A stretch of 64,000 nt of DNA. It comes from Gammaproteobacteria bacterium (GTDB lineage: Bacteria > Pseudomonadota > Gammaproteobacteria > Nitrococcales > Nitrococcaceae). The stretch's first letter is position 1. Each line of letters opens with the position of its first letter. The notes beneath the pieces were generated by a model that did not search any database, was not told the DNA's origin, and saw only the letters and a list, made by a program, of their open reading frames with translations. The translations under genes were made by a program, and so were the position numbers. This document shows, piece by piece, positions 1-64,000 of the stretch. Location of the stretch: assembly GCA_030433275.1 (NCBI GenBank), contig JAUILK010000004.1, positions 1 through 64,000 of the forward strand, written 5' to 3'.

Positions 1-52
1 TGCGCCGCTTCTTGGCCGCAAAACTCATCGAGCCAAAGCTGGTCTGCTTCAT
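1..52 (-). CDS. Transposase N-terminus, IS5-like, partial
   Basis: Read on the minus strand from an ATG at 50-52, the open frame gives MKQTSFGSMSFAAKKRR and runs out of the window. The MKQ-(T)SF start followed by a KK-R-R stretch resembles the opening of IS5-family DDE transposases, which continue into a conserved RREKFL-like motif that would lie just past the edge. An in-frame ATG at 83-85 is an alternative start. Only 17 residues are visible, so this is a fragment call and completeness cannot be judged. Confidence 0.4.
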   Translation of the reverse strand, partial: MKQTSFGSMSFAAKKRR

Positions 53-124
53 CGGTTCCGCCTGAATCACTGGCAATGCCGCCATTATACCGGCTGGGGC
101 AGTCGGGATTATTTCAGAGTCTCC
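1..124 (-). mobile_element. Right-hand fragment of an IS5-family-like insertion sequence, cut by the window edge
   Basis: The first 124 bases look like the 5' end of an insertion sequence reading leftward out of the window. A transposase-like start lies at 50-52. Ahead of it, on the minus strand, the sequence from about 124 begins GGGAGACTCTGAAATAATCC, which resembles an IS5-type terminal inverted repeat. It abuts CTAG (125-128), a target type favoured by the family. The other end is outside the window, so neither the paired repeat nor the target duplication can be seen. The family assignment rests on a short stretch and is moderate at best. Confidence 0.45.
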
Positions 125-130
125 CTAGGT

Positions 131-435
131 CGCGCGATTTCGGCCACATCGGGCGCAAGTACGGCCGTACCCGATTTTTCCAATAGTCGACGCGCTGCTC
201 GGCCGGGCCTTTCGTACGGGCGTTAAGTGTTTTTGCGGCCGCATTGCACCGCGCGCCAATATCCAGTCGCGATTACACCCTTAATAGATGTCAAAATAGC
301 TGATCGTGCGATGCGTGAACAAAGGAATGTATCTTTTGATGCATGTCCATGTGTTGGGTACGCTCTCAAAACGGAGCGTGGACGAGCAATGCAATAGGCA
401 GGGAGCCGAAGTATAGTCGCTAGAGTCGGTTGGTG
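131..435. other. Intergenic region upstream of oxyR
   Basis: About 300 bases separate the insertion-sequence end from oxyR. I see no convincing gene on either strand. The one long minus-strand frame here runs into oxyR and has no recognisable protein. The stretch must hold the oxyR promoter, but no clear -35/-10 pair stands out. Confidence 0.4.
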
Positions 436-1383
436 ATGGTACAGATCAATCTCCGAGACCTCCGCTATCTGGTTGCCGTGGCGAATCATCGCCACTTCGG
501 CCGTGCTGCCGCGGCTTGCTACGTATCGCAGCCGACGCTCAGTACCCAGATCAAAAAACTAGAGCAGCAGCTTGGCGTTCAGCTCATCGAGCGTAACAGC
601 AAGCAAGTCATGTTGACTCAGGCCGGCAAAATGATCGCCGAGCGGGCCCATCGTGTGCTCAACGAAGTAGCGGATATCGTCGATGCAGCCCGCGCCGCCG
701 GTGACCCGATGGCCGGGGAACTGCGTCTTGGCCTGATTCCTACGATCGGTCCTTATCTGTTGCCGCACCTGATTCCGGTCCTGCAGGATGTGTGTCCACG
801 GCTCAAGCCGCTGCTCTACGAGGAACAAACCCAGGTGCTGGTGAATCGGCTGCGCCGAGGTGAGCTCGATGCTGCCCTGATGGCCGTTCCGGTCAACGAA
901 CCAAGGCTGGGTTTTACCTCCCTCTTCCATGAGCCCTTTTATTTGGCGCTGCCCGCGGGGCATTGGCTGACGCGGGGCCAGCACATCGAACTCGGCGACC
1001 TAGAGGGGGAACGCATCCTTTTGTTGGAGGAGGGCCATTGTCTGCGCGACCAGGCGCTGGATGTTTGTGATTTAGCGGGAGCGAGCGACATCGCGGAGTT
1101 CCACGCGACCAGCCTGGAGACTTTGCGGCAAATGGTGGCCTTGAGTGCCGGTGTGACCTTGTTGCCGGCGCTGGCCGCGGCGGCCAACGCCGCCGTTCCC
1201 AATCATGCGGCGATCGAGTTGCGGCCTTTCCGGGAACCCGTGCCACGGCGGGAAATGGCGCTCTACTGGCGCAAAGGGGCGGCCCGGGAGCCGGCTCTGC
1301 ACGCGTTGGCCGACCTCGTTCGGAATTTGAGCGTGGTGCGCGCCTTGCGTGAGCCGGAGCAGCCGAACCACAGCGCGGCCTGA
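436..1383 (+). CDS. oxyR: OxyR, peroxide-sensing LysR-family regulator
   Basis: A 315-residue LysR-type transcription factor that senses hydrogen peroxide by disulfide formation. The N-terminal winged helix-turn-helix contains NHRHFGRAAAACYVSQPTLS followed by the linker helix. The C-terminal sensor domain has the OxyR signature EEGHCLRDQALDVC, with redox cysteines at about 202 and 211, nine residues apart as in E. coli (C199/C208). It is followed by ATSLETLRQMV and GVTLLPALA, also typical of OxyR. TTG (430) and GTG (433) codons precede the ATG at 436 in frame; ATG is preferred because the family usually begins a few residues before the NLRDLRYL helix. uvrD follows on the same strand, and the two may be cotranscribed. 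The known role is activation of catalase, peroxiredoxin and iron-control genes. Confidence 0.93.
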   Translation: MVQINLRDLRYLVAVANHRHFGRAAAACYVSQPTLSTQIKKLEQQLGVQLIERNSKQVMLTQAGKMIAERAHRVLNEVADIVDAARAAGDPMAGELRLGLIPTIGPYLLPHLIPVLQDVCPRLKPLLYEEQTQVLVNRLRRGELDAALMAVPVNEPRLGFTSLFHEPFYLALPAGHWLTRGQHIELGDLEGERILLLEEGHCLRDQALDVCDLAGASDIAEFHATSLETLRQMVALSAGVTLLPALAAAANAAVPNHAAIELRPFREPVPRREMALYWRKGAAREPALHALADLVRNLSVVRALREPEQPNHSAA

Positions 1384-1441
1384 CCGATGCGGCACTCCTG
1401 CCGCGTATAAGACATCGGCAACCGAATGGAATCAAGCAATT

Positions 1442-3616
1442 GTGGATAGCTCCAATCTTATCGACTCCTTGAATGCGGCCCAGCGTGAAGCCGTGACCGT
1501 ACCGTGTGGCCGGACATTGATTCTAGCCGGCGCCGGCAGTGGTAAAACCCGGGTACTCACGCATCGGGCGGCCTGGTTGCTGCAAGTGGAAGGGGCCTCT
1601 GCTTATTCCATCCTTGCAGTGACCTTTACCAACAAGGCGGCCGCGGAGATGCGCGGGCGGATTGCCGGGCTCGTGGGTGTTGTCGCCGGAGGTATGTGGA
1701 TCGGGACTTTCCATGGCCTGGCCCATCGACTGCTGCGACTGCACTGGCGGGAGGCCGGGTTGCCGCAGCATTTCCAGATTCTGGATGCTGAGGATCAACG
1801 CCGCCTCATCCGCCGCACACTGCGTAATCTTGAGATCGATGAGAGCCGCTGGCCGCCTCGCCAGATCCAGGGGTTTATCAATGCCCGGAAGGACGAAGGC
1901 CGCCGACCCGAGGCGCTTGAGCCGCATGATGCGTATAGCGAGCAGATGCGGCAGCTCTACCGAGCTTACGAGGAGGCCTGCCGAGCTGGTGGCGGGTTGG
2001 TGGATTTTGCCGAACTGCTACTGCGCTGCTATGAGCTGCTGTGCAGCCAGCCCACGTTGCTCAAGCACTATCGGCGCCGTTTTCGGCACATCTTGGTCGA
2101 CGAATTTCAGGATACCAACCGAATTCAATACGATTGGCTGCGTTTGCTGGTGGATTCTGAAAGCGATGTTTTCATCGTCGGCGACGACGATCAGTCCATT
2201 TATGGTTGGCGTGGGGCGCGGGTGGAGAACATGCAGCGGTTGCAGCACGATGAGGCGGGTACGCGGGTGCTGCGCCTGGAGCAAAATTATCGATCCACAC
2301 GCACCATCCTAGCGGCCGCCAACGCGCTGATTGCCCGCAACAGCAGCCGCTTGGGTAAGCACCTATGGACCGATGGGGCCGCGGGCGAGCCCATCGCGGT
2401 TTATGCCGCCTTCAGCGAGCAGGATGAGGCGCGCTTTGTTGTCGAGCGTATTCGTAGTCTGATCGAATCCGAAGGTTACGCACGCAGCGATTGCGCGATT
2501 CTATACCGCTCGAATGCCCAATCGCGTGCCTTCGAAGAGGCATTGTTCGGTCGCGAGATTCCCTATCGGGTCTACGGAGGACTGCGGTTTTTCGAACGGG
2601 CCGAAATCAAGGACGCCCTGGCTTATCTGCGGCTGCTCGTGAACCGCAACGATGATGCCTCTTTTGAGCGGGTGATTAATACGCCACCGCGGGGTATCGG
2701 CACCAAAACCCTCGACGTGCTGCGCAGCCAAGCCCGCCAATGGCAAATGAGCCTTTGGCAGGCGGCGGGCGAGCTGCTGCGCGCCGGTGCGCTCCCTGGC
2801 CGGGCAGCGCGGGCCATCACGGCTTTTATCGAGCTGCTCGACCGCCTGGGTGGGTCGTTTGCCGATCCGGCGCTCGCGGGGCGGATCGAAACGGTATTGG
2901 CGCAGTGCGGATTGCACGAGCACTACGCGAAGGATCGCAGCGAGCGGGGATTGGACCGACGAGAGAACCTCGATGAGCTGATCAGCGCTGCTAGAACTTT
3001 CGAGCAAGTCCGCGAGGCGATCGATGACGAGGTGGATAGTTTGACGGCGTTCCTTGCGCACGCGGCGCTGGAGGCTGGCGAAGTTCAAGCCGGTGAGCAG
3101 GACGACGGTGTTCAGCTCATGACTCTGCATTCCGCGAAGGGTTTGGAATTTCCTGTGGTGTTTTTGGTGGGCTTGGAGGAGGGGTTGTTCCCTCATAAAA
3201 TGGCCTTGGATGAGCGGGGACGACTCGAGGAGGAGCGGCGGCTGTGTTATGTCGGGATCACCCGATCCCGGCAACGGCTTTTTTTGAGCTTCGCCGAGCG
3301 TCGCCGTCTGCACGGCCAGGATCAGTACGGAACGGCCTCACGGTTTCTCCTGGAACTTCCAACGGAACTGATGCAGGAAGTGCGCGCCCGATTCAGCGTT
3401 ACTCGGGCGCAGACCATGGTGCATGCCGCCGAGCCGGTGGCAACCTCCGACGCCGCATTCAGCCTGGGGCAGCGGGTCCGCCATGCAACCTTCGGTGACG
3501 GGGTCGTACTCGGTTGCGAGGGCAGCGGCCCAAGCACACGCGTGCAAGTGAATTTCGCGCACAGCGGCAGCAAATGGTTGGTAGTGGCTTACGCCAATCT
3601 CAAACCTTGCCCTTGA
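1442..3616 (+). CDS. uvrD: DNA helicase II, UvrD
   Basis: A 3'-to-5' superfamily 1 helicase of 724 residues acting in nucleotide excision repair and methyl-directed mismatch repair. Seen in order: Q-motif region NAAQREAV, Walker A GAGSGKT (about 30-36), motif Ia TFTNKAAAEM, motif II VDEFQDTN, motif III GDDDQSIYGWRGA, motif IV QNYRS, motif V TLHSAKGLEF and motif VI YVGITRS. The C-terminus has the UvrD tail LGQRVRHATFGDGVV, which in E. coli contacts RNA polymerase. Length and order match E. coli UvrD (720) closely. The open frame extends upstream into oxyR, but the GTG at 1442, giving VDSSNLIDSLNAAQREAV, aligns with the E. coli start MDVSYLLDSLNDKQREAV, so it is chosen. It lies 58 bases after oxyR. 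Confidence 0.95.
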   Translation: MDSSNLIDSLNAAQREAVTVPCGRTLILAGAGSGKTRVLTHRAAWLLQVEGASAYSILAVTFTNKAAAEMRGRIAGLVGVVAGGMWIGTFHGLAHRLLRLHWREAGLPQHFQILDAEDQRRLIRRTLRNLEIDESRWPPRQIQGFINARKDEGRRPEALEPHDAYSEQMRQLYRAYEEACRAGGGLVDFAELLLRCYELLCSQPTLLKHYRRRFRHILVDEFQDTNRIQYDWLRLLVDSESDVFIVGDDDQSIYGWRGARVENMQRLQHDEAGTRVLRLEQNYRSTRTILAAANALIARNSSRLGKHLWTDGAAGEPIAVYAAFSEQDEARFVVERIRSLIESEGYARSDCAILYRSNAQSRAFEEALFGREIPYRVYGGLRFFERAEIKDALAYLRLLVNRNDDASFERVINTPPRGIGTKTLDVLRSQARQWQMSLWQAAGELLRAGALPGRAARAITAFIELLDRLGGSFADPALAGRIETVLAQCGLHEHYAKDRSERGLDRRENLDELISAARTFEQVREAIDDEVDSLTAFLAHAALEAGEVQAGEQDDGVQLMTLHSAKGLEFPVVFLVGLEEGLFPHKMALDERGRLEEERRLCYVGITRSRQRLFLSFAERRRLHGQDQYGTASRFLLELPTELMQEVRARFSVTRAQTMVHAAEPVATSDAAFSLGQRVRHATFGDGVVLGCEGSGPSTRVQVNFAHSGSKWLVVAYANLKPCP

Positions 3617-3671
3617 GGCAGGGCGCTGCTAAGAGGTCTTGAGTGGGTTGGTGATTCTGCTCTCCTGAACC

Positions 3672-4055
3672 CTACCAACTCAGAATCTGCCACTGCACAG
3701 TCTGGGGAATCTCCTGTAAGGGATCCTCAAGTATCTCCCCGACCTGACCATCACCGTCAAGGTCATAAAACCAATATGGGAGCCCCCTCCGCGGGATCAC
3801 TTTAACGGCGTATACGCGGCCGCCGGCGCTGTATTCATGGAACTCTGCCCCGCCGCGACGGGTGATGGTAACCCCCGGCTCGATTGCCGCGCCTTTGGTC
3901 AGCTCTTGCGGTGGCGGAGGCGGAACGATGTGGGGCGTCTGTGGTGGCGAACTCTGCGTCATCGCAGTCCCGGAGTTATCGGCGGCCATAACGGCGCCGC
4001 CACTGCTGAGCAAGGCAATTACAGCGGCGACGATGAAAACGCGGGCCTGATACAT
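3672..4055 (-). CDS. DUF2782 family exported protein
   Basis: A 127-residue protein with a clear Sec signal peptide (MYQARVFIVAAVIALLSSGG, cleavage probably after AVMA), then a proline-rich linker (PHIVPPPPPQ) and a compact C-terminal domain ending YWFYDLDGDGQVGEILEDPLQEIPQTVQWQIL in pieces. That layout matches the DUF2782 family, short periplasmic proteins often found beside polA in gammaproteobacteria, as here. Function is unknown. It is convergent with uvrD and lies 11 bases downstream of the LOG-family gene, so the two probably share a transcript. Confidence 0.75.
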   Translation of the reverse strand: MYQARVFIVAAVIALLSSGGAVMAADNSGTAMTQSSPPQTPHIVPPPPPQELTKGAAIEPGVTITRRGGAEFHEYSAGGRVYAVKVIPRRGLPYWFYDLDGDGQVGEILEDPLQEIPQTVQWQILSW

Positions 4056-4066
4056 AAGTTGGCTAC

Positions 4067-4876
4067 CTACAGGTCCAACAGGATTTCCTGTTCTGCATCG
4101 GAGGGCTCGAGGCCACGGTTTTCGTAGAAATCAAAAATAGCGTCTACGACTGCACTCGGCTCGTCGAGCACCTTGAACAAGGTCAAATCCTCCGGATCGA
4201 TCGTACCTTGGGCGACCAGTGTGTCGCGAAACCAGTCGATCAGTCCGTCCCAGAATGGCGCGTGGACGAGGATGATGGGAATGCGCCGAGTCTTACCAGT
4301 CTGAATCAAGGTAAGGATCTCCGCCAACTCGTCGAGCGTCCCGAAGCCACCCGGCAGCACGACGTAGGCCGAGGCGTATTTCACGAACATGACTTTGCGC
4401 GAGAAGAAGTGCCGGAAATTGAGTCCTATGTCCTGATAAGCGTTGCCGATTTGTTCCTGGGGTAACTGGATGTTCAATCCGATACTGGGCGATTTACCCG
4501 CGAAGGCGCCGCGGTTGGCGGCTTCCATGATGCCCGGGCCGCCGCCGCTGACCACGGAGAACCCCGCCTGTGACAGAGCATAGGCGATTTCCTCGGCGAG
4601 CTTGTACCATGGGTGGTCGGGTTTCGTGCGTGCCGAGCCGAACATGCTGACTGAGGGTTTGATTTGCGCCAGCCGTTCGAACCCTTCGACGAATTCGGCC
4701 ATGATCTGGAAGATCTTCCATGACTCCCGTGTCATTATGGAATCGTTGATCGGGAGACGTTCATGGTCGTTGAACTTATCGTGCCGTTTCATCGTGGCCA
4801 TCGCTCCGAATTTGCCGCTGCACCGCCCGGCAAGCGTAAAGTGTTCAATGTAACCCCGTACCCGCTTTTGTACCAT
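4067..4876 (-). CDS. LOG-family protein (TIGR00730 type), probable nucleotide 5'-monophosphate phosphoribohydrolase
   Basis: A Rossmann-fold protein of the lysine-decarboxylase-like (LOG) family. The diagnostic motifs are GGGPGIMEAANRGA in the middle and PGGFGTLDELAEILTLIQ after it. Characterised members cleave nucleotide monophosphates to free base and ribose 5-phosphate, and in plants activate cytokinins. Many database entries call them lysine decarboxylases, which is not supported. With the ATG at 4874-4876 it has 269 residues; in-frame ATGs at 4801 and 4792 (MATMKRHDKF, MKRHDKF) would give a start closer to common homologues and have a GGAG just ahead, so the first 25-28 residues are uncertain. 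It diverges from polA and lies upstream of the DUF2782 gene. Confidence 0.8.
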   Translation of the reverse strand: MVQKRVRGYIEHFTLAGRCSGKFGAMATMKRHDKFNDHERLPINDSIMTRESWKIFQIMAEFVEGFERLAQIKPSVSMFGSARTKPDHPWYKLAEEIAYALSQAGFSVVSGGGPGIMEAANRGAFAGKSPSIGLNIQLPQEQIGNAYQDIGLNFRHFFSRKVMFVKYASAYVVLPGGFGTLDELAEILTLIQTGKTRRIPIILVHAPFWDGLIDWFRDTLVAQGTIDPEDLTLFKVLDEPSAVVDAIFDFYENRGLEPSDAEQEILLDL

Positions 4877-5013
4877 AAATAGCGCCTCAGCCCGCTATCC
4901 ATGGTCGTTGGAGGCCGCGCACGGGCGTTGAGGTTGGTGTTATGATCATCCTCCCGGCGGGCCCAGTCCCCGGGGTTTCAGTGGGTGTAACCTTGAGGAC
5001 CGATTGCGTCGTA

Positions 5014-7710
5014 ATGAGCGAGCAATGCCCCCCGCTAATCTTGGTGGACGGCTCGTCCTATCTGTACCGTGCCTATCATGCCTTGCCGCCGTTGACCACC
5101 CCCGCCGGCGTGCCGACCGGGGCGATATACGGCGTAGTGAATATGCTGCGCAAGTTGCTCGCCGAGTACGACACGGCATACTTCGGCGTGGTATTTGACG
5201 CCAAGGGCAAAACCTTTCGTGACGAGCTTTTCGAAGCCTATAAGGCCAACCGGGCGCCCATGCCGGATGAACTGCGCGTGCAGCTCGAGCCGCTCAAGCA
5301 GATCGTTTGTGCCTTGGGATTACCGCTGATCGAGATCGCAGGGGTGGAGGCCGACGATGTCATAGGCACGCTTGCGGTACGCGCCAGCGCGGCTGGGCTG
5401 CGCACCATAATCGCAACGGGCGACAAGGATATGGCCCAGATCGTCAACGACGATGTGGTGTTACTTAACACCATGTCCGGGACGTGGCTCGATACGGCCG
5501 CGGTGCGGGACAAATTCGGCGTGCCACCCGAGCGGATGGTCGACTATCTGGCGTTGGTAGGGGATACCGTCGATAACATTCCCGGCGTGCCAAGAGTGGG
5601 TCCCAAGACTGCGGCCAAGTGGCTTGGACATTATGGCTCGCTGGATGCCCTGCTGGAGCGTGTCGATGAAATCAAGGGCAAAGTCGGGGAGAGCCTGCGC
5701 GAGCATACCGAGCAGCTCGCGCTGTCGCGGAAGCTCGCGACCATTCGCTGCGATTTGGATCTGAACCTGGACCCAAAGGCTATGCGGCTTCGGGCGCCGG
5801 ATGTTGAGACTTTGGCGCAGCTCTATCGGCATCATGCATTCAGCAGCTGGCTCTCCCAGCTCAGTGACGAGTATCCTGGTGCCGGCGACCCGCAGCAGGC
5901 CGCCGTCCACTATGAAACCGTGGTTGAGGAGGCCGGCCTGCAGCAATGGTTGCAGCGTCTGGCATGCGCCGAAGTGTTCGCTTTCGATCTGGAGACAACC
6001 AGCCTGAATTATATGGATGCGGAGATCGTAGGCGTTTCCTTCGCGGTGGAGCCGGCGCATGCCGCCTATGTACCGGTGGCGCACACCGGAGCCGAAGTCC
6101 CCCCACAGCTTGAGCGCCGGCACGTTCTGGAGCAGTTTAGGCCATTGTTGGAGGACCCACATCGCGCCAAGCTGGGCCAGAATCTGAAATACGACATGAG
6201 CGTATTGGCGCATTATGGTATTGAGCTGCGTGGGGTACGTTTCGATACGATGCTCGAGTCTTACATGCTTGATTCCACCGCGACCCGGCACGACATGGAC
6301 TCGCTTGCGCTCAAATATCTGGGCCACCGGACCATCAAATTCGAGGACGTGGCTGGCAAAGGCGCCAAGCAGCTTACCTTCGATCAGGTGGCAATCGAGC
6401 GTGCCACCGAGTATGCGGCGGAAGACGCCGATATTACCCTGCGTTTGCACCAGGCGCTCTATCCGCGGTTGCGGCAGTTACCGGGGCCCGAGCGAGTCTT
6501 CCATACCATCGAAATGCCTCTGCTTCCCGTTCTCTCGCGCATGGAGCGTACCGGCGTGCTGGTAAGTCGCGAGCTTCTCGCCGCGCAGAGCACGGAGCTC
6601 GCGCAGCGCTTGGTCGAGATCGAGACTGCGGTACACCGTGCGGCGGGTTGCGAGTTCAACCTCAGCTCACCCAAGCAGATCCAGGCCATACTCTATGATC
6701 GGCAGGGGTTGCCGGTGCTGGCCAAGACGCCCAAAGGGGCACCCTCCACGGCCGAGCCGGTGCTTCAGGAACTTGCCGTGACGTACCCGCTGCCGCGAAT
6801 GATCCTCGAGCATCGGGCGCTCGCGAAGCTCAAATCGACCTACACAGACAAACTGCCGTTGTTGATCCATCCCCGCACCGGACGTGTGCACACCTCCTAT
6901 CAGCAGGCGGTGGCCGCTACCGGGCGGTTGTCGTCCTCCGACCCCAACCTGCAGAATATTCCGGTGCGCTCCACGGAAGGGCGGCGCATCCGGCGGGGGT
7001 TCATCGCGCGGCAAGGCTATCGGCTGCTGGCGGCGGATTACTCGCAGGTGGAGCTGCGCATCATGGCCCATTTCTCGGGCGACGAAGGCCTGCGCCGTGC
7101 CTTTGCCGCAGGCGAGGACATTCACAGGGCCACCGCCGCCGAGGTTTTTGCAACCACATTGGAGCAGGTCACTGCTGAACAACGGCGTGCTGCGAAGGCC
7201 ATCAATTTCGGTCTGATCTATGGCATGTCCGCCTACGGCCTGGCGCGTCAGCTCGGCATTGAGCGCGATGCGGCGCAGCATTACGTAGACCGTTATTTCG
7301 AACGCTATCCGGGCGTCAAGGCTTTTATGGAACGCACTCGACACGAAGCGCGCGAGCGCCAGTATGTGGAGACGATTTTCGGCCGGCGCCTCTATCTCCC
7401 GGAAATCAACACGAGCAACCTGCAACGTCGGCAGGCTGCTGAGCGCACCGCCATCAACGCCCCCATGCAGGGCAGTGCGGCCGATATCATCAAACGGGCG
7501 ATGATTCGGGTGGATCAGTGGCTGCAGAGCGAATGCGAGGACGTATTTATGGTACTTCAGGTGCACGATGAGCTGGTATTCGAGGTGCCGGCGCCCGATG
7601 TGCAGTCCGTGGCTGAACGCATCCGTGCGTTCATGGTCGGCGCGGTGGAGCTCAGCGTGCCGTTGACCGTCGAAGCCGGTTGGGGGAAGAACTGGGAAGA
7701 AGCCCACTGA
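5014..7710 (+). CDS. polA: DNA polymerase I
   Basis: An 898-residue repair and Okazaki-processing polymerase with all three activities. The N-terminal 5' nuclease opens with LILVDGSSYLYRAYHALPPLTTPAG and carries EADDVIGTLA, ATGDKDMAQ and GDTVDNIPGVPRVGPKTAAKWL. The 3'-5' proofreading domain keeps its acidic residues (FAFDLETTSLNYMDAEIVG, GQNLKYDMSVL, YAAEDADITLRLH), so proofreading is predicted to be active. The polymerase domain has DYSQVELRIMAHFSGD, RRAAKAINFGLIYGMS (O-helix) and VHDELVFEVP. The open frame extends 24 codons upstream, but ATG 5014 directly precedes the conserved start. It is followed by a structured non-coding gap and then engB on the other strand, the same layout as polA-spf-yihA in E. 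coli. Confidence 0.97.
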   Translation: MSEQCPPLILVDGSSYLYRAYHALPPLTTPAGVPTGAIYGVVNMLRKLLAEYDTAYFGVVFDAKGKTFRDELFEAYKANRAPMPDELRVQLEPLKQIVCALGLPLIEIAGVEADDVIGTLAVRASAAGLRTIIATGDKDMAQIVNDDVVLLNTMSGTWLDTAAVRDKFGVPPERMVDYLALVGDTVDNIPGVPRVGPKTAAKWLGHYGSLDALLERVDEIKGKVGESLREHTEQLALSRKLATIRCDLDLNLDPKAMRLRAPDVETLAQLYRHHAFSSWLSQLSDEYPGAGDPQQAAVHYETVVEEAGLQQWLQRLACAEVFAFDLETTSLNYMDAEIVGVSFAVEPAHAAYVPVAHTGAEVPPQLERRHVLEQFRPLLEDPHRAKLGQNLKYDMSVLAHYGIELRGVRFDTMLESYMLDSTATRHDMDSLALKYLGHRTIKFEDVAGKGAKQLTFDQVAIERATEYAAEDADITLRLHQALYPRLRQLPGPERVFHTIEMPLLPVLSRMERTGVLVSRELLAAQSTELAQRLVEIETAVHRAAGCEFNLSSPKQIQAILYDRQGLPVLAKTPKGAPSTAEPVLQELAVTYPLPRMILEHRALAKLKSTYTDKLPLLIHPRTGRVHTSYQQAVAATGRLSSSDPNLQNIPVRSTEGRRIRRGFIARQGYRLLAADYSQVELRIMAHFSGDEGLRRAFAAGEDIHRATAAEVFATTLEQVTAEQRRAAKAINFGLIYGMSAYGLARQLGIERDAAQHYVDRYFERYPGVKAFMERTRHEARERQYVETIFGRRLYLPEINTSNLQRRQAAERTAINAPMQGSAADIIKRAMIRVDQWLQSECEDVFMVLQVHDELVFEVPAPDVQSVAERIRAFMVGAVELSVPLTVEAGWGKNWEEAH

Positions 7711-7791
7711 CTGCCACTGATAAAAATGAGTCTTGCGCTGAGCTGCGTTGTCACACGAATGAGTTGGATAAATTCTCGGCCGTCGGCGAGT

Positions 7792-7818
7792 GAACTTTTC
7801 TAAATGTTCCCTGTCATT
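7792..7818 (+). promoter_or_regulatory. Candidate sigma-E/AlgU-like promoter for the RNA between polA and engB
   Basis: GAACTT at 7792-7797 matches the -35 consensus of the RpoE/AlgU (extracytoplasmic function) class. Sixteen bases later, TCATT at 7814-7818 is a partial match to the -10 (TCTGA/TCTAA). Transcription would begin near 7824-7826, just ahead of the first hairpin. A sigma-70-like TACATA overlaps at 7818-7823 without a good -35 box, so the promoter class is not settled. Confidence 0.4.
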
Positions 7819-7824
7819 ACATAT

Positions 7825-7953
7825 AGCGCCAGTGCCCGGCGCGGCCCGCTAATCCCTCCTCTTTGCAGCGGGCCAATAGCCTGGCCTTGCCCCCAAGGCC
7901 AGGTGTTTTGCCCCGGGAGACCACCCCCCATGGTTCCCGGGGCCTTTTCTTGC
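7825..7953 (+). ncRNA. Candidate small regulatory RNA at the spf/ErsA locus (polA-engB gap)
   Basis: Three consecutive hairpins fill the gap. Hairpin 1 pairs GGCCCGCT (7843-7850) with AGCGGGCC (7867-7874) around a 16-base loop holding CCCTCCTCTTT, which is complementary to Shine-Dalgarno sequences. Hairpin 2 pairs CCTGGCCTTG (7880-7889) with CAAGGCCAGG (7894-7903) around CCCC. Hairpin 3 pairs CCCCGGGA (7911-7918) with TCCCGGGG (7935-7942), with inner CCA/TGG pairs, then CCTTTTCTT, a rho-independent terminator. E. coli Spot 42 (spf) and Pseudomonas ErsA occupy this same position, downstream of and co-directional with polA and facing engB. ErsA is transcribed by an AlgU-class sigma factor. That this is a small RNA, and its ends, are inferred from structure and synteny; there is no transcript evidence. 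Confidence 0.6.
7911..7950 (+). terminator. Rho-independent terminator after polA / the small RNA candidate
   Basis: A perfect 8-bp GC-rich stem (CCCCGGGA / TCCCGGGG), extended by CCA/TGG, with a C-rich loop, is followed by CCTTTTCTT on the plus strand. It would end the candidate small RNA and any polA read-through. engB, on the other strand, ends 33 bases further on. Confidence 0.65.
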
Positions 7954-7982
7954 CCACTTCCCCGGCAGCGCCTTGTTTCGTG

Positions 7983-8663
7983 TTAAGAACCCGGCTGCTT
8001 GGCTGCGGTTTCCAGCAGCAGCCACGTGTCGAGCTTACCGTGGGCCGTTTCGATGCCCCGCGCTCGCAGTGCGGAGAATAGCTGAACACTGGTATCGGGG
8101 TGATCCCGTGCCAGATGTTCCTCGGTGTACCGCAGGGCTTGTGCCGCCGGTCCCTGTTTGAGCTTGTCAGCTTTGGTCAATAGCACGTGCACCGGTAAAC
8201 CCACCGCTCCACACCAAGCGAGCAGCTGTTGGTCGAGGGCGGTCAGCGGGTGCCGAACGTCCATGATCAGCATCAATCCGCGCAGGGATCGCCGCTGCTG
8301 CAAATACTCCGGCAGTGCCCGCTGCCAGTGGGCGCGAATCGCCTGCGGTAGTTTAGCGAAGCCATAGCCCGGCAAATCGATTAGATAACGTTGGTCACTA
8401 ACCGGGAAGACGTTAATTTGCTGTGTTCGACCGGGTGTTTTGCTGGTGCGGGCCAGCGCTTTTTGTCCGGTGAGGGCGTTAATGGCACTCGATTTCCCGG
8501 CATTGGAGCGCCCCGCAAAGGCGACCTCGCGGCCAGTGTCCGGGGGAAGGTGGCGCAGATCCGGTGCGCCGAGCAGGAATCGGGCCTTGCGGTAAATTGC
8601 GTTCATCCGCTTTACTCGCTGCGCGGGAAGCGCGTTCGGGAGCTGGCTGGTGTCGTCTAGCAT
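7983..8663 (-). CDS. engB: EngB/YihA (YsxC), ribosome-assembly GTPase
   Basis: A small GTPase needed for maturation of the large ribosomal subunit. All G motifs are present: G1 [10 protein letters not shown]2 [11 protein letters not shown]3 DLPGYG and G4 TKADKL, with a late SALRARGIE near the G5 position. DIRHP is present as DVRHPL. From the ATG at 8661-8663 ([17 protein letters not shown]) it has 226 residues. The ATG at 8604-8606 ([22 protein letters not shown]) would give 207, nearer the family's usual length, so the first 19 residues are doubtful. It is divergent from cytochrome c4 and faces polA, the common gammaproteobacterial order. Confidence 0.93.
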
Positions 8664-8705
8664 GGATTTTGGGGGATAATGCCGGCGTCGTCTATGGTAG
8701 AGAAA

Positions 8706-8734
8706 TTGACCGTTTCGGCGACCGCTGATATAAA
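8706..8734 (+). promoter_or_regulatory. Sigma-70 promoter for cytochrome c4
   Basis: TTGACC (8706-8711), a 17-base spacer, then TATAAA (8729-8734): five of six matches at each box with ideal spacing. It lies about 85 bases ahead of the cytochrome c4 start codon and in the divergent gap with engB. Confidence 0.65.
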
Positions 8735-8819
8735 TTGCAGCGACCTTGCCTCCGGCTGGATTGTTAACTGAGCCGTACCTTTGAAAAGGCAAGCGCGTCC
8801 CGAATCAGGAGAGCGCTGC

Positions 8820-9455
8820 ATGCTGATGAAGCACTGGATCGCATTATTCGCCCTTATTCTGCTAAGCACAGCGGTAATGGCCTTCGAAGGGGGAAGCCCG
8901 CAGGCGGGCCAACAAAAGGCTGCTGTCTGCGCGGGTTGTCACGGTAACGATGGCAACAGCTTCTCTGGACAGTTCCCTAGTCTTGCCGGGCAGCATGCAA
9001 GTTATCTCTACGAGCAGCTGCGTTATTTCAAAAGCGGCCAGCGCAAAAATCCGATCATGCAGCCACAAGCGGCCAACTTGAGCGATCAGGACATGCGGGA
9101 TTTGGCGGCCTATTTTTCCGCACAGACCTTGCAGATAGGCGCGGCCGACAAGGCGCTTGTCGAGCAAGGCGAGCGGCTGTTCCGAGGCGGTTTTTCAGTT
9201 AAGGGCATTCCGGCTTGCACCGGTTGCCACGGGCCGGCCGGTCTGGGTAATCCTCCCGCCAAGTATCCGAGAATCAGCGGCCAGAAGGCGGCGTACCTCA
9301 CTCAGCAGTTGAAGAATTACCGAGCCGGTAAGCGCAGCGGCTATCCGCAGGGCAAAATTATGCAAGGGGTCGCTGCCAAGCTTACCGATGAGGAGATCGA
9401 GGCGCTGGCGTCTTTTCTTTCCGGGTTGCATCTTGGTAACCGATCGGCGCATTGA
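8820..9455 (+). CDS. Di-heme cytochrome c4
   Basis: A 211-residue periplasmic electron carrier with two heme-binding domains. The signal peptide is MLMKHWIALFALILLSTAVM with cleavage near AFA/E. Heme motifs are CAGCH (37-41) and CTGCH (133-137), with likely axial methionines in NPIMQP and GKIMQG. The two halves repeat the pattern SLAGQHASYLYEQLRYFKSGQR / RISGQKAAYLTQQLKNYRAGKR, the family hallmark. The start ATG 8820 is chosen over an upstream in-frame GTG/ATG because AGGAGAG lies eight bases ahead. Cytochrome c4 passes electrons from the bc1 complex to terminal oxidases, especially cbb3. dsbA follows 230 bases later, a pairing common in gammaproteobacteria and consistent with periplasmic cytochrome maturation. 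Confidence 0.92.
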   Translation: MLMKHWIALFALILLSTAVMAFEGGSPQAGQQKAAVCAGCHGNDGNSFSGQFPSLAGQHASYLYEQLRYFKSGQRKNPIMQPQAANLSDQDMRDLAAYFSAQTLQIGAADKALVEQGERLFRGGFSVKGIPACTGCHGPAGLGNPPAKYPRISGQKAAYLTQQLKNYRAGKRSGYPQGKIMQGVAAKLTDEEIEALASFLSGLHLGNRSAH

Positions 9456-9685
9456 GGCGCATAGCACCTTTGACGTGGCTTGGATGCCCATGTGCTGATC
9501 TGCTGCTGTGCGCTAGCTGCCGTCTGCGCTGAGCGCGGGTTTATCGTCGTGGCTGGATGCAATAGTGGCCCGGCGCGTTCTTATGGCCTGTGCGATCTTT
9601 TGAGTTACAGTGTCGAACGGGTGTTCAAGACGCGGGCGCCTGTAGTGGGCTTGATAGAAAGCTATCTTTTGAAGGAGAAGCGGGT

Positions 9686-10321
9686 ATGCGGGCGTTCGCT
9701 GTTGCGACGTTGGTGTTGGTTCTGACCGCAGGCAGCGCGTTTGCGCAGGACTACCAGGCTGGCAAGCAGTATCATAAGATCGAGCCGCCGCAGCCGGTGA
9801 CGACGACCGAGGGTCGGATCGAACTCGTCGAGTTTTTTTCTTACGGCTGCCCGCATTGCTTTGAATTTGCCCCCCAGCTTCACGGCTGGCTGGCGAAGGC
9901 GGGTAAAGATGTCGAGCTAGTGCGGGTTCCGGTGACTTTTGGTCGGTCGAATTGGGTCTTGTTGGCCAAGGCGTATTACGCTGAGAAAGCTTTGAATGTG
10001 GTCGATCAGATCCATGAGCCGCTGTTTGAGGCCATCCATGTCGATGGTCGTCATTTTACCGACGAACAGGCGCTCGCGGAGTTCTTCGCTCAGCATGGGG
10101 TCGACCGCCAGGCGGTGTTGGATGCCTTTGATTCTTTTTCCGTCGATGTGGATCTACGCCGTGCTGAGCGTATGGTACGGGCTTATGGGGTGCGTGCAAC
10201 GCCGTCTCTGGCGGTGTCTGGAAAGTATTTGGTAGACCCGGGTGAGACGGGTGGCCAACAGGCCATGCTCGATGTCGTGGATTTTTTAATCAATAAGGAG
10301 CGCTCCTTGCGCAAGCGCTGA
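9686..10321 (+). CDS. dsbA: DsbA, thiol:disulfide interchange protein
   Basis: A 211-residue periplasmic oxidase that puts disulfides into exported proteins. It has a signal peptide (MRAFAVATLVLVLTAGSAFA, cleaved before QDYQAG), a thioredoxin fold with the DsbA-type active site CPHC (55-58) in FFSYGCPHCFEF, and the cis-proline loop RATPSLAV. Between these lies the alpha-helical insertion expected of DsbA. ATG 9686 is preceded by GAAGGAG eight bases upstream, so the 32 extra codons open upstream are not used. It should be recharged by a DsbB, which is not in this window. Confidence 0.93.
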   Translation: MRAFAVATLVLVLTAGSAFAQDYQAGKQYHKIEPPQPVTTTEGRIELVEFFSYGCPHCFEFAPQLHGWLAKAGKDVELVRVPVTFGRSNWVLLAKAYYAEKALNVVDQIHEPLFEAIHVDGRHFTDEQALAEFFAQHGVDRQAVLDAFDSFSVDVDLRRAERMVRAYGVRATPSLAVSGKYLVDPGETGGQQAMLDVVDFLINKERSLRKR

Positions 10322-10411
10322 ATTATGGCGGTGGGTTTTGGTTGCGGCATGGGTGCGTCACCTGTTGAGACGGTCGATGGCCCGCGAAGCCAACGTGAAT
10401 AGCAGCGCATA

Positions 10412-11227
10412 ATGGTCGATAGCGAAAGTTTAGCATGCGATAGCAACGCCGGGCGTCAGGCAAGCGATGCGCGGTGCCTGCGCTTGATGAGCTATAACAT
10501 ACAAACTGGTATCGAAACTCGGTTTTATCATCACTACATTACCCGCGGCTGGCGTCATCTGCTGCCTGATAACAATCGGCTCGGCAATTTGGACCGAATC
10601 GGTGGGCTGATCGCCGACTTCGATATCGTTGGCTTGCAGGAGATCGACGCTGGTAGCCTGCGTAGCGGTTTCATCAACCAAGCTGCATACTTGGCACAAC
10701 GGGGCGGCTTTCCATTTTGGCATTTTCAGACCAATCGTCGTATCGGTCGATTGGCACGACATAGCAATGGTGTGCTCAGTCGTTATCGGCCATTGGAAGT
10801 CCGCAATCATCGACTGCCGGGCATGATTCCCGGCCGCGGTGCCTTGCATCTGCGCTTCGGTGGGCCTGCGGAAGGCCTGGATGTTGTGTTGCTTCATCTG
10901 GCGCTGGGTCAGCGCACGCGTTTGCGTCAACTCGCCTATGTGGCCGAATTGGTTAACGCATGCCGGCATGTGATCGTCATGGGGGATTTGAACTGCCTCT
11001 CGCGCAGCGTGGAATTTGATTATCTAAGCAAGCATACTGATCTGCGCGAGCCGGTTCATGACTTGCATACCTACCCGAGTTGGCGGCCGCACCGTAACAT
11101 CGATCACATATTGGTTTCGCCCACTTTGCAGGTGCGTAATGCCGAGGCATTGAATTATCCGCTTTCAGATCATCTGCCTGTCATTATGGAAGTGGAGCTG
11201 CCGGAGTGCATCGTGTTGGTGGAATAG
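10412..11227 (+). CDS. Endonuclease/exonuclease/phosphatase (EEP) family hydrolase
   Basis: A 271-residue metal-dependent hydrolase of the EEP superfamily, which covers nucleases, sphingomyelinases and inositol phosphatases. Visible motifs are RLMSYNIQTG (N at the first metal site), GLQEID (catalytic Glu), HLALGQRTRLRQL, VMGDLNC (Asp/Asn pair), RNIDHILVS and the terminal SDHLPVIMEVEL with the catalytic His. No signal peptide is seen, so it is probably cytoplasmic. Homologues of this kind are widespread in proteobacteria without a proven substrate; I do not assign one. It lies 90 bases after dsbA and converges with the GGDEF gene. Confidence 0.8.
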   Translation: MVDSESLACDSNAGRQASDARCLRLMSYNIQTGIETRFYHHYITRGWRHLLPDNNRLGNLDRIGGLIADFDIVGLQEIDAGSLRSGFINQAAYLAQRGGFPFWHFQTNRRIGRLARHSNGVLSRYRPLEVRNHRLPGMIPGRGALHLRFGGPAEGLDVVLLHLALGQRTRLRQLAYVAELVNACRHVIVMGDLNCLSRSVEFDYLSKHTDLREPVHDLHTYPSWRPHRNIDHILVSPTLQVRNAEALNYPLSDHLPVIMEVELPECIVLVE

Positions 11228-11287
11228 GGCGGCTGCGAGCATGGTCTCCAATCAAGCTGTTTGCGTTGCATTGTGGGAACACGCCGT

Positions 11288-12829
11288 TTAATCGCCGAGC
11301 GCAATGTCCTTATCCGTAAGGACTTTATCGAGTCGTCTCTTGTTGGCCAAGCGAAGTTCGCCCTGGCCGCTCCTTTTGGCCTCGTACATGGCACGATCCG
11401 CGCGAGTAAAGAATTCGCGTTCGGTTTCATCACCACAGTAACCGGCGATGCCCCCGCTAAGAGTAATGAGCAACCGCGTGCCGTCAATCGTCTCGAAGGC
11501 CTCCTGCCGCAAGTGATCGCGGACGCGTTCTGCCACCACGTAGGCATCCTCTGGTTCGGTCTCGGGCAGCAATACGAGGAACTCTTCACCACCGATGCGG
11601 TAGACTGAATCGGCTTTGCGGCGCGACTCCTGCAGTACGTTGGCGATCATTTGCAGCACGCGGTCGCCTTCGGCATGCCCGAGAGAATCGTTGATATGTT
11701 TGAATTTATCTACATCCAGCACGACAAGAGACAACGGATGACCATAACGCCGATGTCGTTCCAGCTCGTAATTTAGATCGGCATGGCATTTGCGACTGTT
11801 ATAGAGTCCCGTTAGATTGTCGCTGCTGGCGAGCTCTCGGTACATCGATTCGCTGGCTCTCAGTCGTTCCTCGACTTCGGCGCGGCGACGTACTTCCCGA
11901 TCGGCGCGCTGATAGAGTGTGCGTAACGCGATGGCGAAGATCGCGATGAGCACGACATAGACGAGCCCGGTGGGTGACAGGAAGGGTTTCAGTAGCCTTG
12001 AAAACAGTGCGCCGCGGTCGGTTAGCTTAACCAGCCGCCAGCCCGGAAAAGTTATGGAATCGTACGCCGCTACGAGCCATTCATCGCCGTGCAGCCATAA
12101 CCGCCAGGGCGAATTTCCGGCCAGGGCCGATAGTTTACGGCCTTGCAGCTTGGCCCGGGTTGTAGCAGCGACATCCCCACCTGGATCGACTAGCAGCACG
12201 GGACCTTGATCCAGAATGGCCAGGACCGGGTTGAGCGCTGCGGCCTTGAGCCAGATCACGAGTCGTTCGCCCTCCATGGAGCGCGCGGTGACCAAATACA
12301 CCGCAGCACTGCTGGGTGCAGGGCGTTCCATCACTAGGCGGGCCGCAGCGTCGGGGTAGAGGGCACGGGCGAGCTCCGCCGGTGGGTTGGTGAACCACTC
12401 ATCCGGTCCAGAGGCGGCGATGAGTTGGTCCGCGCTGTTTAAGCGCAGTACGGCCTCCGCTCCGGTAGCTTGGCGCAGACCATCCAGGTTGGGTTTGCCA
12501 ATGCGGGGATTGAGCGCTACCCGGGCGGCGGTCTGCATGGCCTGCAGGCGGGCATCGAGCAAACGATCCAGCAAGCGCAACTCTCGCTGGGTAAGCTCCA
12601 TGGTTTCGGTGATCTCCGCAGAGTAAAGCGTCACATGATAAACCAGCACGCCAGTGGCTGAGGTGACTACCGAGATCAGAGTGAGCAGGATGAGCGATCG
12701 CTTGAGCGGCACCTGATTCCTCAGACAAGGTACAACTGGAATGATCAGTTTAGCCTGAACCGCTTGGTGGGTGGTATGTAATGCGAATCCTTCTTTCTCG
12801 TCGGAGGGTTTGAAGTATTTGCCGTTCAC
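11288..12829 (-). CDS. Membrane-bound diguanylate cyclase (GGDEF domain)
   Basis: A 513-residue protein predicted to make cyclic di-GMP. Two membrane helices (about 44-65, SLILLTLISVVTSATGVLVY; and about 290-310, GLVYVVLIAIFAIALRTLY) bracket a periplasmic sensor of roughly 220 residues that resembles extracytoplasmic dCache/CHASE-like domains in arrangement only. A short coiled coil (QRADREVRRRAEVEERLRAS) leads to the catalytic domain: DNLTGLYNSRKC, LVVLDVDKFKHINDSLGHAEGD and RIGGEEFLVLLP. The product-inhibition site RKAD lies just before GGEEF, so feedback control is expected. The start is a GTG with no clear ribosome site; a shorter start nearer the first helix is possible. No EAL domain is present. 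Confidence 0.88.
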   Translation of the reverse strand: MNGKYFKPSDEKEGFALHTTHQAVQAKLIIPVVPCLRNQVPLKRSLILLTLISVVTSATGVLVYHVTLYSAEITETMELTQRELRLLDRLLDARLQAMQTAARVALNPRIGKPNLDGLRQATGAEAVLRLNSADQLIAASGPDEWFTNPPAELARALYPDAAARLVMERPAPSSAAVYLVTARSMEGERLVIWLKAAALNPVLAILDQGPVLLVDPGGDVAATTRAKLQGRKLSALAGNSPWRLWLHGDEWLVAAYDSITFPGWRLVKLTDRGALFSRLLKPFLSPTGLVYVVLIAIFAIALRTLYQRADREVRRRAEVEERLRASESMYRELASSDNLTGLYNSRKCHADLNYELERHRRYGHPLSLVVLDVDKFKHINDSLGHAEGDRVLQMIANVLQESRRKADSVYRIGGEEFLVLLPETEPEDAYVVAERVRDHLRQEAFETIDGTRLLITLSGGIAGYCGDETEREFFTRADRAMYEAKRSGQGELRLANKRRLDKVLTDKDIALGD

Positions 12830-12865
12830 CGTGAGGTTGTATGCCCATCGAACCTGCTCTAGGGT

Positions 12866-12892
12866 GAACTTAAGTATGAAAATCGGTACAAA
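12866..12892 (+). promoter_or_regulatory. Possible promoter of the ATP-grasp / papain-like unit
   Basis: GAACTT (12866-12871) followed after 15 bases by TACAAA (12887-12892). The first box is RpoE/AlgU-like, as at 7792, but the second fits a sigma-70 -10 about as well. It lies in the 88-base divergent gap with the diguanylate cyclase and 25 bases before the ribosome site. Weak on its own. Confidence 0.25.
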
Positions 12893-12917
12893 TCATCGCT
12901 GATAAGGAGGTCCGGTT

Positions 12918-14144
12918 ATGGCCGAAATTGCCCCCCATGCGAGCTATGTCGCAGTCCTTGGCTGGAGTTTGCGGGCGATCGAAGCGATCGATCGGTTCAA
13001 CCGCAAATACATCGTAGTTGCCCCGAGCTGGGCCGAAGAGTATGCCAAGGACAACGCGATCCCCTATATTCCTTGGGAGTTCGAACGTCTCAACGACCGT
13101 TCCGTTGAGCTCTATGAGCGGCTTGCCGAAGAGGGTGTGGAGGTCGCCGTGCCGCTATACGAAGAGACGGTCGAGTGGGCTGGGGCGATCAATGCTCGGT
13201 TGCAGAGCAAGCCGCGGCTGTTCCCGCAATCGTTGCTGTTTCGTGACAAATCGTTGATGAAGCGTCGGGCGCAGCTCGCTGGAATTCGCGTCGGCGTTTT
13301 CGAGGAGGCGCATGATCGCGACGATGTGCGGCGCTTTCTCCTGCGCGTCAACAAAGCCTTGCTCAAACTCGACGGCGATCCGAACGATCCCATTCATATG
13401 AAACCATTCGATAAAGCAGGTACTTACGGCCATCGAATGATTAAAACTAACGAGGACATCGATGCCATTAGCGACGATGAGTTTCCGTGTCTGCTGGAGA
13501 GCCATCTGGACGGTAAGGAGTTTGCTTGCGAGGTCTTTATTCACGACGGCAAGATTCGCTTCCTGAACATCTCCGAGTACGTTCATCTCGGCTATTCGGT
13601 TTTCATTCCGGCCTCTCCGGGACTCGAAGAGTGGCGACCCCAGATCCGCAAGGCCGTAGAACACCTCATTCAGGCTTTCGAAATCGAGCATGGCCTGATT
13701 CATCCGGAGTTTTTCATCACCCATGACGGCAACCTCCATTTCGGCGAGGTGGCCTATCGGGTGCCGGGCGGTAATGCCTTCGAGCTGATCGAGCGGGCCT
13801 ATGGCTTCAACGCCTATCAGGCCCACGTGCTGGTCAGCGATCCCAAGGCAACCGAGCAGGAGATTCAGAATTTCTTTCCCCGCGAGGTCGTGGACGCCAA
13901 GGGGTTCGCCGGCTGTTTCCTGGTATACCCAAAGCAGCGCGTGATCAGCGACATAGACATGCCTGATGCCGTCGAGAACGATCCTTATTATGAAAAGCAT
14001 GATCTTTTTATGCCGGCCAACCCTAAGGTCGCCGAGCGGGTCGCTTTCGGCAATCATTATGGCACGGTCTACTTCTTCGGCGACGATCCTGATCGCATGA
14101 GGGAGTTGTTGCTCGAGCAGGAAGGATATGATTTTTATCGCTAG
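12918..14144 (+). CDS. ATP-grasp domain ligase of unknown substrate
   Basis: A 408-residue cytoplasmic protein with a pre-ATP-grasp Rossmann-like N-terminus (VAVLGWSLRAIEAIDRF, then VVAPSWAEEYAKD) and an ATP-grasp core: the lysine strand HMKPFDKAGTYGHRMIK, the hinge LLESHLDGKEFACEVFIHDGKI and the metal-binding strand HFGEVAYRVPGGNAFELI, which corresponds to the E-x-N-x-R-x-GG motif of carnosine-synthase-like and PurT-like enzymes. ATP-grasp enzymes join a carboxylate to an amine or thiol through an acylphosphate. The start has a perfect AAGGAGGT seven bases ahead. The next gene begins 27 bases after the stop and the two look like one operon. I do not recognise a named subfamily, and the substrate cannot be read from the sequence. 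Confidence 0.82.
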   Translation: MAEIAPHASYVAVLGWSLRAIEAIDRFNRKYIVVAPSWAEEYAKDNAIPYIPWEFERLNDRSVELYERLAEEGVEVAVPLYEETVEWAGAINARLQSKPRLFPQSLLFRDKSLMKRRAQLAGIRVGVFEEAHDRDDVRRFLLRVNKALLKLDGDPNDPIHMKPFDKAGTYGHRMIKTNEDIDAISDDEFPCLLESHLDGKEFACEVFIHDGKIRFLNISEYVHLGYSVFIPASPGLEEWRPQIRKAVEHLIQAFEIEHGLIHPEFFITHDGNLHFGEVAYRVPGGNAFELIERAYGFNAYQAHVLVSDPKATEQEIQNFFPREVVDAKGFAGCFLVYPKQRVISDIDMPDAVENDPYYEKHDLFMPANPKVAERVAFGNHYGTVYFFGDDPDRMRELLLEQEGYDFYR

Positions 14145-14171
14145 CCGGTCGGGCCTACCGAGGTGAGCGGG

Positions 14172-16157
14172 ATGGGGCACGATAAGGCTGGGCGCCTAGC
14201 GGCGCAGCTTGCCGAGGCGCTTGATCGACTCGAGGCTGTCAAGCCTTTCGCGAAGCTGAACTATCAGGGCCATATCTGTGATCTCACTTTGCGGCTGCTC
14301 AAGGAGCCGCAGGGGGTGCAACGGCTTTATGAGCAGGCCCCCCGATTCGATCATGCTGGTGTCTTCTACGGCGGCGACTGGGCCCATCCGGCCTTGCTTC
14401 AGCCGGCGCTGGTGTCGGCGTCGATGCGCGGTCCGGCACTCTCCGTGGCGATCGAAAGCCTAAGCGAATTGCGGCTGCTTGCTATCGCGACCGGTGCGGC
14501 AGTCAATGATGAGATCTCACCCGATGGGGCACGTGCATTTCTCGAAGATGCCATTGCTCGAAACCTGGATCTGCTGTTTCCGCAGTCCAGCGAAGCGACT
14601 CGAGTCGAGCGCACGCCGCTACTGGAGGGCGTCCACCGGCTGTTCCGGTTCATAGCCGATTGTCTTGGCACGCAGGGAATCCTTGAGAGCACGGTTAACG
14701 AGGCCATGCGGATCCTCCGGCAGCGCCCCATACTGGTGCACCGCATCCGTGAGATGATCGATGCCGCAGCTCAGGCGTTGGCGGGACAAGGCAGCGGTGC
14801 CATCTATGAGCAGGCCCGGCAGCTCACGAACGCCGTCCACGGCCCTTCGGCGTTGAGTCGATCTGCGGCGTCGCTCGAGCACTATCGGGAGGTCTTGGCT
14901 GATCTGGATGTCGGGGCCTTGGCGGCGGAGGCGCAGACGTTCGCCCACTCGATGCACGAGACCGGTTTAGCCAGCCCCCAGCATGCCATACTGCTCGAAC
15001 ACATCCTTGCAAACAGCAATGACGACGGGATCGCTCGGATTCTGGGTCTCGACTCCGTGGGACGGGACAGTTTGGATGCCTATGGTGAACTCGTGCGGCG
15101 GCTTATCGGCAGCATGGCTCATCCGTTGCTCGCACAATCCATTTACGGTTTGGCCTGCATGCTCAATCGTGGGGTGCTGTTTTTCCCGCCGCTTGCCCCT
15201 GGGCTGTGGCGTCTGATACGGCTGCAAATCGAGCCGGAGGTCGCGGCAACGCTGCATCGCTTGGTCGATGACAATCCCAGCCCATCGGCCAACGCTTTGC
15301 TGATGGCCGGCACCGTAAGCGTGCTGGGTCAGCCGCTTGGCGTCGGCCAGGGCGATAATCCCACTTGTCAGTCGGCCCGTGCCATAAGTCTTTGGTCGCA
15401 ATGCGATCCGGGATTCCTGCTCGAGCTGATTACCTGGGCGGCACGGGATAATGAGGTCGACATGCATTTTGAGGGGCAGCTGTTGCGCTCCACCGAACTG
15501 CAAACTGGGGGTGTGGCGGAGTTGCATACTGAGCTCGACCCGGTCTCGCTGGTGCTTGTGCCACATCTCGACCGGATCTATTGGGAAATGGGCCGACGCA
15601 TCGCCGGTCGCGGCGAGGACGGCCACAAATGGATCAATCCGGAGTTCCATGGCTGGTGGGTCCAGCGTGGTTTCGCTACGGTGATTCAATATTCGAGCGG
15701 GGATGTCATCGACTTTGAAGGCTTTATGCGGCTGTTCTACATTAGCTATCACCCCGCCTATAATGGCGCGCGCCAACTCATCTATGCCCAGCCGGCGGGT
15801 ATCGCGGCAACCGATAAAAACGGCCAATTCATTGGCTGGCATGCCGTATCGATCCAGCGGGTAACCGTCGATCAAGATGGCGAAGTGCGGGTTTATTTTT
15901 ACAATCCCAATAATGACGGCGGCCAGGACTGGGGTCAGGGCATTGTCACCTCTACCGCCGGTCATGGTGAATTTCCCGGCGAATCATCCTTGCCGTTCAA
16001 GCAGTTTGCGGCTCGGATCTACGTCTTCCACTACAATGCCCGCGAGCTCGGTGACCCGGCGGCCGTGCCGGCGGCGATCCTAAGCGAGCTTGCCGGGTTG
16101 GTGCGCGCGAGTTGGGCGCGTGGGGTCGGCTGGCACGAGCTCGTTTCCAGCCGTTGA
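14172..16157 (+). CDS. Large uncharacterised protein with a papain-like cysteine catalytic pattern
   Basis: A 661-residue soluble protein I cannot name. The first 370 residues are mostly helical and Leu/Ala-rich with no familiar motif. The C-terminal part carries GQGDNPTCQSARAISLWSQ, with Gln393 six residues before Cys399, exactly the oxyanion-Gln to catalytic-Cys spacing of papain (Q19/C25). GWHAVSIQRV places His557 and VYFYNPNNDGG places Asn578, giving a Gln/Cys/His/Asn set in papain order. There is no signal peptide or membrane helix. GAGGTGA lies five bases before ATG 14172; a GTG at 14163 would add three residues. Paired with the ATP-grasp gene upstream, it may be an amidase, a transferase or a regulator of a ligated product, in the way glutathionylspermidine synthetase/amidase pairs ATP-grasp with a CHAP amidase. 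That function is inference. Confidence 0.6.
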   Translation: MGHDKAGRLAAQLAEALDRLEAVKPFAKLNYQGHICDLTLRLLKEPQGVQRLYEQAPRFDHAGVFYGGDWAHPALLQPALVSASMRGPALSVAIESLSELRLLAIATGAAVNDEISPDGARAFLEDAIARNLDLLFPQSSEATRVERTPLLEGVHRLFRFIADCLGTQGILESTVNEAMRILRQRPILVHRIREMIDAAAQALAGQGSGAIYEQARQLTNAVHGPSALSRSAASLEHYREVLADLDVGALAAEAQTFAHSMHETGLASPQHAILLEHILANSNDDGIARILGLDSVGRDSLDAYGELVRRLIGSMAHPLLAQSIYGLACMLNRGVLFFPPLAPGLWRLIRLQIEPEVAATLHRLVDDNPSPSANALLMAGTVSVLGQPLGVGQGDNPTCQSARAISLWSQCDPGFLLELITWAARDNEVDMHFEGQLLRSTELQTGGVAELHTELDPVSLVLVPHLDRIYWEMGRRIAGRGEDGHKWINPEFHGWWVQRGFATVIQYSSGDVIDFEGFMRLFYISYHPAYNGARQLIYAQPAGIAATDKNGQFIGWHAVSIQRVTVDQDGEVRVYFYNPNNDGGQDWGQGIVTSTAGHGEFPGESSLPFKQFAARIYVFHYNARELGDPAAVPAAILSELAGLVRASWARGVGWHELVSSR

Positions 16158-16221
16158 GGGCGCGCGCGCCCCTGTCGTACGAACGAGACGGCTATATTAT
16201 CCAGATGATTTGCGGGGGCAT

Positions 16222-17430
16222 TCACACTCGTTCGATGAGGGTTGCGATCCCTTGGCCGACACCGATGCACATCGTGCAAAGGGCGTGGCGGGCGTCGCTG
16301 CGTTGCAGCTGATAAACGGCGCTCGTTACCAGACGGGCGCCGCTTGCGCCCAGCGGATGGCCCAAGGCAATCGCCCCGCCGTTGGGGTTGACGTGCTCGG
16401 CATCATCCGGCAAGCCAAACTCGCGCAGCACCGCCAGCGCTTGGGCGGCGAATGCCTCGTTGAGTTCGATGAGCCCGATGTCCGTGAGCTTTAGGCTGCA
16501 GTGTGTCAGCAGCTTGCGGCTGGCCGGTACCGGTCCTATGCCCATGAGTTGCGGTGTCACCCCCGCGACCGCCATGCCGAGCACCCGTGCCTGTGGGGTG
16601 AGGCGGTAGCGCGCGAGCGCTGCTTCGGAGGCGAGCAGCAGCGCGCCTGCACCGTCGTTGAGCGCCGAGGCGTTTCCGGCGGTAACCGTGCCATCCCCCG
16701 CACGAAACGGTGTCGGCAGCTTGGCAAGAGCTTCCAGAGTGGTATCGGGCCGTGGTTGCTCATCGGTGTCCACCCACACGGATGGACCATTGAATCGAGG
16801 GGTGCAAATCGCCGTAATCTCCTCGCCCAGGCGGCCCGAATCCAAGGCGGCTTTCGCTCGCTGCTGGCTGCGCAGGGCAAAAGCATCTTGATCTGCACGG
16901 CTGATCCGGAACGCTGCGGCGACGTTCTCCGCCGTCTCGGGCATGGAATCAATGCCGTAGTTTGCTTGCAGCAGGGGGTTGACGAAACGCCAACCAAGCG
17001 TCGTGTCATAGATTTGTGCTTGGCGTGAGAAGGCGCTTTCCGCCTTGGCGATGACGAACGGCGCGCGGGACATTGACTCTACGCCACCGGCGATCAGCAG
17101 TTGGGCTTCGCCGCTGCGGATGGCGCGTGCGGCGCTGCCGAGCGCATCCATGCCGGAGCCGCAGAGGCGGTTGACGGTGGTGCCCGGAACCGTTACCGGT
17201 AGGTCGGCCAGCAGGGCCGCCATACGCGCGACGTTGCGGTTGTCCTCGCCGGCTTGATTGGCGCAGCCATAGATCACATCGTCCAAAGCGTCCCAGTCCA
17301 CGCTGGGATTGCGTTGCATGAGTGCCCGGATAGGAAGACTGGCGAGGTCATCAGTGCGTACCGCGGCGAGCGCGCTGCCGTAACGGCCGAACGGCGTGCG
17401 CACCGCATCGACGATATAGGCTTCGCTCAT
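16222..17430 (-). CDS. paaJ: PaaJ, 3-oxoadipyl-CoA / 3-oxo-5,6-didehydrosuberyl-CoA thiolase
   Basis: A 402-residue thiolase for the two CoA-dependent cleavages at the end of phenylacetate degradation, releasing acetyl-CoA and finally succinyl-CoA. The nucleophilic Cys is in NRLCGSGMDAL, the catalytic His in GGAIALGHPLGASGAR and the second Cys in CMCIGVGQG. The N-terminus AYIVDAVRTPFGRYGSALAAVRTDDL is that of the PaaJ/PcaF subgroup. A pcaF thiolase of the beta-ketoadipate pathway would look alike, but the neighbours favour paaJ. It is the last gene of the leftward paaG-H-I-J run, overlapping paaI by four bases, and it converges with the papain-like gene. Confidence 0.92.
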   Translation of the reverse strand: MSEAYIVDAVRTPFGRYGSALAAVRTDDLASLPIRALMQRNPSVDWDALDDVIYGCANQAGEDNRNVARMAALLADLPVTVPGTTVNRLCGSGMDALGSAARAIRSGEAQLLIAGGVESMSRAPFVIAKAESAFSRQAQIYDTTLGWRFVNPLLQANYGIDSMPETAENVAAAFRISRADQDAFALRSQQRAKAALDSGRLGEEITAICTPRFNGPSVWVDTDEQPRPDTTLEALAKLPTPFRAGDGTVTAGNASALNDGAGALLLASEAALARYRLTPQARVLGMAVAGVTPQLMGIGPVPASRKLLTHCSLKLTDIGLIELNEAFAAQALAVLREFGLPDDAEHVNPNGGAIALGHPLGASGARLVTSAVYQLQRSDARHALCTMCIGVGQGIATLIERV

Positions 17431-17891
17431 CGCGCCACCTCCAATCCCGGTATCAATCGTTCCTTGAGCTGATGCGAGCGGCCGCGGAACAGGGCGATCA
17501 GCTGACCGGCCTGATTTGCCACCCGGATGTCGTAGACTCTCGTTCGCCCGGCGGTGGATTGCGCTTCGCCGTAGGCGATGAGCCTGTCGCCGAGTTTCGC
17601 GGGACTAAGGAAATCGATGCTTGCGGCGGCGGCCACGGTAATTTGGTTGGTCGAATTGCAGGCGAAGGCGAAAGTGGAATCGGCCAAGGCGAAGATGAGC
17701 CCGCCGTGGCAGTTACGGTGCCCGTTGACCATATCCGCACGCACCGGCATGGACAGCCGGGCATAGTCGGGCCGAATCTCCTCGAGCACCATGCCGAGTG
17801 CCCGCGATGCGAGATCGTCGTCCCAAAGGGCTCGGGCGCAGGCTTCAGCGACTTCCTGGGCGGGCAGTGTCCGTAGCGGAGAATCAGTCAT
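17427..17891 (-). CDS. paaI: PaaI, phenylacetyl-CoA pathway thioesterase
   Basis: A 154-residue hotdog-fold thioesterase that salvages CoA from hydroxylated phenylacetyl-CoA dead ends. The core NGHRNCHGGLIFALADSTFAFACN matches the PaaI signature, including HGG and the catalytic Asp in LADS. Its length is normal for the family. The open frame runs about 90 codons further upstream inside paaH; the ATG at 17889-17891 (MTDSPLRTLPAQEV) is taken because it overlaps the paaH stop by eight bases, as expected for translational coupling, and fits the family length. Confidence 0.92.
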   Translation of the reverse strand: MTDSPLRTLPAQEVAEACARALWDDDLASRALGMVLEEIRPDYARLSMPVRADMVNGHRNCHGGLIFALADSTFAFACNSTNQITVAAAASIDFLSPAKLGDRLIAYGEAQSTAGRTRVYDIRVANQAGQLIALFRGRSHQLKERLIPGLEVAR

Positions 17892-19401
17892 GGAATCGGT
17901 TGCCTCCATAGCGCTTGCGCCGCAGCAGCGGAGCCGCTTGGTAGCGTTCCGCGCCGTAGTATTCGCCGAGATGATCAAGCGCAGTGACCACGCGCGCGAG
18001 GCCGATGATCTCGGCCCAAGCCAAGGGGCCGCGCGGATAATTAACGCCGTCACGCATAGCGGCGTCGCAGGCGGCAGCGGTGCAGACACCTTGGCCGACC
18101 GCTTCGGCCGCGGCATTGGCGAGCATGCATACGGTGCGTAGGACGATGAGACCGGGGCTGTCATCGATTACTGAGACGGTTTTGCCCAGTGCCTGAAAGA
18201 CGCCGGCGGCAGCGGCGAGTGCCGCCGGCCCGGTCTGATCGGCGGCGGCAATGACCACGCGAGTGGTCTGGGAGAAATCCAGCGCGAGGTCAAACAGTAT
18301 CAGCTCTGAGATGCCCTCCTCCGCGGCCCGTTGCGTGGCGCTGCGTCCGTCGGTGAGCGCAAGCGCCGTTTCCGGTAGGGCGATGAGGCCGGCCCCGGTG
18401 GTGCGCTGTACCGCGCTCACCGTCTTGGCCAAAGCCGCAGCCAGCGGCTCCGCCGGGCCGAGTTCGCCATGCAGGACGATTCGCGTCGGTGGTGGGCCAG
18501 GCGGCGCCGTGTGCGGCGCCGGACGCTCGGCGCCGGGTTGATAATTATAGAAGCCGCGACCGCTTTTGCGCCCGAGGCATCCTCCGTCGAGCAGTTCCTG
18601 TTGGATCAGCGAAGGGCGGTAGCGCGGGTCCTGGAAATAGGCTTCGAACAGCGTGCGGGAGACGGCGAAGTTGATATCTTGGCCGATCATATCCATTAGC
18701 TCGAACGGTCCCATACGGAAGCCGCCGGCCTCCTGTAGGGCTGCGTCGATGGTGGCGACATCGGCGGTGCCCGCCTCCAACAGGCGTAGCGCCTCAGCAT
18801 AGTAAGGTCGGGCAATTCGGTTGACGATGAATCCCGGCGTCGAGCGCGCCCGGACCGGTTGCTTGCCCCACTTTGCTGCGGTCGCCTGTATGGTTTCAGC
18901 CACCTCATTGGCCGTGGCAAGCCCGCTCACCACCTCGACCAGCTTGAGGACGGGCGCTGGGTTGAAGAAGTGCATTCCGACTACGCGCTCGGGGCGCTGC
19001 AAGGTTGCTGCGAGGGCGGTGATGGACAGCGCCGAAGTGTTGCTCGCTAAAATGGTTTGTTCGCTACAGATTTCCTCCAGTTGCTCGAAGACTTGGCGTT
19101 TACTCGGCAGTTCCTCGACGATCGCCTCGATGATCAGCGCCGCCGGGGCCAGATCCGCCAACCGTTCGACGGGCCGAATTCGCTCCATTAGCGCCGCCAG
19201 TGTGCTGTGATTCAGTTTGCCGCGGCCGATGAGCCGCTCGAGTCCATGGCGGATGCGTTCGAGCCCCGCTGGCAGGGCCTCGGTTCGGATATCGAAGAGC
19301 AAAACCGGGTGCCCGGCGGCGGCTGCGATCTGAGCGATGCCCGCACCCATGGTGCCGGCGCCGATCACGCCGATGGCGGCGGTAGACGGCAATGCCGCCA
19401 T
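17884..19401 (-). CDS. paaH: PaaH, 3-hydroxyadipyl-CoA dehydrogenase
   Basis: A 505-residue NAD-dependent 3-hydroxyacyl-CoA dehydrogenase for the oxidation step after ring opening. The N-terminal NAD-binding fold has IGVIGAGTMGAGIAQIAAAAG; catalytic parts include ASNTSALSIT and GMHFFNPAPVLKLVEVV with the catalytic His, then TPGFIVNRI. Two C-terminal dehydrogenase domains follow (GPFELMDMIGQDINF; YPRGPLAWAEIIGL), which is the PaaH-type duplicated layout and explains the length near 500 rather than 280. It starts at the ATG at 19399-19401, one base from the paaG stop; an upstream GTG/ATG inside paaG is less likely. Confidence 0.92.
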   Translation of the reverse strand: MAALPSTAAIGVIGAGTMGAGIAQIAAAAGHPVLLFDIRTEALPAGLERIRHGLERLIGRGKLNHSTLAALMERIRPVERLADLAPAALIIEAIVEELPSKRQVFEQLEEICSEQTILASNTSALSITALAATLQRPERVVGMHFFNPAPVLKLVEVVSGLATANEVAETIQATAAKWGKQPVRARSTPGFIVNRIARPYYAEALRLLEAGTADVATIDAALQEAGGFRMGPFELMDMIGQDINFAVSRTLFEAYFQDPRYRPSLIQQELLDGGCLGRKSGRGFYNYQPGAERPAPHTAPPGPPPTRIVLHGELGPAEPLAAALAKTVSAVQRTTGAGLIALPETALALTDGRSATQRAAEEGISELILFDLALDFSQTTRVVIAAADQTGPAALAAAAGVFQALGKTVSVIDDSPGLIVLRTVCMLANAAAEAVGQGVCTAAACDAAMRDGVNYPRGPLAWAEIIGLARVVTALDHLGEYYGAERYQAAPLLRRKRYGGNRFHD

Positions 19402-19402
19402 T

Positions 19403-20194
19403 TCAGTGCCCCACAAAGCGCGGTTCGCGCTTGGCCATAAAGGCGGCTACACCCTCGCGGTAGTCATCCGTGTATCCGGCTTGGCGCTGTAAGTCGCGCT
19501 CGAGGTCGAGCTGGGTGGTTAGGCTGTTGTGCCAGGTGGCGTTGAGAGCCTGTTTGATCAAGGCGAGGCCGCGAGTGGGTTGAGCGGCAAGGTGCTGAGC
19601 GAGGTTTTGGGCTTCCTCCATCAGCCGCGCGTCGTCCACGCATTTCCAAATCATGCCCCATTGTTCGGCCTGCTCCGCCGTCAGGCGTTCTCCCAAAAGC
19701 GCCAAGGCCATAGCTCGGGCATGGCCGATCAGGCGGGGAAGATGCCACGTGCCGCCGCTATCGGGTACCAGACCGAGCTTGCAGAAAGCCTGAATGAAGC
19801 TGGCGGAGCGTCCGGCGAGCACGATATCGCAGGCCAACGCCAGGTTGGCACCGGCCCCGGCGGCAACGCCGTTGACCGCGCACAGCACCGGTATCCGCAA
19901 CGAGCGCAGCGTGCGAATCAGCGGATTGTAGTGTTGCTCCAGGGACTTGCCGAGATCGGGAGCGTGCTTGCCTGGAGCGATAGCGCGCTCGTCGAGATCC
20001 TGACCTGCACAAAATGCCCGACCGTATCCGGTGATGAGCAGGCTGCGCGTGGCCGAGTCCCGCTCGATGTGCTGTAGGGCGTTAAGGAGCTCGGAGTGCA
20101 TTACGGCGTTGCAGCTGTTCAGCCGTTGCGGCCGGTTCAGGGTCAATGTGGCTACACCGGTGGCGGTTGCCAATTCGATGGTCTGGTAGCTCAT
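19403..20194 (-). CDS. paaG: PaaG, ring-1,2-epoxyphenylacetyl-CoA isomerase
   Basis: A 263-residue crotonase-fold enzyme that turns the 1,2-epoxide made by PaaABCE into the oxepin form. It follows E. coli PaaG closely: LNRPQRLNSCNAVMHSELL, FCAGQDLDER, NPLIRTLRSLRIPVLCAVNGVAAGAGANLALACD and KLGLVPDSGGTWHLPRLIGHARAMALALLG. An Asp (VPDSGG) is used where true enoyl-CoA hydratases have a catalytic Glu, which marks the isomerase. It is the first gene of the leftward run; the divergent gap to paaN holds the promoters. Confidence 0.93.
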   Translation of the reverse strand: MSYQTIELATATGVATLTLNRPQRLNSCNAVMHSELLNALQHIERDSATRSLLITGYGRAFCAGQDLDERAIAPGKHAPDLGKSLEQHYNPLIRTLRSLRIPVLCAVNGVAAGAGANLALACDIVLAGRSASFIQAFCKLGLVPDSGGTWHLPRLIGHARAMALALLGERLTAEQAEQWGMIWKCVDDARLMEEAQNLAQHLAAQPTRGLALIKQALNATWHNSLTTQLDLERDLQRQAGYTDDYREGVAAFMAKREPRFVGH

Positions 20195-20426
20195 GGTAGC
20201 AGCATTCCTGACGGTATTTGTATTTCCGCCGCTAGCGCGACGGGGTTCGACGGAGTTGCGCTATTGTGTTCGCACCGTCGTGCTCTCCTGCGAGTATAGA
20301 AGCGTGTCAGTCGCCCATGCGACGACACTGTTAGTGAGCGTTTCGGTCGCTGGCGTACCGCCGCGCGTGGTGGATTGGCCATTGACGATCAGTGCCCTTA
20401 TTCTGTTTTTTAGATACAAAAATTAA

Positions 20427-20455
20427 TTGACACAATGCATATACGTATCAATATT
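20427..20455 (+). promoter_or_regulatory. paaN promoter with PaaX-type operator overlapping it
   Basis: TTGACA (20427-20432), a 17-base spacer and AATATT (20450-20455) form a sigma-70 promoter facing paaN. Laid over it at 20428-20450 is TGACACA-N8-ACGTATCA, an imperfect palindrome that recurs base for base in its arms at the paaA promoter (47689-47711). Position over the -35 and spacer suggests repression. PaaX is the obvious regulator, but the site could belong to another factor. The rest of the 313-base gap between paaG and paaN holds nothing else I can name. Confidence 0.6.
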
Positions 20456-20507
20456 GCAGGCATGAGATGAACGTCCGCCTGACCGAGCGGCAAGCCGAGG
20501 AGGCGCC

Positions 20508-22175
20508 ATGAGCCAGGAGTTCTTCACCAAGCATCGCGCTACCCTGGAGCAGGCCATCGAAACCACGCGCCGCCGCGATTATTGGAGCCCATATCCGGAG
20601 ATTCCGAGCGGGAAGATCTATGGTGAGAGCGCCGCCGCCGTGGGCCAGGCGGCCTTTGAGAGCTGGCTACACAAGCGCTTCGAGCTGCAGCAACCGGGTA
20701 CTGTGGCGGAAATCGGCGACGAGGTCTCACCGTATGGTTTTGCCCTCGGCGTGCGCTATCCTCAACCGGACTTCGATCAGCTCCTGCCGGCCATGCAGGC
20801 GGCTTTACCTGCCTGGCGCGACGCCGGTGCTGAAGCGCGAGCGGGCGTGTGCCTGGAGATCTTGGCGCGATTGAACAAGCGCAGCTTCGAGCTGGGGCAA
20901 GCGGTCATGCATACGACCGGTCAGGGTTTTGTCATGGCCTTTCAGGCCGGCGCAACCCATGCCCAGGATCGTGGTTTGGAGGCCATTGCCTATGCCTACG
21001 AAGCGATGAGCCGAATTCCGCCGCACAGCCGCTGGGTCAAGTCCCAGGGCAAGCACGATCCGCTTTGCATGGACAAGACCTTTTATGTGGTCCCGCGCGG
21101 ACTGGCGCTGCTGATCGGGGTTTCGACCTTTCCGACTTGGAATGGTTATCCGGGCTTGTTTGCAAGCTTGGTGACCGGTAACCCAGTCGTGGTCAAGCCG
21201 CATCCGGCAGCCGTGCTGCCATTGGCGCTTACCGTGCAAGTGGCGCAGGAGGTTTTGGCGGAGGCCGGTTTTGATCCTTGGCTGGTCGCGCTCGCACCGG
21301 ATAGCCGCGCGGCGCCGGTCACCAAAGAGCTGGCGCAAAGGCCCGAGATCCGCCTGATCGACTACACTGGGGGCACGGCGTTTGGCAACTGGTTGGAGGA
21401 GCATTGCCGCCAAGCCCAGCTCTATACGGAGAAGGCGGGCGTGAACTCGGTGATCATTGATTCCACCGACAATTTACAGGGACTGGTGGGCAATCTTGCT
21501 TTCTCGCTCAGCCTCTACTCGGGGCAGATGTGCACCACGCCGCAGAATATCTATGTACCGAGCGGCGGCATCGAGACGGACCAGGGACGGCTCGGCTGTG
21601 ACGAGCTCGCCCAGGCTATCGCCGAGGGCATCACAGGGCTGCTTGCCGACGCTGAGCGGGCCGCCGAGCTTTTGGGCGCCATTCAGTCGGAGGACACCAT
21701 CCGGCGCACCGCGGAAGCGGCGCAGCTCGGCGAGGTGGTGCTGGCCTCCGAGCCGCGCGCGCATCCACGGTTTTCGGATGCACGCGTGCGTACGCCGCTG
21801 CTGCTCAAAGTGGCCGCCGCATCGAGTGATTGCTACGACCGGGAATGGTTCGGCCCGATTGCCTTCGTTGTTGCCACCGAGTCCACCGACGAGAGCATCG
21901 ATCGGGCGCGTGGGTCGGCTTTGGCGCACGGAGCGATTACCTGGTCGGTCTACGCCGTTGAGGCGGCTGTGCTGGAGCGCACGCAGCGCGCCGCACTGGA
22001 GGCCGGGGTCGCGCTGTCCTGCAATCTCACCGATGGTGTTTACGTCAATCAATCAGCTGCCTTCAGTGACTTCCATGCTACTGGAGCGAACCCGGCGGCC
22101 AACGCCTGTCTCTGTGATGTCGCCTTCGTCGCCAACCGCTTCCGTGTCGTGCAGACGCGGCGGCATGCAGCCTGA
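20508..22175 (+). CDS. paaN: PaaN-type aldehyde dehydrogenase of phenylacetate degradation
   Basis: A 555-residue NADP-dependent aldehyde dehydrogenase expected to oxidise the semialdehyde formed when the oxepin-CoA ring opens. Aldehyde dehydrogenase landmarks are GVSTFPTWNGYPGLFASLVTGNPVVVKPHP, DYTGGTAFGNWLE, LYTEKAGVNSVII and the catalytic Cys in SGQMCTTPQNIYVP. Unlike E. coli PaaZ (681 residues), it lacks the C-terminal MaoC-like oxepin-CoA hydrolase domain, as in the stand-alone PaaN subfamily, so ring opening must be done by a separate hydratase not found in this window. The start ATG 20508 has GAGGAGG just upstream. The next gene, a hydratase, follows 56 bases later. Confidence 0.88.
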   Translation: MSQEFFTKHRATLEQAIETTRRRDYWSPYPEIPSGKIYGESAAAVGQAAFESWLHKRFELQQPGTVAEIGDEVSPYGFALGVRYPQPDFDQLLPAMQAALPAWRDAGAEARAGVCLEILARLNKRSFELGQAVMHTTGQGFVMAFQAGATHAQDRGLEAIAYAYEAMSRIPPHSRWVKSQGKHDPLCMDKTFYVVPRGLALLIGVSTFPTWNGYPGLFASLVTGNPVVVKPHPAAVLPLALTVQVAQEVLAEAGFDPWLVALAPDSRAAPVTKELAQRPEIRLIDYTGGTAFGNWLEEHCRQAQLYTEKAGVNSVIIDSTDNLQGLVGNLAFSLSLYSGQMCTTPQNIYVPSGGIETDQGRLGCDELAQAIAEGITGLLADAERAAELLGAIQSEDTIRRTAEAAQLGEVVLASEPRAHPRFSDARVRTPLLLKVAAASSDCYDREWFGPIAFVVATESTDESIDRARGSALAHGAITWSVYAVEAAVLERTQRAALEAGVALSCNLTDGVYVNQSAAFSDFHATGANPAANACLCDVAFVANRFRVVQTRRHAA

Positions 22176-22231
22176 AAATTCGGGACAGGCCCGATCAGCG
22201 CTCCTAGCGGGCCGCGATGAGAGGCAAGTGA

Positions 22232-23011
22232 ATGAGTTATCGGTGTATTTTGGTCGAATCTCGCGAACGGGTCGCGCTTATTACGCTGAATCGGCCGGAA
22301 GCGTTGAATGCCTTGTCCGACGAACTCATGGCCGAACTAGGGGCGGCTATCGCCGAGTTCGATGGGGACGATGGAATTGGCTGTCTCGCGATCACCGGCA
22401 GTGACAAGGCGTTTGCCGCAGGTGCCGATATCAAAGAGCTGCAAGCGCAGAACTTCTTCGGGGTGTTCCGCCGCGATTTTCCCAGCGCCGCGGGTTGGAG
22501 TGCCGCACGGCGGGCGCGCAAGCCTATCATCGCTGCGGTGGCCGGTTATGCGCTGGGTGGCGGCTGTGAGCTGGCGATGGCCTGTGATCTGATCATTGCG
22601 GCCGATACCGCGCGGTTTGGCCAGCCGGAGGTTACCATCGGCACGATGCCTGGTGCCGGCGGCACGCAACGGTTGGCGCGGGCGGTGGGCAAGGCGAAGG
22701 CTATGGAGCTGTGCCTGACAGGGCGCTTAATGGATGCGACAGAGGCTGAGCGTGCCGGGCTGGTTGCCCGGGTCGTGCCGGCGGATGAGCTATTGACAGA
22801 GGCACTGAAAACAGCCGCCGCCATCGCCTCGCATTCGTTACCGATAACGATGATGATCAAGGAGGCTGTCAACGAGGCCTTTGAAGCCGGGCTTCAGGAA
22901 GGGCTGCAATTGGAGCGCCGGCTGTTCCAGTCCACCTTCGCCACCGAGGATCGCAAGGAAGGCATGGACGCTTTCGTAGATAAACGCGCGCCGAACTTCA
23001 AGCATCGCTAG
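22232..23011 (+). CDS. paaF: PaaF-like enoyl-CoA hydratase
   Basis: A 259-residue crotonase-family enzyme for hydration of 2,3-didehydroadipyl-CoA. Both catalytic glutamates of true hydratases are present ([11 protein letters not shown] and [19 protein letters not shown]), together with [11 protein letters not shown] for the oxyanion hole. It differs from PaaG, which lacks the second Glu. Position directly after paaN supports a role in the pathway; by sequence alone it could also be a general short-chain hydratase. It ends about 185 bases before the ModE-like sites of modA. Confidence 0.85.
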
Positions 23012-23195
23012 GTGTGTCACCCGGCCAACTTACGGGAGGGATCCGTTTGGTGCGGCCGGGGCGCCCGAGCCCTGCGCCGCATGGGCAATTGTATTCTCTG
23101 CAGTCGTATTTCCGAGCCGACGTAACACGCGATCTTACGAATGATCTCAGCTCGATCGTCCGGGGTGATTGCATTCATTGTACGCCATGGAGTGC

Positions 23196-23255
23196 TTGAC
23201 ATATCGCTATATAAGATAAAACATAGCGTCGCTATGTGTGATAGGATATAGCGAT
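23196..23255 (+). promoter_or_regulatory. Two tandem ModE-like operators over the modA promoter
   Basis: Half-sites at 23203-23212 (ATCGCTATAT), 23221-23228 (ACATAGCG), 23230-23237 (CGCTATGT) and 23246-23255 (ATATAGCGAT) form two copies of CGCTATRT-N8-AYATAGCG, arranged symmetrically about base 23229. This closely resembles the ModE box of E. coli (CGTTATATA arms). A TTGACA at 23196-23201 abuts the first half-site, with TAAAAC as a poor -10 inside, so binding would block transcription. ModE with molybdate is the expected repressor; no modE gene is in the window. The rest of the 305-base gap after paaF shows nothing further. Confidence 0.7.
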
Positions 23256-23316
23256 TGGGCGTGATGCATCGGCGTTTTATCCCATCCCTTCGGATCTGAC
23301 AACGTGGGAGATCGAC

Positions 23317-24129
23317 ATGAGAGGCTTTGGAGGCCGCCAGGCGAGGAGTGTGCTTTCCCTGATAGTTAGCGTGGTTTTGCTCGGCCATGGAGCGGCCTGG
23401 GCCGGTGCGGCGAAAATTGCTGTGGCGTCCAATTTTCAGGCGACCGCCAAGCAACTCGCTGCTGCTTTCGAGCGACAGACCGGTGCCATCATCAAGCTAA
23501 GCTTTGGCTCGACCGGTTTGTTCTACGCTCAGATCCGCCACGGTGCGCCGTTCGATGCTTTTTTTGCAGCCGATGAGGCGCGCCCGCGGCGCTTGGAGCA
23601 GGAAGGTGTCATCGTACCGGGCAGCCGCTTCACCTATGCCGAGGGTAAGCTCGTGCTGTGGAGTGCGAAGCCGGATTATGTACTCGGCAATGGCAAGGTG
23701 CTGCGCGAGGGTGGCTTTGAGCACATCGCTCTCGCCAACCCCAAACTCGCCCCTTACGGTTTGGCCGCACAGCAGGCATTGCGGGAGCTCGGCCTTTGGG
23801 AGACCCTGCAAAAGGACGATCGGCTAGTGATGGGACAGAATATCGGCCAGACTCACCAACTCGTCGCGAGTGGCAGCGTATCGCTCGGTTTCGTGGCGCT
23901 CTCACAGATCCAGCGACCCGGTCAGCTCGTACCGGGTAGCTATTGGCCGGTGCCCTCCAAATTCTACGAGCCCATCACCCAGCAGGCCGTTTTGGTTCAG
24001 GATGCGCAGGTGGCTCGGGCCTTCCTGGAGTTCATCCGTAGCCCGCAGGCGCGCCCCATCATCGAATCATACGGCTATCAGGTGCCGGTGGGCGCAATCG
24101 CACCGCATCGGGCGGCCGTCACCAAATAG
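23317..24129 (+). CDS. modA: ModA, molybdate-binding periplasmic protein
   Basis: A 270-residue substrate-binding protein of the molybdate ABC transporter. It has a signal peptide (residues about 1-30, ending AAWAG), then the ModA pattern IAVASNFQATAKQLAAAFERQTG, IKLSFGSTGLFYAQIRHGAPFDAFFAADEARP, and the oxyanion-binding features LANPKLAPYGLAAQQAL and MGQNIGQTHQLVASGSVSLGFVALSQI. GGGAG lies seven bases before ATG 23317. The membrane and ATPase genes modB and modC do not follow; instead a molbindin gene does. The transporter must be completed by genes elsewhere, or this ModA works with another permease. Confidence 0.9.
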   Translation: MRGFGGRQARSVLSLIVSVVLLGHGAAWAGAAKIAVASNFQATAKQLAAAFERQTGAIIKLSFGSTGLFYAQIRHGAPFDAFFAADEARPRRLEQEGVIVPGSRFTYAEGKLVLWSAKPDYVLGNGKVLREGGFEHIALANPKLAPYGLAAQQALRELGLWETLQKDDRLVMGQNIGQTHQLVASGSVSLGFVALSQIQRPGQLVPGSYWPVPSKFYEPITQQAVLVQDAQVARAFLEFIRSPQARPIIESYGYQVPVGAIAPHRAAVTK

Positions 24130-24169
24130 GCGGAGCCTATCGAGTGGGGTTTGAAAAAGGAGCAACGCG

Positions 24170-24385
24170 ATGCAGATGAACATCAGCGCTCGTAACGCGC
24201 TCAAGGGTAAAGTCGTGAACGTCAATGTTGGTGTCGTCAACACAGAGGTCGTCATCGAGCTACCGGGCGGTGATAATATCGTCTCAGTCATCTCGAAAGA
24301 ATCCGCCAGCAAGCTTGGTCTGGTGCCGGGAAAACCCTGCTATGCCGTCATCAAAGCCTCCCATGTCATGGTAGCCGTCGATTAA
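24170..24385 (+). CDS. Molbindin (TOBE-domain molybdate-binding protein, Mop family)
   Basis: A 71-residue single TOBE/Mop domain: MNISARNALKGKVVNVNVG, VNTEVVIELPGGDNIVSVISKESASKLGL in pieces, then PGKPCYAVIKASHVMVAVD. The SARN-x-LKG and KASHVM patterns are those of the domain that binds oxyanions at subunit interfaces of hexameric Mop storage proteins. It is expected to buffer cytoplasmic molybdate or tungstate. It lies 40 bases after modA and most likely shares its ModE-type control. An AAGGAGC precedes the ATG. Confidence 0.9.
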   Translation: MQMNISARNALKGKVVNVNVGVVNTEVVIELPGGDNIVSVISKESASKLGLVPGKPCYAVIKASHVMVAVD

Positions 24386-24517
24386 CGATCACAGAGCAGG
24401 TCTACCGCCGTTAACGACGGCGCTGCCCCGTTGTTTGTGGCACGCAATAGCGGTGTTTAGCACAGGGAAGTCTTCTTCAGCCGCCATCCCCGGCTGATCT
24501 GTTTCCGCACGTTGCCG

Positions 24518-25396
24518 CTAGCTGGCGAGAAGGGCTACACCGGCCACCATAAGGGCGCCGGCGGCCAAGCGTCTGAGCAAGTCTTGCTCACCGAAGAGCA
24601 GAGCACCGTAGATCATACCGAAGAGGATGCTGATGCGTTTGACTGAGATCATGTAAGCCGTCGCGACCCGCTCCAGCGCCATGAAATGAGTGACAATCAT
24701 GGCCGTGAATAGGCCACCGATCAACAGATGGATGGCTGGCTTGCGCCCGAGTACGTGCAGTACCCGCGGGCGAGAACTCGAAAAAGCGAACAAGATCAGG
24801 CTCAGCAGGCCCAGCAAAACGAAATAGACGGCCGCGAAGCTCCAGGATGAGGCATACTGCAGCTCGATTTTGCCGATCACCGAGGTCAGGCCATAGATGA
24901 GCGCCACCGCGAGCATCAGACGGGAGCCGCGCTCATTCACAATGGCGCGTAAAGGCTTACTCAAGCGAACTCGCCCAGGCGTTTCGGCGGCCTCCAGGTT
25001 GAGGAGATAAGCACCGCTGACCACCAGGACGATACCGAGCAAGCCTTGTGCCGAAACTCGCTCGCCCAGCAGCAGATAACCCGCCATGGCTGTGAACACC
25101 GGGGTAAACGCCAGATAAGGCAGTGTAAGCGAGAGCGGACTATCGCGAATTGCTTGCATATAGAGCAGCATGGCGAGAATTTCCAGTGGCAAGGCCAGTG
25201 CAAGCCAACACCAAAATACTGGCGGTACCGTAGGTAGCGGACTGAAATACAGCAGTGGTGTCAATAACAGCGCGGAAAAGGAAAATCGCACCAGCACCAT
25301 TTCACGGGCACGGTAGCCGGGCAGGAGTTTTTTCGAGCAGGCGTCTGCAGAGGCCAGGCTGAACGCGCTAAGCAAGGCGAGCGCGAGCCAAGTCAT
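24518..25396 (-). CDS. EamA/DMT-family membrane transporter
   Basis: A 292-residue inner-membrane protein with about ten hydrophobic segments in two EamA repeats of five. The first repeat carries PLSLTLPYLAFTPVFTAMAGYLLLGERV, the second ATAYMISVKRISILFGMIYGALLFGEQ; the closing LLLGERV / LLFGEQD motifs are characteristic of drug/metabolite transporters. The substrate is unknown; members export amino acids, sugars, purines or other small metabolites. It is monocistronic as far as can be seen, transcribed toward modA-mop, with 78 bases separating it from the L,D-transpeptidase on the same strand. Confidence 0.82.
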   Translation of the reverse strand: MTWLALALLSAFSLASADACSKKLLPGYRAREMVLVRFSFSALLLTPLLYFSPLPTVPPVFWCWLALALPLEILAMLLYMQAIRDSPLSLTLPYLAFTPVFTAMAGYLLLGERVSAQGLLGIVLVVSGAYLLNLEAAETPGRVRLSKPLRAIVNERGSRLMLAVALIYGLTSVIGKIELQYASSWSFAAVYFVLLGLLSLILFAFSSSRPRVLHVLGRKPAIHLLIGGLFTAMIVTHFMALERVATAYMISVKRISILFGMIYGALLFGEQDLLRRLAAGALMVAGVALLAS

Positions 25397-25474
25397 AACG
25401 TGCTGGATCGGGAATCATCTTTCCCGCGCGGCCTTGGTGACCGGCCTCGTCGGGGACCCTCGCGCCGGGCCGGT

Positions 25475-26527
25475 TCATATGAGCGGCACCGGTTCGGGCA
25501 CGCCTGAGAAGCGGCGCAATAGTAAGTCGAGTTCGCGGTGGGCGACGGTGTAACCGGCAGCGTGTGCCGTGTGCTCCACTTCCTGTCGCAGCCGCGCGAG
25601 CATGGCTAGATGCCGCTTCCGATCCATGCTGGTGAAATCATCTGCTCCAGGTGATGGTTGCACTTCGAGCCACAGTTCCCCTTGGTGCCAAGCGAGCTTG
25701 TAGGGCTGGTTGACGATATGCACCGGGGTTTTTCGGCTCACTCGATCGAAAAAGCTGGCGATGTCTTCCGGGTAGAGCCGTATGCAGCCGTGGGATACCC
25801 GCATTCCAACGCCATAGGGTTTATTGGTACCGTGGATCAAATAGCCCGGAATACTTAAGAGCAGCACATAGTCGCCGAGCGGGTTGTCCGGGCCCGGCGG
25901 CACGATCCCAGGCAATTTTTCTCCTCGGGCGGCGTGTTCGGCACGAATGGAGGCCGGCGGATACCAGGTCGGCTGCGGGATTTTTTCAACCACCGAGGCG
26001 CGCCCGAGCGGTGTGGCCCAATCCTGTCGGCCGAGGCCAACCGGATGGGTAATGACCTGCCGAGCCTTCCCCTTGGCGGGCGGTGGATAATAGTATAGCC
26101 GCAGTTCCGGAACATTTATGACGATGCCATTCCGCGGCGCGCTCGGGAGAATAAATTGCCTAGGTACGAGCGCGCGCGTGCCGGCACTGGGCATCCAGAT
26201 ATCGATCCCCGGGTTCGCTAGGACTATGTCCCAATAGCCCAGATCGAAGCGTCGAGCGATGTCGAGCAAGGTTTCGTCGGAACAGACGCTTACTCGATGG
26301 GCACGGCCGATCAGCGGGCTTCCATCAGCCAGATCGTATGAGGAAAAGGCGTTGTCGGTTTGGAAGGATGTGGCCTTGGTCGCGCCTTTGTCCGGGTTGC
26401 TGCCGATCCGTGATGCGGCGAGCGCGTTCAAATGACCCGTGGCACCGGCGAGCAAACCACCGGCTAGCCAGCGCAGAAACTGCCGGCGGCATGGGTCGAT
26501 ATCATCCCTGAACTTCAAGCTCATCAA
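25475..26527 (-). CDS. L,D-transpeptidase (YkuD) with LysM-like domain
   Basis: A 350-residue cell-wall enzyme that cross-links peptidoglycan or attaches lipoprotein to it. The N-terminus has RRQFLRWLAGGLLAGATGHLNALAAS, a twin-arginine-type signal, so export by Tat is likely. Then comes a LysM-like repeat (HRVSVCSDETLLDIARRFDLGYWDIVLANPGI). The catalytic YkuD domain contains IHGTNKPYGVGMRVSHGCIRLYPEDI with the active-site His and Cys in SHGC. The layout resembles E. coli YbiS/ErfK/YcfS. Around 100 residues follow the domain, ending in a helical segment of unknown role. The Tat rather than Sec signal is worth noting. Confidence 0.88.
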   Translation of the reverse strand: MMSLKFRDDIDPCRRQFLRWLAGGLLAGATGHLNALAASRIGSNPDKGATKATSFQTDNAFSSYDLADGSPLIGRAHRVSVCSDETLLDIARRFDLGYWDIVLANPGIDIWMPSAGTRALVPRQFILPSAPRNGIVINVPELRLYYYPPPAKGKARQVITHPVGLGRQDWATPLGRASVVEKIPQPTWYPPASIRAEHAARGEKLPGIVPPGPDNPLGDYVLLLSIPGYLIHGTNKPYGVGMRVSHGCIRLYPEDIASFFDRVSRKTPVHIVNQPYKLAWHQGELWLEVQPSPGADDFTSMDRKRHLAMLARLRQEVEHTAHAAGYTVAHRELDLLLRRFSGVPEPVPLI

Positions 26528-26848
26528 ACGTAGTCAGCATAATGGCGTGAATTGCTGCGCGGTCGAGGCAACACAACAGTGTCTACCGTCCGTGTGCGAC
26601 GCAGGGTTGCTGGGTGCTCGTCGAACTGCCGCATCGACAGCGGCGCTGCAGCGCAGGTGACTTGGGCTTTCCTTCGCGGTGGTAGTGCCCCTGGGCCGCC
26701 ACTCGGCCAGCGAGGGTAGCAGCAGAGAGGCGTTCCCCCGTCTGCGCTGATGCAGCGACCCATGAGTTCATTTTTACATCAGTCTCTTTAAGGCAGCACT
26801 TACAACACAATTATCTCATGTCTGTGGGAGCGCCCGATAGACAGCCTT
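26528..26848. other. Gene-free stretch at the start of the decayed zone
   Basis: About 320 bases between the L,D-transpeptidase start and the broken dehydratase. Only short overlapping frames without recognisable motifs are present. The transpeptidase promoter should lie at its left end. No repeat or clear terminator was seen. Confidence 0.4.
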
Positions 26849-27120
26849 CTACAAGGCACGGAACTGCTCCGCGGCTATATTGCCGGTCGGGCTATTACTG
26901 CGGTGGTGATCCGCTCTGGCAAGCATGCCACCCGCTTCTCCAGCAGTACCGCCACCGCCGCGCCCGCCGGTTCCAGGATCGTGCCTTCCGAGAAATTTAG
27001 ATCCTGGTTCTGCTCGTGCTCTCGTAACGCCTCGGTGGACTCGTCCATCTCTTCCTTGGCAAAGTAATCTGAGATGGATAGGAGCCCGCGGTGCGCGAAT
27101 TCGGCGAAGCATGTGGCAAC
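26849..27120 (-). pseudogene. Remnant of a serine/threonine dehydratase C-terminus
   Basis: On the minus strand one frame reads ILEPAGAAVAVLLEKRV and ERITTAVI before a stop at 26875-26877. A shift of frame at that point continues as SPTGNIAAEQFRAL to a stop at 26849. Joined, this follows the end of PLP-dependent threonine dehydratases, where an EPAGA motif precedes a strand and then SGGN-x-D. The catalytic N-terminal two thirds and any start codon are absent. It is a decayed fragment, not a working gene. The identification rests on about 45 residues. Confidence 0.45.
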
Positions 27121-27305
27121 ACAGCTTGGCCTTGCCTGTGTGTTTTTAGGTTGACTTGCTCGGTCATGGCGTCATTCCGTGTATAAATGAGCCATGCTGG
27201 TAGAGGCTGATGCCGATAAATGATTTTCAATAACATTCGTCCGCTAACGGCTGCTTTCATAGTGTTTCTTCGCACGGACCGGTCGGCGGTCGTGATCGTG
27301 CGGGG

Positions 27306-28031
27306 TTATGCGAAGTCCTTGCCGAGCGGAAATCCGCGCCAGGTCACTCCTCCGTCGAGAGTGACAAACCTCAACACGGTATCACCGTTGGGTTCGGTGC
27401 TGATAGCCGGCGCGGTGCCGCCCGGCCATTTGACCGCCTTGGGCCAGCTGATATTGCGGCCGCCAGTCTCATCCTGGACGAGGATGAGTGTGAACGAACC
27501 GGCTTTGCCGGCTTCGGGGGCGCTTTCGAAGGTGAGGTTTTTAACATCTGCGGTCAGCGTGACCGCGAATACATTGCCAACGGAGAGGATGATCTTCAGC
27601 GCCCCGCCGAAGATTTTCGGTTTGGCCAAAGTTTCGGCATAGGCTTTGATCGCGTTGCGCTGCATACGCAGGTCGCCGGTCATGGGAATACTGCCGTCGC
27701 ACTTGAAATCGTCGAACGAAAGTACCAACAAGGCACGCTGGTCGAGCGACTCCGTGATGCCTTCAGCATCCGTCGTGATTTGCCACAATGGGATGTGCTC
27801 ACTGGTAAAACCGCCCTTGTTGACGACGACTCGGCCTTCGCGGTTGACTTCGATGTGGTTGGTTGCGGATGGGTAAATCGCCAGGGTGCCGGCGGGTACC
27901 CTGGTGATGCTGGTCATGTTGCGCAGTAGACCCCCTCGATAACCCCAGATAAGCCCCCGTGTAGTGGTCGGATCCTCGTCGAAGTCACGGAACCGACTTC
28001 CCTCGGCCGCGACGTTTTTCTCTGTGCTCAT
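27306..28031 (-). CDS. Phage tail-fibre-like protein, isolated
   Basis: A 241-residue protein beginning MSTEKNVAAEGSRFRDFDEDPTTTRGLIWGYRGGLLRN. The first half is beta-rich and mentions AGTLAIYPSATNHIEVNREGRVVVN. The second half has MTGDLRMQRNAIKAYAETLAKPKI and LILVQDETGGRNISWPKAVKWPGGTAPAIS, which resemble the repeat and tip regions of prophage tail fibres. No other phage gene lies near, so this is either a prophage relic or a domesticated fibre domain. The frame is intact and has an ATG start. The surrounding 26.5-30.4 kb is decayed. The family call is by resemblance; the function is unproven. Confidence 0.5.
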   Translation of the reverse strand: MSTEKNVAAEGSRFRDFDEDPTTTRGLIWGYRGGLLRNMTSITRVPAGTLAIYPSATNHIEVNREGRVVVNKGGFTSEHIPLWQITTDAEGITESLDQRALLVLSFDDFKCDGSIPMTGDLRMQRNAIKAYAETLAKPKIFGGALKIILSVGNVFAVTLTADVKNLTFESAPEAGKAGSFTLILVQDETGGRNISWPKAVKWPGGTAPAISTEPNGDTVLRFVTLDGGVTWRGFPLGKDFA

Positions 28032-28110
28032 AAGTTTTGCCTCATCAATATGGGTCTTTCGGCCTTTGGATCGGTGTCCAGGGTAGGCTACGCTAGCATG
28101 GCAATGCGAG

Positions 28111-28350
28111 ATGCGATTTTCGAAGCGCTCGTGTGTGTCAATTCAGTGTAGTGTGCTTTGGATAAGCTCAGATTCAAACATTCATTTTATTGATTTTACA
28201 AAATTTTCTATTTCTAAGGATAGAAATAAGAAATTAAAAAGCCTTCATTATAATTGGGTTTCGCGAAGCAGGCGCTTTGGGCATGGTTTCCCATGCGCGG
28301 TTCTCTACTATTATTATTGGCGCTTGATCCATAGCGATAAAGGGACGGCC
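28111..28350. other. AT-rich non-coding island
   Basis: A stretch far more AT-rich than its surroundings, especially 28170-28260. It contains TATTTCT-N6-AGAAATA (around 28209-28229) as a small hairpin. It lies between the tail-fibre-like gene and a small hypothetical gene and probably holds the latter's promoter. The base composition suggests foreign origin or a curved regulatory segment. Confidence 0.4.
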
Positions 28351-28575
28351 ATGAAGCCAATAGAAGACGTGATGATTCCAATAGACGAACTCACCGGGCA
28401 GACCAAGAGCTTTGCCGTGGACTGCTACGAGAACAGAACTCTCGAAGAGCTGCAACAGCCGCATACGCCCGAGGATGCCAACCCGGAGGAGTGCAAGAAG
28501 TGGCGCATTACGCCGCGGCATTGGAGCCTCGCCATCGAGGCGGCTCTGAAATGTCGTATGGAGCAAGCCAGCTAA
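28351..28575 (+). CDS. Small hypothetical protein
   Basis: A 74-residue polar, acidic protein starting MKPIEDVMIPIDELTGQTKS. It has two cysteines near the middle and a C-terminal helix (RHWSLAIEAALKCRMEQAS). There is no signal peptide, membrane helix or known motif. AAGGGA stands seven bases before ATG 28351, and the coding part has normal GC while its upstream region is AT-rich, which supports a real gene. The open frame runs 80 codons further upstream through the AT-rich region, but that part does not look coding. No function can be suggested. Confidence 0.5.
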   Translation: MKPIEDVMIPIDELTGQTKSFAVDCYENRTLEELQQPHTPEDANPEECKKWRITPRHWSLAIEAALKCRMEQAS

Positions 28576-28646
28576 AAATTTAAGTTCAATGACTGCATCT
28601 AAGACGCTCCGCTCGGAGGGACTGCACCGGCAATTGCCGGGTAAGC

Positions 28647-30264
28647 TCAAGCAACCCTTGCAGACGAAAGGCGGGCACGCGGGTGGGGGTGGGTGGGAAA
28701 ACCGGTCGGCCTCAGCCTCGTAGCAGTTGCGCTCGAACAAGCGAGGCGGTCGATTTCGAGCTGTCTGCCGCAGGCTTTGAGCCACTCGCGGAGGTTCGCG
28801 AGGCCGAAGCGATCGCCCGGTCTTGGCCCCCTTGCCGGTAGGGTGGATCCGCACGCCGTGGTCGATTACTTCGACTTCGACGCGCTCGGCACCGGCGTGC
28901 TTGACGGCGTTGCATAAAAGCGCGTGGGCGGTCTGGAATAGGAACAAGCGCAGAGGTTCATTGAACTCGTCGAAGTTACCCACGGTTTGGACCCGGACGT
29001 GCAAGCCGTGGTGTTGTTCGACGCTATGGGTTTGCTATGCCCGGACGGCCGATAAACGGCCTTGCTCGAGCACTGGCATGCTGAACTCGATGGTGAGCGA
29101 GTGCGGGGTTTCGGCCACCGGGCGGATGAGGTCTTCGGTGGCGGCAAGTGTCTCGTACCAGAGCGCCGGCGAGCGTCCGTGCCGGGTGCCCAAGTTGAAT
29201 AACGCCGCAACCACCTTCTGTTGCAATTGATCGTGCCGCAGCTACGCGAGACCTCGGCGCTCGCTTTGCCCAGCACGTGAGGGTTGTACGGCCAAGACGT
29301 GGTGCCGTGCGGAGTACCGCACGAGGGCCTCATCGAGCTTGCGCAGCCGGCGCGCAGCGTCTTTCTGCTCAGTGATGTCGAGCACAAATCCGGCGACCAA
29401 CCTGGCCGATGTCGCTGCGCTGGACTGTATTGCGCGGCTTACCAGCCGTTGCCACCGCCAGCCGTTGTGGCGGTGCTTGATCCGATATTCTATGTCGAAG
29501 CGTTCGCTGCTGCCTTGGATGAATCGGCGGTAAGCTTGCATTACTCGCTGCCGATCCTGCCCGTGCAGGCGGCTCCCCCACCAAGACAACAGCGCCGGCA
29601 GGGGCGGCAGTTCATCGAGTCGATAACCGAGTAGGTTGGCCCAGCGCTCGGAGACGTAGCCGGATTCGAGCGAGCTCGCATGCTCGTAGTAACCCGCTTG
29701 GATCGCCTCGAGTGCCATGGCCAGGCTTTGCTCGTGGGCATTGAGCTCGGCGCTGCGCTGCTCGAGCGCGGCAGTTCGCTTACGCAGCTGTCGCTCGAGC
29801 ATCTTGTTCAGGGCCATGAGTCGTTGCTCGCCGCGGCGCTGTTCGGTTATGTCGTGAATTGTCAGCACGGCGCCGAGCAGCCGGTCCGTCTTGTCTCGGA
29901 TGGCTTTGGCGCTCGCTTTGACGGGGCGCACCCGTTCGTCACGATCGATCAGCGCAGTGGGTTCGGTGAGCGGCACCACCCGGGCGCTGCGCAGTGCCTT
30001 GCGGGCGAGATTTTCGATCACCTCCCCGGTCTCCTCGTGGACGAGATGGAAGATCGCCGTCAAGCGGTGGCCCCATGCTTCGCTCGGCGGCCAGCCGGTC
30101 AATCGCTCGGCTACCGAATTCATAAATACGACGCGGCCCTGGGTATCGATGGTGATTACCGCCGCCGCCAGGCTCTCCAAGGTCGCTTGCTGCCATTCGA
30201 GGTGGGTGAAAGACTCGGTTTGCATCGGCTCGCCTGTTCTCTCGGTGCGACTTATCCTCTGCAT
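28647..30264 (-). pseudogene. Broken PAS-domain sensor histidine kinase with two amber stops and a frameshift
   Basis: From the ATG at 30262-30264 (GGAGG nine bases ahead) one frame encodes PAS domain 1 (TLESLAAAVITIDTQGRVVFMN), a linker with a coiled coil, PAS domain 2 (GYYEHASSLESGYVSERWANLLGY) and the start of the kinase core, SERRGLA, then TAG at 29242-29244. The same frame continues LRHDQLQQKVVAALFNLG, the phospho-acceptor helix of NarX-type kinases, to a second TAG at 29035-29037. It then continues to LFLFQTAHALLCNAVKHAGAERVEVEVIDHGVRI, the ATPase N-box region. After a further frame change it reads DRFGLANLREWLKACGRQLEID and ends at 28647. The catalytic DDG segment appears deleted. It was once a complete HPK7-type kinase; it is divergent from the intact fusion kinase and may be its lost partner. 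Confidence 0.75.
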
Positions 30265-30298
30265 GGCAGATGCCTCCGTACTCCGCCCAGACCCGGGA

Positions 30299-30392
30299 TC
30301 GGGGTGACCTGCCAAAACCCGCTGTGGGTACTTCCCTGTGGACTCTGGAACCGTGTTCCGCACGGTTTTGGGTTCTTGGCAGGTCACTCCGA
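30299..30392. repeat. 94-bp inverted-repeat element (MITE-like) in a kinase promoter region
   Basis: The ends pair over about 22 bases: TCGGGGTGACCTGCCAAAACCC at the left (30299-30320, shown here only to mark it; core GTGACCTGCCAA) and its complement at the right (30370-30392, core TTGGCAGGTCAC), with one mismatch and one extra base. The 49-base interior carries a smaller hairpin, GGAAC-CGT-GTTCC. It lies just ahead of the kinase pseudogene. Perfect 12-bp cores and compact size resemble a MITE or a mobile hairpin. No second copy was found in this window. Confidence 0.5.
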
Positions 30393-30600
30393 TTCCGGCT
30401 GGCAACCTGTTTTCCACTTGCTCTGGCAAGAGGCCGTGCAGTTAAATTCAGTATGTAGATGGGCGAGTTTGGTGTCGGTGGCGGATCGTGGTTAATTCGT
30501 GTAGTGATGCGCACCACAAGCAGGTAGGGTCGAGAGCGAGGCACGGTTTGCGGAGGTCGTCATAGACAAGCGCAAAGGCCGCAAAGCTCAAGCCGCAGCG

Positions 30601-33600
30601 ATGGCGGCTAAGCCAGCTTACGACGATGCGCCGCGGGCCTTTCCCGTTGTGGGCATAGGCGCTTCGGCGGGCGGTTTGAATGTCTTGGCGCAGCTGTTCG
30701 AAGCCATACCCGACCAGCCTGGCATGGCGTTTATCGTGATTCAGCACCTTGATCCGAACAAGGCGAGCCATACAGCCGAGCTTTTGTCCCGGCACACCGT
30801 TATGAAGGTAGCCCAAGTCGAGGACGAGCCGCGGATCGTGCCCAACTGCGTCTACGTCATCCCGCCGAACACTTACCTCAGGATCGCCAACGGGCTGCTG
30901 CATTTGAGCGCGCCCGAGCACCGCCAGGGCGGGCGGATGTCGATCGATTTTTTCTTCCGCTCGCTGGCCGAGGACGCCGGGCCGCGCGCCGTGGCGGTCA
31001 TTCTCTCCGGCACCGGCACGGACGGGGCGCTCGGGATCAAGGCCGTCAAGGCCGAGGGCGGGTTGGTGGTGGTGCAGGAGCCATACAGCGCGGAGCATTC
31101 CGGGATGCCCGAAAGCGCGATCGAAACGGGGGTGGTGGACTACATCTTGCCGGTCCACAAGATTCCCGAAGCGCTGATTCGCTATGCGCAGCACGCCTAT
31201 ACAGGAGCTAAGCAAGAGGCGCCCGAGCCGGTCGAAAAGAGCTGTTCGGAGCTCAATCAGATCCTCGCTTTGCTACGCTCGCGCAGCAAGCACGACTTTT
31301 GCTGTTACAAGGAAGGCACCCTGCTGCGCCGGACCCGGCGGCGGATGTGCCTGCGCCACATCGAAGAACTCCCGGAGTATCTACGCTACCTGCGCGCGTA
31401 CCCGGGTGAGGCGGATGCGCTGGTAAAAGATCTTTTGATCAGCGTCACCGATTTTTTCCGCGATGCGCGGGCGTGGCGCACGCTCGCCGAGCAGGTCATC
31501 GGCCCGCTGGTCGAGGCGAAGGAGGCCGGCGCGCCGCTGCGTGTCTGGGTGCCCGGCTGTGCCACCGGCGAGGAGGCCTATTCGGTCGCCATGCTGCTGC
31601 TGGAGCAGTTACAGCGCACCGGCAAGAATTGCCCGCTGCAGATCTTCGCCTCCGATATCGATAGCAATGCCCTGGCGTATGCTCGTCGGGGACTCTATCC
31701 GAACGCGATCGTCGCGGATGTGTCCGCCGAGCGGCTGCGGCGGTTTTTCACGGAGGTCAAGGGCAATCATCATTACCAGGTGAGCAAACCGCTGCGTGAG
31801 TCGATCATCTTTGCCGAGCAAAACTTGATCGCGCAACCGCCCTTCTCCCGGCTCGACCTGATCTGTTGCCGCAATCTCTTGATTTATCTGCGCCTCGGGG
31901 TGCAGCAGAAGCTCATTACGTTGTTTCACTTCGTACTCGTCGACGGCGGGTATCTGTTTCTGGGCAATTCGGAGACGCTCGGTCGTCACGAGGCGTTGTT
32001 CCAGCCGGTCTCGCAGAAATGGCGGATCTTCCGCCGGATCGGCTCCAGTCGACGTGAGCCGGTGGAATTTCCCATAGCCACGGTTCAGCCGCATTGCGAG
32101 AGCGGTCTCTCCGTCGCGTCCGGCCAGCCCCGGCAAATCCACCTGGCTTACCTGGCCCAGAGGCAGCTGCTCGAGTGGCTCGCGCCGCGGGCCGTGCTGG
32201 TCGATCGGAATTGGCAGATCCTTTACTTCTATGGCGATACCGATGCCTTCTTGAGCCACACGCCCGGCGCTGCCACGCAGGATCTGCTCGCCAAGGCGCG
32301 TCCGGGGCTGCGCACCAAGCTGCGCGGGGTGGTGCAAAAAGTCCTCAGCGAGGGTGGGACCGTTGCCGTTGAGGCACGCATGAAGCGCAATGGCCGTTTC
32401 TGCACGGTCCGCATTACCGTCCGGCCGATGGCCGGACCGGACAACCAACAAAAGTTGGCGCTGGTACTGTTCGAGGAGACAAGCGAGTGCGGCGTATCAT
32501 CGTTGCCGGGCGGAGCCGATACCCAACGGGCCGGCAAGGCACTCGCCCGGAACGAGGCCACAGAGATCGAAACCGCCGCCATCATGCGGCATCTGGAAGA
32601 CGAGCTGGCCGCAACCAAGAAAGACCTGCAAACCACCATTGAGCAGCTAGAGACCTCCGATGAGGAGTACGAGGCGGCTCATGAGGAGATGGCCTCGATC
32701 AATGAGGCGCTGCAAAGCGCCAACGAGGAGCTGAGTAACCTCAACAACCAGCTGGCGGTCAAAGTCGACGAGCTGGAGAGCAAGAGCAACGATCTGAACA
32801 ACCTGCTCGTGAGCACCGACCTTGCCACCCTCTGTCTCGATCGGAGTTTGGCCATCAAATGGTTCACGCCGGCTACGACTCGCCTGATGAAGCTGGTGCC
32901 CTCGGACATCGGCCGGGCGCTGGCGGATTGTTTCCACAAATGCGGCAGCGAAGATCTGTTCGAGGATGCCCGGCGGGTGTTGGGGTCGTTGGTACCGATC
33001 GAAACGGAGATCGGTGCCGTCGATGCGAAACATTATCTGCGCCGCATCACCCCCTACCGCACGATCGAGGAGTCCATCGACGGGGTGGTGGTCACCTTCG
33101 TCGACATCACGCGTTGCAAGCGCGTCGAAGAAGCCTTGCACCGAAGTGAGGAGAAGCTGCGCCGCTTGAATCAAGCGCTTGAGCAGCAGGTGAGGGAGCG
33201 CACCGAAATGCTGACCCTGCTGCACGAAGTGACGGTGGCTGCCAACGAGGCGCGCTCAGTAGAGGAAGGGCTGCGCCGAGCGCTCAATTGTATCTGCAAC
33301 GCCAATCGCTGGTTGACCGGGAATGTGTTCCAGCTGGCCGATGACGACAGCGGCGAGTTGGTCTGCTCGGGAATCGCAGTCGTGCGCTCCCATGTACCAC
33401 GCGCGCTGCGTGAGAATTTGGAACAATTCCATCGCACCTTCGCCGGTGTTCGCTTTGGTCCCGGTCAGGGGGTGATTGGCCGCGTCCTTGAAAGCGCGCA
33501 GCCGCAGTGGCTGGAGGATACCGGTGCACACGCGGATTTGCAGTGGCGACGCGGCGCGCTCGCGGAGCATGGCCTGCGCACGATGATCGCCTGTCCCGTG

Positions 33601-34389
33601 ACGGTCGATGGTCGGGTCGTGGCCGTGCTGGAGTTTTTCTCGGATGAGTCTTTGTCGGCGGAGCAGCGCTTTTTGGATATCATGCCGAATATCGGCATTC
33701 AGCTCGGGCATCTCATGGCGCGCAAACGCCTGGAAAAGGAGCTCGCCGAGCTCTCCGATTGGGAGCAGCGTCGATTGGGCCAGGAAATACACGACGGGCT
33801 TAGCCAGCAGCTCGCCGGCGCCGCCATGCTCGCGCAGGGTCTGTTCGGCGCTTTGCAGGCGAGCGGCGCACCGCAGACGAAACAGGCGCAACAGCTCAAA
33901 GAGGCCATTGAGGAGGCCAAGCGGCAAAGCCGGGCGCTCACCAAGGGATTGATGCCGGTGGCGATCGACCCTGCCGACCTGCTGGATGCTTTGGAAGAGC
34001 TGACCGAGTCCACACAGAGATTCTACGGGCTGCAGTGCACTTTCGAGTGCCCGCAGGCGATTTCCGTTGCGGACAGTTTCACGGCCACTCACATTTATCG
34101 AATTGCCTTCGAGGCCGTCCACAACGCCGTCAAGCATGCCAGGGCCCGGCACATTTCGGTGCGGCTGAACATGGAGGCCGATCAATACCGGCTCGTCGTG
34201 CACGATGACGGCATCGGCCTATGGAACAGCGCCACCAGCGACGGCATTGGTACGCGCATCATGTGCTATCGGGCCGGTTTGATCGGCGCGCGTCTGACAA
34301 TCGAAGCCAAGGAAGGCGCAGGGGTTGCCGTGATTTGCCGCTTTCCTCTCCTCGGAACACAGGTTGGATCAGTCGGTCCAAATAGTTAG
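30601..34389 (+). CDS. CheB-CheR-PAS-GAF-histidine kinase fusion
   Basis: A 1262-residue multi-domain sensor. Order: CheB methylesterase (about 14-195; GIGASAGG, IQHLDP, LSGTGTDGALG), CheR methyltransferase (about 215-480; VPGCATGEEAYSVAMLL for S-adenosylmethionine binding, LDLICCRNLLIYL), a PAS-like segment (about 515-630), a long coiled coil (about 655-735), a second PAS (about 740-865), GAF (about 890-1030), and a HisKA_3/HATPase kinase core with QEIHDGLSQQLAG (phospho-acceptor His1064) and HNAVKHARARH ... VVHDDGIGL. No membrane helix is seen, so it is cytoplasmic. CheB and CheR are normally separate chemotaxis enzymes; here they likely act as sensory or regulatory modules. The regulator gene 23 bases downstream is its likely partner. 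The start codon ATG 30601 precedes AFPVVGIGASAGG as usual. Confidence 0.9.
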   Translation: MAAKPAYDDAPRAFPVVGIGASAGGLNVLAQLFEAIPDQPGMAFIVIQHLDPNKASHTAELLSRHTVMKVAQVEDEPRIVPNCVYVIPPNTYLRIANGLLHLSAPEHRQGGRMSIDFFFRSLAEDAGPRAVAVILSGTGTDGALGIKAVKAEGGLVVVQEPYSAEHSGMPESAIETGVVDYILPVHKIPEALIRYAQHAYTGAKQEAPEPVEKSCSELNQILALLRSRSKHDFCCYKEGTLLRRTRRRMCLRHIEELPEYLRYLRAYPGEADALVKDLLISVTDFFRDARAWRTLAEQVIGPLVEAKEAGAPLRVWVPGCATGEEAYSVAMLLLEQLQRTGKNCPLQIFASDIDSNALAYARRGLYPNAIVADVSAERLRRFFTEVKGNHHYQVSKPLRESIIFAEQNLIAQPPFSRLDLICCRNLLIYLRLGVQQKLITLFHFVLVDGGYLFLGNSETLGRHEALFQPVSQKWRIFRRIGSSRREPVEFPIATVQPHCESGLSVASGQPRQIHLAYLAQRQLLEWLAPRAVLVDRNWQILYFYGDTDAFLSHTPGAATQDLLAKARPGLRTKLRGVVQKVLSEGGTVAVEARMKRNGRFCTVRITVRPMAGPDNQQKLALVLFEETSECGVSSLPGGADTQRAGKALARNEATEIETAAIMRHLEDELAATKKDLQTTIEQLETSDEEYEAAHEEMASINEALQSANEELSNLNNQLAVKVDELESKSNDLNNLLVSTDLATLCLDRSLAIKWFTPATTRLMKLVPSDIGRALADCFHKCGSEDLFEDARRVLGSLVPIETEIGAVDAKHYLRRITPYRTIEESIDGVVVTFVDITRCKRVEEALHRSEEKLRRLNQALEQQVRERTEMLTLLHEVTVAANEARSVEEGLRRALNCICNANRWLTGNVFQLADDDSGELVCSGIAVVRSHVPRALRENLEQFHRTFAGVRFGPGQGVIGRVLESAQPQWLEDTGAHADLQWRRGALAEHGLRTMIACPVTVDGRVVAVLEFFSDESLSAEQRFLDIMPNIGIQLGHLMARKRLEKELAELSDWEQRRLGQEIHDGLSQQLAGAAMLAQGLFGALQASGAPQTKQAQQLKEAIEEAKRQSRALTKGLMPVAIDPADLLDALEELTESTQRFYGLQCTFECPQAISVADSFTATHIYRIAFEAVHNAVKHARARHISVRLNMEADQYRLVVHDDGIGLWNSATSDGIGTRIMCYRAGLIGARLTIEAKEGAGVAVICRFPLLGTQVGSVGPNS

Positions 34390-34412
34390 GCAGCACGTGG
34401 ATTTGTTTCATC

Positions 34413-35135
34413 ATGACCGAGTCGATCTATTACGGAAAATCCTCCAGGAACCACGCGGCGCCGGTGACGCGGAAGGTGCGCGTACTCATTGTCGATGATC
34501 ATCCCCTATTTCGCGCCGGATTGAGGGGGTTGCTGCAAAACGAGTCTACCCTGGAGGTCTGCGGCGAGGTGGCCACGGCGGGTGAGGTGTTCGAGCAGGT
34601 TCGGGCCACGTGCGCCGAGTTGATGACGGTAGATATCTCACTGGCCTCGGGTAACGGCCTCGATGTCATCAAGCAAATCAGACGATACGTCCCCAAAATG
34701 AAAATCCTGGTTTTGTCGATGCATGAGGAGCGGACCTATGCGGTACGCGCGCTCAATGCCGGGGCGCATGGCTACGTCTGTAAGCAGGTCGCTCCCGAGG
34801 AAATCCTCCGAGCCATCCATAGAGTACGCCAGGAAGAAATCTATTTGAGCGATGCGATGCAGCAGCAATTGCTGAATCGCGGCCTACATTCGGCGCGGTT
34901 GTCCAACGAAACCCCGACCGATTTGCTATCGGATCGAGAACTGGAGGTCTTTCGTCTGATCGGATTGGGGCGGAGCACTCAACAGATCGCCGACAAGCTT
35001 TGTCTTGCGCCGACGACGATCGAGACTTATCGCGCGCGGCTCAAAACTAAGCTGCACCTTGCAAGCAGCGTCGAGCTTACCCAGCAAGCCCTGTTGTGGA
35101 TGATACAGGAAGGAGCCGTGAGCGGGCGCGGCTGA
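34413..35135 (+). CDS. NarL/FixJ-family response regulator
   Basis: A 240-residue two-component regulator. The receiver domain has RVLIVDDHPLFRAGLRGLL, the phospho-acceptor Asp74 in MTVDISLASGNG, the conserved switch Ser in VLSMHEERTYAVRALNAGAHGYVCKQ and the Lys in YVCKQ. The C-terminal LuxR-type helix-turn-helix is LLSDRELEVFRLIGLGRSTQQIADKLCLAPTTIETYRARLKTKL. It lies 23 bases after the fusion kinase, so the two form a cognate pair. The targets are unknown. The receiver is preceded by about 20 extra residues. An ATGACG-rich hairpin follows the stop. Confidence 0.9.
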   Translation: MTESIYYGKSSRNHAAPVTRKVRVLIVDDHPLFRAGLRGLLQNESTLEVCGEVATAGEVFEQVRATCAELMTVDISLASGNGLDVIKQIRRYVPKMKILVLSMHEERTYAVRALNAGAHGYVCKQVAPEEILRAIHRVRQEEIYLSDAMQQQLLNRGLHSARLSNETPTDLLSDRELEVFRLIGLGRSTQQIADKLCLAPTTIETYRARLKTKLHLASSVELTQQALLWMIQEGAVSGRG

Positions 35136-35167
35136 CCCGATGGAAGCTCGCCGCAACGGTTCCATTT

Positions 35168-35199
35168 CCGTCATCCCGGAGCAAGCGACGGGATGACGG
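35168..35199. repeat. REP-like palindrome CCGTCATCCCG
   Basis: A perfect 11-bp stem, CCGTCATCCCG / CGGGATGACGG, with a 10-base loop, 32 bases after the response regulator stop. There is no T-run, so it is more likely a REP-type palindrome than a simple terminator. A degenerate relative is at 41580-41611. Confidence 0.55.
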
Positions 35200-35339
35200 T
35201 GTGTGGTTTGGTTTTCGATAGGCCAACAAATGCCCTTGTAATTGATCCGCTCGCCTTGAATTCTGCGACTGCCTCAGGGGAACTACTCGGCTCGCTCAGT
35301 AGAGCCCTGCCGAAGGTTTGGCCCAGTAAACCCGGAACG

Positions 35340-36137
35340 TTAATTCCGAGTTCCCCGGTAGGCCGCCGCGGTTTGCCGCCGCCGGTGTCCGGCGGCGGTC
35401 AGCAGGATTAGGCCGAGCAGCATCAACCCAGGCAGAGCCGGTTCTGGAACGCTTTGTGCCGACCCGATCAGTAGTCCGCTTGGCCCACGGGGACTATCCG
35501 AGTTCGGATCATTCGCCTCGCTGCCCGTGCCATTCCCTGGCTGGCTGCCGTCTTGCATCCAGTCCAAGTCCAAACCTGCCAGGGCAAAATCGGAGTTGGC
35601 GGGGAGACCCGTTTGCGGATCGATAAAAAAGCTGATGCTCATGACGCCAGCTAGGCCGACGGCGAAATCGAGGTAACCGGCGCCACCCCATTCGGTGCCG
35701 AGCGCGCTTAGGAAAGTGCTACCGCCGCCGGCGTATTCGATCAGCATCCCCACACCTTCGGCCGAGGGGTCGCCGTCGGGGCCGGCTCCGAACAGATCCA
35801 GGAACTGGACGCTGTTCAGCGTTACGGCATTGGAAAACTGCGCGGTGAGGCGCTCGTTGCCATAGCTGATTTCATCGTCACCGATGCCGACCCCGTCGTG
35901 CACGCCGGCCAGCGGCCCGCGTGCCGCACGGCGCCCGCCATCGTAGCCGGTGAACCGCATCCGCCCCGTTCCGCCGGTCGACAGGCTGAACTGGTTGCTG
36001 CCGAACGTGCGGGTGGCACTCGCCTCATTGTTGAAGTTGGACCAGCTGCCGTCGGTCAGGTCGAGCATGACCGCCTGCGTGGCGCCCGCCAACAGCAAAC
36101 CCCCGAATAATCCAAGCCATCTCGCTATCCTGAGCAT
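35340..36137 (-). CDS. PEP-CTERM exported protein
   Basis: A 265-residue secreted protein. It has a signal peptide (MLRIARWLGLFGGLLLAGATQAV) and a beta-rich body with many Gly, Ser and Asn residues (for example GNERLTAQFSNAVTLNSVQFLDLFG). The C-terminal sorting signal is VPEPALPGLMLLGLILLTAAGHRRR: the VPEP motif, a hydrophobic helix and a basic tail. PEP-CTERM proteins are processed by an exosortase (EpsH family) and usually go to an exopolysaccharide-associated surface layer; no exosortase is in this window. ATG 36135-36137 is chosen over an upstream in-frame codon because AGAGGGAA sits ahead of it. The binding partner or substrate is unknown. Confidence 0.85.
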   Translation of the reverse strand: MLRIARWLGLFGGLLLAGATQAVMLDLTDGSWSNFNNEASATRTFGSNQFSLSTGGTGRMRFTGYDGGRRAARGPLAGVHDGVGIGDDEISYGNERLTAQFSNAVTLNSVQFLDLFGAGPDGDPSAEGVGMLIEYAGGGSTFLSALGTEWGGAGYLDFAVGLAGVMSISFFIDPQTGLPANSDFALAGLDLDWMQDGSQPGNGTGSEANDPNSDSPRGPSGLLIGSAQSVPEPALPGLMLLGLILLTAAGHRRRQTAAAYRGTRN

Positions 36138-36506
36138 GATTTCCCTCTCTCTGACTCGTAACTGCATTTTCCCAATGCGTTGTCTGCCTCAGGCTGGTTG
36201 CTTAGTCTTGTTATGATGGTCCGCTTGTTTTCAGCCCGAAGCCAACCTCCACGCATTCCTCTGCAGGGCACAACGGTTCGAATGGGGGTTCGATGTGTGT
36301 TTGCCTTACCAAATATCTAGCAAGCGAAATGCCAAGTTCAATAATAAATTGATTTTTATAATTTAAATTTGTCTATTCTGCTCATCAGCTCATGCCCTGC
36401 TAGTAATTCGTAAATATATTCGACAAACGGCGCCACTATAATCCTCGGCTGTGGTTGCTTCGGGGTCGACAAGGTTTTCAGGGGAGGGCAACCGGTAAGG
36501 CTATGA
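36138..36506. other. AT-rich intergenic region upstream of the PEP-CTERM gene
   Basis: About 370 bases with no gene. The part from 36330 to 36440 is AT-rich. It should contain the PEP-CTERM promoter. A G-rich stretch at 36460-36500 with no obvious meaning precedes the hairpin at 36507. I checked it for a tRNA, tmRNA or known riboswitch and saw none. Confidence 0.35.
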
Positions 36507-36527
36507 AGGCCGCCGTTTAGGCGGCCT
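36507..36527. repeat. Palindrome AGGCCGCC-N5-GGCGGCCT, copy 1
   Basis: An 8-bp perfect GC stem with a GTTTA loop, 71 bases beyond the 3' end of the GST-like gene. The same stem with a different loop (ATCCG) occurs at 47823-47843. No T-run follows on either strand, so it is not a standard terminator. Confidence 0.5.
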
Positions 36528-36597
36528 ATGGACTACACGGGGTATTTTCGTGGAGAGGCTCGACCGAAAACGATGGTGCGAGAGACGTTAACAGGCC

Positions 36598-37434
36598 TTA
36601 GGCTGGCGAATACAGCGCGGGCGCATTCTGGGCAACACCCAGGCGGTGGCAGTCGTACAGCCGTTGGATAAAAGCCCCAGCGGGGCGCGCGCGCAGAGCA
36701 CGTATCACTTGGCGCATCGACGGGGTGACCGCGTCGATGGACGGGAGATGGCCGCCATAGCCGCGGGCGAGCACCATAGGTGCCGTTGCGGCGGCGAAGG
36801 CCAGATCGGCATAAGTCAGCTGTTCGCCGTATAAGAACTCGCGGCCAGCGGCAAGCCGGGCGTCGATTTGGTCGAAGCCGGCGTAGACGGCCGCCAAGCC
36901 TTGTTCGGCCTTGGCGGCGTTCAGATGGAGCGCCCGTGTCATCAGCCAGCGAATCAGCGGATAAGCGAGCGGGACCAACAGTTTTTCGAACCAAGGCACA
37001 CCCGTCGTGAAGGAGGCATGGGTGAGGCGCCGATGGGGCAGGAAATTGTAGTAGGCCCAATCTACGACGCCGGCACCCAAGCCGAAGCGGTATTCATAGC
37101 CGGCGGCGAGCACCTGTTTGCGCAGCTGTGGATCCTCTGGCAGCAGCTGCCGCGCCGCTGGTGCCCTGGAGTCCAGATAAAGCAGCATCTTATCGATGGT
37201 TGGAATTCGTTCGGCCGTGGTTACGAGCAATGGATAGTCCTCGGCGCCGAAGCCGTACCATTTCAGCGCCAGGGCGTGAAACACTGGTGCGTGAGGGTGC
37301 TCCCGGTAGCTCACGCCATAATGCTGCAGCAGCCAGCGTCCTAGATCGACATCGGTGCTGGGTAGCAGTGTGACCAGGAACGGCTCGCGTTCCGGGCGGT
37401 TTAGTAGGGACTTAGTGTGGAAATCAGTTGGCAT
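36598..37434 (-). CDS. Glutathione S-transferase-like protein
   Basis: A 278-residue protein with a thioredoxin-like N-terminus (FLVTLLPSTDVDLGRWLLQHYGVSYREHPHAP) and a helical C-terminal GST domain (GREFLYGEQLTYADLAFAAATAPM, the N-capping box region). The N-terminal part is longer and more divergent than in common GSTs, and the catalytic Ser/Cys/Tyr cannot be assigned with confidence. It overlaps the P450 gene by 11 bases and is last of five leftward genes (two unknown proteins, DyP peroxidase, P450, GST), so it may process a reactive oxidised product. The enzyme activity is inferred. Confidence 0.7.
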   Translation of the reverse strand: MPTDFHTKSLLNRPEREPFLVTLLPSTDVDLGRWLLQHYGVSYREHPHAPVFHALALKWYGFGAEDYPLLVTTAERIPTIDKMLLYLDSRAPAARQLLPEDPQLRKQVLAAGYEYRFGLGAGVVDWAYYNFLPHRRLTHASFTTGVPWFEKLLVPLAYPLIRWLMTRALHLNAAKAEQGLAAVYAGFDQIDARLAAGREFLYGEQLTYADLAFAAATAPMVLARGYGGHLPSIDAVTPSMRQVIRALRARPAGAFIQRLYDCHRLGVAQNAPALYSPA

Positions 37435-38788
37435 CGAATTTCACCTTAAGATGCTGCGGAAAAGGCGTACCATCGGTATCAATCCGACCCGTCGCTCCTT
37501 CGGCTCGCCGCAACTTGGGCTGTTTCAACAATGGCTTGAGCATGGCGGGAATGACCGCTTGATTGATATGGGCGCCAAAGCAGGTATGCAGGCCATAGCC
37601 CCATAGGATGTAGTGTGACCCGGGCCGATCGGTGCGGAACTCGCCGGGGCTGCGGATTTGGCGACGATCGAACATGGCTGATAGGTTGGCGGCGAAGACC
37701 AAGGTGTCTTTCGGGATCGGCCGACAGCGCAAGCTGCTGCGGGCGATTTCGGTGTCGCGCACAGCGCGCCGGTAGATCACGGGGTTGAGCGGGTTGAAGC
37801 GCAGTGCTTCGTTCAGGCAGCGCGCGAGCGTGGCATCGTCGTCGGCACAGGCCGCTTGTTGGGCCTGCGCGAGCGCATCGGGGCGCTCCAGGAGCTGATC
37901 GAGCGCTTGCACAGCCGCCCTGGAAAGCGTGGGGATGGCGCCGATGATGAGACCGATCAGGTTGTTGCGGATGCTCAAATCGTCCATTCCAGGCAGTCCT
38001 GCGGTCTGCATTGCTAGGCAGCGGTTGAGCACGTCATCGGCGGAGGTGGGCGCGCGCTTGCGCGCGACAATGGCCTGGTCCAAGTAGTCTCGACATTCGT
38101 GGGCAGCGCGCTCGGCGCCGGCGACGACTTCGGGGTCGTCGTTAAGGTCGATGAACAGATACCAAAACATGATCGTGGTCCAGTCGATCATGGCCTGTTC
38201 CGAGGGGCCGGGTGTGCCGAAATAGTGCCCGACCAGCTGAGCCGGAATGGGCAGCGTGAGCTGCTGCGGGACATCAAGCGCGCCGCGCGCGTGGTTTATC
38301 ATTGCGGCGGCCCGTTCGGCGACGAAGGGTGTGATCAGCTTGGGCACGTCGCTGCGGCGGGCCGCGAGCCGCATATTGGAGACGTCGCGTGTATAGCGGG
38401 CGCTGTCTTGCATGCCGAGAAAGAAATTCTCTCCGGCGGTGATTCGGCGCATCTTTGGGCCGTATACGACCTCGAAATCGGCCTCTCGATCCAGCACCTC
38501 GTGGACATCGTCAAATCGGCTGACAACGGCGGTGGCGACGTTGGGGTAGGCTGTGATGAACGCTCTGCGCAACAGCAGATTGGGCAGGAAAGCGCGCAAT
38601 ACGCTGAACACCGCGCGTTGCCCTACGGGAGAGGTGAACACGCTTGCGAGCCGGGCCTTTATTCCGCCCTTGCCGGCAAAGACGGCGCGCCCGGCCAGGC
38701 CGAGCAGCCGTAGAAGGTTGAAGAGCCCTTCGCCGACCACTGCGAGCCCGGTTCGGATACTGACCAGCAAATTGATGATGAATTGCAT
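37424..38788 (-). CDS. Cytochrome P450
   Basis: A heme-thiolate oxygenase of 454 residues. The heme-binding loop is WGYGLHTCFGAHINQAVIP, with the Cys ligand in HTCFG. The ExxR motif reads NEALRFNP, and the I-helix region is GLIIGAIPTLSRAAVQ, where the usual acid-Thr pair is changed to PT/S, so oxygen activation could differ from typical monooxygenases. A hydrophobic N-terminus (MQFIINLLVSIRTGLAVV) may anchor it. The frame extends upstream to a GTG at 38851; ATG 38788 is preferred, but neither has a good ribosome site. It follows the DyP peroxidase by about 90 bases. The altered I-helix and peroxidase neighbour suggest that a peroxide-using P450 is possible, which is inference. Confidence 0.82.
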   Translation of the reverse strand: MQFIINLLVSIRTGLAVVGEGLFNLLRLLGLAGRAVFAGKGGIKARLASVFTSPVGQRAVFSVLRAFLPNLLLRRAFITAYPNVATAVVSRFDDVHEVLDREADFEVVYGPKMRRITAGENFFLGMQDSARYTRDVSNMRLAARRSDVPKLITPFVAERAAAMINHARGALDVPQQLTLPIPAQLVGHYFGTPGPSEQAMIDWTTIMFWYLFIDLNDDPEVVAGAERAAHECRDYLDQAIVARKRAPTSADDVLNRCLAMQTAGLPGMDDLSIRNNLIGLIIGAIPTLSRAAVQALDQLLERPDALAQAQQAACADDDATLARCLNEALRFNPLNPVIYRRAVRDTEIARSSLRCRPIPKDTLVFAANLSAMFDRRQIRSPGEFRTDRPGSHYILWGYGLHTCFGAHINQAVIPAMLKPLLKQPKLRRAEGATGRIDTDGTPFPQHLKVKFDAN

Positions 38789-38878
38789 AGGGATTGGTAT
38801 CGTTCGTTTAGTGTAGAGAAGCGGCGCAGCGGAGATGGGGACGGTTGTCACCGCAGTCGCTGCGCCGGTTTGTCGGGA

Positions 38879-40504
38879 TCAGGTGGGGTCCACTACTCCC
38901 GTGGCGATCATGCGCAGCGCAGTGATGCTGGGGATAAAGAAATAATCCCCACCCCGGGTGGTCACGAACTGAGGCAGCTGATCGCAAATGAACGGCGGCT
39001 TGCCGCTCGCGGGGTCGGCGGCGATGACGAACTTTGCCTCTGTGCCATGATTGCCGACGATGGGGCAGGTATCGTTGCCGGCGTTGAAATCCAGTCCGTA
39101 CTGAATCCACTGCTGCTGCACGAACTCGAACTGTCGGAAAATGCTGGTGCATACGGCCATGAAAATAATGCCGTGCTCGCCGTCATCGGTATTCGCTTGC
39201 GGGTCGAAGCGGCCATAGGGGAGTCCGCGACGCAGGATGCGGCGGCGTTTATTGAGCGCCGAGCCGTTACGCTTGGACGTTTCGCCGGTGGCGAGAGCCG
39301 GATCCAACATATCGCGCGTATTGACGCGGCGGATATGAGCGGTGATTGGGCAGATCGTGCCGTCCGGGTCAGCGCCGTATTTGAAATCGATCAGTGCCTG
39401 GGCGTATTCCAAAGCCGTTTGGCGATCAACCCCCGCCCAGCGCTCGTTGAACGTCCGCCATTCGAGATAGGTCGGCGCGGCCATCAATGGTACGCCGTCC
39501 GACCAGCGCCCGGCCATTTTCGCGCGCAATGTCTCCGCGGCTTCTTCCCGGTCGACACCCATGGTTTTGCCGTAGCGCTCGGCCATGCGTTCGATACAGC
39601 TCTGAAAGCTGGCTACGTTTTGGTGAAGCTTGCGATACACCATGAAGGTGCCGTTACGCATGAAATCCGCCGGCGGGGCTGTTGGGGGGAGCTGTTGGGA
39701 CTCGTCGGCATGGCCCAGGATGAACTCCCCGGTCGCCAGCGGTGCCCAGGACTGATCCGGCATCAGTTTGCCGCGGCCGATGACGCGCTCCGCCTCAATG
39801 GGGGGGGCGTACTGGCCCTCGAAAACCGGATTGCCGATGCCGTCGGTAAAGCCGAAGTGCTCTTTCCCGGTAGGCATCAGGCGGTCGTTATGTTTTACCA
39901 TCAAGGCCTGAGCGGCTTGAAAGTCGGCTTGTTGCGGGCCGTGACCGGTCAGCAGCTCCACACCGCCCATGGAAGCCTGGCAAAGGCCCCTAATCCACTG
40001 GGTTTTCTCCTCCAGCGCGGGCAACGGTTCGCCGTGATTATCCGCTTGAGCATTGAGGGACACCCAGATATGCACCGCCCGGTGTGTTCCGGATGAACCG
40101 TTGGCACCGGCGGACTCGCGCCAAACGCTATCCCAGCGCGAGATGTCGCTGGTCTCGACATCGCCGAGAATTTCGGCTCGTTTGGCCATGCCGTCGATGA
40201 ACTCATCCGGCAGCAGGCGCAGGGTGCGGGTGGGGAGCTCCAAGCTTAGCAGGCCGCGGAAAGTGAATGCGATATTGACCGTGACCTCCGGCCGCGGGGT
40301 CGCGTCGGCGCCGCTATAGGTGCGGGCGCCGCGCGCCCAGCGCTCGGCGGTGGTCACCTCTTTGCGCACCGCGTCGACGAAAGCTCGGCCGGCGACACCG
40401 TTATGGATATGCAAGCAAAGATAGCGGGCGATCGGATAGCCATAGCCCCCATAGGCCCGAATGATGTTGCCCTGGATGTCGGCCAGGTTTAGCTCTGTGG
40501 TCAT
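38879..40504 (-). CDS. DyP-type heme peroxidase
   Basis: A 541-residue dye-decolorising peroxidase. It begins NLADIQGNIIRAYGGYGYPIARYLC, as P-type/D-type DyPs do. The distal-side motif HFGFTDGIGNPVFEG carries the catalytic Asp (GxxDG), and the proximal side has CPITAHIRRVNTRD with the heme-ligand His and conserved Arg. The start ATG 40502-40504 has GGGGGAA upstream; an in-frame codon 21 residues earlier lacks one. No signal peptide is apparent, so it is probably cytoplasmic, or moved with a partner. It sits 19 bases downstream of an uncharacterised membrane protein and ahead of the P450. The natural substrate is unknown. Confidence 0.88.
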   Translation of the reverse strand: MTTELNLADIQGNIIRAYGGYGYPIARYLCLHIHNGVAGRAFVDAVRKEVTTAERWARGARTYSGADATPRPEVTVNIAFTFRGLLSLELPTRTLRLLPDEFIDGMAKRAEILGDVETSDISRWDSVWRESAGANGSSGTHRAVHIWVSLNAQADNHGEPLPALEEKTQWIRGLCQASMGGVELLTGHGPQQADFQAAQALMVKHNDRLMPTGKEHFGFTDGIGNPVFEGQYAPPIEAERVIGRGKLMPDQSWAPLATGEFILGHADESQQLPPTAPPADFMRNGTFMVYRKLHQNVASFQSCIERMAERYGKTMGVDREEAAETLRAKMAGRWSDGVPLMAAPTYLEWRTFNERWAGVDRQTALEYAQALIDFKYGADPDGTICPITAHIRRVNTRDMLDPALATGETSKRNGSALNKRRRILRRGLPYGRFDPQANTDDGEHGIIFMAVCTSIFRQFEFVQQQWIQYGLDFNAGNDTCPIVGNHGTEAKFVIAADPASGKPPFICDQLPQFVTTRGGDYFFIPSITALRMIATGVVDPT

Positions 40505-40523
40505 TTGCAGTGTTCCCCCTACC

Positions 40524-41522
40524 TTATGAGCGAATGACGCCGGGTGCCTGGGTCGTGTGCTCGACATCGTCGGGCCGATGACGTGCCAGAAATTCCCCGA
40601 AGGCGTGGTACAGGGAAGCGGCGTCCGCGCCTTGTTGGTCGATGGCGAAACGGGTCAGCTGCTGCTGTAGGTACAGCGCTTTGAGCACCGAGGGCAAATC
40701 CGAGTCGGGGGCGGTCGGCAGCGGTTGGCTGCCGCGCTGGAGGATGAAGCGGTAGAGGCCATAGCCGGCCAAGCCGGTGACCGCAGTCGCCGCCACCGAG
40801 ATCCAGCCCCATGGCCAGGCGCCGTCGGCACCGAGCAGTGAGAGCAGGGCGTCCCCAAGATGCAGTCCGAGATTGCCGAGCAGCCAAAACGCCGCCGAGA
40901 GCACCGCCACGCCGCCAGGCAGCGCAATCGGGGCGAGCAGGGCCGTGCGGTTGAAGTCCTGCAACGGCGGCACCCCGACCCAATAGTCGTTGAACGGCAT
41001 CGTGGTTTCGATCTGGCAGCGCACGATGTAGTCGGCGAAGCCGCGGGCATCGGTTACCGACTCGAAACCGATGCAGTGCTGGAATACAGCGCGCAGCTCG
41101 ACTTCCATGTCCGCCCACAGTCCGGTCAGATAGCCACGTAGTTCGCTTTCATCGCCACTGGCCGCGTCGATGTCGGCTACGAACAACAGATACGGGGTTT
41201 TTAGGTGATCCACCGGTTGGGGAATCCCCAAATTGGTGTTTGCGATGGCGGTTTTGAGCGCGTCCGTCGGATCGCGACCGTTGTCGACCACGTCCTCGAG
41301 CACCACGAAGCGGGCGAAATGCGTGCGGTGATTGCGGGCAAAGGGGCTGTTCAGAGTGCCCGCTTCGCTCGCAGGAGATTGACGAGCTGTGGGTAGACAA
41401 GCCAGCGTTTCGCGCAGAATTTGTACACACGCTCGGGGTGGGTGATCACCCTCTTTGAGGATGTGCGGGCTGACCGGGGCCAGCGCCGTGAGAAAATAAT
41501 GTCCGCCGTCGAAGTTTGGCAT
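40524..41522 (-). CDS. Uncharacterised membrane protein upstream of the DyP peroxidase
   Basis: A 332-residue protein beginning MPNFDGGHYFLTALAPVSP, with a soluble N-terminal region of about 190 residues (ending PFNDYWVGVPPLQDFNRTALLAP) and two membrane segments (about 205-230, LPGGVAVLSAAFWLLGNLGL; about 245-268, WISVAATAVTGLAGYGLYRF). A helical cytoplasmic tail follows. I do not recognise the family. Repeated mention of a DADIDAASGDESELRGYL-like acidic stretch, and position directly ahead of the peroxidase, suggest a dedicated partner. ATG 41520-41522 is chosen over a codon 16 residues earlier. Confidence 0.6.
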   Translation of the reverse strand: MPNFDGGHYFLTALAPVSPHILKEGDHPPRACVQILRETLACLPTARQSPASEAGTLNSPFARNHRTHFARFVVLEDVVDNGRDPTDALKTAIANTNLGIPQPVDHLKTPYLLFVADIDAASGDESELRGYLTGLWADMEVELRAVFQHCIGFESVTDARGFADYIVRCQIETTMPFNDYWVGVPPLQDFNRTALLAPIALPGGVAVLSAAFWLLGNLGLHLGDALLSLLGADGAWPWGWISVAATAVTGLAGYGLYRFILQRGSQPLPTAPDSDLPSVLKALYLQQQLTRFAIDQQGADAASLYHAFGEFLARHRPDDVEHTTQAPGVIRS

Positions 41523-41579
41523 GGTGCCCTTCCCTGTTTTTGTTCTCTCGCCGACGGAACCCCGAACCACGCTCGAAAT

Positions 41580-41611
41580 CCGTCATTCCGTCCTACGCCG
41601 GGATGAGGATG
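41580..41611. repeat. Degenerate REP-like palindrome, second copy
   Basis: CCGTCATTCCG (41580-41590) and a following CGGGATGAGG resemble the perfect palindrome at 35168-35199, with mismatches. It lies in the 171-base gap between two genes of the peroxidase cluster. Confidence 0.4.
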
Positions 41612-41693
41612 CGAAAGGCGGTCTTGCGAGATTCCCAAGAGAGAGCGAGTGATAAGAATTCCCTTCACATGCCCAGGAAGCAGTATCGATTGC

Positions 41694-42407
41694 TCAGGCA
41701 TCCTGGATGATTGCATGCGGCTGTTGTTCGACTCTCCGGTGTTGACGGCTGGGTTCTCCTCGGCCCCAGAGTTGCTCGATATAAGGCTGGCGGTGAATGG
41801 CCGCCGTTTCGGTGTCGTTGCTGGCGATGGGCGCGTAGCCTGGCGAGCCTAGCGCGTTTTGTACCGTGACCAGGATCCGGTGATATTCGGCGGCGAAAGC
41901 CTCGGGGCTGAGTTTGGCGTGCTGTTTGGCTAGCGCTTTGATCGCGCGGCGCACCTTTAGCGCACATTTGATATCGCGCTGCGCCGAACCGGGTACGGCA
42001 TTGTAGTAATAATCCGTATAGATCTGGTTGTGGACGATGTAGTCTTTGAAGGGCGTTATGGGAATGGAGTGAGGATATTTCTTGCTCGAATACCAAAACA
42101 GATCCAAGCCATTGGGAATGCCATCGGAAAACGCGTCGATGTACTGATCCCAGGTGCCGTTGAAATTACTGCAGAAGAGCATGTAGTCGTTTTTCAGCTG
42201 TTGCGCTCCTTGCCCCAGGTCCGGCCATTGATCGCGCCGAATGATCACCCAGCGGGCAAAGTGAATAAGGGAAAGCCCAAGTAGGCCTTTGAGATTGCTG
42301 GGCATCAGGCGCGCGAAAAAGAATAGGAAGCGGTTCACCCAGGTCAGCCGTGGGGGCATGGGTGTTACTACGTTCATAGCATAGCCTTTACCGGCGATAT
42401 TCGACAT
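41694..42407 (-). CDS. Uncharacterised protein, first gene of the peroxidase/P450 cluster
   Basis: A 237-residue protein. Notable patterns are RFLFFFARLMPSNLKGLLGLSLIHFARWVIIRR (hydrophobic, membrane-associating), CSNFNGTWDQYIDAFSDGIPNGLDLFWY, and TPFKDYIVHNQIYTDYYYNAVPGSAQRDI. The aromatic-rich centre suggests a binding or enzymatic domain, but I know no name for it. It is upstream of the other four genes, with the 171-base gap suggesting loose coupling. Cysteines are few and no heme motif is visible. The start may be MSNIAG or the later MNVVTPMPP. Confidence 0.6.
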   Translation of the reverse strand: MSNIAGKGYAMNVVTPMPPRLTWVNRFLFFFARLMPSNLKGLLGLSLIHFARWVIIRRDQWPDLGQGAQQLKNDYMLFCSNFNGTWDQYIDAFSDGIPNGLDLFWYSSKKYPHSIPITPFKDYIVHNQIYTDYYYNAVPGSAQRDIKCALKVRRAIKALAKQHAKLSPEAFAAEYHRILVTVQNALGSPGYAPIASNDTETAAIHRQPYIEQLWGRGEPSRQHRRVEQQPHAIIQDA

Positions 42408-42836
42408 ATACAGGCCTCTGCGTTTCCCTACGATCGATCACGCCTAAACAACTCGGCGTTGGTGCCAAGTGCACCCCGCCGGCCGGTGGACAGGATTCGA
42501 TCAAGGGTTGATTGGTTGGTCGTTCGAAAGCGGGATCGGCAGGCTGCGTGGGAAAAAGCGGCTGCAGCAGACAACGGCTGGAAATGACCAGCGCCATCGA
42601 GGTGCTCCGCCTCGATTTCGAGGACATCCTATCCTCCTCCCCCCATTCCGTTGCTCTACGCCAGCTCCGGTCACATCGCAGATCAGGTTAGGTGCAAAAT
42701 TGGACCAAGGTAAAGAATGCGCTGTTCATAATGCCAACTGCGCCTCATTTACATGCTTCACACTTTACCTGCGGTGGCGGGTGCGTGATGGCAGCTTTTC
42801 TGGAGCCGGGCCATAGCGGGGCGCGTGGCGATGGGT
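42408..42836. other. Intergenic region ahead of the peroxidase cluster
   Basis: About 430 bases with no supported gene. Short frames exist but lack motifs and ribosome sites. It should contain the promoter for the leftward peroxidase/P450 genes. No clear operator was seen. Confidence 0.35.
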
Positions 42837-43604
42837 TCAAGGTTGACTCGATGGCTTGAATAAACTTGAGTCGACCATGTTGCAAGCAAGTTCGGCGAGG
42901 CCGAACGGCATCCGTGAACCGATGATCTCAGGCAAGCGGTTCTCATAGAAGATGTGATCGAACTCCACCAGTTTGTTTGCGAGCGCCTCACCTTTAGCCC
43001 ATAGAAAGTCGTGCTCAAGCTCGTACATAAATGCGGTTAGCTCGTCCCAGCTCTCCTCGGCAAAGCGTTCGTGCGCGTTGGTTGCGATGGTTCGGGCAAA
43101 GCAGGCTAGCGCCAGCGTGAGCCAGTCGGGCGCGACGGGTTCGGCAAGCAGCCGCTCGCGCGTGGCTGAATAGGCGCGTTCGGCTCGGTCGCGGCTAGGC
43201 TCGTCGAGGTCGAATCGATTGACGTGCTGCTCGAAGTCCGCTTCGCGGCGCAGGGCCTGCCGACCCGCTTCGATCGTGGCGTTCAGACGGTCGCGCAATA
43301 GCCGATTGCGAAGTCCTTTGTGTAGGCCAGCCGCCCAGGACGTCGGTGTTTGATGGCGAAAGCCGTTGGTGAACTCTGCGGCCTTATCGTCCTGTGCTTG
43401 CGGTGTTTTGTGCGGCTGCTCAAGCAAAGGCACAGCCTCGGTGACGAGGTCTTCCGAGCGAAAAGACTCGAGCTTTTCATGCAATTTGATGCTTTGGAAG
43501 GTCTCGATCAGACGTGGATCGAGGATGATTTCCGCAGCGCGGCGAAGTGCTTGAGCGTCGTCGCTTGTGATGTTCCGGCGTTTGCCGCGAGAGGCCTTGC
43601 CCAT
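42837..43604 (-). CDS. Hypothetical protein downstream of paaE
   Basis: A 255-residue soluble, helical protein starting MGKASRGKRRNITSDDAQALRRAAEIILDP. It is basic at the N-terminus and rich in charged helices (RLNATIEAGRQALRREADFEQHVNRFDLDEPSRDRAERAYS in parts). No family is recognised. The start at 43602-43604 is preferred, because a longer frame would overlap paaE. It lies 91 bases after paaE on the same strand and could be cotranscribed, but nothing ties it to phenylacetate metabolism. Confidence 0.55.
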   Translation of the reverse strand: MGKASRGKRRNITSDDAQALRRAAEIILDPRLIETFQSIKLHEKLESFRSEDLVTEAVPLLEQPHKTPQAQDDKAAEFTNGFRHQTPTSWAAGLHKGLRNRLLRDRLNATIEAGRQALRREADFEQHVNRFDLDEPSRDRAERAYSATRERLLAEPVAPDWLTLALACFARTIATNAHERFAEESWDELTAFMYELEHDFLWAKGEALANKLVEFDHIFYENRLPEIIGSRMPFGLAELACNMVDSSLFKPSSQP

Positions 43605-43695
43605 GGTGTTTCGACTCTTAGCGAATGGGTAATTGCAGTTGATAATTTTACAGATAGGCAGCGGCGCCGGGATAGTATGTGCGCCTAGCTCGCTT

Positions 43696-44772
43696 TCAGG
43701 CATCGTAGTCCAGCACGATTTTCTTGCTGAGCGGGTAGCTCTGGCAGGTAAGCACGTAGCCCGCCTTGAGTTCGTCGTCCTCCAAAGCGTAGTTGGCGCC
43801 CATCCGCACCTCGCCGGCTAGCAGTTTGGCCCGGCAGGTGGCGCAGACCCCGCCCTTGCAGGAGAAGGGTAAATCGGCGCCGGCCCGCAGCCCGGCTTCG
43901 AGAAGGGTTTCGGTGTTGTGCTTCAGCTCGAATTCGAGCCGCCGACCTTCGGCAATGACGGCGATCCGACTGACGGGGTGAGCGCTCTGCGTCTCGTCAA
44001 GGTGCTGCGGAAATTGGCGCTTGACCTCACCTGGGACCGTAAACAGCTCGGAATGGATGTGCCGGCATTCGATGCCCTGCGCGTGCAACGCTTCGGTAAC
44101 CGCATGGCGCATGAGTTCGGGCCCGCAGATGAAGCACTCGTCCACGCCGGCGATATCGATGCAGCGCTCGCAGAGTTGCGCGCACTTTTCCTCAGTGATG
44201 CGCCCATGCAAGAGTTCGCTGTCGGTCGGCTCGCGGCTGAGCACGTGAACTAGGTTGAAGCGCTCCATGTACGTGTTCTTCAGATCCTCCAGCTCCTCAC
44301 GAAAGAGGATGCTGGCGCCGGTGCGGTTGCCGTAGACCAGAGTGAATCGGCTCGCCTGCTCCACGGCCAGGGTGGTTTCGATGATCGAGAGTACCGGGGT
44401 AATGCCGCTGCCGGCGGCGAAGGCGAGGTAGTGCTTGGCCTGGTTCGGATCCAGCGGGGTATAAAAGTGGCCTCGCGGTGGCATGACTTCCAGTGTTTGG
44501 CCCGGTTCCAGTTCGTCGTTGGCGAAGTTGGAAAAAAGGCCGTGCGGCTGACGCTTGACGGCGATGCGCAGCGTGTTGGCCGGCACGCCGGCACAAATGG
44601 AGTAGGTGCGCATGATTTGCTCGCCGGCGATCCGGGTGCGCACTGCGATGTGCTGGCCCTGGTGGTAGCGAAACCTCTTGCGCAGTGCGGATGGTACGGC
44701 GAAGGTGATGGTTACGGCCTCCCGAGTCACAGGGCGGAGCTCGGCGATGGTAAGCTTATGGAAGGTGGCCAT
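43696..44772 (-). CDS. paaE: PaaE, reductase of phenylacetyl-CoA 1,2-epoxidase
   Basis: A 358-residue flavin and iron-sulfur reductase that delivers NADPH electrons to the PaaAC oxygenase. The FAD domain has RFRYHQGQHIAVRTRI and MRTYSICAG; the NAD(P) domain has FAAGSGITPVLSIIETTL and YGNRT, with CGPELMRHAV. The C-terminal plant-type [2Fe-2S] ferredoxin has CKGGVCATC, then a fourth Cys in TCQSYPLS. Its length and layout match E. coli PaaE. It is separated from paaD by 233 bases, so it may have its own promoter, unlike the tightly packed paaABCD. Confidence 0.93.
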   Translation of the reverse strand: MATFHKLTIAELRPVTREAVTITFAVPSALRKRFRYHQGQHIAVRTRIAGEQIMRTYSICAGVPANTLRIAVKRQPHGLFSNFANDELEPGQTLEVMPPRGHFYTPLDPNQAKHYLAFAAGSGITPVLSIIETTLAVEQASRFTLVYGNRTGASILFREELEDLKNTYMERFNLVHVLSREPTDSELLHGRITEEKCAQLCERCIDIAGVDECFICGPELMRHAVTEALHAQGIECRHIHSELFTVPGEVKRQFPQHLDETQSAHPVSRIAVIAEGRRLEFELKHNTETLLEAGLRAGADLPFSCKGGVCATCRAKLLAGEVRMGANYALEDDELKAGYVLTCQSYPLSKKIVLDYDA

Positions 44773-45005
44773 AGCTTTCTCGATGCCTTGATGCGTTTGG
44801 ACTCCGCGCTGCTATTGTCGGTCGTCCTGAATGGCATTTAACTTAAAGTGGTGTGTGGGGCGCGCTATTCGATCTGTGGGACGCGATAAACCCTCCTTGG
44901 GGGCTCGCTCGCAACATCCATGCTGCAAACGCCCTCAGATCGAACACCACGAAACCCTTTCAGCCCATCGCAAATCGGTAAAGAAAGTGCCATTCGCGGT
45001 CGTCC

Positions 45006-45524
45006 TCAAATGCATTTGAAATAGTCGAACGGCTCCAGGCAGTCCTCGCAGCGGTAGAGTGCTTTGCAGGCGGTGGAGCCGAATTCGCTGATTCGCGCGG
45101 TCTGCGTGGAGCCGCACTGGGGGCAGGCCACGAGCGGTTGATTGCCGACGCCGGCCGGTCTACAGCCGACGGCGCGCCCTGGCGGGGCGATGCCGTATTC
45201 CAGCAGCTTGCGACGGCCGGCCGCGGTGATCCAGTCACTGCTCCAGGGCGGTGCGAGGCGTGTGTGGATATGGAAAGCCGCCACGCCATGGCGGCGCAGC
45301 TGCGTGGCGATCGCTTGCTCGATGGCCTGCATGGCCGGACAGCCGGAGTAGGTCGGGGTGATGACTACCACCGTCTCGCCGGCCTGGCACTGGACATCCC
45401 TCAGAACGCCGAGCTCGGCAATGCTCAGCACCGGGATCTCCGGGTCGGTAACCGTCTCGAGCCAGGCGCACACCTGGGTTGGTGTGACTTTCGGGGCCGG
45501 TTGCGAGTCGTTACCAGTGGGCAT
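45006..45524 (-). CDS. paaD: PaaD, assembly factor for the phenylacetyl-CoA epoxidase
   Basis: A 172-residue protein with an N-terminal MIP18/DUF59 domain (VCAWLETVTDPEIPVLSIAELGVLRDV and TPTYSGCPAMQAIEQAI, the DPE and CP motifs of Fe-S maturation factors). The C-terminal zinc-ribbon-like region reads CPQCGSTQT ... CKALYRCEDC. PaaD is needed for activity of the epoxidase and is thought to help insert metal or clusters. It overlaps the paaC end by 14 bases, a sign of coupled translation. Confidence 0.93.
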   Translation of the reverse strand: MPTGNDSQPAPKVTPTQVCAWLETVTDPEIPVLSIAELGVLRDVQCQAGETVVVITPTYSGCPAMQAIEQAIATQLRRHGVAAFHIHTRLAPPWSSDWITAAGRRKLLEYGIAPPGRAVGCRPAGVGNQPLVACPQCGSTQTARISEFGSTACKALYRCEDCLEPFDYFKCI

Positions 45525-46269
45525 CGGGGTAGGCCCTCGGCAGGAACTGCATTTCCGCCAGAATGTAGCCGAGCTGTTCGGAGTGGCGGCCTTGTTTGCC
45601 GCCGGATTGCATCCAGCCCGCAGCCGGGCGCTGCAGGGTGGCCGTCTTCAGGGTGCGCGCGACTTCTTCGTCCCAGGCCTGTTGCACCGCGGTTAAATCC
45701 GCCGCCACGCCGCTTGACTGTAGTGCGCGGTCTATCTCGTCCGTCGTGAACAGCTCGCCTGTGTACGGCCACAGTGTGTCGACGGAGCGTTGGAGCTTGG
45801 TGTGGCTCTCGGTGGTGCCATCGCCGAGGCGGATCATCCATTCGGCGCTGCGCCGCCGATGATAGCCGGCCTCCTTGCACGACTTGGCCGCGATGGCGGC
45901 GATGTGCTGATCCGAACTGCCATGCAACGCCTCGAGCAGCGGGTAGTGAAAGGCGTCGAACAGATACTGCCGGGCGATGGTGTCGCCGTAGTGGCCGTTG
46001 GGCTGCTCCACCAACAGCACATTGCGGAAATCCAGAATGTCACGTTGCAGGGCCAGGGTATCTTCATCGCGGCCCGCGCCTTCTACCGTGCCGGCATAGG
46101 CGAGCCAGCCGCGTGCCTGGCCGATCAGATCCAGCGCGACATTGGCGCTGCCCAGTTCTTCCTCGAGCGCCGGGGCATGGCCGATCCACTCGGTCAGCCG
46201 TTGGCCCAGGATCAGTGCGTTGTCGCCCAGGCGCAGCAGGTACTCGTACAGGGCTTGGTGCTGGTTCAT
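45511..46269 (-). CDS. paaC: PaaC, structural subunit of phenylacetyl-CoA 1,2-epoxidase
   Basis: A 252-residue ferritin-like helical protein, the catalytically inactive partner of PaaA. It contains LYEYLLRLGDNALILGQRLTEWIGHAPALEEELG, LDLIGQARGWLAYAG and KSCKEAGYHRRRSAEWMIRLGDGTTESH, following E. coli PaaC. It holds PaaA in the heterotetramer of the epoxidase. It lies 28 bases after paaB and overlaps paaD. Confidence 0.93.
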   Translation of the reverse strand: MNQHQALYEYLLRLGDNALILGQRLTEWIGHAPALEEELGSANVALDLIGQARGWLAYAGTVEGAGRDEDTLALQRDILDFRNVLLVEQPNGHYGDTIARQYLFDAFHYPLLEALHGSSDQHIAAIAAKSCKEAGYHRRRSAEWMIRLGDGTTESHTKLQRSVDTLWPYTGELFTTDEIDRALQSSGVAADLTAVQQAWDEEVARTLKTATLQRPAAGWMQSGGKQGRHSEQLGYILAEMQFLPRAYPDAHW

Positions 46270-46297
46270 GGGGTGGTTCGTTTTAGAATTCGGCAGT

Positions 46298-46579
46298 TTA
46301 CAGGTTGTCGATCTCGTCCGGGACCTCGTAGAAGGTCGGATGTCGATACACCTTGTCTTCGCTCGGATCGAACAAGATGGCTTTGTCGCCGGGCGCGCTG
46401 GCGATGATGTCCGTGGATCGCACGACCCAGATGCTCACCCCCTCGCCGCGGCGGGTGTAGACGTCACGAGCGTTGGCGAGCGCCAGCGCTGCATCCGAGG
46501 CATGCAGACTGCCGACGTGTTTGTGCGCCAGGCCGTGGCGGCTGCGGATGAATACTTCCCAGAGCGGCCAGTCTTTCAC
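46298..46579 (-). CDS. paaB: PaaB, small subunit of phenylacetyl-CoA 1,2-epoxidase
   Basis: A 93-residue protein beginning with a GTG codon: VKDWPLWEVFIRSRHGLAHKHVGS, then DAALALANARDVYTRRGEGVSIWVVRS and FDPSEDKVYRHPTFYEVPDEI, all in line with PaaB. It bridges oxygenase subcomplexes. The frame is open far upstream inside paaA, but the GTG at 46577-46579, with GAGGT nine bases ahead and 29 bases after the paaA stop, is the natural start. Confidence 0.92.
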   Translation of the reverse strand: MKDWPLWEVFIRSRHGLAHKHVGSLHASDAALALANARDVYTRRGEGVSIWVVRSTDIIASAPGDKAILFDPSEDKVYRHPTFYEVPDEIDNL

Positions 46580-46608
46580 GGCGCTATACCTCGAATGACC
46601 GTTATCCC

Positions 46609-47619
46609 TTAATCGGTGCCGGGTGCCCGCCGAGTTTGTTTCGCACCAAAGACGAGCGCGGCCTCGCGTACCCAGCGGCCCTCGTCGTAGGCCCGCCGCC
46701 GCGCCTCGATGCGCTCGCGGTTGCACGGACCCTCCCCCTTGAGCACGCGCCAGAATTCGCTCCAGTCGATCGTGCCGAAATCGTAATGGCCGGTCTGCTC
46801 GTTCCATTTGAGCTCCGGATCGGGCGGCGTCAATCCCAGATAGTCGGCTTGCGACACGCTCTGATCGATGAACTTTTGCCGCAGCGCGTCGTTGGTGTGA
46901 CGCTTGATTTTCCAGCGCATGGATTGCTGCGTGTGCGAAGACTCGGCATCGGGCGGCCCGAACATCATCAGCGACGGCCACCACCAGCGGTTCAGCGCAT
47001 CCTGGGCCATGCGCTTTTGCGCTGCGGTGCCGCGGCAGAGCGTGAGCATGATTTCGTAACCCTGGCGTTGATGGAAGCTCTCCTCTTTGCAGATGCGCCG
47101 CATGGCCCTTGCATAGGGCCCATAGGAGCAGCGGCAAAGTGGAATCTGGTTGATGAGCGCCGCGCCGTCCACCAGCCAGCCGATCGCCCCGACGTCGGCC
47201 CAGGTCAACGTAGGGTAGTTGAATATGCTCGAGTACTTGGCCTGGCCGGCATGCAACGCCTCGATGAGCGCCTCGCGGGAGGCCCCGAGGGTCTCGGCGG
47301 CGCTGTAGAGGTAGAGCCCATGGCCCGCCTCGTCCTGCACTTTGGCGAGCAGGATGAGCTTGCGGCGCAGGCTCGGGGCGCGGGTGAGCCAATTGCCCTC
47401 CGGCAACATGCCGACGATCTCCGAGTGAGCGTGCTGTGAGATCTGCCGCACCAGGCTTTGGCGGTAGGCCTGCGGCATCCAGTCTTTGGGCTCGATTTTG
47501 ATATCGGCGTCGATTTTTGCTTGGAACGCCTGTTCCCGCTCCGCGAGCGCCTCTGCGGAGCACCGTGGCTCAACTTCGGTGTGGGCGGGCTGAGTATGCA
47601 TCAGGGTCTTCCCGGTCAT
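46609..47619 (-). CDS. paaA: PaaA, catalytic di-iron subunit of phenylacetyl-CoA 1,2-epoxidase
   Basis: A 336-residue ferritin-like di-iron oxygenase. Iron-ligand regions are [17 protein letters not shown] and [15 protein letters not shown] (E-x6-H type), as in E. coli PaaA, together with [31 protein letters not shown] near the start. With PaaB, C and E it makes the ring epoxide of phenylacetyl-CoA, the first committed aerobic step. The start is the ATG at 47617-47619 ([10 protein letters not shown]) or 47599-47601 (MHTQPAH); both are in frame and neither has an ideal ribosome site. It is first in the operon, behind the promoter at 47672-47711. Confidence 0.92.
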
Positions 47620-47671
47620 GAACGATGGACCCGCGATCCGTGGGATTACAGCGGATGGTTCTCCTCTAAAA

Positions 47672-47711
47672 ATGATACAATTAATTAGTGATACGTCAAT
47701 ATTATGTGTCA
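47672..47711 (-). promoter_or_regulatory. paaA promoter with PaaX-type operator
   Basis: On the minus strand TTGACG (47694-47699), a 16-base spacer and TATCAT (47672-47677) form a promoter for paaABCD. The operator-like TGACACA-N8-ACGTATCA (minus-strand reading, 47689-47711) covers the -35. It is the twin of the site at 20428-20450 by paaN. AGAGGAG just downstream (about 47661-47667) has no start codon at the right distance. Confidence 0.6.
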
Positions 47712-47822
47712 TTAAGTCGGTGTTTGGACGTGCGTTGGCAAAGTCACTCCTAATAACCGAGACGAAGGATAGGAGTGGGCGGTTGGCCGAGACGCACCGT
47801 AAATACGTCCTTGTAGGCTCGC

Positions 47823-47843
47823 AGGCCGCCATCCGGGCGGCCT
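47823..47843. repeat. Palindrome AGGCCGCC-N5-GGCGGCCT, copy 2
   Basis: The same 8-bp stem as at 36507-36527, loop ATCCG here. It lies in the gap between paaX and the paaA promoter, where no gene is present. Confidence 0.5.
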
Positions 47844-47921
47844 ACGTTCTCGGTCAGCCAGCCCGTTCCCGTCTGAGCCTACTTAACGGTTGAGTTGGCC
47901 AGCTGCAGCTGACGGTGCACT

Positions 47922-47940
47922 GTCAGCCAGTCGGGCTGAC
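47922..47940 (-). terminator. Possible transcription terminator after paaX
   Basis: A 7-bp stem (GTCAGCC / GGCTGAC, loop of five bases), 14 bases beyond the paaX stop on its transcript side. There is no T-run, so it is a weak call. A second small hairpin, GCTGAC / GTCAGC, adjoins it. Confidence 0.3.
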
Positions 47941-47954
47941 CGAATCGAATCGGC

Positions 47955-48878
47955 TCAGATCAGGCCACCGAAGCGTTGGTAGAAGTACTGCGCCGGTTCC
48001 GGCAGCGGTCCTTCCGCCGTCTGCAGAACCCGCGCGAGGTGTTCCTCGGCGAGTCGATAGGTCAGCCGATAGAGGTTGCGGGAGAGCCGCCGTGCCGCGG
48101 TGCCGTTCCAGCCCTGCGGCAGCACCTCATCAGGCAGTTGGGGATCACGCAAGAGCAGCCGTCGCACCTGATGGATCAGTAAGGTGCGCACTAGAAAGCA
48201 TTGCTGCGGGTCGAGCCGTTTAGCGCTTTTGAGCGCTCGCCAAACGGGTCGGAAACGCTCCAGGAACTGCTGGTAGTCGATGGCAAGTCGCTCCAAGTTC
48301 CAGCAGGTTCGTACCAGGCGGTTGAGTGGCTGTGAGGTGGGGAGTCCCTCGTTACGTGCCCTCATGATAATAAGGTCGTTTTGTACTCCGAGGTCTTGCA
48401 GTGTGGCTGCGAATGCCCCTTGGGGCGGCATGGGGTGCGCCATGACCCCTGGGGCAATGCTGCCGAAGCCGAGTTGGCCCAACTCCTTGCGCAGCGCCTC
48501 ACGCGTGCCGTTGGCGATCAGCGAGGTCAACAGTAGTGTCCATTCGCCGCTCCAATCCTGCTGGGGTTCGGCATAGACGCGCTGATAGGCCTTCTCGAAG
48601 CTGCGCCAGCCGGAGCGGGTGAGGCTGTAATAGCTGCGTCGGCCGATTTGCTCGGAGCTGAGCCAGCCTTCCTTAGTCAGGCGGAACACCGCGGTGCGGA
48701 CCAGACGTTGATTGAGCCCGAGTGGTGCGAGCAGCTGAATCAGGCTGCCCAACCAGACCGTGCCTCCGCGCGGCGCGATGGCATCGCCATAGACGGTGAT
48801 GATCAGAGAGCCGGCGCGGATGGGGCGCTGGGAGCGGAACTCTTCTATGAGCTGTTCGATATTTCGGATCTTCGGCAT
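47955..48878 (-). CDS. paaX: PaaX, phenylacetyl-CoA-responsive repressor
   Basis: A 307-residue transcription factor. The N-terminal winged-helix region has RAGSLIITVYGDAIAPRGGTVWLGSLIQLLAPLGLNQRLVRTAVFRL and TKEGWLSSEQIGRRSYYSLT; the middle PaaX domain has WTLLLTSLIANGTREALRKELGQLGFGSIAPGVMAHP, and the C-terminal domain FLVRTLLIHQVRRLLLRDPQLPDEVLPQGWNG. This is the full PaaX layout (E. coli 316). Known PaaX proteins repress paa promoters until phenylacetyl-CoA binds. Here it lies between hmgA and paaA, on the same strand as both. The two 23-bp operators at paaN and paaA are its likely targets. Confidence 0.93.
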   Translation of the reverse strand: MPKIRNIEQLIEEFRSQRPIRAGSLIITVYGDAIAPRGGTVWLGSLIQLLAPLGLNQRLVRTAVFRLTKEGWLSSEQIGRRSYYSLTRSGWRSFEKAYQRVYAEPQQDWSGEWTLLLTSLIANGTREALRKELGQLGFGSIAPGVMAHPMPPQGAFAATLQDLGVQNDLIIMRARNEGLPTSQPLNRLVRTCWNLERLAIDYQQFLERFRPVWRALKSAKRLDPQQCFLVRTLLIHQVRRLLLRDPQLPDEVLPQGWNGTAARRLSRNLYRLTYRLAEEHLARVLQTAEGPLPEPAQYFYQRFGGLI

Positions 48879-48974
48879 GATTGGGTGGCCCGCATGCTGG
48901 GCAAGCCACTCGCTCCCGCTGACATGGCTTGGGGTCGGGGTCAGTAGCGCCGAATCCAGCCGTTAGGTCGGTGA

Positions 48975-50288
48975 TCAACCCGGTGGTGGGTCGAATCGTG
49001 GCAGTAGATCTTGCCACACTTGCACGTAATCGTGTTGGCGGAAGGCGGCATTCAACGCTTGTGGCGTGACTCGGTAGGGGTAGCGGCTCTCGAACATAAA
49101 GGCGAGTGTATCGCTTAGATAGACGGGTTGCAGCGGGGCCTGCGCGGCCGTCTTGAAGGTCTTCGCATCCGGGCCGTGCGGCGTAAGGCCGTTGTGCAGG
49201 CTGGCGCCGCCGGGCTGGAAACCCTCGGCCTTGGCATCGTAGGCACCGTGCACCAACCCCATGAACTCGCTCATGACATTACGATGGAAATACGGCGGGC
49301 GAAAGGTATCTTCTGCGACCAGCCAGCGGGGCGGGAAGATCACGAAATCGAGGTTGGCGCTTCCTGGTGTAGCGCTTGGTGAGCTCAGCACGGTGAAAAT
49401 AGAGGGATCCGGGTGATCGAAGCTCACCGTGTTGATGACATTGAAGCGCGTGAGCGGATACTTGTAAGGGGTGTAGTTGCCATGCCAGGCCACTACGTCG
49501 AGCGGCGAGTGATCCAAGGTGCACGCCCAGAGATGACCTTGAAATTTGGCGAGCAGTGTGAACTCGCCGGTACGCTGCTCATAGGCGGCGACCGGCGTAA
49601 GGAAGTCGCGTGCGCTCGCCAGGCCGTTGGCGCCGATCGGTCCCCGTTCGGGGAGTTGGAGCAAAGCACCGAAATTTTCGCAGACATAGCCGCGCGCGGC
49701 TTTCGTGTTGGACGCAAGGCGCACCTGAAATTTCACCCCGCGCGGGATGACGGCGATCTCGCCGGGAGCGAGCGCAAGGCGTCCCAATTCAGTATGAACG
49801 AGCAATTCGCCGAGTTGCGGGACGATCAGCAACTCGCCGTCGGCGTCGTAGAAAAAAGTATCCGTCATGTCTTGATTGCAGGCATAGAGATGAATGCTGC
49901 AGCCGATCTGGGCCGCGATATCGCCGTTGAGGCAATAAGTGAGCAGCCCGGTGATGAAATCGGTTGGCTCCTGGGGGATCGGCAGTGGATCCCAGCGCAT
50001 CGGGTTGGGGTCCGGTGGCTCGTTGCAGTTCGGTGGCTGCAGGCCGGCGGCGGTGTTGCGCCGATACTCCGATTGCACGACCGAGGGCTGGATACGATAG
50101 AGCCAACTGCGCCGATTCGCCGCGCGCGGCGCGGTAAAAGCGGTGCCGCTGAGTTGTTCCGGATACAGTCCATAAGGCGCGCGCTGGGGTGAATTGCGTC
50201 CGATTGGCAACGCGCCTGACAGCGCTTCGGTCTGAAAATCGTTGTGAAAGCCGCTCATGTATTGGAGTTCACGGTCAGCTGCGGCCAT
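48975..50288 (-). CDS. hmgA: Homogentisate 1,2-dioxygenase
   Basis: A 437-residue Fe(II) ring-cleaving dioxygenase converting homogentisate to maleylacetoacetate. The N-terminus reads [39 protein letters not shown]; the cupin core includes [14 protein letters not shown] and [29 protein letters not shown], and metal-site residues [20 protein letters not shown] and [16 protein letters not shown], all as in characterised enzymes. ATG 50286-50288 is chosen because GGAGGAAAGG lies ahead; an in-frame extension of 36 residues is not used. It is divergent from the MBL-FAD-fah-maiA run, the rest of its pathway. Confidence 0.95.
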
Positions 50289-50523
50289 GGTTCCTTTCCT
50301 CCAGGCTATCCCTTCTGGGGACCTCACAAAACCGCCTTGCGCAGTGTCATCCTGGTATGGCTCGCCCCGGATCACCGATTCGGGGTTGTTTTGCAATAGA
50401 CCAAGAAACGATCGTCATTAATATTGGATTTCGTATCGTATATACGCGGGTACGGGTTGAGCCAAGAGTGTTATCAATGCCTTCAAATATGGTTTGGACG
50501 CCGTCAATTCTCTAAAATTTAGA

Positions 50524-50543
50524 TACACTATACAAATAGTGTA
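50524..50543. promoter_or_regulatory. Palindromic operator candidate in the hmgA / MBL divergent gap
   Basis: TACACTATACAAATAGTGTA: perfect 8-bp arms around ACAA. It lies in the AT-rich middle of the 321-base gap that separates the two arms of the homogentisate genes and could control both. It does not resemble the PaaX-type sites, so another regulator is implied; none is encoded nearby. The rest of the gap holds nothing else I can name. Confidence 0.5.
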
Positions 50544-50609
50544 GTAATAATTTTGTAATGCTTTAGAAAGCGCGCTTGCTGCGGAGCGGGTGGTGGAGGC
50601 AACAAGACG

Positions 50610-51563
50610 ATGGCCAAGCCGTTTGCATCTCAGGGTGATCTAGAACCTAAGGTGATTACCTTCATGGCACTGGCCGATGGGGTTTATGCCTACACAGCCG
50701 AAGGTGACCCGAACTCGGGCGTCATCGTCGGCGATGACAGTGTCATGGTCGTCGATACCCAAGCCACGCCGGCCATGGCGCAGGCGCTGATCGAGCGGGT
50801 GCGACAAGTTACCGATAAGCCGATCCGTTATCTGGTGCTGACTCACTATCATGCGGTGCGCGTGCTGGGCGCCTCGGCCTACGGCGCCGAGCACATCATC
50901 GCCAGTCGGGGCACCTACGAACTGATCGCCGAGCGCGGTCAGCAGGACTACGACTCGGAGCTGGGGCGTTTCCCGCGTCTGTTCCGAGGCGCCGATTCAA
51001 TACCGGGGCTTACCTGGCCGAGCTTGGTCTTCGACGGTGGCCTGAGCGTGTGGTTGGGTAAACGGCGAGTCGAGGTCGCGCACCTCGGGCGGGGCCACAC
51101 CAAGGGCGATACGCTGGTATGGCTGCCCACCGAAAAGGTGTTGTTCAGCGGTGACTTGGTGGAGTGCGGCGCCACCCCTTATACCGGTGATGCTTACCTA
51201 TGCGATTGGCCGCATACGTTGGCGCGTCTGCGTGAACTGGGAGCCGAGCAACTCGTGCCGGGGCGCGGTGCGGCGCTTACCACGCGTTCGGCCTGTGAGC
51301 AGGCCATCGCCGGTACGCAGGCTTTTTTGACCGATTTGTTCGAAGGCGTGCGCAAGGCACGGCAGTCCGGTAAGACCCTGAAGGGGGTCTACGATGAAGT
51401 TTATTCAGACCTGCAGCCGAAATACGGTCATTGGGTAATATTCGACCATTGCCTGCCTTTCAATGTGAGTCGGGCCTACGATGAATCCGGTGACTATCCG
51501 GATCCGCGGGTCTGGACCGCCGAGCGTGACCGGCTGATGTGGCAGGTGCTCGAGAGCGGTTGA
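50610..51563 (+). CDS. MBL-fold protein of the homogentisate cluster, with altered metal motif
   Basis: A 317-residue metallo-beta-lactamase-fold protein. After GVYAYTAEGDPNSGVIVGDDSVMVVDTQAT comes the first metal motif, which reads THYHAVRVLG instead of the usual THxHxDHxGG: the Asp and third His are missing. Later motifs are present (GRGHTKGDTLVWLPTEKVLFSGDLVE). Altered motifs of this type occur in a subgroup that travels with hmg/FAD-monooxygenase genes, so it may be a hydrolase with one metal or a non-hydrolytic binder. A GGAGG lies upstream of ATG 50610. It is the first gene of the rightward run, 14 bases ahead of the monooxygenase. Confidence 0.78.
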   Translation: MAKPFASQGDLEPKVITFMALADGVYAYTAEGDPNSGVIVGDDSVMVVDTQATPAMAQALIERVRQVTDKPIRYLVLTHYHAVRVLGASAYGAEHIIASRGTYELIAERGQQDYDSELGRFPRLFRGADSIPGLTWPSLVFDGGLSVWLGKRRVEVAHLGRGHTKGDTLVWLPTEKVLFSGDLVECGATPYTGDAYLCDWPHTLARLRELGAEQLVPGRGAALTTRSACEQAIAGTQAFLTDLFEGVRKARQSGKTLKGVYDEVYSDLQPKYGHWVIFDHCLPFNVSRAYDESGDYPDPRVWTAERDRLMWQVLESG

Positions 51564-51577
51564 GCGAGGATTGGCCG

Positions 51578-53275
51578 ATGGCACGCGCGCACGAGCGGCC
51601 AGTGTATGCCTATCGACGGGTGGCCGAGCAGGACGCCACTCGGGTGGCTTATCACCCGGTTGTGATCGTCGGTGCCGGGCCGGTGGGTCTCGCTGCGGCG
51701 CTCGACTGCGCCGTCCACGGCCTGCCCCATGTGCTGCTCGAGGCTGAGGATACCGTGTGCGAAGGCTCCAAGGCCATCTGCTTTGCCAAGCGTTCCCTGG
51801 AGATCTTCGATCGTCTCGGTTGCGGCGAACGGTTGGTGAACAAAGGCATTGTCTGGAATCTCGGTCGGGTGTTCTTCGGCGAGCGCCAGATCTACGCCTT
51901 CAATTTAGCCCCCGAGGCCGGCTATCAGCGCCCGGCGTTCATAAATCTCCAGCAATATTATCTGGAGGAATACCTGATCGAGCGGCTCTACGAGCTCGGT
52001 AGTACTGATCTGCGTTGGCGCAACACGGTCACGGAGGTCGAGCTGTGTGCCGAGGGGGTTGGTTTGACGGTGGCTACGCCCGATGGTCCTTACCGGATGC
52101 GTTGCGACTACCTCATCGTCGCCGACGGTGCCCGCAGTCCGATCCGTCACCTGCTCGGTTTGTCCTGTCGTGGCCAGGTCTTCCAGGATCGATTTCTGAT
52201 TGCCGATGTGGTGATGCAGGCGGATTTCCCCACGGAGCGTTGGTTTTGGTTCAAACCGCCGTTTCATAGTGGGCAATCGGCGTTGCTGCACCGTCAGGCC
52301 GACAATGTCTGGCGCATCGACTTTCAGCTCGGATGGAACGTGGATCCGGACGAGGAGAGGCGCCCCGAGCGGGTGATGGCGCGCATCAAGGCCATGCTGG
52401 GTGAGCAGATCCGGTTCGACCTCGACTGGGTGAGTGTCTATACGTTTCAGTGCCGGCGTATGGAGCGTTTTCAGCACGCCGGGCGAGTCTTCTTCGTCGG
52501 TGATGCCGCCCATCAGGTCTCGCCGTTCGGCGCACGAGGCGCCAACGGAGGTATTCAGGACGTGGATAACCTGATTTGGAAACTGGCGTTGGTGGTGGCA
52601 GGCAAGGCGCCGGCGGCACTGCTGGAGAGCTATGATGCCGAGCGCATTCCGGCGGCGGACGAGAACATCCTCAACTCCACCCGCAGCACCGATTTCATCA
52701 CTCCCAAAAGCGAGGCGAGCCGCGCCTTTCGCGATGCCACGCTGATGCTCGCCGAGCATTATCCGTTCGCCCGCCGACTAGTGAACAGCGGTCGGCTCTC
52801 GGTGCCGGCGATGCTGCGTGGCTCGCCATTGAACACGCCCGATACCGAGGCCTTCGACAGTGCCTTAGGCCCGGGCGCACCCTGTGCCGATGCCCCTATC
52901 CAAACGGCCACGGGCGAAGATTGGCTGCTGCGTCAGCTCGGCAATCGCTTCACAGGCATTTATTTCGCTGCAGCGCACGGGCGTGTAGCGGCTCGCAGCG
53001 TCGAAATCATCCGAGCGCTCGCCGGCGGTGCCGTACCGGTCACGGTGCGGGTCGTGGGCGAACGCTCGTTGGGCAAGGGGCTTGACGGGTGCGGAATCCT
53101 CGATGTGGCGGGTTTGGTGCGACGACGCTATGGGGGTTCTCCAGGCACTTTCTATCTGATTCGTCCGGATCAGCACGTGTGTGCCCGTTGGCGGCGACTG
53201 GAGCTCGAGCCGGTGCGCCACGCTTTGCACCGGGCCTTTGGGCAAACGCAGCGGCACTCGGAGCAGATCGCATGA
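51578..53275 (+). CDS. FAD-dependent aromatic monooxygenase, probable 3-hydroxyphenylacetate 6-hydroxylase type
   Basis: A 565-residue flavoprotein hydroxylase of the PheA/MhpA group. FAD binding: VVIVGAGPVGLAAALDCAVHG; the DG motif region YLIVADGARSPIRHLLGL; and GD motif FFVGDAAHQVSPFGARGANGGIQDVDNLIWKLAL. Enzymes of this group hydroxylate phenols with NAD(P)H. With hmgA, fah and maiA around it, a hydroxylation giving homogentisate (for example of 3-hydroxyphenylacetate) is the best guess, but the substrate is not fixed by the sequence. ATG 51578 has GAGGA nine bases ahead; a codon 13 residues earlier lies inside the MBL gene. Its stop overlaps the next ATG. Confidence 0.82.
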   Translation: MARAHERPVYAYRRVAEQDATRVAYHPVVIVGAGPVGLAAALDCAVHGLPHVLLEAEDTVCEGSKAICFAKRSLEIFDRLGCGERLVNKGIVWNLGRVFFGERQIYAFNLAPEAGYQRPAFINLQQYYLEEYLIERLYELGSTDLRWRNTVTEVELCAEGVGLTVATPDGPYRMRCDYLIVADGARSPIRHLLGLSCRGQVFQDRFLIADVVMQADFPTERWFWFKPPFHSGQSALLHRQADNVWRIDFQLGWNVDPDEERRPERVMARIKAMLGEQIRFDLDWVSVYTFQCRRMERFQHAGRVFFVGDAAHQVSPFGARGANGGIQDVDNLIWKLALVVAGKAPAALLESYDAERIPAADENILNSTRSTDFITPKSEASRAFRDATLMLAEHYPFARRLVNSGRLSVPAMLRGSPLNTPDTEAFDSALGPGAPCADAPIQTATGEDWLLRQLGNRFTGIYFAAAHGRVAARSVEIIRALAGGAVPVTVRVVGERSLGKGLDGCGILDVAGLVRRRYGGSPGTFYLIRPDQHVCARWRRLELEPVRHALHRAFGQTQRHSEQIA

Positions 53276-53565
53276 AGCCGAGACGACTCAATGTCGCGCC
53301 ACGGCTAGCGTGTCCGGACGATTTCTATCAGGCGTTGTTGGAGCTCCATTGCGGGCTCACCGACGAGGAAAGCCGTCTTGCCAACGCCAAGCTCATTTTG
53401 TTGTTGGCCAATCACATTGGCGATCAGGCGGTTCTTGATGAGGCGCTGCGCATCGCGCGAGAGGGTCTTGGGGAGGGCTTGGCAAGCGCGGCTGAGCGCG
53501 CGGATTCGGCCGTGTCGAGTGTAATTCGGGCGGCGGTGTGCCGCGTGACAAAGGAGCGAACATGA
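53272..53565 (+). CDS. DUF2783 family small protein
   Basis: A 97-residue protein, MKPRRLNVAPRLACPDDFYQALLELHCGLTDEESRLANAKLILLLANHIGD in parts. The DDFY-x-ALLELH-x-GLTDEES and ANAKLILLLANHIGD patterns are those of DUF2783, a small helical family found next to FAD monooxygenases of this kind. It overlaps the monooxygenase stop by four bases (ATGA) and the next gene's start by four bases, so it is translated with both. It may be a subunit or stabiliser of the monooxygenase, though this is inference from context. Confidence 0.78.
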   Translation: MKPRRLNVAPRLACPDDFYQALLELHCGLTDEESRLANAKLILLLANHIGDQAVLDEALRIAREGLGEGLASAAERADSAVSSVIRAAVCRVTKERT

Positions 53566-54548
53566 AACTTGCTTCGCTGAAATACGGGCGGGATGGTGAA
53601 TTACTCGTGGTGGCGCGTGATTTATCGCGCGCGGTCAAGGCGCCGGATTGCGCAGCTACGCTGCAGGCGGCGCTGGATGACTGGGTCCGGGTCGAGCCGC
53701 AGTTACAGGAGATCTCCCGGCGCTTGAATGCGGGTGAGCTTACCGATGCGTTCAAGTTGAATCCGCTCATGCTGGCCTCGCCGTTGCCGCGTGCCTACCA
53801 GTGGGCGGACGGAAGTGCCTATGTGAATCACGTGGAATTGGTGCGCCAAGCCCGTGGTGCGGCGATGCCGGAGAGCTTCTGGACGGATCCGCTGATGTAC
53901 CAGGGTGGCTCCGATGGATTTTACGGCCCTTGTGAGGATATCCTCGCCACCAGCGAGGAGTGGGGCGTCGATTTCGAGGCCGAGGTGGCAGTGGTGACCG
54001 ACGATGTACCGATGGGCACCGTCGCCGCAGCGGCCGGGTCGCATATCGTGCTGTTGATGCTGGTCAATGACGTCTCGCTGCGTAATCTCATTCCGGCCGA
54101 GTTGGCCAAAGGTTTTGGGTTTTTTCAGAGCAAACCGGCCTCGGCTTTCTCGCCGACGGCGCTGACGCCGGACGAGCTGGGCGAGGCCTGGGATGGGGCC
54201 AAGGTGCACCTGCCGCTGCGGGTGTGGCTCAACGATGAGCCGTTCGGTCAGCCTAACGCGGGCGTGGACATGACGTTTGATTTCCCGCAGCTGATCGCCC
54301 ATGCGGCGCGGACCCGGCGGCTGAGCGCCGGGACCGTCATCGGCTCCGGGACCGTGTCCAATACCGATCGCAGCCAAGGCCCTTGTTGTTTGGCTGAACG
54401 GCGTATGCTCGAGGTTCTTACCCACGGTACGGCGCAGACACCGTATTTGCGCTTCGGCGACCGGGTCCGCATCGAGATGCGCGATTCGGTCGGTCATAGC
54501 CTCTTTGGAGCCATCGACCAGCGTCTGCGGGAATACCGAGCGCAGTGA
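53562..54548 (+). CDS. Fumarylacetoacetase
   Basis: A 328-residue hydrolase completing homogentisate breakdown to fumarate and acetoacetate. Family motifs are APLPRAYQWADGSAYVNHVELVRQARG in similar form, QGGSDGFYGPCEDI, the metal-binding E in DFEAEVAVVTDDVPMG, MLVNDVSLRNLIPAELAKGFGFFQSKPASAFSP and VIGSGTVSN. This is the short proteobacterial fumarylacetoacetase, not the 420-residue eukaryote-like form. ATG 53562 has AAAGGAG ahead, so the eight upstream codons are not used. It overlaps maiA by four bases (GTGA). Confidence 0.9.
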   Translation: MKLASLKYGRDGELLVVARDLSRAVKAPDCAATLQAALDDWVRVEPQLQEISRRLNAGELTDAFKLNPLMLASPLPRAYQWADGSAYVNHVELVRQARGAAMPESFWTDPLMYQGGSDGFYGPCEDILATSEEWGVDFEAEVAVVTDDVPMGTVAAAAGSHIVLLMLVNDVSLRNLIPAELAKGFGFFQSKPASAFSPTALTPDELGEAWDGAKVHLPLRVWLNDEPFGQPNAGVDMTFDFPQLIAHAARTRRLSAGTVIGSGTVSNTDRSQGPCCLAERRMLEVLTHGTAQTPYLRFGDRVRIEMRDSVGHSLFGAIDQRLREYRAQ

Positions 54549-55204
54549 TCAAGCTTTACGATTATTATCGCTCCACGGCCGCATACCGGGTGCGTATCGC
54601 TTTGAATCTCAAGGGGCTGGTTTACAGGCAAGCGCCGGTAAACCTGCGCAAGGGCGAGCAGTTTCACCCCTCCTATCGCGGCCTGAACCCGCAGTGCTTC
54701 GTGCCCACTCTGGAAACGGAGGACGGTCGCTTGCTGCGCCAGTCGCTGGCCATTTGCGAGTATCTGGACGAGGCGTATCCGCAGCCGCTCCTGTTGCCGG
54801 CCGAAGCCATAGCCCGCGCCCGAGTCCGGGCGTTAGCCCAATCGATCGCCTGTGACATCCATCCGCTCAATAATCTGCGCGTATTGCGCTATCTCGGCGC
54901 GACGCTGAATGTGGGCGATGCGCAGCAAAGCGCTTGGTATCGGCACTGGATGCACGAAGGGTTTCGGGCGCTGGAGCGCATGCTCGCCACTGATCCGCAG
55001 ACCGGACGTTACTGCCATGGTGACCAGACGACCTTGGCGGACCTTTGCTTGGTGCCGCAGGTTTTCAACGCCAATCGGTTTGGGGTGGATTTGGCTGATT
55101 ACCGTAATATACGGCGCATCAACGATGCTTGTCTGGAACTCGCTGCCTTCGACCGAGCTCGCCCTGAGCGGCAACCGGGGGCGTCGAACGGCGATATCGA
55201 CTAA
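54545..55204 (+). CDS. maiA: Maleylacetoacetate isomerase (zeta-class GST)
   Basis: A 219-residue glutathione-dependent cis-trans isomerase making fumarylacetoacetate. The N-terminal signature is IKLYDYYRSTAAYRVRIALNLKGL (the SS/ST-AAYRVR motif of zeta GSTs), then NPQCFVPTLETEDGRLLRQSLAICEYLDE for glutathione binding. The C-terminal helical domain has DIHPLNNLRVLRYL and GDQTTLADLCLVPQVFNANRFGVDL. It starts with GTG at 54545, overlapping the fumarylacetoacetase stop. It is last in the run. The order here (hydrolase before isomerase) differs from the reaction order but is common. Confidence 0.92.
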   Translation: MIKLYDYYRSTAAYRVRIALNLKGLVYRQAPVNLRKGEQFHPSYRGLNPQCFVPTLETEDGRLLRQSLAICEYLDEAYPQPLLLPAEAIARARVRALAQSIACDIHPLNNLRVLRYLGATLNVGDAQQSAWYRHWMHEGFRALERMLATDPQTGRYCHGDQTTLADLCLVPQVFNANRFGVDLADYRNIRRINDACLELAAFDRARPERQPGASNGDID

Positions 55205-55298
55205 CATCCTCCACTGCCAGGGGGAAACGCTCGCAACCCCTTGGCTACTGAAAATCTATTCGTACCGGCTCGCCAAGTTGGTTGAGCTGGCCGAAGCC

Positions 55299-55709
55299 CT
55301 ACCGACCTTTTATGCCGCCCCCGCCGAGAAGGCCGCTGCTGAGCGCCCCTGGGCTGGCGGTTCCGCCCGAGCTACCCGGCACGACGAGAGAAGAGGCCGC
55401 CTCGCGCTGCAACTGTTTGATTTGTTCTAGAGTGTCGTCGACGGCTTGTTCAGCGCCACGTTCGAACTGCTGCAAGGCTTGGTCGAGCGAGTTGGCTTTG
55501 ATCTCGAAGTTGATCGGTAGGGCACCGGCCTGGGTCAGAACTTGGGTCTGTCCCAAAAATACGACTGCTCGGCTGGTATCCCGGCTGCCGTCGGGAGTCA
55601 CCGGTGTCAGCCGCAAAATGCTGCCCACACGGCGATCGGTAAAAACCTCCTCATGGTAGAGTTGTTCGGTGTCGATCTGAAATTCGTTCTGCGTCTCTGC
55701 TGCCGCCAT
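55299..55709 (-). CDS. Uncharacterised conserved-looking cytoplasmic protein
   Basis: A 136-residue protein: MAAAETQNEFQIDTEQLYHEEVFTDRR, then VGSILRLTPVTPDG, AVVFLGQTQVLTQAGALPINFEI and KANSLDQALQQFERGAEQAVDDTLEQIKQLQREA. A beta-rich first part and a helical coiled-coil-like second part are followed by a flexible Gly/Ser tail. No signal peptide. I recognise the pattern as that of an unnamed bacterial family, without function. It is convergent with maiA and lies 176 bases downstream of the FBP aldolase/phosphatase, on the same strand. Confidence 0.6.
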   Translation of the reverse strand: MAAAETQNEFQIDTEQLYHEEVFTDRRVGSILRLTPVTPDGSRDTSRAVVFLGQTQVLTQAGALPINFEIKANSLDQALQQFERGAEQAVDDTLEQIKQLQREAASSLVVPGSSGGTASPGALSSGLLGGGGIKGR

Positions 55710-55885
55710 GACGATTTAAGCCTCTATGTCTGTGCCGATGAAATCACTGGGGCGGTCACAGGATAACAAAATGGGACAGCCGACGCGCAGAATCGATCAG
55801 GCTGAGCAAATCCGACCGCGACTGGCGGTTCGCTCGGAGTGTGGGCGAACCCGTTCCTCGTGCCCGGTGGGGGGGCCCATCGATT

Positions 55886-56989
55886 CTACTCAGCGCGGTC
55901 CTGAAATCGCTCCTGCAACTGCTCGAGGCGTTCTGCCACACCCGTATACTCGAGCTGTGCTATCGGCAGCATGGCACTGCCGAAAAAGCCTTGGCGCCGT
56001 ATCTCCATGGCCTTGGCAGCCGTTCGCTCACGCACCGAGTTCCAGAAGGGGTGTGCAAAAGCATCCACCGCCTCGGTGAGTCGACCCTCGTGGCAGGCAA
56101 AAGCGGCACAAGTAACCGTGGGTGGACCGTCGAAATAGCTTACCGGTGAGTTCAGCTGGCATGGCATGAGGGGCATGTTGTGCGACCCGCGTAGTCCGCC
56201 TGCCACGAAATGACCCACCTGAAAAGGAGCCAGTAGCTCGCCCGTGGAAGGGAAGTGCATCTGCGTTCGGATCAGCAGCACAGGATCGTCTTTGCCCGTG
56301 TGCTTGCCGGCGATATCGCGTAGACGCGCGGTGGATACAACCGCGGCCTGCTCTCCGCTGGTTCGCGACCAGACGGATTCGATCACATAGCGTTGCGGGT
56401 CACGCAGCAAGGCGGCAATGTCATAGAGCTCCTCTGGGGCGAGGAGTTCGATGACACGGTCGCACGCAGTGTGAGTGACATCCATGATTACGAACCGGAA
56501 TCCCTGGGCAAGTTTTTGCGAGAGAATCAGGCCTGGTGTGTTCATAGGATCGGCGAAGGCCAAATAGAGGGGCAGGTTGTAGGCCCCGGGGTCAGTCTTA
56601 TCGGCGGCGAAGAAGAGAAATGGCTCGTTGGGGCGCTCGTCGATCTCCATTTCCGCGACGGCCGGCCCCATGCCGCGCACGTTGGCCGAGAAAGCCTCTT
56701 GTACGAGATCTTGGCCCGCTCCGTAGAGACCTTGCGCCCGTGCGACTTCGGTTCCCGCCATGAGCGCGTCCCAGGCAAGTTGATGCACCGCGTTATCGCC
56801 CGTGCCTCGGTTATGCGTCAGCAGGAGAGCGATGTCATCGCCGGTATAGCTTAAGTAACTGTCGATCAGGAGGTCTCCGCTCGTCTCCTGTACGTGCCGG
56901 CGCACAGTCTCGAGTAGCCGGGTGGAGGGTGCCATATGGCCGCCAATGGCGCCGATGTCGGCTTTTATGATGCTGAGCGTGATTTTCAT
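55886..56989 (-). CDS. Archaeal-type fructose-1,6-bisphosphate aldolase/phosphatase (class V)
   Basis: A 367-residue bifunctional gluconeogenic enzyme. It starts MKITLSIIKADIGAIGGHMAPS (the family's KADxGSxGGH start), followed by LLTHNRGTGDNAVHQLAWDAL, EMEIDERPNEPFLFFAADKTDPGAYNLPLYLAFADPMNTPGLILS in parts, VGHFVAGGLRGSHNMPLMPC and VSYFDGPPTVTCAAF. These match the type common in archaea and some deep-branching bacteria, which makes fructose 6-phosphate from triose phosphates in one polypeptide. It is rare in gammaproteobacteria, so horizontal acquisition is likely but unproven. The ATG 56989 aligns with the family start. No other glycolytic gene is nearby. Confidence 0.9.
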   Translation of the reverse strand: MKITLSIIKADIGAIGGHMAPSTRLLETVRRHVQETSGDLLIDSYLSYTGDDIALLLTHNRGTGDNAVHQLAWDALMAGTEVARAQGLYGAGQDLVQEAFSANVRGMGPAVAEMEIDERPNEPFLFFAADKTDPGAYNLPLYLAFADPMNTPGLILSQKLAQGFRFVIMDVTHTACDRVIELLAPEELYDIAALLRDPQRYVIESVWSRTSGEQAAVVSTARLRDIAGKHTGKDDPVLLIRTQMHFPSTGELLAPFQVGHFVAGGLRGSHNMPLMPCQLNSPVSYFDGPPTVTCAAFACHEGRLTEAVDAFAHPFWNSVRERTAAKAMEIRRQGFFGSAMLPIAQLEYTGVAERLEQLQERFQDRAE

Positions 56990-57453
56990 GTTTTGCTACT
57001 ACCGCTTTCCGAGTTGTCGCATCGTAAGCTGCGCACGCTGCCGTTGCGCTGCCACGCTGAATCCGTACGCAAAATTTACAAATCTATCGTAACCGTTGCT
57101 GGCTGTGAATGAGGTGGCCTTTGAAGGCGCTCGTGCGTTCTTAAACTCTATGCCGCTGCGGTTCGAAATGGCACCAATAAACATCAAAAAATTCATTGCA
57201 CCAACTTGCGGCCTGCGCTAGTGTTATCACTGGTCGAGTTCCGCTCCTCTCAATATAAACCCTGCCGATTCCGAGGTCAGGCACCTCGCCTTCTTGCTGG
57301 GCTCAAGAGACGGTGGGATACGGCCATGGGTGGGCTCGTGGTGCGTCGCGCCGGCTGGTGGTCTGGCCGTTGCCCTCGGAGTCTGTCCGTATCAGACCGG
57401 CATTGTGATGATGACCGGGTACCGCTATTGAAAATTGAGTGAATGATATTTCT
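56990..57453. other. Divergent intergenic region between the FBP aldolase/phosphatase and the RRM gene
   Basis: About 460 bases. Short open frames on both strands show no known motif, and none has a good ribosome site. Promoters for both flanking genes should be here. I could not identify them or a cold-shock-type leader with certainty. Confidence 0.35.
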
Positions 57454-57729
57454 ATGAAGTCGATCTATGTGGGTAACCTGCCCTTCTCCGCCTCTGAAGA
57501 CGAGCTGCGCGAGCTGTTCGCCGCCTACGGTAACGTCGATTCCGTCCGCTTGATGACCGATCGGGACACCGGTCGGCCCCGGGGCTTCGGTTTCGTTACC
57601 ATGTCCGACACCGATGCTGCCTCCGCAATTCAGGCGTTGGATGGCAAAGATTTCGGTGGTCGTAATTTGCGCGTCAACGAGGCTCAGGAGCGCAAGGAGC
57701 GCCCCGCCCGCCAAGCCCGCCGCTGGTAA
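57454..57729 (+). CDS. RNA-binding protein with single RRM domain
   Basis: A 91-residue protein almost wholly made of one RNA recognition motif: RNP2 IYVGNLPF, then DELRELFAAYGNVDSVRLMTDRDTGRPR and RNP1 RGFGFVTM, with a short basic tail (ERKERPARQARRW). Such stand-alone RRM proteins occur in cyanobacteria and many proteobacteria, often induced by cold, and bind single-stranded RNA. ATG 57454 is preferred over one five codons earlier (MNDIS). It has its own strong terminator, so it is a single-gene unit. Confidence 0.88.
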   Translation: MKSIYVGNLPFSASEDELRELFAAYGNVDSVRLMTDRDTGRPRGFGFVTMSDTDAASAIQALDGKDFGGRNLRVNEAQERKERPARQARRW

Positions 57730-57758
57730 ATACCCGCAGTCTCAATGGCTGTATGTCG

Positions 57759-57802
57759 CGCGCGGTATCGCCCACTCCGGTGGGCGGTGCCGCGCGTTTT
57801 TT
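57759..57802 (+). terminator. Rho-independent terminator after the RRM gene
   Basis: CGCGCGG (57759-57765) pairs with CCGCGCG (57790-57796), with the inner CGCCCAC / GTGGGCG stem and a short loop, then six Ts. It is the strongest terminator in the window. It lies 30 bases after the RRM stop and 51 bases from the convergent methyltransferase. Confidence 0.85.
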
Positions 57803-57852
57803 CAAGGCGGTAGCCTCGGTTCAGCACTTGCCGTACCCAGCGTGCAGATGGG

Positions 57853-58707
57853 CTAGCGCGCCTGCCTGTCTCCCGGCTTGCGGAAGAGAAAGATACCCCA
57901 GGTCAGGTGGCCATGACGGCCGCCATCGATCCAATGCTGTAGGCCGCGTTTCATCCGTTCGATATAGCCGCGGCTGACCTTTTCCGCGAGTTTCTCCTCG
58001 CAGCGCGTGAGTTCATCGTAAACGCGACTATAATGCACCGCGAGCATATCGGGGTAGCTATCAAAGCTTACCTCTTCCAGATCGAGTGCCGTGAGTGTCT
58101 GGCGATAGAACTCCGGTGAACCCAGCGTTTCGAGATGAATGCGCTCCAGGATGGGGCGTAGCACCCCTGGGGGGCAGTCATCGGCCTGCATCGGATCGGT
58201 AAAAAGAAAATAGCCGCCGGCAACCAATACTCTTGCGACTTCTTCCAAGACTTTGCGGCGGTTTCCGCTATGCAAAATGGCATCTTGAGACCAGACGATG
58301 TCAAAGTGTCTATTGTCGAACGGAAGGTCTTCGAAGCTGCCGTCTATCACTTCGATCAGCTCATCAAGGCACTGTTGCCGGTTCATTTGCCGAGCCCGGT
58401 CGTTTTCTTTTTCACTGAGATTGAGGGCAACCACGCGGCAGCCATGGTGCTGCGCCAGGAATCGAGCCGCGCCGCCGTAGCCGGCGCCGATATCCAACAC
58501 TCGACTGTCCCCGTCGAGTTCGGGAATGCGTTCGGCCATACGTTCCACGGTTCGACGGCTCGCGTCGAATATCGATTCGTTGGGCGCCTCATAAAGGCCG
58601 ACATGGATATCCTCGCCGCCCCAAACGGTATTGTAGAAGGTATCGGCGTCGTCGCTGTTGTAATAATCGCGGGCTGTCTCCACCGCGTTCGAGTAGCAGC
58701 TAGTCAC
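57853..58707 (-). CDS. Sarcosine/dimethylglycine N-methyltransferase
   Basis: A 284-residue S-adenosylmethionine-dependent methyltransferase that carries sarcosine to dimethylglycine and glycine betaine. The start is ARDYYNSDDADTFYNTVWGGEDIHVGLYE, a pattern of this family (Halorhodospira-type SDMT). The SAM fold has VLDIGAGYGGAARFLA and EVIDGSFEDLPFDNRHFDIVWSQDAILHS. It starts at the GTG at 58705-58707, eight bases inside the glycine/sarcosine enzyme's end, so the two are translationally coupled. It is convergent with the RRM gene. Confidence 0.88.
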   Translation of the reverse strand: MTSCYSNAVETARDYYNSDDADTFYNTVWGGEDIHVGLYEAPNESIFDASRRTVERMAERIPELDGDSRVLDIGAGYGGAARFLAQHHGCRVVALNLSEKENDRARQMNRQQCLDELIEVIDGSFEDLPFDNRHFDIVWSQDAILHSGNRRKVLEEVARVLVAGGYFLFTDPMQADDCPPGVLRPILERIHLETLGSPEFYRQTLTALDLEEVSFDSYPDMLAVHYSRVYDELTRCEEKLAEKVSRGYIERMKRGLQHWIDGGRHGHLTWGIFLFRKPGDRQAR

Positions 58708-59521
58708 TGTCCGGCACCTCTCTGTAGGCTTTTTCCGCAACATGGATGAAAAAGTCGGGCTCGCTCTCCCGATAGGTCTCTTGGAAATCGCCGTAAGTTT
58801 CGATGTGCTGGAAGCCGACCTCTTGCATGAGCCGGCGTGTGTAGCTTTTTCGTAGGGGATACATGTTTAGGTGAAACGTCGAGCGGTCCGGAAAGGAGTA
58901 TTTGAAGCGCGTCAACCCGTGGTCGATATGCTCGGGGTAGACTGCGATGTTGTCACCGCAATAATAATACGTGTGCTTGGTCGTATAGCCATGGTCGAGA
59001 ATAGCGTCGTAGTTGCGTTGATCGAGTATGAGGAAGCCATTGTGCTTGAGTGTGGCGTAGAATTCTGCCAAGGCCTTACGGCGATCATTCTCCGAGAAAA
59101 GATGGGTGAATGAGTTTCCTAGGCAGATGATGGCATCGTAATGGCCGTGGATGTCGCGGTTGAGCCAGCGCCAATCAACTTGCACTGTGCGCAGGATATG
59201 CCCGTGTTGCCGCCCGTTTTGGAACGCTTTGGCCAGCATCTCCGCGCTGCCGTCGCAGCTTACGACCTCAAAGCCGGCCTCGATTAGGCGAACGGAATGG
59301 AATCCTGTGCCGGTGGCGACGTCCAGTATTCTTTTCGCGCCCCGTTCGCGCAGGACATTGATGAAAAAATCGCCTTCGCTTTGTGCTCGACTCTCCCAGT
59401 CGATCAGCGCATCCCATTTGTTGACGAAAGCTTCGATGTACTCTTCGCGATAATGATCGGTTTCCCGGCAGGCAACCGGGTCCGCTCCGAAATATTGCTT
59501 CTTTTGTTGTGGTGCAGGCAT
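58700..59521 (-). CDS. Glycine/sarcosine N-methyltransferase
   Basis: A 273-residue methyltransferase for glycine to sarcosine to dimethylglycine. The N-terminus MPAPQQKKQYFGADPVACRETDHYREEYIEAFVNKWDALIDW is followed by the SAM-binding fold ILDVATGTGFHSVRLIEAGFEVVSCDGSAEML and the substrate region DAIICLGNSFTHLFSENDRRKALAEFY. This is the family of halophile enzymes that, with the next gene, builds glycine betaine from glycine. ATG 59519-59521 has GGAGAG ahead; a frame start 25 residues earlier is less likely. Expression is likely osmotically controlled, though no box is provable here. Confidence 0.88.
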   Translation of the reverse strand: MPAPQQKKQYFGADPVACRETDHYREEYIEAFVNKWDALIDWESRAQSEGDFFINVLRERGAKRILDVATGTGFHSVRLIEAGFEVVSCDGSAEMLAKAFQNGRQHGHILRTVQVDWRWLNRDIHGHYDAIICLGNSFTHLFSENDRRKALAEFYATLKHNGFLILDQRNYDAILDHGYTTKHTYYYCGDNIAVYPEHIDHGLTRFKYSFPDRSTFHLNMYPLRKSYTRRLMQEVGFQHIETYGDFQETYRESEPDFFIHVAEKAYREVPDSD

Positions 59522-60181
59522 AGGACTCTCCGCTCTATTTTTGAAGACACCCAGGTTGGGCGGTAAGCGGTTCGCAACGCTCCGCGAGCCACTCACCGCG
59601 TGGGCCTGTGATTGAGTGGACTCCCCAGATGTGGCTTGAACAAGGCTTAGCCGCCTTGCCGATGTTTTTAGGCTGCGCGCGGCCTGCCCTTCAGTTCCTG
59701 CCCGTTCGTGCAGACGTATGAGGACCGTATCGGCTTATCGCTGTGTAGCCGGCTGATCGATTGAAGAATACCGATCTCGGTTGAGCCAGTCAGCCGCAGC
59801 GGTGACTATTAGCCTATTATAGTTATAGGTTCCGTCCTGGCTTTGCCGCAATGGTTCCTTTGAGTGTAGCGGTAGGCAGCAAACGTGCGGCTGCGTGACT
59901 TAATCTAGGGAATATAAGGCTGACGAAAGTTGTCGGCTATTGCAAGTCGAGTATCGCCGACAATCAGGTTATTAGGTCGAGAAGGGGCAAAATACGGGAC
60001 GCAGGAGGGTTGAAGTCCATATGGGGCAACCGACGCAGTGCCGAATTGAATTCAGCCGCGTAACGAAAGGCGGCACCCATATTGCCTAGGTTGCCTATGC
60101 GCGGTGTGGTTCAAATTTTGGGGGGGCTTCTATCTTAAATCCGCCGGATAGTGGTTTTGGCGGAAGCAGTCATTTAATTTC
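59522..60181. other. Long upstream region of the betaine operon, with a stem-loop
   Basis: About 660 bases with no supported gene. On the minus strand, TATAAT is present near 59815-59820, about 300 bases ahead of the methyltransferase gene, which would give a long leader. TTGTCGGC (59930-59937) and GCCGACAA (59956-59963) form an 8-bp inverted repeat around 18 bases, suitable as an operator or stem. AAGGC-N6-GCCTT lies near 59643-59660. No known riboswitch was recognised. Confidence 0.4.
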
Positions 60182-60736
60182 TTAATCCCACTGCTTCTGA
60201 TCCCCTATTCCGGTCGACCCTCCCGGGTGTTTCGGCCGCTCGATCAGAGGGCCAAGCAGCAACTCCCGGACCCGCTCTCGCCCCACCGCTCGAAATATAT
60301 CAGACATGAAGCAGTACAGAAAAAGTAAAGAAAACAGCCACATTTGAATCACTAAGAAATGTGGCCAGTGAATGTCTTCAGATATACTGGTAATTTCCAT
60401 CGCAATTTCCTGGTTGTGGTATATCCGAGGAATTAGCTCCTCGAGGAGTTGAAACAAGGTGGCAGTGAAGGTGAATAATAACGTTTTCCAGAAAATGTTG
60501 TGCATCATCCGGTTCGCGAATAGCTTGGCAATGGGTAGGAGTTCCACGACCAAAATCGCCTTGGCTACGATGAGAGCACCGATGGTGGCTGTCGCCGTTC
60601 TGGTCACTGAGAGGCCTTGATCTTCCAGGACTACTGTCTTGGTAAGCGTGAGCATATGGAACGTTATTAGGAAAAAGACCGCAGTTGGGAGAATCTCGCG
60701 GAACTCATTGACGATGAATTTGAATATCTTGTCCAT
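60182..60736 (-). CDS. Uncharacterised inner-membrane protein
   Basis: A 184-residue integral membrane protein with about four hydrophobic segments: ILPTAVFFLITFHMLTLT, ATIGALIVAKAILVVELLP, MHNIFWKTLLFTFTATLFQLLEEL and PHFLVIQMWLFSLLFLYCFMSDIF. A short polar tail ends in PLIERPKHPGG. The FREILPTAVFF ... FHMLTLT pattern recurs in unnamed proteobacterial proteins. The ATG at 60734-60736 is preferred, with AAGGG upstream. Histidines and acids inside the membrane part could bind metal or protons. No function can be given. Confidence 0.65.
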   Translation of the reverse strand: MDKIFKFIVNEFREILPTAVFFLITFHMLTLTKTVVLEDQGLSVTRTATATIGALIVAKAILVVELLPIAKLFANRMMHNIFWKTLLFTFTATLFQLLEELIPRIYHNQEIAMEITSISEDIHWPHFLVIQMWLFSLLFLYCFMSDIFRAVGRERVRELLLGPLIERPKHPGGSTGIGDQKQWD

Positions 60737-61470
60737 CTCCATCCCTTTTGGTGCTATGCGCATAAAGTCTTAGTTGTTAGGAAGTCTGCTACCTGACAGC
60801 TACCAAAGCATAAATTCTTAGATCACGGTATGGATCCCGCTTAGAGGCGCTGCTCGACTCTCTAAAAATAGTATTACACTGCGGCCTTGGATAAGGGATT
60901 TAAGTAAATCTTCTCGGTATCGCATTGGGTGCACAGTGCCAGACGGGGGGCTTTGGAAGTGGTGTGGGCCAATCCGCTGCTGCGCATTGAGCGATCTTAT
61001 CGCCGACGTCGATCGGTTTCCTCTTCATGCCGGCGTTGTTGCTGACCGTCGTGTGTTTGAAGTACCTGCCCTGGGCAATCACCGCCTTCGCGCCGTCCGC
61101 AAAATTACCCTGGATGCGGCGATTCTAGGATTTGGTCAAGGCGAGGGGCGTGCTGGTCAGAGTTCTGACCATGTTTGGAGAGGCGGATTTTCGGCAACCA
61201 TCGGTTCGTTTACTCGGGCAGCAGCGCCCTGCGGCTCATGTGGGCTGCGCTCGCCGAGACCGAGCCAGTGTCTCACCCGACCAAGGCATCGCTAACCCCT
61301 ATTCGCCCTGAAGCCGATAGGAGCTGGTAAGCAGCCTAATCGGCTCCGAAACCGCAGGCCCGGTTAAATCGAGTGACAAATTACGGAATGGCCGGTCGCA
61401 CGCATTTACTAAATGGATGCGCTCGGTGGCACCAAAACTGAGCTGGGTGCCCGATACAAACTTGCATCGC
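60737..61470. other. Gene-free stretch with decayed coding traces
   Basis: About 730 bases between the membrane protein and accC. A minus-strand frame at 60900-61130 reads FADGAKAVIAQGRYFKHTTV and SNNAGMKRKPIDVGDKIAQ, which looks like part of a protein, but has no start or recognisable family. A plus-strand frame (60936-61295) looks random. A 7-bp hairpin AGCCGAT/ATCGGCT lies near 61311-61344. Probably an old gene remnant. Confidence 0.4.
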
Positions 61471-62814
61471 TCAAACCGAACCCAGTTTTTTCTGCAGATA
61501 ATGGATATTCGTGCCGCCCTGCTCGAACGCCGCATCCTGCATAATATCTTGCTGCAACAGCACATTGGTTTCGATACCGTCCACCACAATTTCGGAGAGC
61601 GCTGTGCGCATACGACCGATGGCGCTGGTACGATCTTCTCCCCATGTAATGACTTTGCCGATCATGGAATCATAGAAAGGCGGCACGACATAGCCATTGT
61701 AAATATGAGAATCTACCCGGACGCCCGGGCCGCCGGGCGCATGATATTGCGTGACCCGACCCGGTGAGGGATTAAAAGTTCGCGCATTCTCGGCATTGAT
61801 CCGGCATTCGATGGCATGGCCACGGATGCACACATCCTCCTGCCGATAGCGCAGACGCTCCCCGGTGGCGATCAAGATCTGTTCCTTGACCAGATCTATA
61901 CCTGTGACCATCTCGGTCACGGGGTGCTCAACCTGGATACGAGTGTTCATCTCGATGAAAAAGAAATCACCGTCCTGATAGAGAAATTCGAACGTTCCGG
62001 CGCCACAATAGCCGATCTCCCGGCAGGCCTGGGCGCAGCGTTGGCCAATTGCGTGACGTTGCTCGGCCGTGATCCCAGGTGCTGGAGATTCTTCGGCTAC
62101 CTTCTGGTGGCGCCGCTGCATGGAGCAATCACGCTCACCGAGGTGAATGGCATTGCCATACTGATCCGCTAACACTTGGATTTCGATGTGGCGCGGGCGC
62201 TCTAGAAACTTCTCCATGTAGACGATGACGCTGCCGAAGGCGGTGCGTGCTTCAGCCCGTGTCACGGCGATAGAGTGCAGTAGACTGGCCTCGCTATGGA
62301 CGACGCGCATGCCGCGGCCACCACCTCCGGCGGCTGCTTTGATGATGACCGGATAACCGATTTCGGCGGCGAGCCTCAGATTGGCTTCGGCATCATCACC
62401 GAGTGGCCCATTGGAGCCTGGAACGCAAGGAATTCCGGTGCTCTGCATTGCGCGAATTGCGGAAACTTTATCACCCATGAGTTGTATGGTTTCCGCCCGA
62501 GGCCCGATGAAGACGAACCCGGAACTCTCCACTCGCTCTACAAAACCGGCATTCTCCGCAAGAAAACCGTAACCTGGATGAATCGCCACTGCATCGGTGA
62601 CTTCAGCCGCACTGATGATTGCCGGTATGTTCAAATAGCTTTCACTCGAGGGCGGTGGACCGATGCACACCGACTCATCGGCAAGTCTCACATGTTTGAG
62701 CTCCCGGTCAGCGCTTGAGTGAACTGCAACCGTACGCACGCCGAGCTCGCGACAAGCCCGCAGGATACGCAATGCGATTTCGCCGCGATTAGCGATGAGG
62801 ATCTTGTCCAGCAT
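61471..62814 (-). CDS. accC: Biotin carboxylase subunit of acetyl-CoA carboxylase
   Basis: A 447-residue ATP-grasp enzyme that carboxylates biotin on AccB for fatty acid synthesis. It has [25 protein letters not shown], the ATP-binding [13 protein letters not shown], and [25 protein letters not shown] with the catalytic residues, then the C-terminal [20 protein letters not shown] and [10 protein letters not shown]. All match E. coli AccC (449). It lies 57 bases after accB. prmA, which often follows in gammaproteobacteria, is not next here. Confidence 0.97.
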
Positions 62815-62871
62815 CGATGATAATCCGTTGCCTTGGTGGGGCGAACAAAGCGATGTTGGTGAGCAACGCGC

Positions 62872-63342
62872 CTATTCGATGATAAACAGAGGCTGATCGT
62901 ACTCGACCGGCTGGGCGTTCTCCACCAGGACCCGCTCCACTACACCGGCTACATCGGCCTCAATCTGATTGAGCATCTTCATAGCCTCAATGATGCACAA
63001 CGTGTCTCCGACGCGCACACTCTGACCCTCCTCCACGAAAGGCTTCGCGCCTGGCGAGGAGGCCCGGTAAAAAGTGCCCACCATCGGCGAGCGCAGTACA
63101 TGGCCACTGATGGGTGGCTCTTCTCCCGGAGGTTGAGCCACGGGCCAAGTTGCGGCCAGCGGGGCAGCGGGTTGTGCAGTCGGTGGCAGCGATGTATGGC
63201 CCGGAGCCGAGACTTGCGACAACGCTGCTGCAGGGCTGCTGCGGCTGATCCGAATCGACTCCTCGCCCTCTCGAATCTCGATCTCGTTGACGCCTGATTC
63301 CTCGAGCAACTCGATCAAGCGTTTAATTTTGCGAATGTCCAT
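62872..63342 (-). CDS. accB: Biotin carboxyl carrier protein of acetyl-CoA carboxylase
   Basis: A 156-residue carrier. The N-terminus [34 protein letters not shown] matches E. coli AccB, then comes a Pro/Ala-rich linker. The C-terminal biotinyl domain has [19 protein letters not shown], with the biotinylated Lys in EAMKM, and the thumb segment [20 protein letters not shown]. It follows aroQ by five bases, giving the standard aroQ-accB-accC operon. Confidence 0.97.
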
Positions 63343-63347
63343 TTCAG

Positions 63348-63791
63348 TCAGCCCCGCTTCGCATTCCGCAGCGCCGCGTACAGTGCCAATTCATAGCCTA
63401 GAGGGCCCAGACCGCTGATCACCCCGGCCGCAATATCGCTCAAATAAGAATGTCGACGAAACGATTCGCGAGCATGCACGTTAGTAATATGTACCTCTAT
63501 GAATGGTATCCCGACCCCGAGCAGGGCATCCCGCAGGGCGATACTGGTATGCGTCAAAGCCCCCGGGTTGATGATGATATAAGCGACGCCTTGCTGGGCG
63601 GCTCGATGAATACGCTCAATAAGCTCATGCTCGGCATTACTCTGAAAGGCCTCGAGCTCGATAGTTGCCGCTTCGGCCTGATCCATTAGGCGCTGAACTA
63701 TCGTCTGCAAGGTCTCGGTGCCGTAGCGGCCAGGCTCGCGTGTCCCGAGCAGGTTAAGATTGGGCCCGTTGAGCACCAAAATCTTGGTCAT
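63348..63791 (-). CDS. aroQ: Type II 3-dehydroquinate dehydratase
   Basis: A 147-residue shikimate-pathway enzyme. Motifs: [21 protein letters not shown] (the flexible lid with the catalytic Tyr and Arg), [39 protein letters not shown] and [22 protein letters not shown] (catalytic His). The ATG at 63789-63791, not the longer frame start, is the family start. AAAGGG is ahead. It is the first gene of the accBC operon. Confidence 0.96.
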
Positions 63792-64000
63792 TTCCCTTTC
63801 TTCGCGGCAGCGTTGGAGGTGGCCGTAGCTGTCGCGGGATTTTGAACTACCCCAGCTATTTTGTCCAGATTCTGCCGTTTTTATCGATTTTTCGCTGCAG
63901 ATGGGCGCATGGCGTGCTTCCTCGGCCAGGCAAACAATGCCGAGTGAGTACGCGTGCAATCATGCCGATGGACTAAATAACGCTGCATATCATGCAGAGC

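Follow-up and report, generated by a model that had tools for sequence, protein, structure and literature searches.

A probable sigma-E-dependent small RNA gene between polA and engB in Nitrococcus belongs to a wider gammaproteobacterial family that includes ErsA, sX13 and anti-hemB

Introduction

The small RNA sX13 (RF02232), encoded downstream of polA in the Xanthomonadaceae, was reported as exclusive to that family, and loop mutants and GFP fusions showed that its C-rich loops target G-rich motifs close to start codons (PMC3771888). Loop 2 of sX13 represses hfq, in which a GGGG motif is found at positions +9-12 of the gene (PMC3771888). The authors of that study asked whether the polA locus elsewhere encodes such RNAs, and the polA-locus RNAs of alphaproteobacteria were described as structurally alike with no sequence similarity (PMC3771888). 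In Pseudomonas, the position between polA and engB is occupied by ErsA (Pseudomon-1, RF01719), which is strictly sigma-22 dependent (PMC7565897), requires Hfq and works through an unstructured U-rich stretch (PMC8575079). Two further RNAs enter the comparison: anti-hemB (RF02837) of Burkholderia, named ncS04 in B. cenocepacia, for which no function was found in the literature searched, and Spot 42 (spf) of E. coli, which lies between polA and yihA/engB. Rfam contains no clan joining sX13, ErsA and anti-hemB, and our literature search found no paper linking sX13 with ErsA. The usual view is that a given small RNA does not extend beyond closely related bacteria.

Here we describe a predicted RNA gene from the genome of a Nitrococcus, a nitrite-oxidising bacterium (assembly GCA_030433275.1), located in a 64,000-nt stretch of contig JAUILK010000004.1 that is referred to below as the window. 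Positions 7823-7948 probably encode a trans-acting sigma-E small RNA, a loop-pairing repressor belonging to a class-wide polA-engB family together with ErsA, sX13 and anti-hemB.

Results and Discussion

Gene Anatomy

A preliminary description of this DNA had proposed that the polA-engB locus holds a gene for a small RNA, and the two genes do flank a strongly folding RNA with its own promoter and terminator. The RNA gene (7823-7948, about 130 nt) lies in the gap between convergent polA and engB, with the following features:

4942-7710, + strand: polA, DNA polymerase I, the upstream neighbour on the same strand as the RNA
7792-7797, + strand: -35 element GAACTT of a sigma-E-class promoter, pattern conserved in relatives
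7813-7818, + strand: -10 element GTCATT, separated from the -35 element by 15 nt
7823-7826, + strand: likely transcription start, placed from promoter spacing and the position of the -10 element
7826-7842, + strand: hairpin A, GCGCC-AGUGCCC-GGCGC, near-invariant in the order and covarying in the class
7843-7874, + strand: hairpin B, 8-bp stem and 16-nt loop AAUCCCUCCUCUUUGC, anti-Shine-Dalgarno-like
7879-7904, + strand: hairpin C, 11-bp stem and C-rich loop GCCCCCAA, matching sX13 loop 2
7910-7948, + strand: terminator, a C-rich-loop hairpin (stem 7910-7943) followed by a U tract (7945-7948), matching sX13 loop 3
7983-8612, - strand: engB/yihA GTPase, the convergent downstream neighbour, start codon approximate

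The predicted fold had an energy of -72.5 kcal/mol (z -5.75), equalled by none of 200 shuffled sequences. Three hairpins had been claimed initially; four were found, the 5' one (7826-7842) having been overlooked. The loop CCCTCCTCTTT (7852-7864) is present and open, with a mean unpaired probability of 0.96, and its earlier designation as an anti-Shine-Dalgarno loop agrees with the C-rich, accessible character of the hairpin B loop. The two promoter elements proposed at the outset were likewise confirmed: GAACTT occupies 7792-7797 and TCATT, after a 16-nt spacer, occupies 7814-7818. In the sigma-E reading they become GAACTT-N15-GTCATT.

Conservation and Distribution

The DNA of this locus was recognisable in 31 of 59 relatives. 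An alignment for the order was built from 29 copies, every one from the polA neighbourhood, and in it 22 of 33 base pairs had changed on both sides with pairing kept, which none of 500 shuffles equalled; when partners were slid by one base, paired cells fell from 92 to less than 50 percent. Covarying stems in relatives had been set beforehand as the test on which the proposal could fail, and these 22 pairs supply them. In a class-wide alignment of 62 members (A2), 32 of 33 pairs covaried, including all five of hairpin A, a count that leans towards the model because this alignment was fitted to a covariance model. The upstream hairpins A, B and C are all conserved, two of them covarying within the order and all three in the class. 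Within the order, both stem and loop of hairpin A are near-invariant (window 7826-7842, loci L001-L030), beyond what pairing demands.

Two covariance models were used for genome searches: R1, derived from the order alignment, and R2, in which the R1 set was joined by the more distant members in A2 and whose training included neither sX13 nor ErsA. R1 matched 49 of the 54 genomes of the order and 73 of the 274 of the class, and R2 matched 187 of 369 sampled gammaproteobacterial genomes (E up to 0.001). The exact hairpin A block has many chance matches in GC-rich coding DNA and was kept only in company with polA, the promoter or the family fold. Synteny was nearly complete, with 76 of the 77 copies whose flanks were inspected adjoining polA or engB and the remaining one situated at a contig end. 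Among these 77 copies, 56 have the same orientation as polA and nine the opposite.

The whole RNA gene is inverted together with its promoter in the polA-engB gap of nine loci (L021, L023, L025, L026, L028, L029, L030, L181 and L270), Aquisalimonas and Methylonatrum among them. Tandem copies also occur: four at L174 (G223:C33), two at L177 (G024:C7) and three at L134 and L036 (Alkalilimnicola ehrlichii), and Aquisalimonas lutea carries an off-locus copy (L074). Of the extra or tandem copies inspected, most carry their own sigma-E-like promoter. One family member (L217) adjoins a cytochrome c4-like gene, with neither polA nor engB within the flank inspected; in the window, a cytochrome c4-like gene likewise comes after engB.

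Promoter and RpoE

The promoter pattern GAAC-N16..19-GT[CT] was scored directly upstream of the RNA and was present in 28 of 29 relatives within the order and at 21 of 32 class-wide loci, about one third of the latter having no exact match. Shuffled upstream DNA gave an expectation of 0.6 occurrences per set, and control stretches gave 0-2. GAACTT-N15/16-GTC, the sigma-E form, was the commonest upstream of the RNA; the E. coli sigma-E promoter has the form GGAACTT-N15-GTCTAA. An ECF promoter of the class that drives ErsA had been suggested for this locus, and this suggestion holds in that the pattern is conserved and an ErsA locus (L224) carries GAACTT-N16-GTCATA.

The Nitrococcus genome encodes RpoE (298 bits), followed by the gene of an RseA_N protein, and upstream of this rpoE-rseA operon lies GAACTA-N15-GTCTAT, similar to the small RNA promoter. 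A second RpoE paralogue (L240, G000:C15:3902-4465; 282 bits, above the TIGR02939 cut-off) has no obvious RseA adjoining it within the stretch inspected. The strict promoter pattern was not enriched across the Nitrococcus genome (13 sites versus 11 for the reversed pattern), so the assignment rests on conservation of the promoter and not on a regulon, and we make no claim about an RpoE regulon. In the short gaps of Spiribacter-like genomes (L006-L009, L012, L013, L016-L018, L022), promoter and gene end share bases, the polA stop codon running into the -35 GAACT (TGAACTT).

Between convergent genes, a structured segment of this kind might be nothing other than an elaborate bidirectional terminator that yields no separate transcript, and the last hairpin with its U tract does make a good terminator for such a place. 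However, three more hairpins upstream of it are conserved and covarying, with loops that are C-rich across the family, a conserved promoter lies directly upstream, the unit was inverted along with that promoter at nine loci, tandem and off-locus copies of the RNA exist, and its relatives sX13 (PMC3771888) and ErsA (PMC7565897) are known transcripts. We regard a terminator without a transcript as highly improbable, and a genuine gene for a small RNA, with a promoter of the sigma-E class, as likely.

Relationship to sX13, ErsA, anti-hemB and Spot 42

No Rfam family matched anywhere in the window at the gathering score. In a relaxed scan, every match fell below its cut-off: sX13 came first (39.8 bits, full length), followed by ErsA (32.4 bits), 6C (30.6 bits, the E-value of 0.02 being weak) and anti-hemB (25.9 bits). 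The RNA had been introduced as having no clear primary similarity to known RNAs; such similarity does exist, at scores below the Rfam cut-offs for sX13 (50 bits), Pseudomon-1/ErsA (50 bits) and anti-hemB (49.5 bits). Since the window RNA falls below the cut-offs of all three, it is a variant within a wider family.

As a control, our own models were run on 489 kb of unrelated GC-rich DNA, picked to contain the hairpin A 17-mer. The control maximum was 19.7 bits for R2, whereas R1 reached up to 31.9 bits and scored 18 bits for the 17-mer alone; because of this noise, the claim across families was based on R2, whose controls stayed under 20 bits. The window RNA itself (7818-7948) is a full-length, four-hairpin match at 127.7 bits with R1 and 108 bits with R2, as a training member of both. 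On known loci, R1 gave 38-43 bits for sX13 and 27 bits for one ErsA locus. In blind genome searches, R2 recovered sX13 genes at 48-68 bits, and within the Pseudomonas family it matched nine genomes, with scores of 32-39 bits. Two of these nine matches were examined (L278 and L280), and each overlaps an Rfam ErsA match, of 107 bits in the first and 127 bits in the second. Two R1 matches at polA-engB loci (L172 and L175) exceed the anti-hemB cut-off of RF02837, and R2 retrieves further anti-hemB genes, a retrieval that is less independent because RF02837 had served to locate some of the loci used in training. Alphaproteobacterial R2 matches (30-37 bits) were set aside as unproven, and the one examined (L281) is not at polA. 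ncS35 of Burkholderia was also considered as a relative and rejected, as it lies at a different locus and no link to it was found.

The likeness to sX13 extends beyond score. Both RNAs are located downstream of polA and present C-rich-loop hairpins in the same order with the terminator last, and the window RNA shares the sX13 trait of three stem-loops with C-rich apical loops. They differ in that the 5' region of sX13 is described as unstructured (PMC3771888), whereas the window RNA has a hairpin there, and in that the sX13 promoter fits the sigma-E form poorly, unlike that of the window RNA. With ErsA, the window RNA shares the polA-engB position, a similar length, a C-rich terminator loop and a sigma-E/sigma-22 promoter of the form GAACTT-N15/16-GTCAT; the place that hairpin B takes in the window RNA is held in ErsA by an unstructured U-rich domain, between the first and second stem-loops. 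That same hairpin B (CCCGC..CUCCCU..GCGGG), along with the terminator, is found in anti-hemB. Because ErsA needs Hfq and its U-rich stretch and sX13 has no need for Hfq, mechanisms differ inside the family.

The initial comparison had named Spot 42 along with ErsA. The ErsA half of it stood, both in position and in promoter, while with Spot 42 the resemblance proved to be positional. It is doubtful that the window RNA is a Spot 42 orthologue drifted beyond recognition, as the common place between polA and engB might suggest: neither R1 nor R2 found a match in the E. coli spf region, and the relaxed Rfam scan of the window listed no Spot 42, which leaves the position as the point in common.

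Convergence on C-rich loops carried by GC-rich stems is possible, and the alphaproteobacterial RNAs that resemble one another in structure and not in sequence (PMC3771888) would be compatible with several independent origins of such RNAs at the polA-engB locus. Against this stand the scores that a full-length model of ordered hairpins gave for sX13 (48-68 bits) and ErsA (32-39 bits), neither of which was in training, the promoter held in common with ErsA, and the existence of intermediate forms (e.g., L273 and L275). Independent origins therefore appear very unlikely to us. The window RNA is a new branch of a wider, previously unrecognised family whose members have been named piecemeal as ErsA, sX13 and anti-hemB. 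It had also been proposed that the promoter of the locus was kept while the RNA itself was rebuilt, and this has to be revised, since the four-hairpin architecture with C-rich loops is itself class-wide and the models retrieve sX13, ErsA and anti-hemB. In most of the class, the locus, the promoter and the architecture have stayed together; the exceptions are that an open stretch replaces hairpin B in ErsA and that sX13 has little promoter likeness.

Potential Role and Candidate Target

Across the family, stems change while the loops stay C-rich in nearly all members: of 62 members, 53 have CUCC in the loop of hairpin B, 57 have CCCC in that of hairpin C and 51 have CCCC in that of the terminator. 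The hairpin B loop of the window RNA could form 12 pairs with AAGAGGAGGGAU and nine with AAAGGAGGUGAU. By analogy with sX13, the C-rich loops likely repress translation through G-rich ribosome-binding regions under envelope stress. In the mechanism that we propose, envelope stress would release RpoE from RseA, the freed RpoE would transcribe the small RNA, and C-rich loops held on rigid stems would base-pair to G-rich sequence in or close to ribosome-binding sites, lowering translation of the mRNAs concerned. The RNA would thus be the repressing arm for a sigma factor able only to activate, and in this it would work like MicA and RybB of enterobacteria. Those two sigma-E-dependent RNAs have other loci and structures, and they pair by single-stranded 5' ends with Hfq.

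Alternatively, the main action of the RNA might be to hold a protein (Hfq or a different RNA-binding protein) and not to base-pair. In favour of this are its high degree of structure, the presence of an hfq gene in the Nitrococcus genome and, within the order, the invariance of the hairpin A block GCGCCAGUGCCCGGCGC in both stem and loop, as could be expected of a protein site. However, hairpin A varies outside the order, the most widely conserved letters are those of the C-rich loops, with no GGA or AU-rich site, and sX13 acts via its C-rich loops (PMC3771888). We consider a mainly protein-holding role unlikely and favour repression by loop pairing.

Among possible targets, hfq is the most likely conserved one and our best candidate; we do not put it forward as a result. 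The Nitrococcus hfq gene reads ATGGCCAAGGGGCAA, which places GGGG at nucleotides 9-12 (codons 3-4), the same place as in the sX13 target. This GGGG would pair with the loop of hairpin C; UUGCCCC of that hairpin is complementary to GGGGCAA of hfq. The Gly codon at the hfq start was GGG in 38 of 48 genomes with the RNA and in 8 of 21 without it, counts that ignore phylogeny and base composition, and GGG made up 25 of 200 other hfq Gly codons in RNA-bearing genomes. A stricter codon search gave a weaker signal (33 of 41 with the RNA versus 7 of 13 without, p 0.075), and the excess of GGG is present also where no RNA was detected.

A more tentative proposal, to which we give somewhat less than even weight, is that a single ancestral sigma-E-controlled RNA, anchored between polA and engB in the gammaproteobacteria (taken broadly, with the former betaproteobacteria included), was the source of ErsA, sX13, anti-hemB and the many unnamed copies, and that the oldest function it has retained is repression of hfq via GGGG at codons 3-4. 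If so, envelope stress would tune the cell's main RNA chaperone. For roughly half of the gammaproteobacterial genomes sampled, the question of whether the polA locus elsewhere encodes such RNAs (PMC3771888) has a positive answer, and with this distribution and a common stress promoter, results on ErsA, sX13 and anti-hemB become readable as those of one family. Falsifiable predictions follow for many non-model bacteria, namely sigma-E dependence of the RNA and hfq as its target. The Gly codon at the start of hfq is mostly GGG in L282 (G000:C34) and about 70 other genomes.
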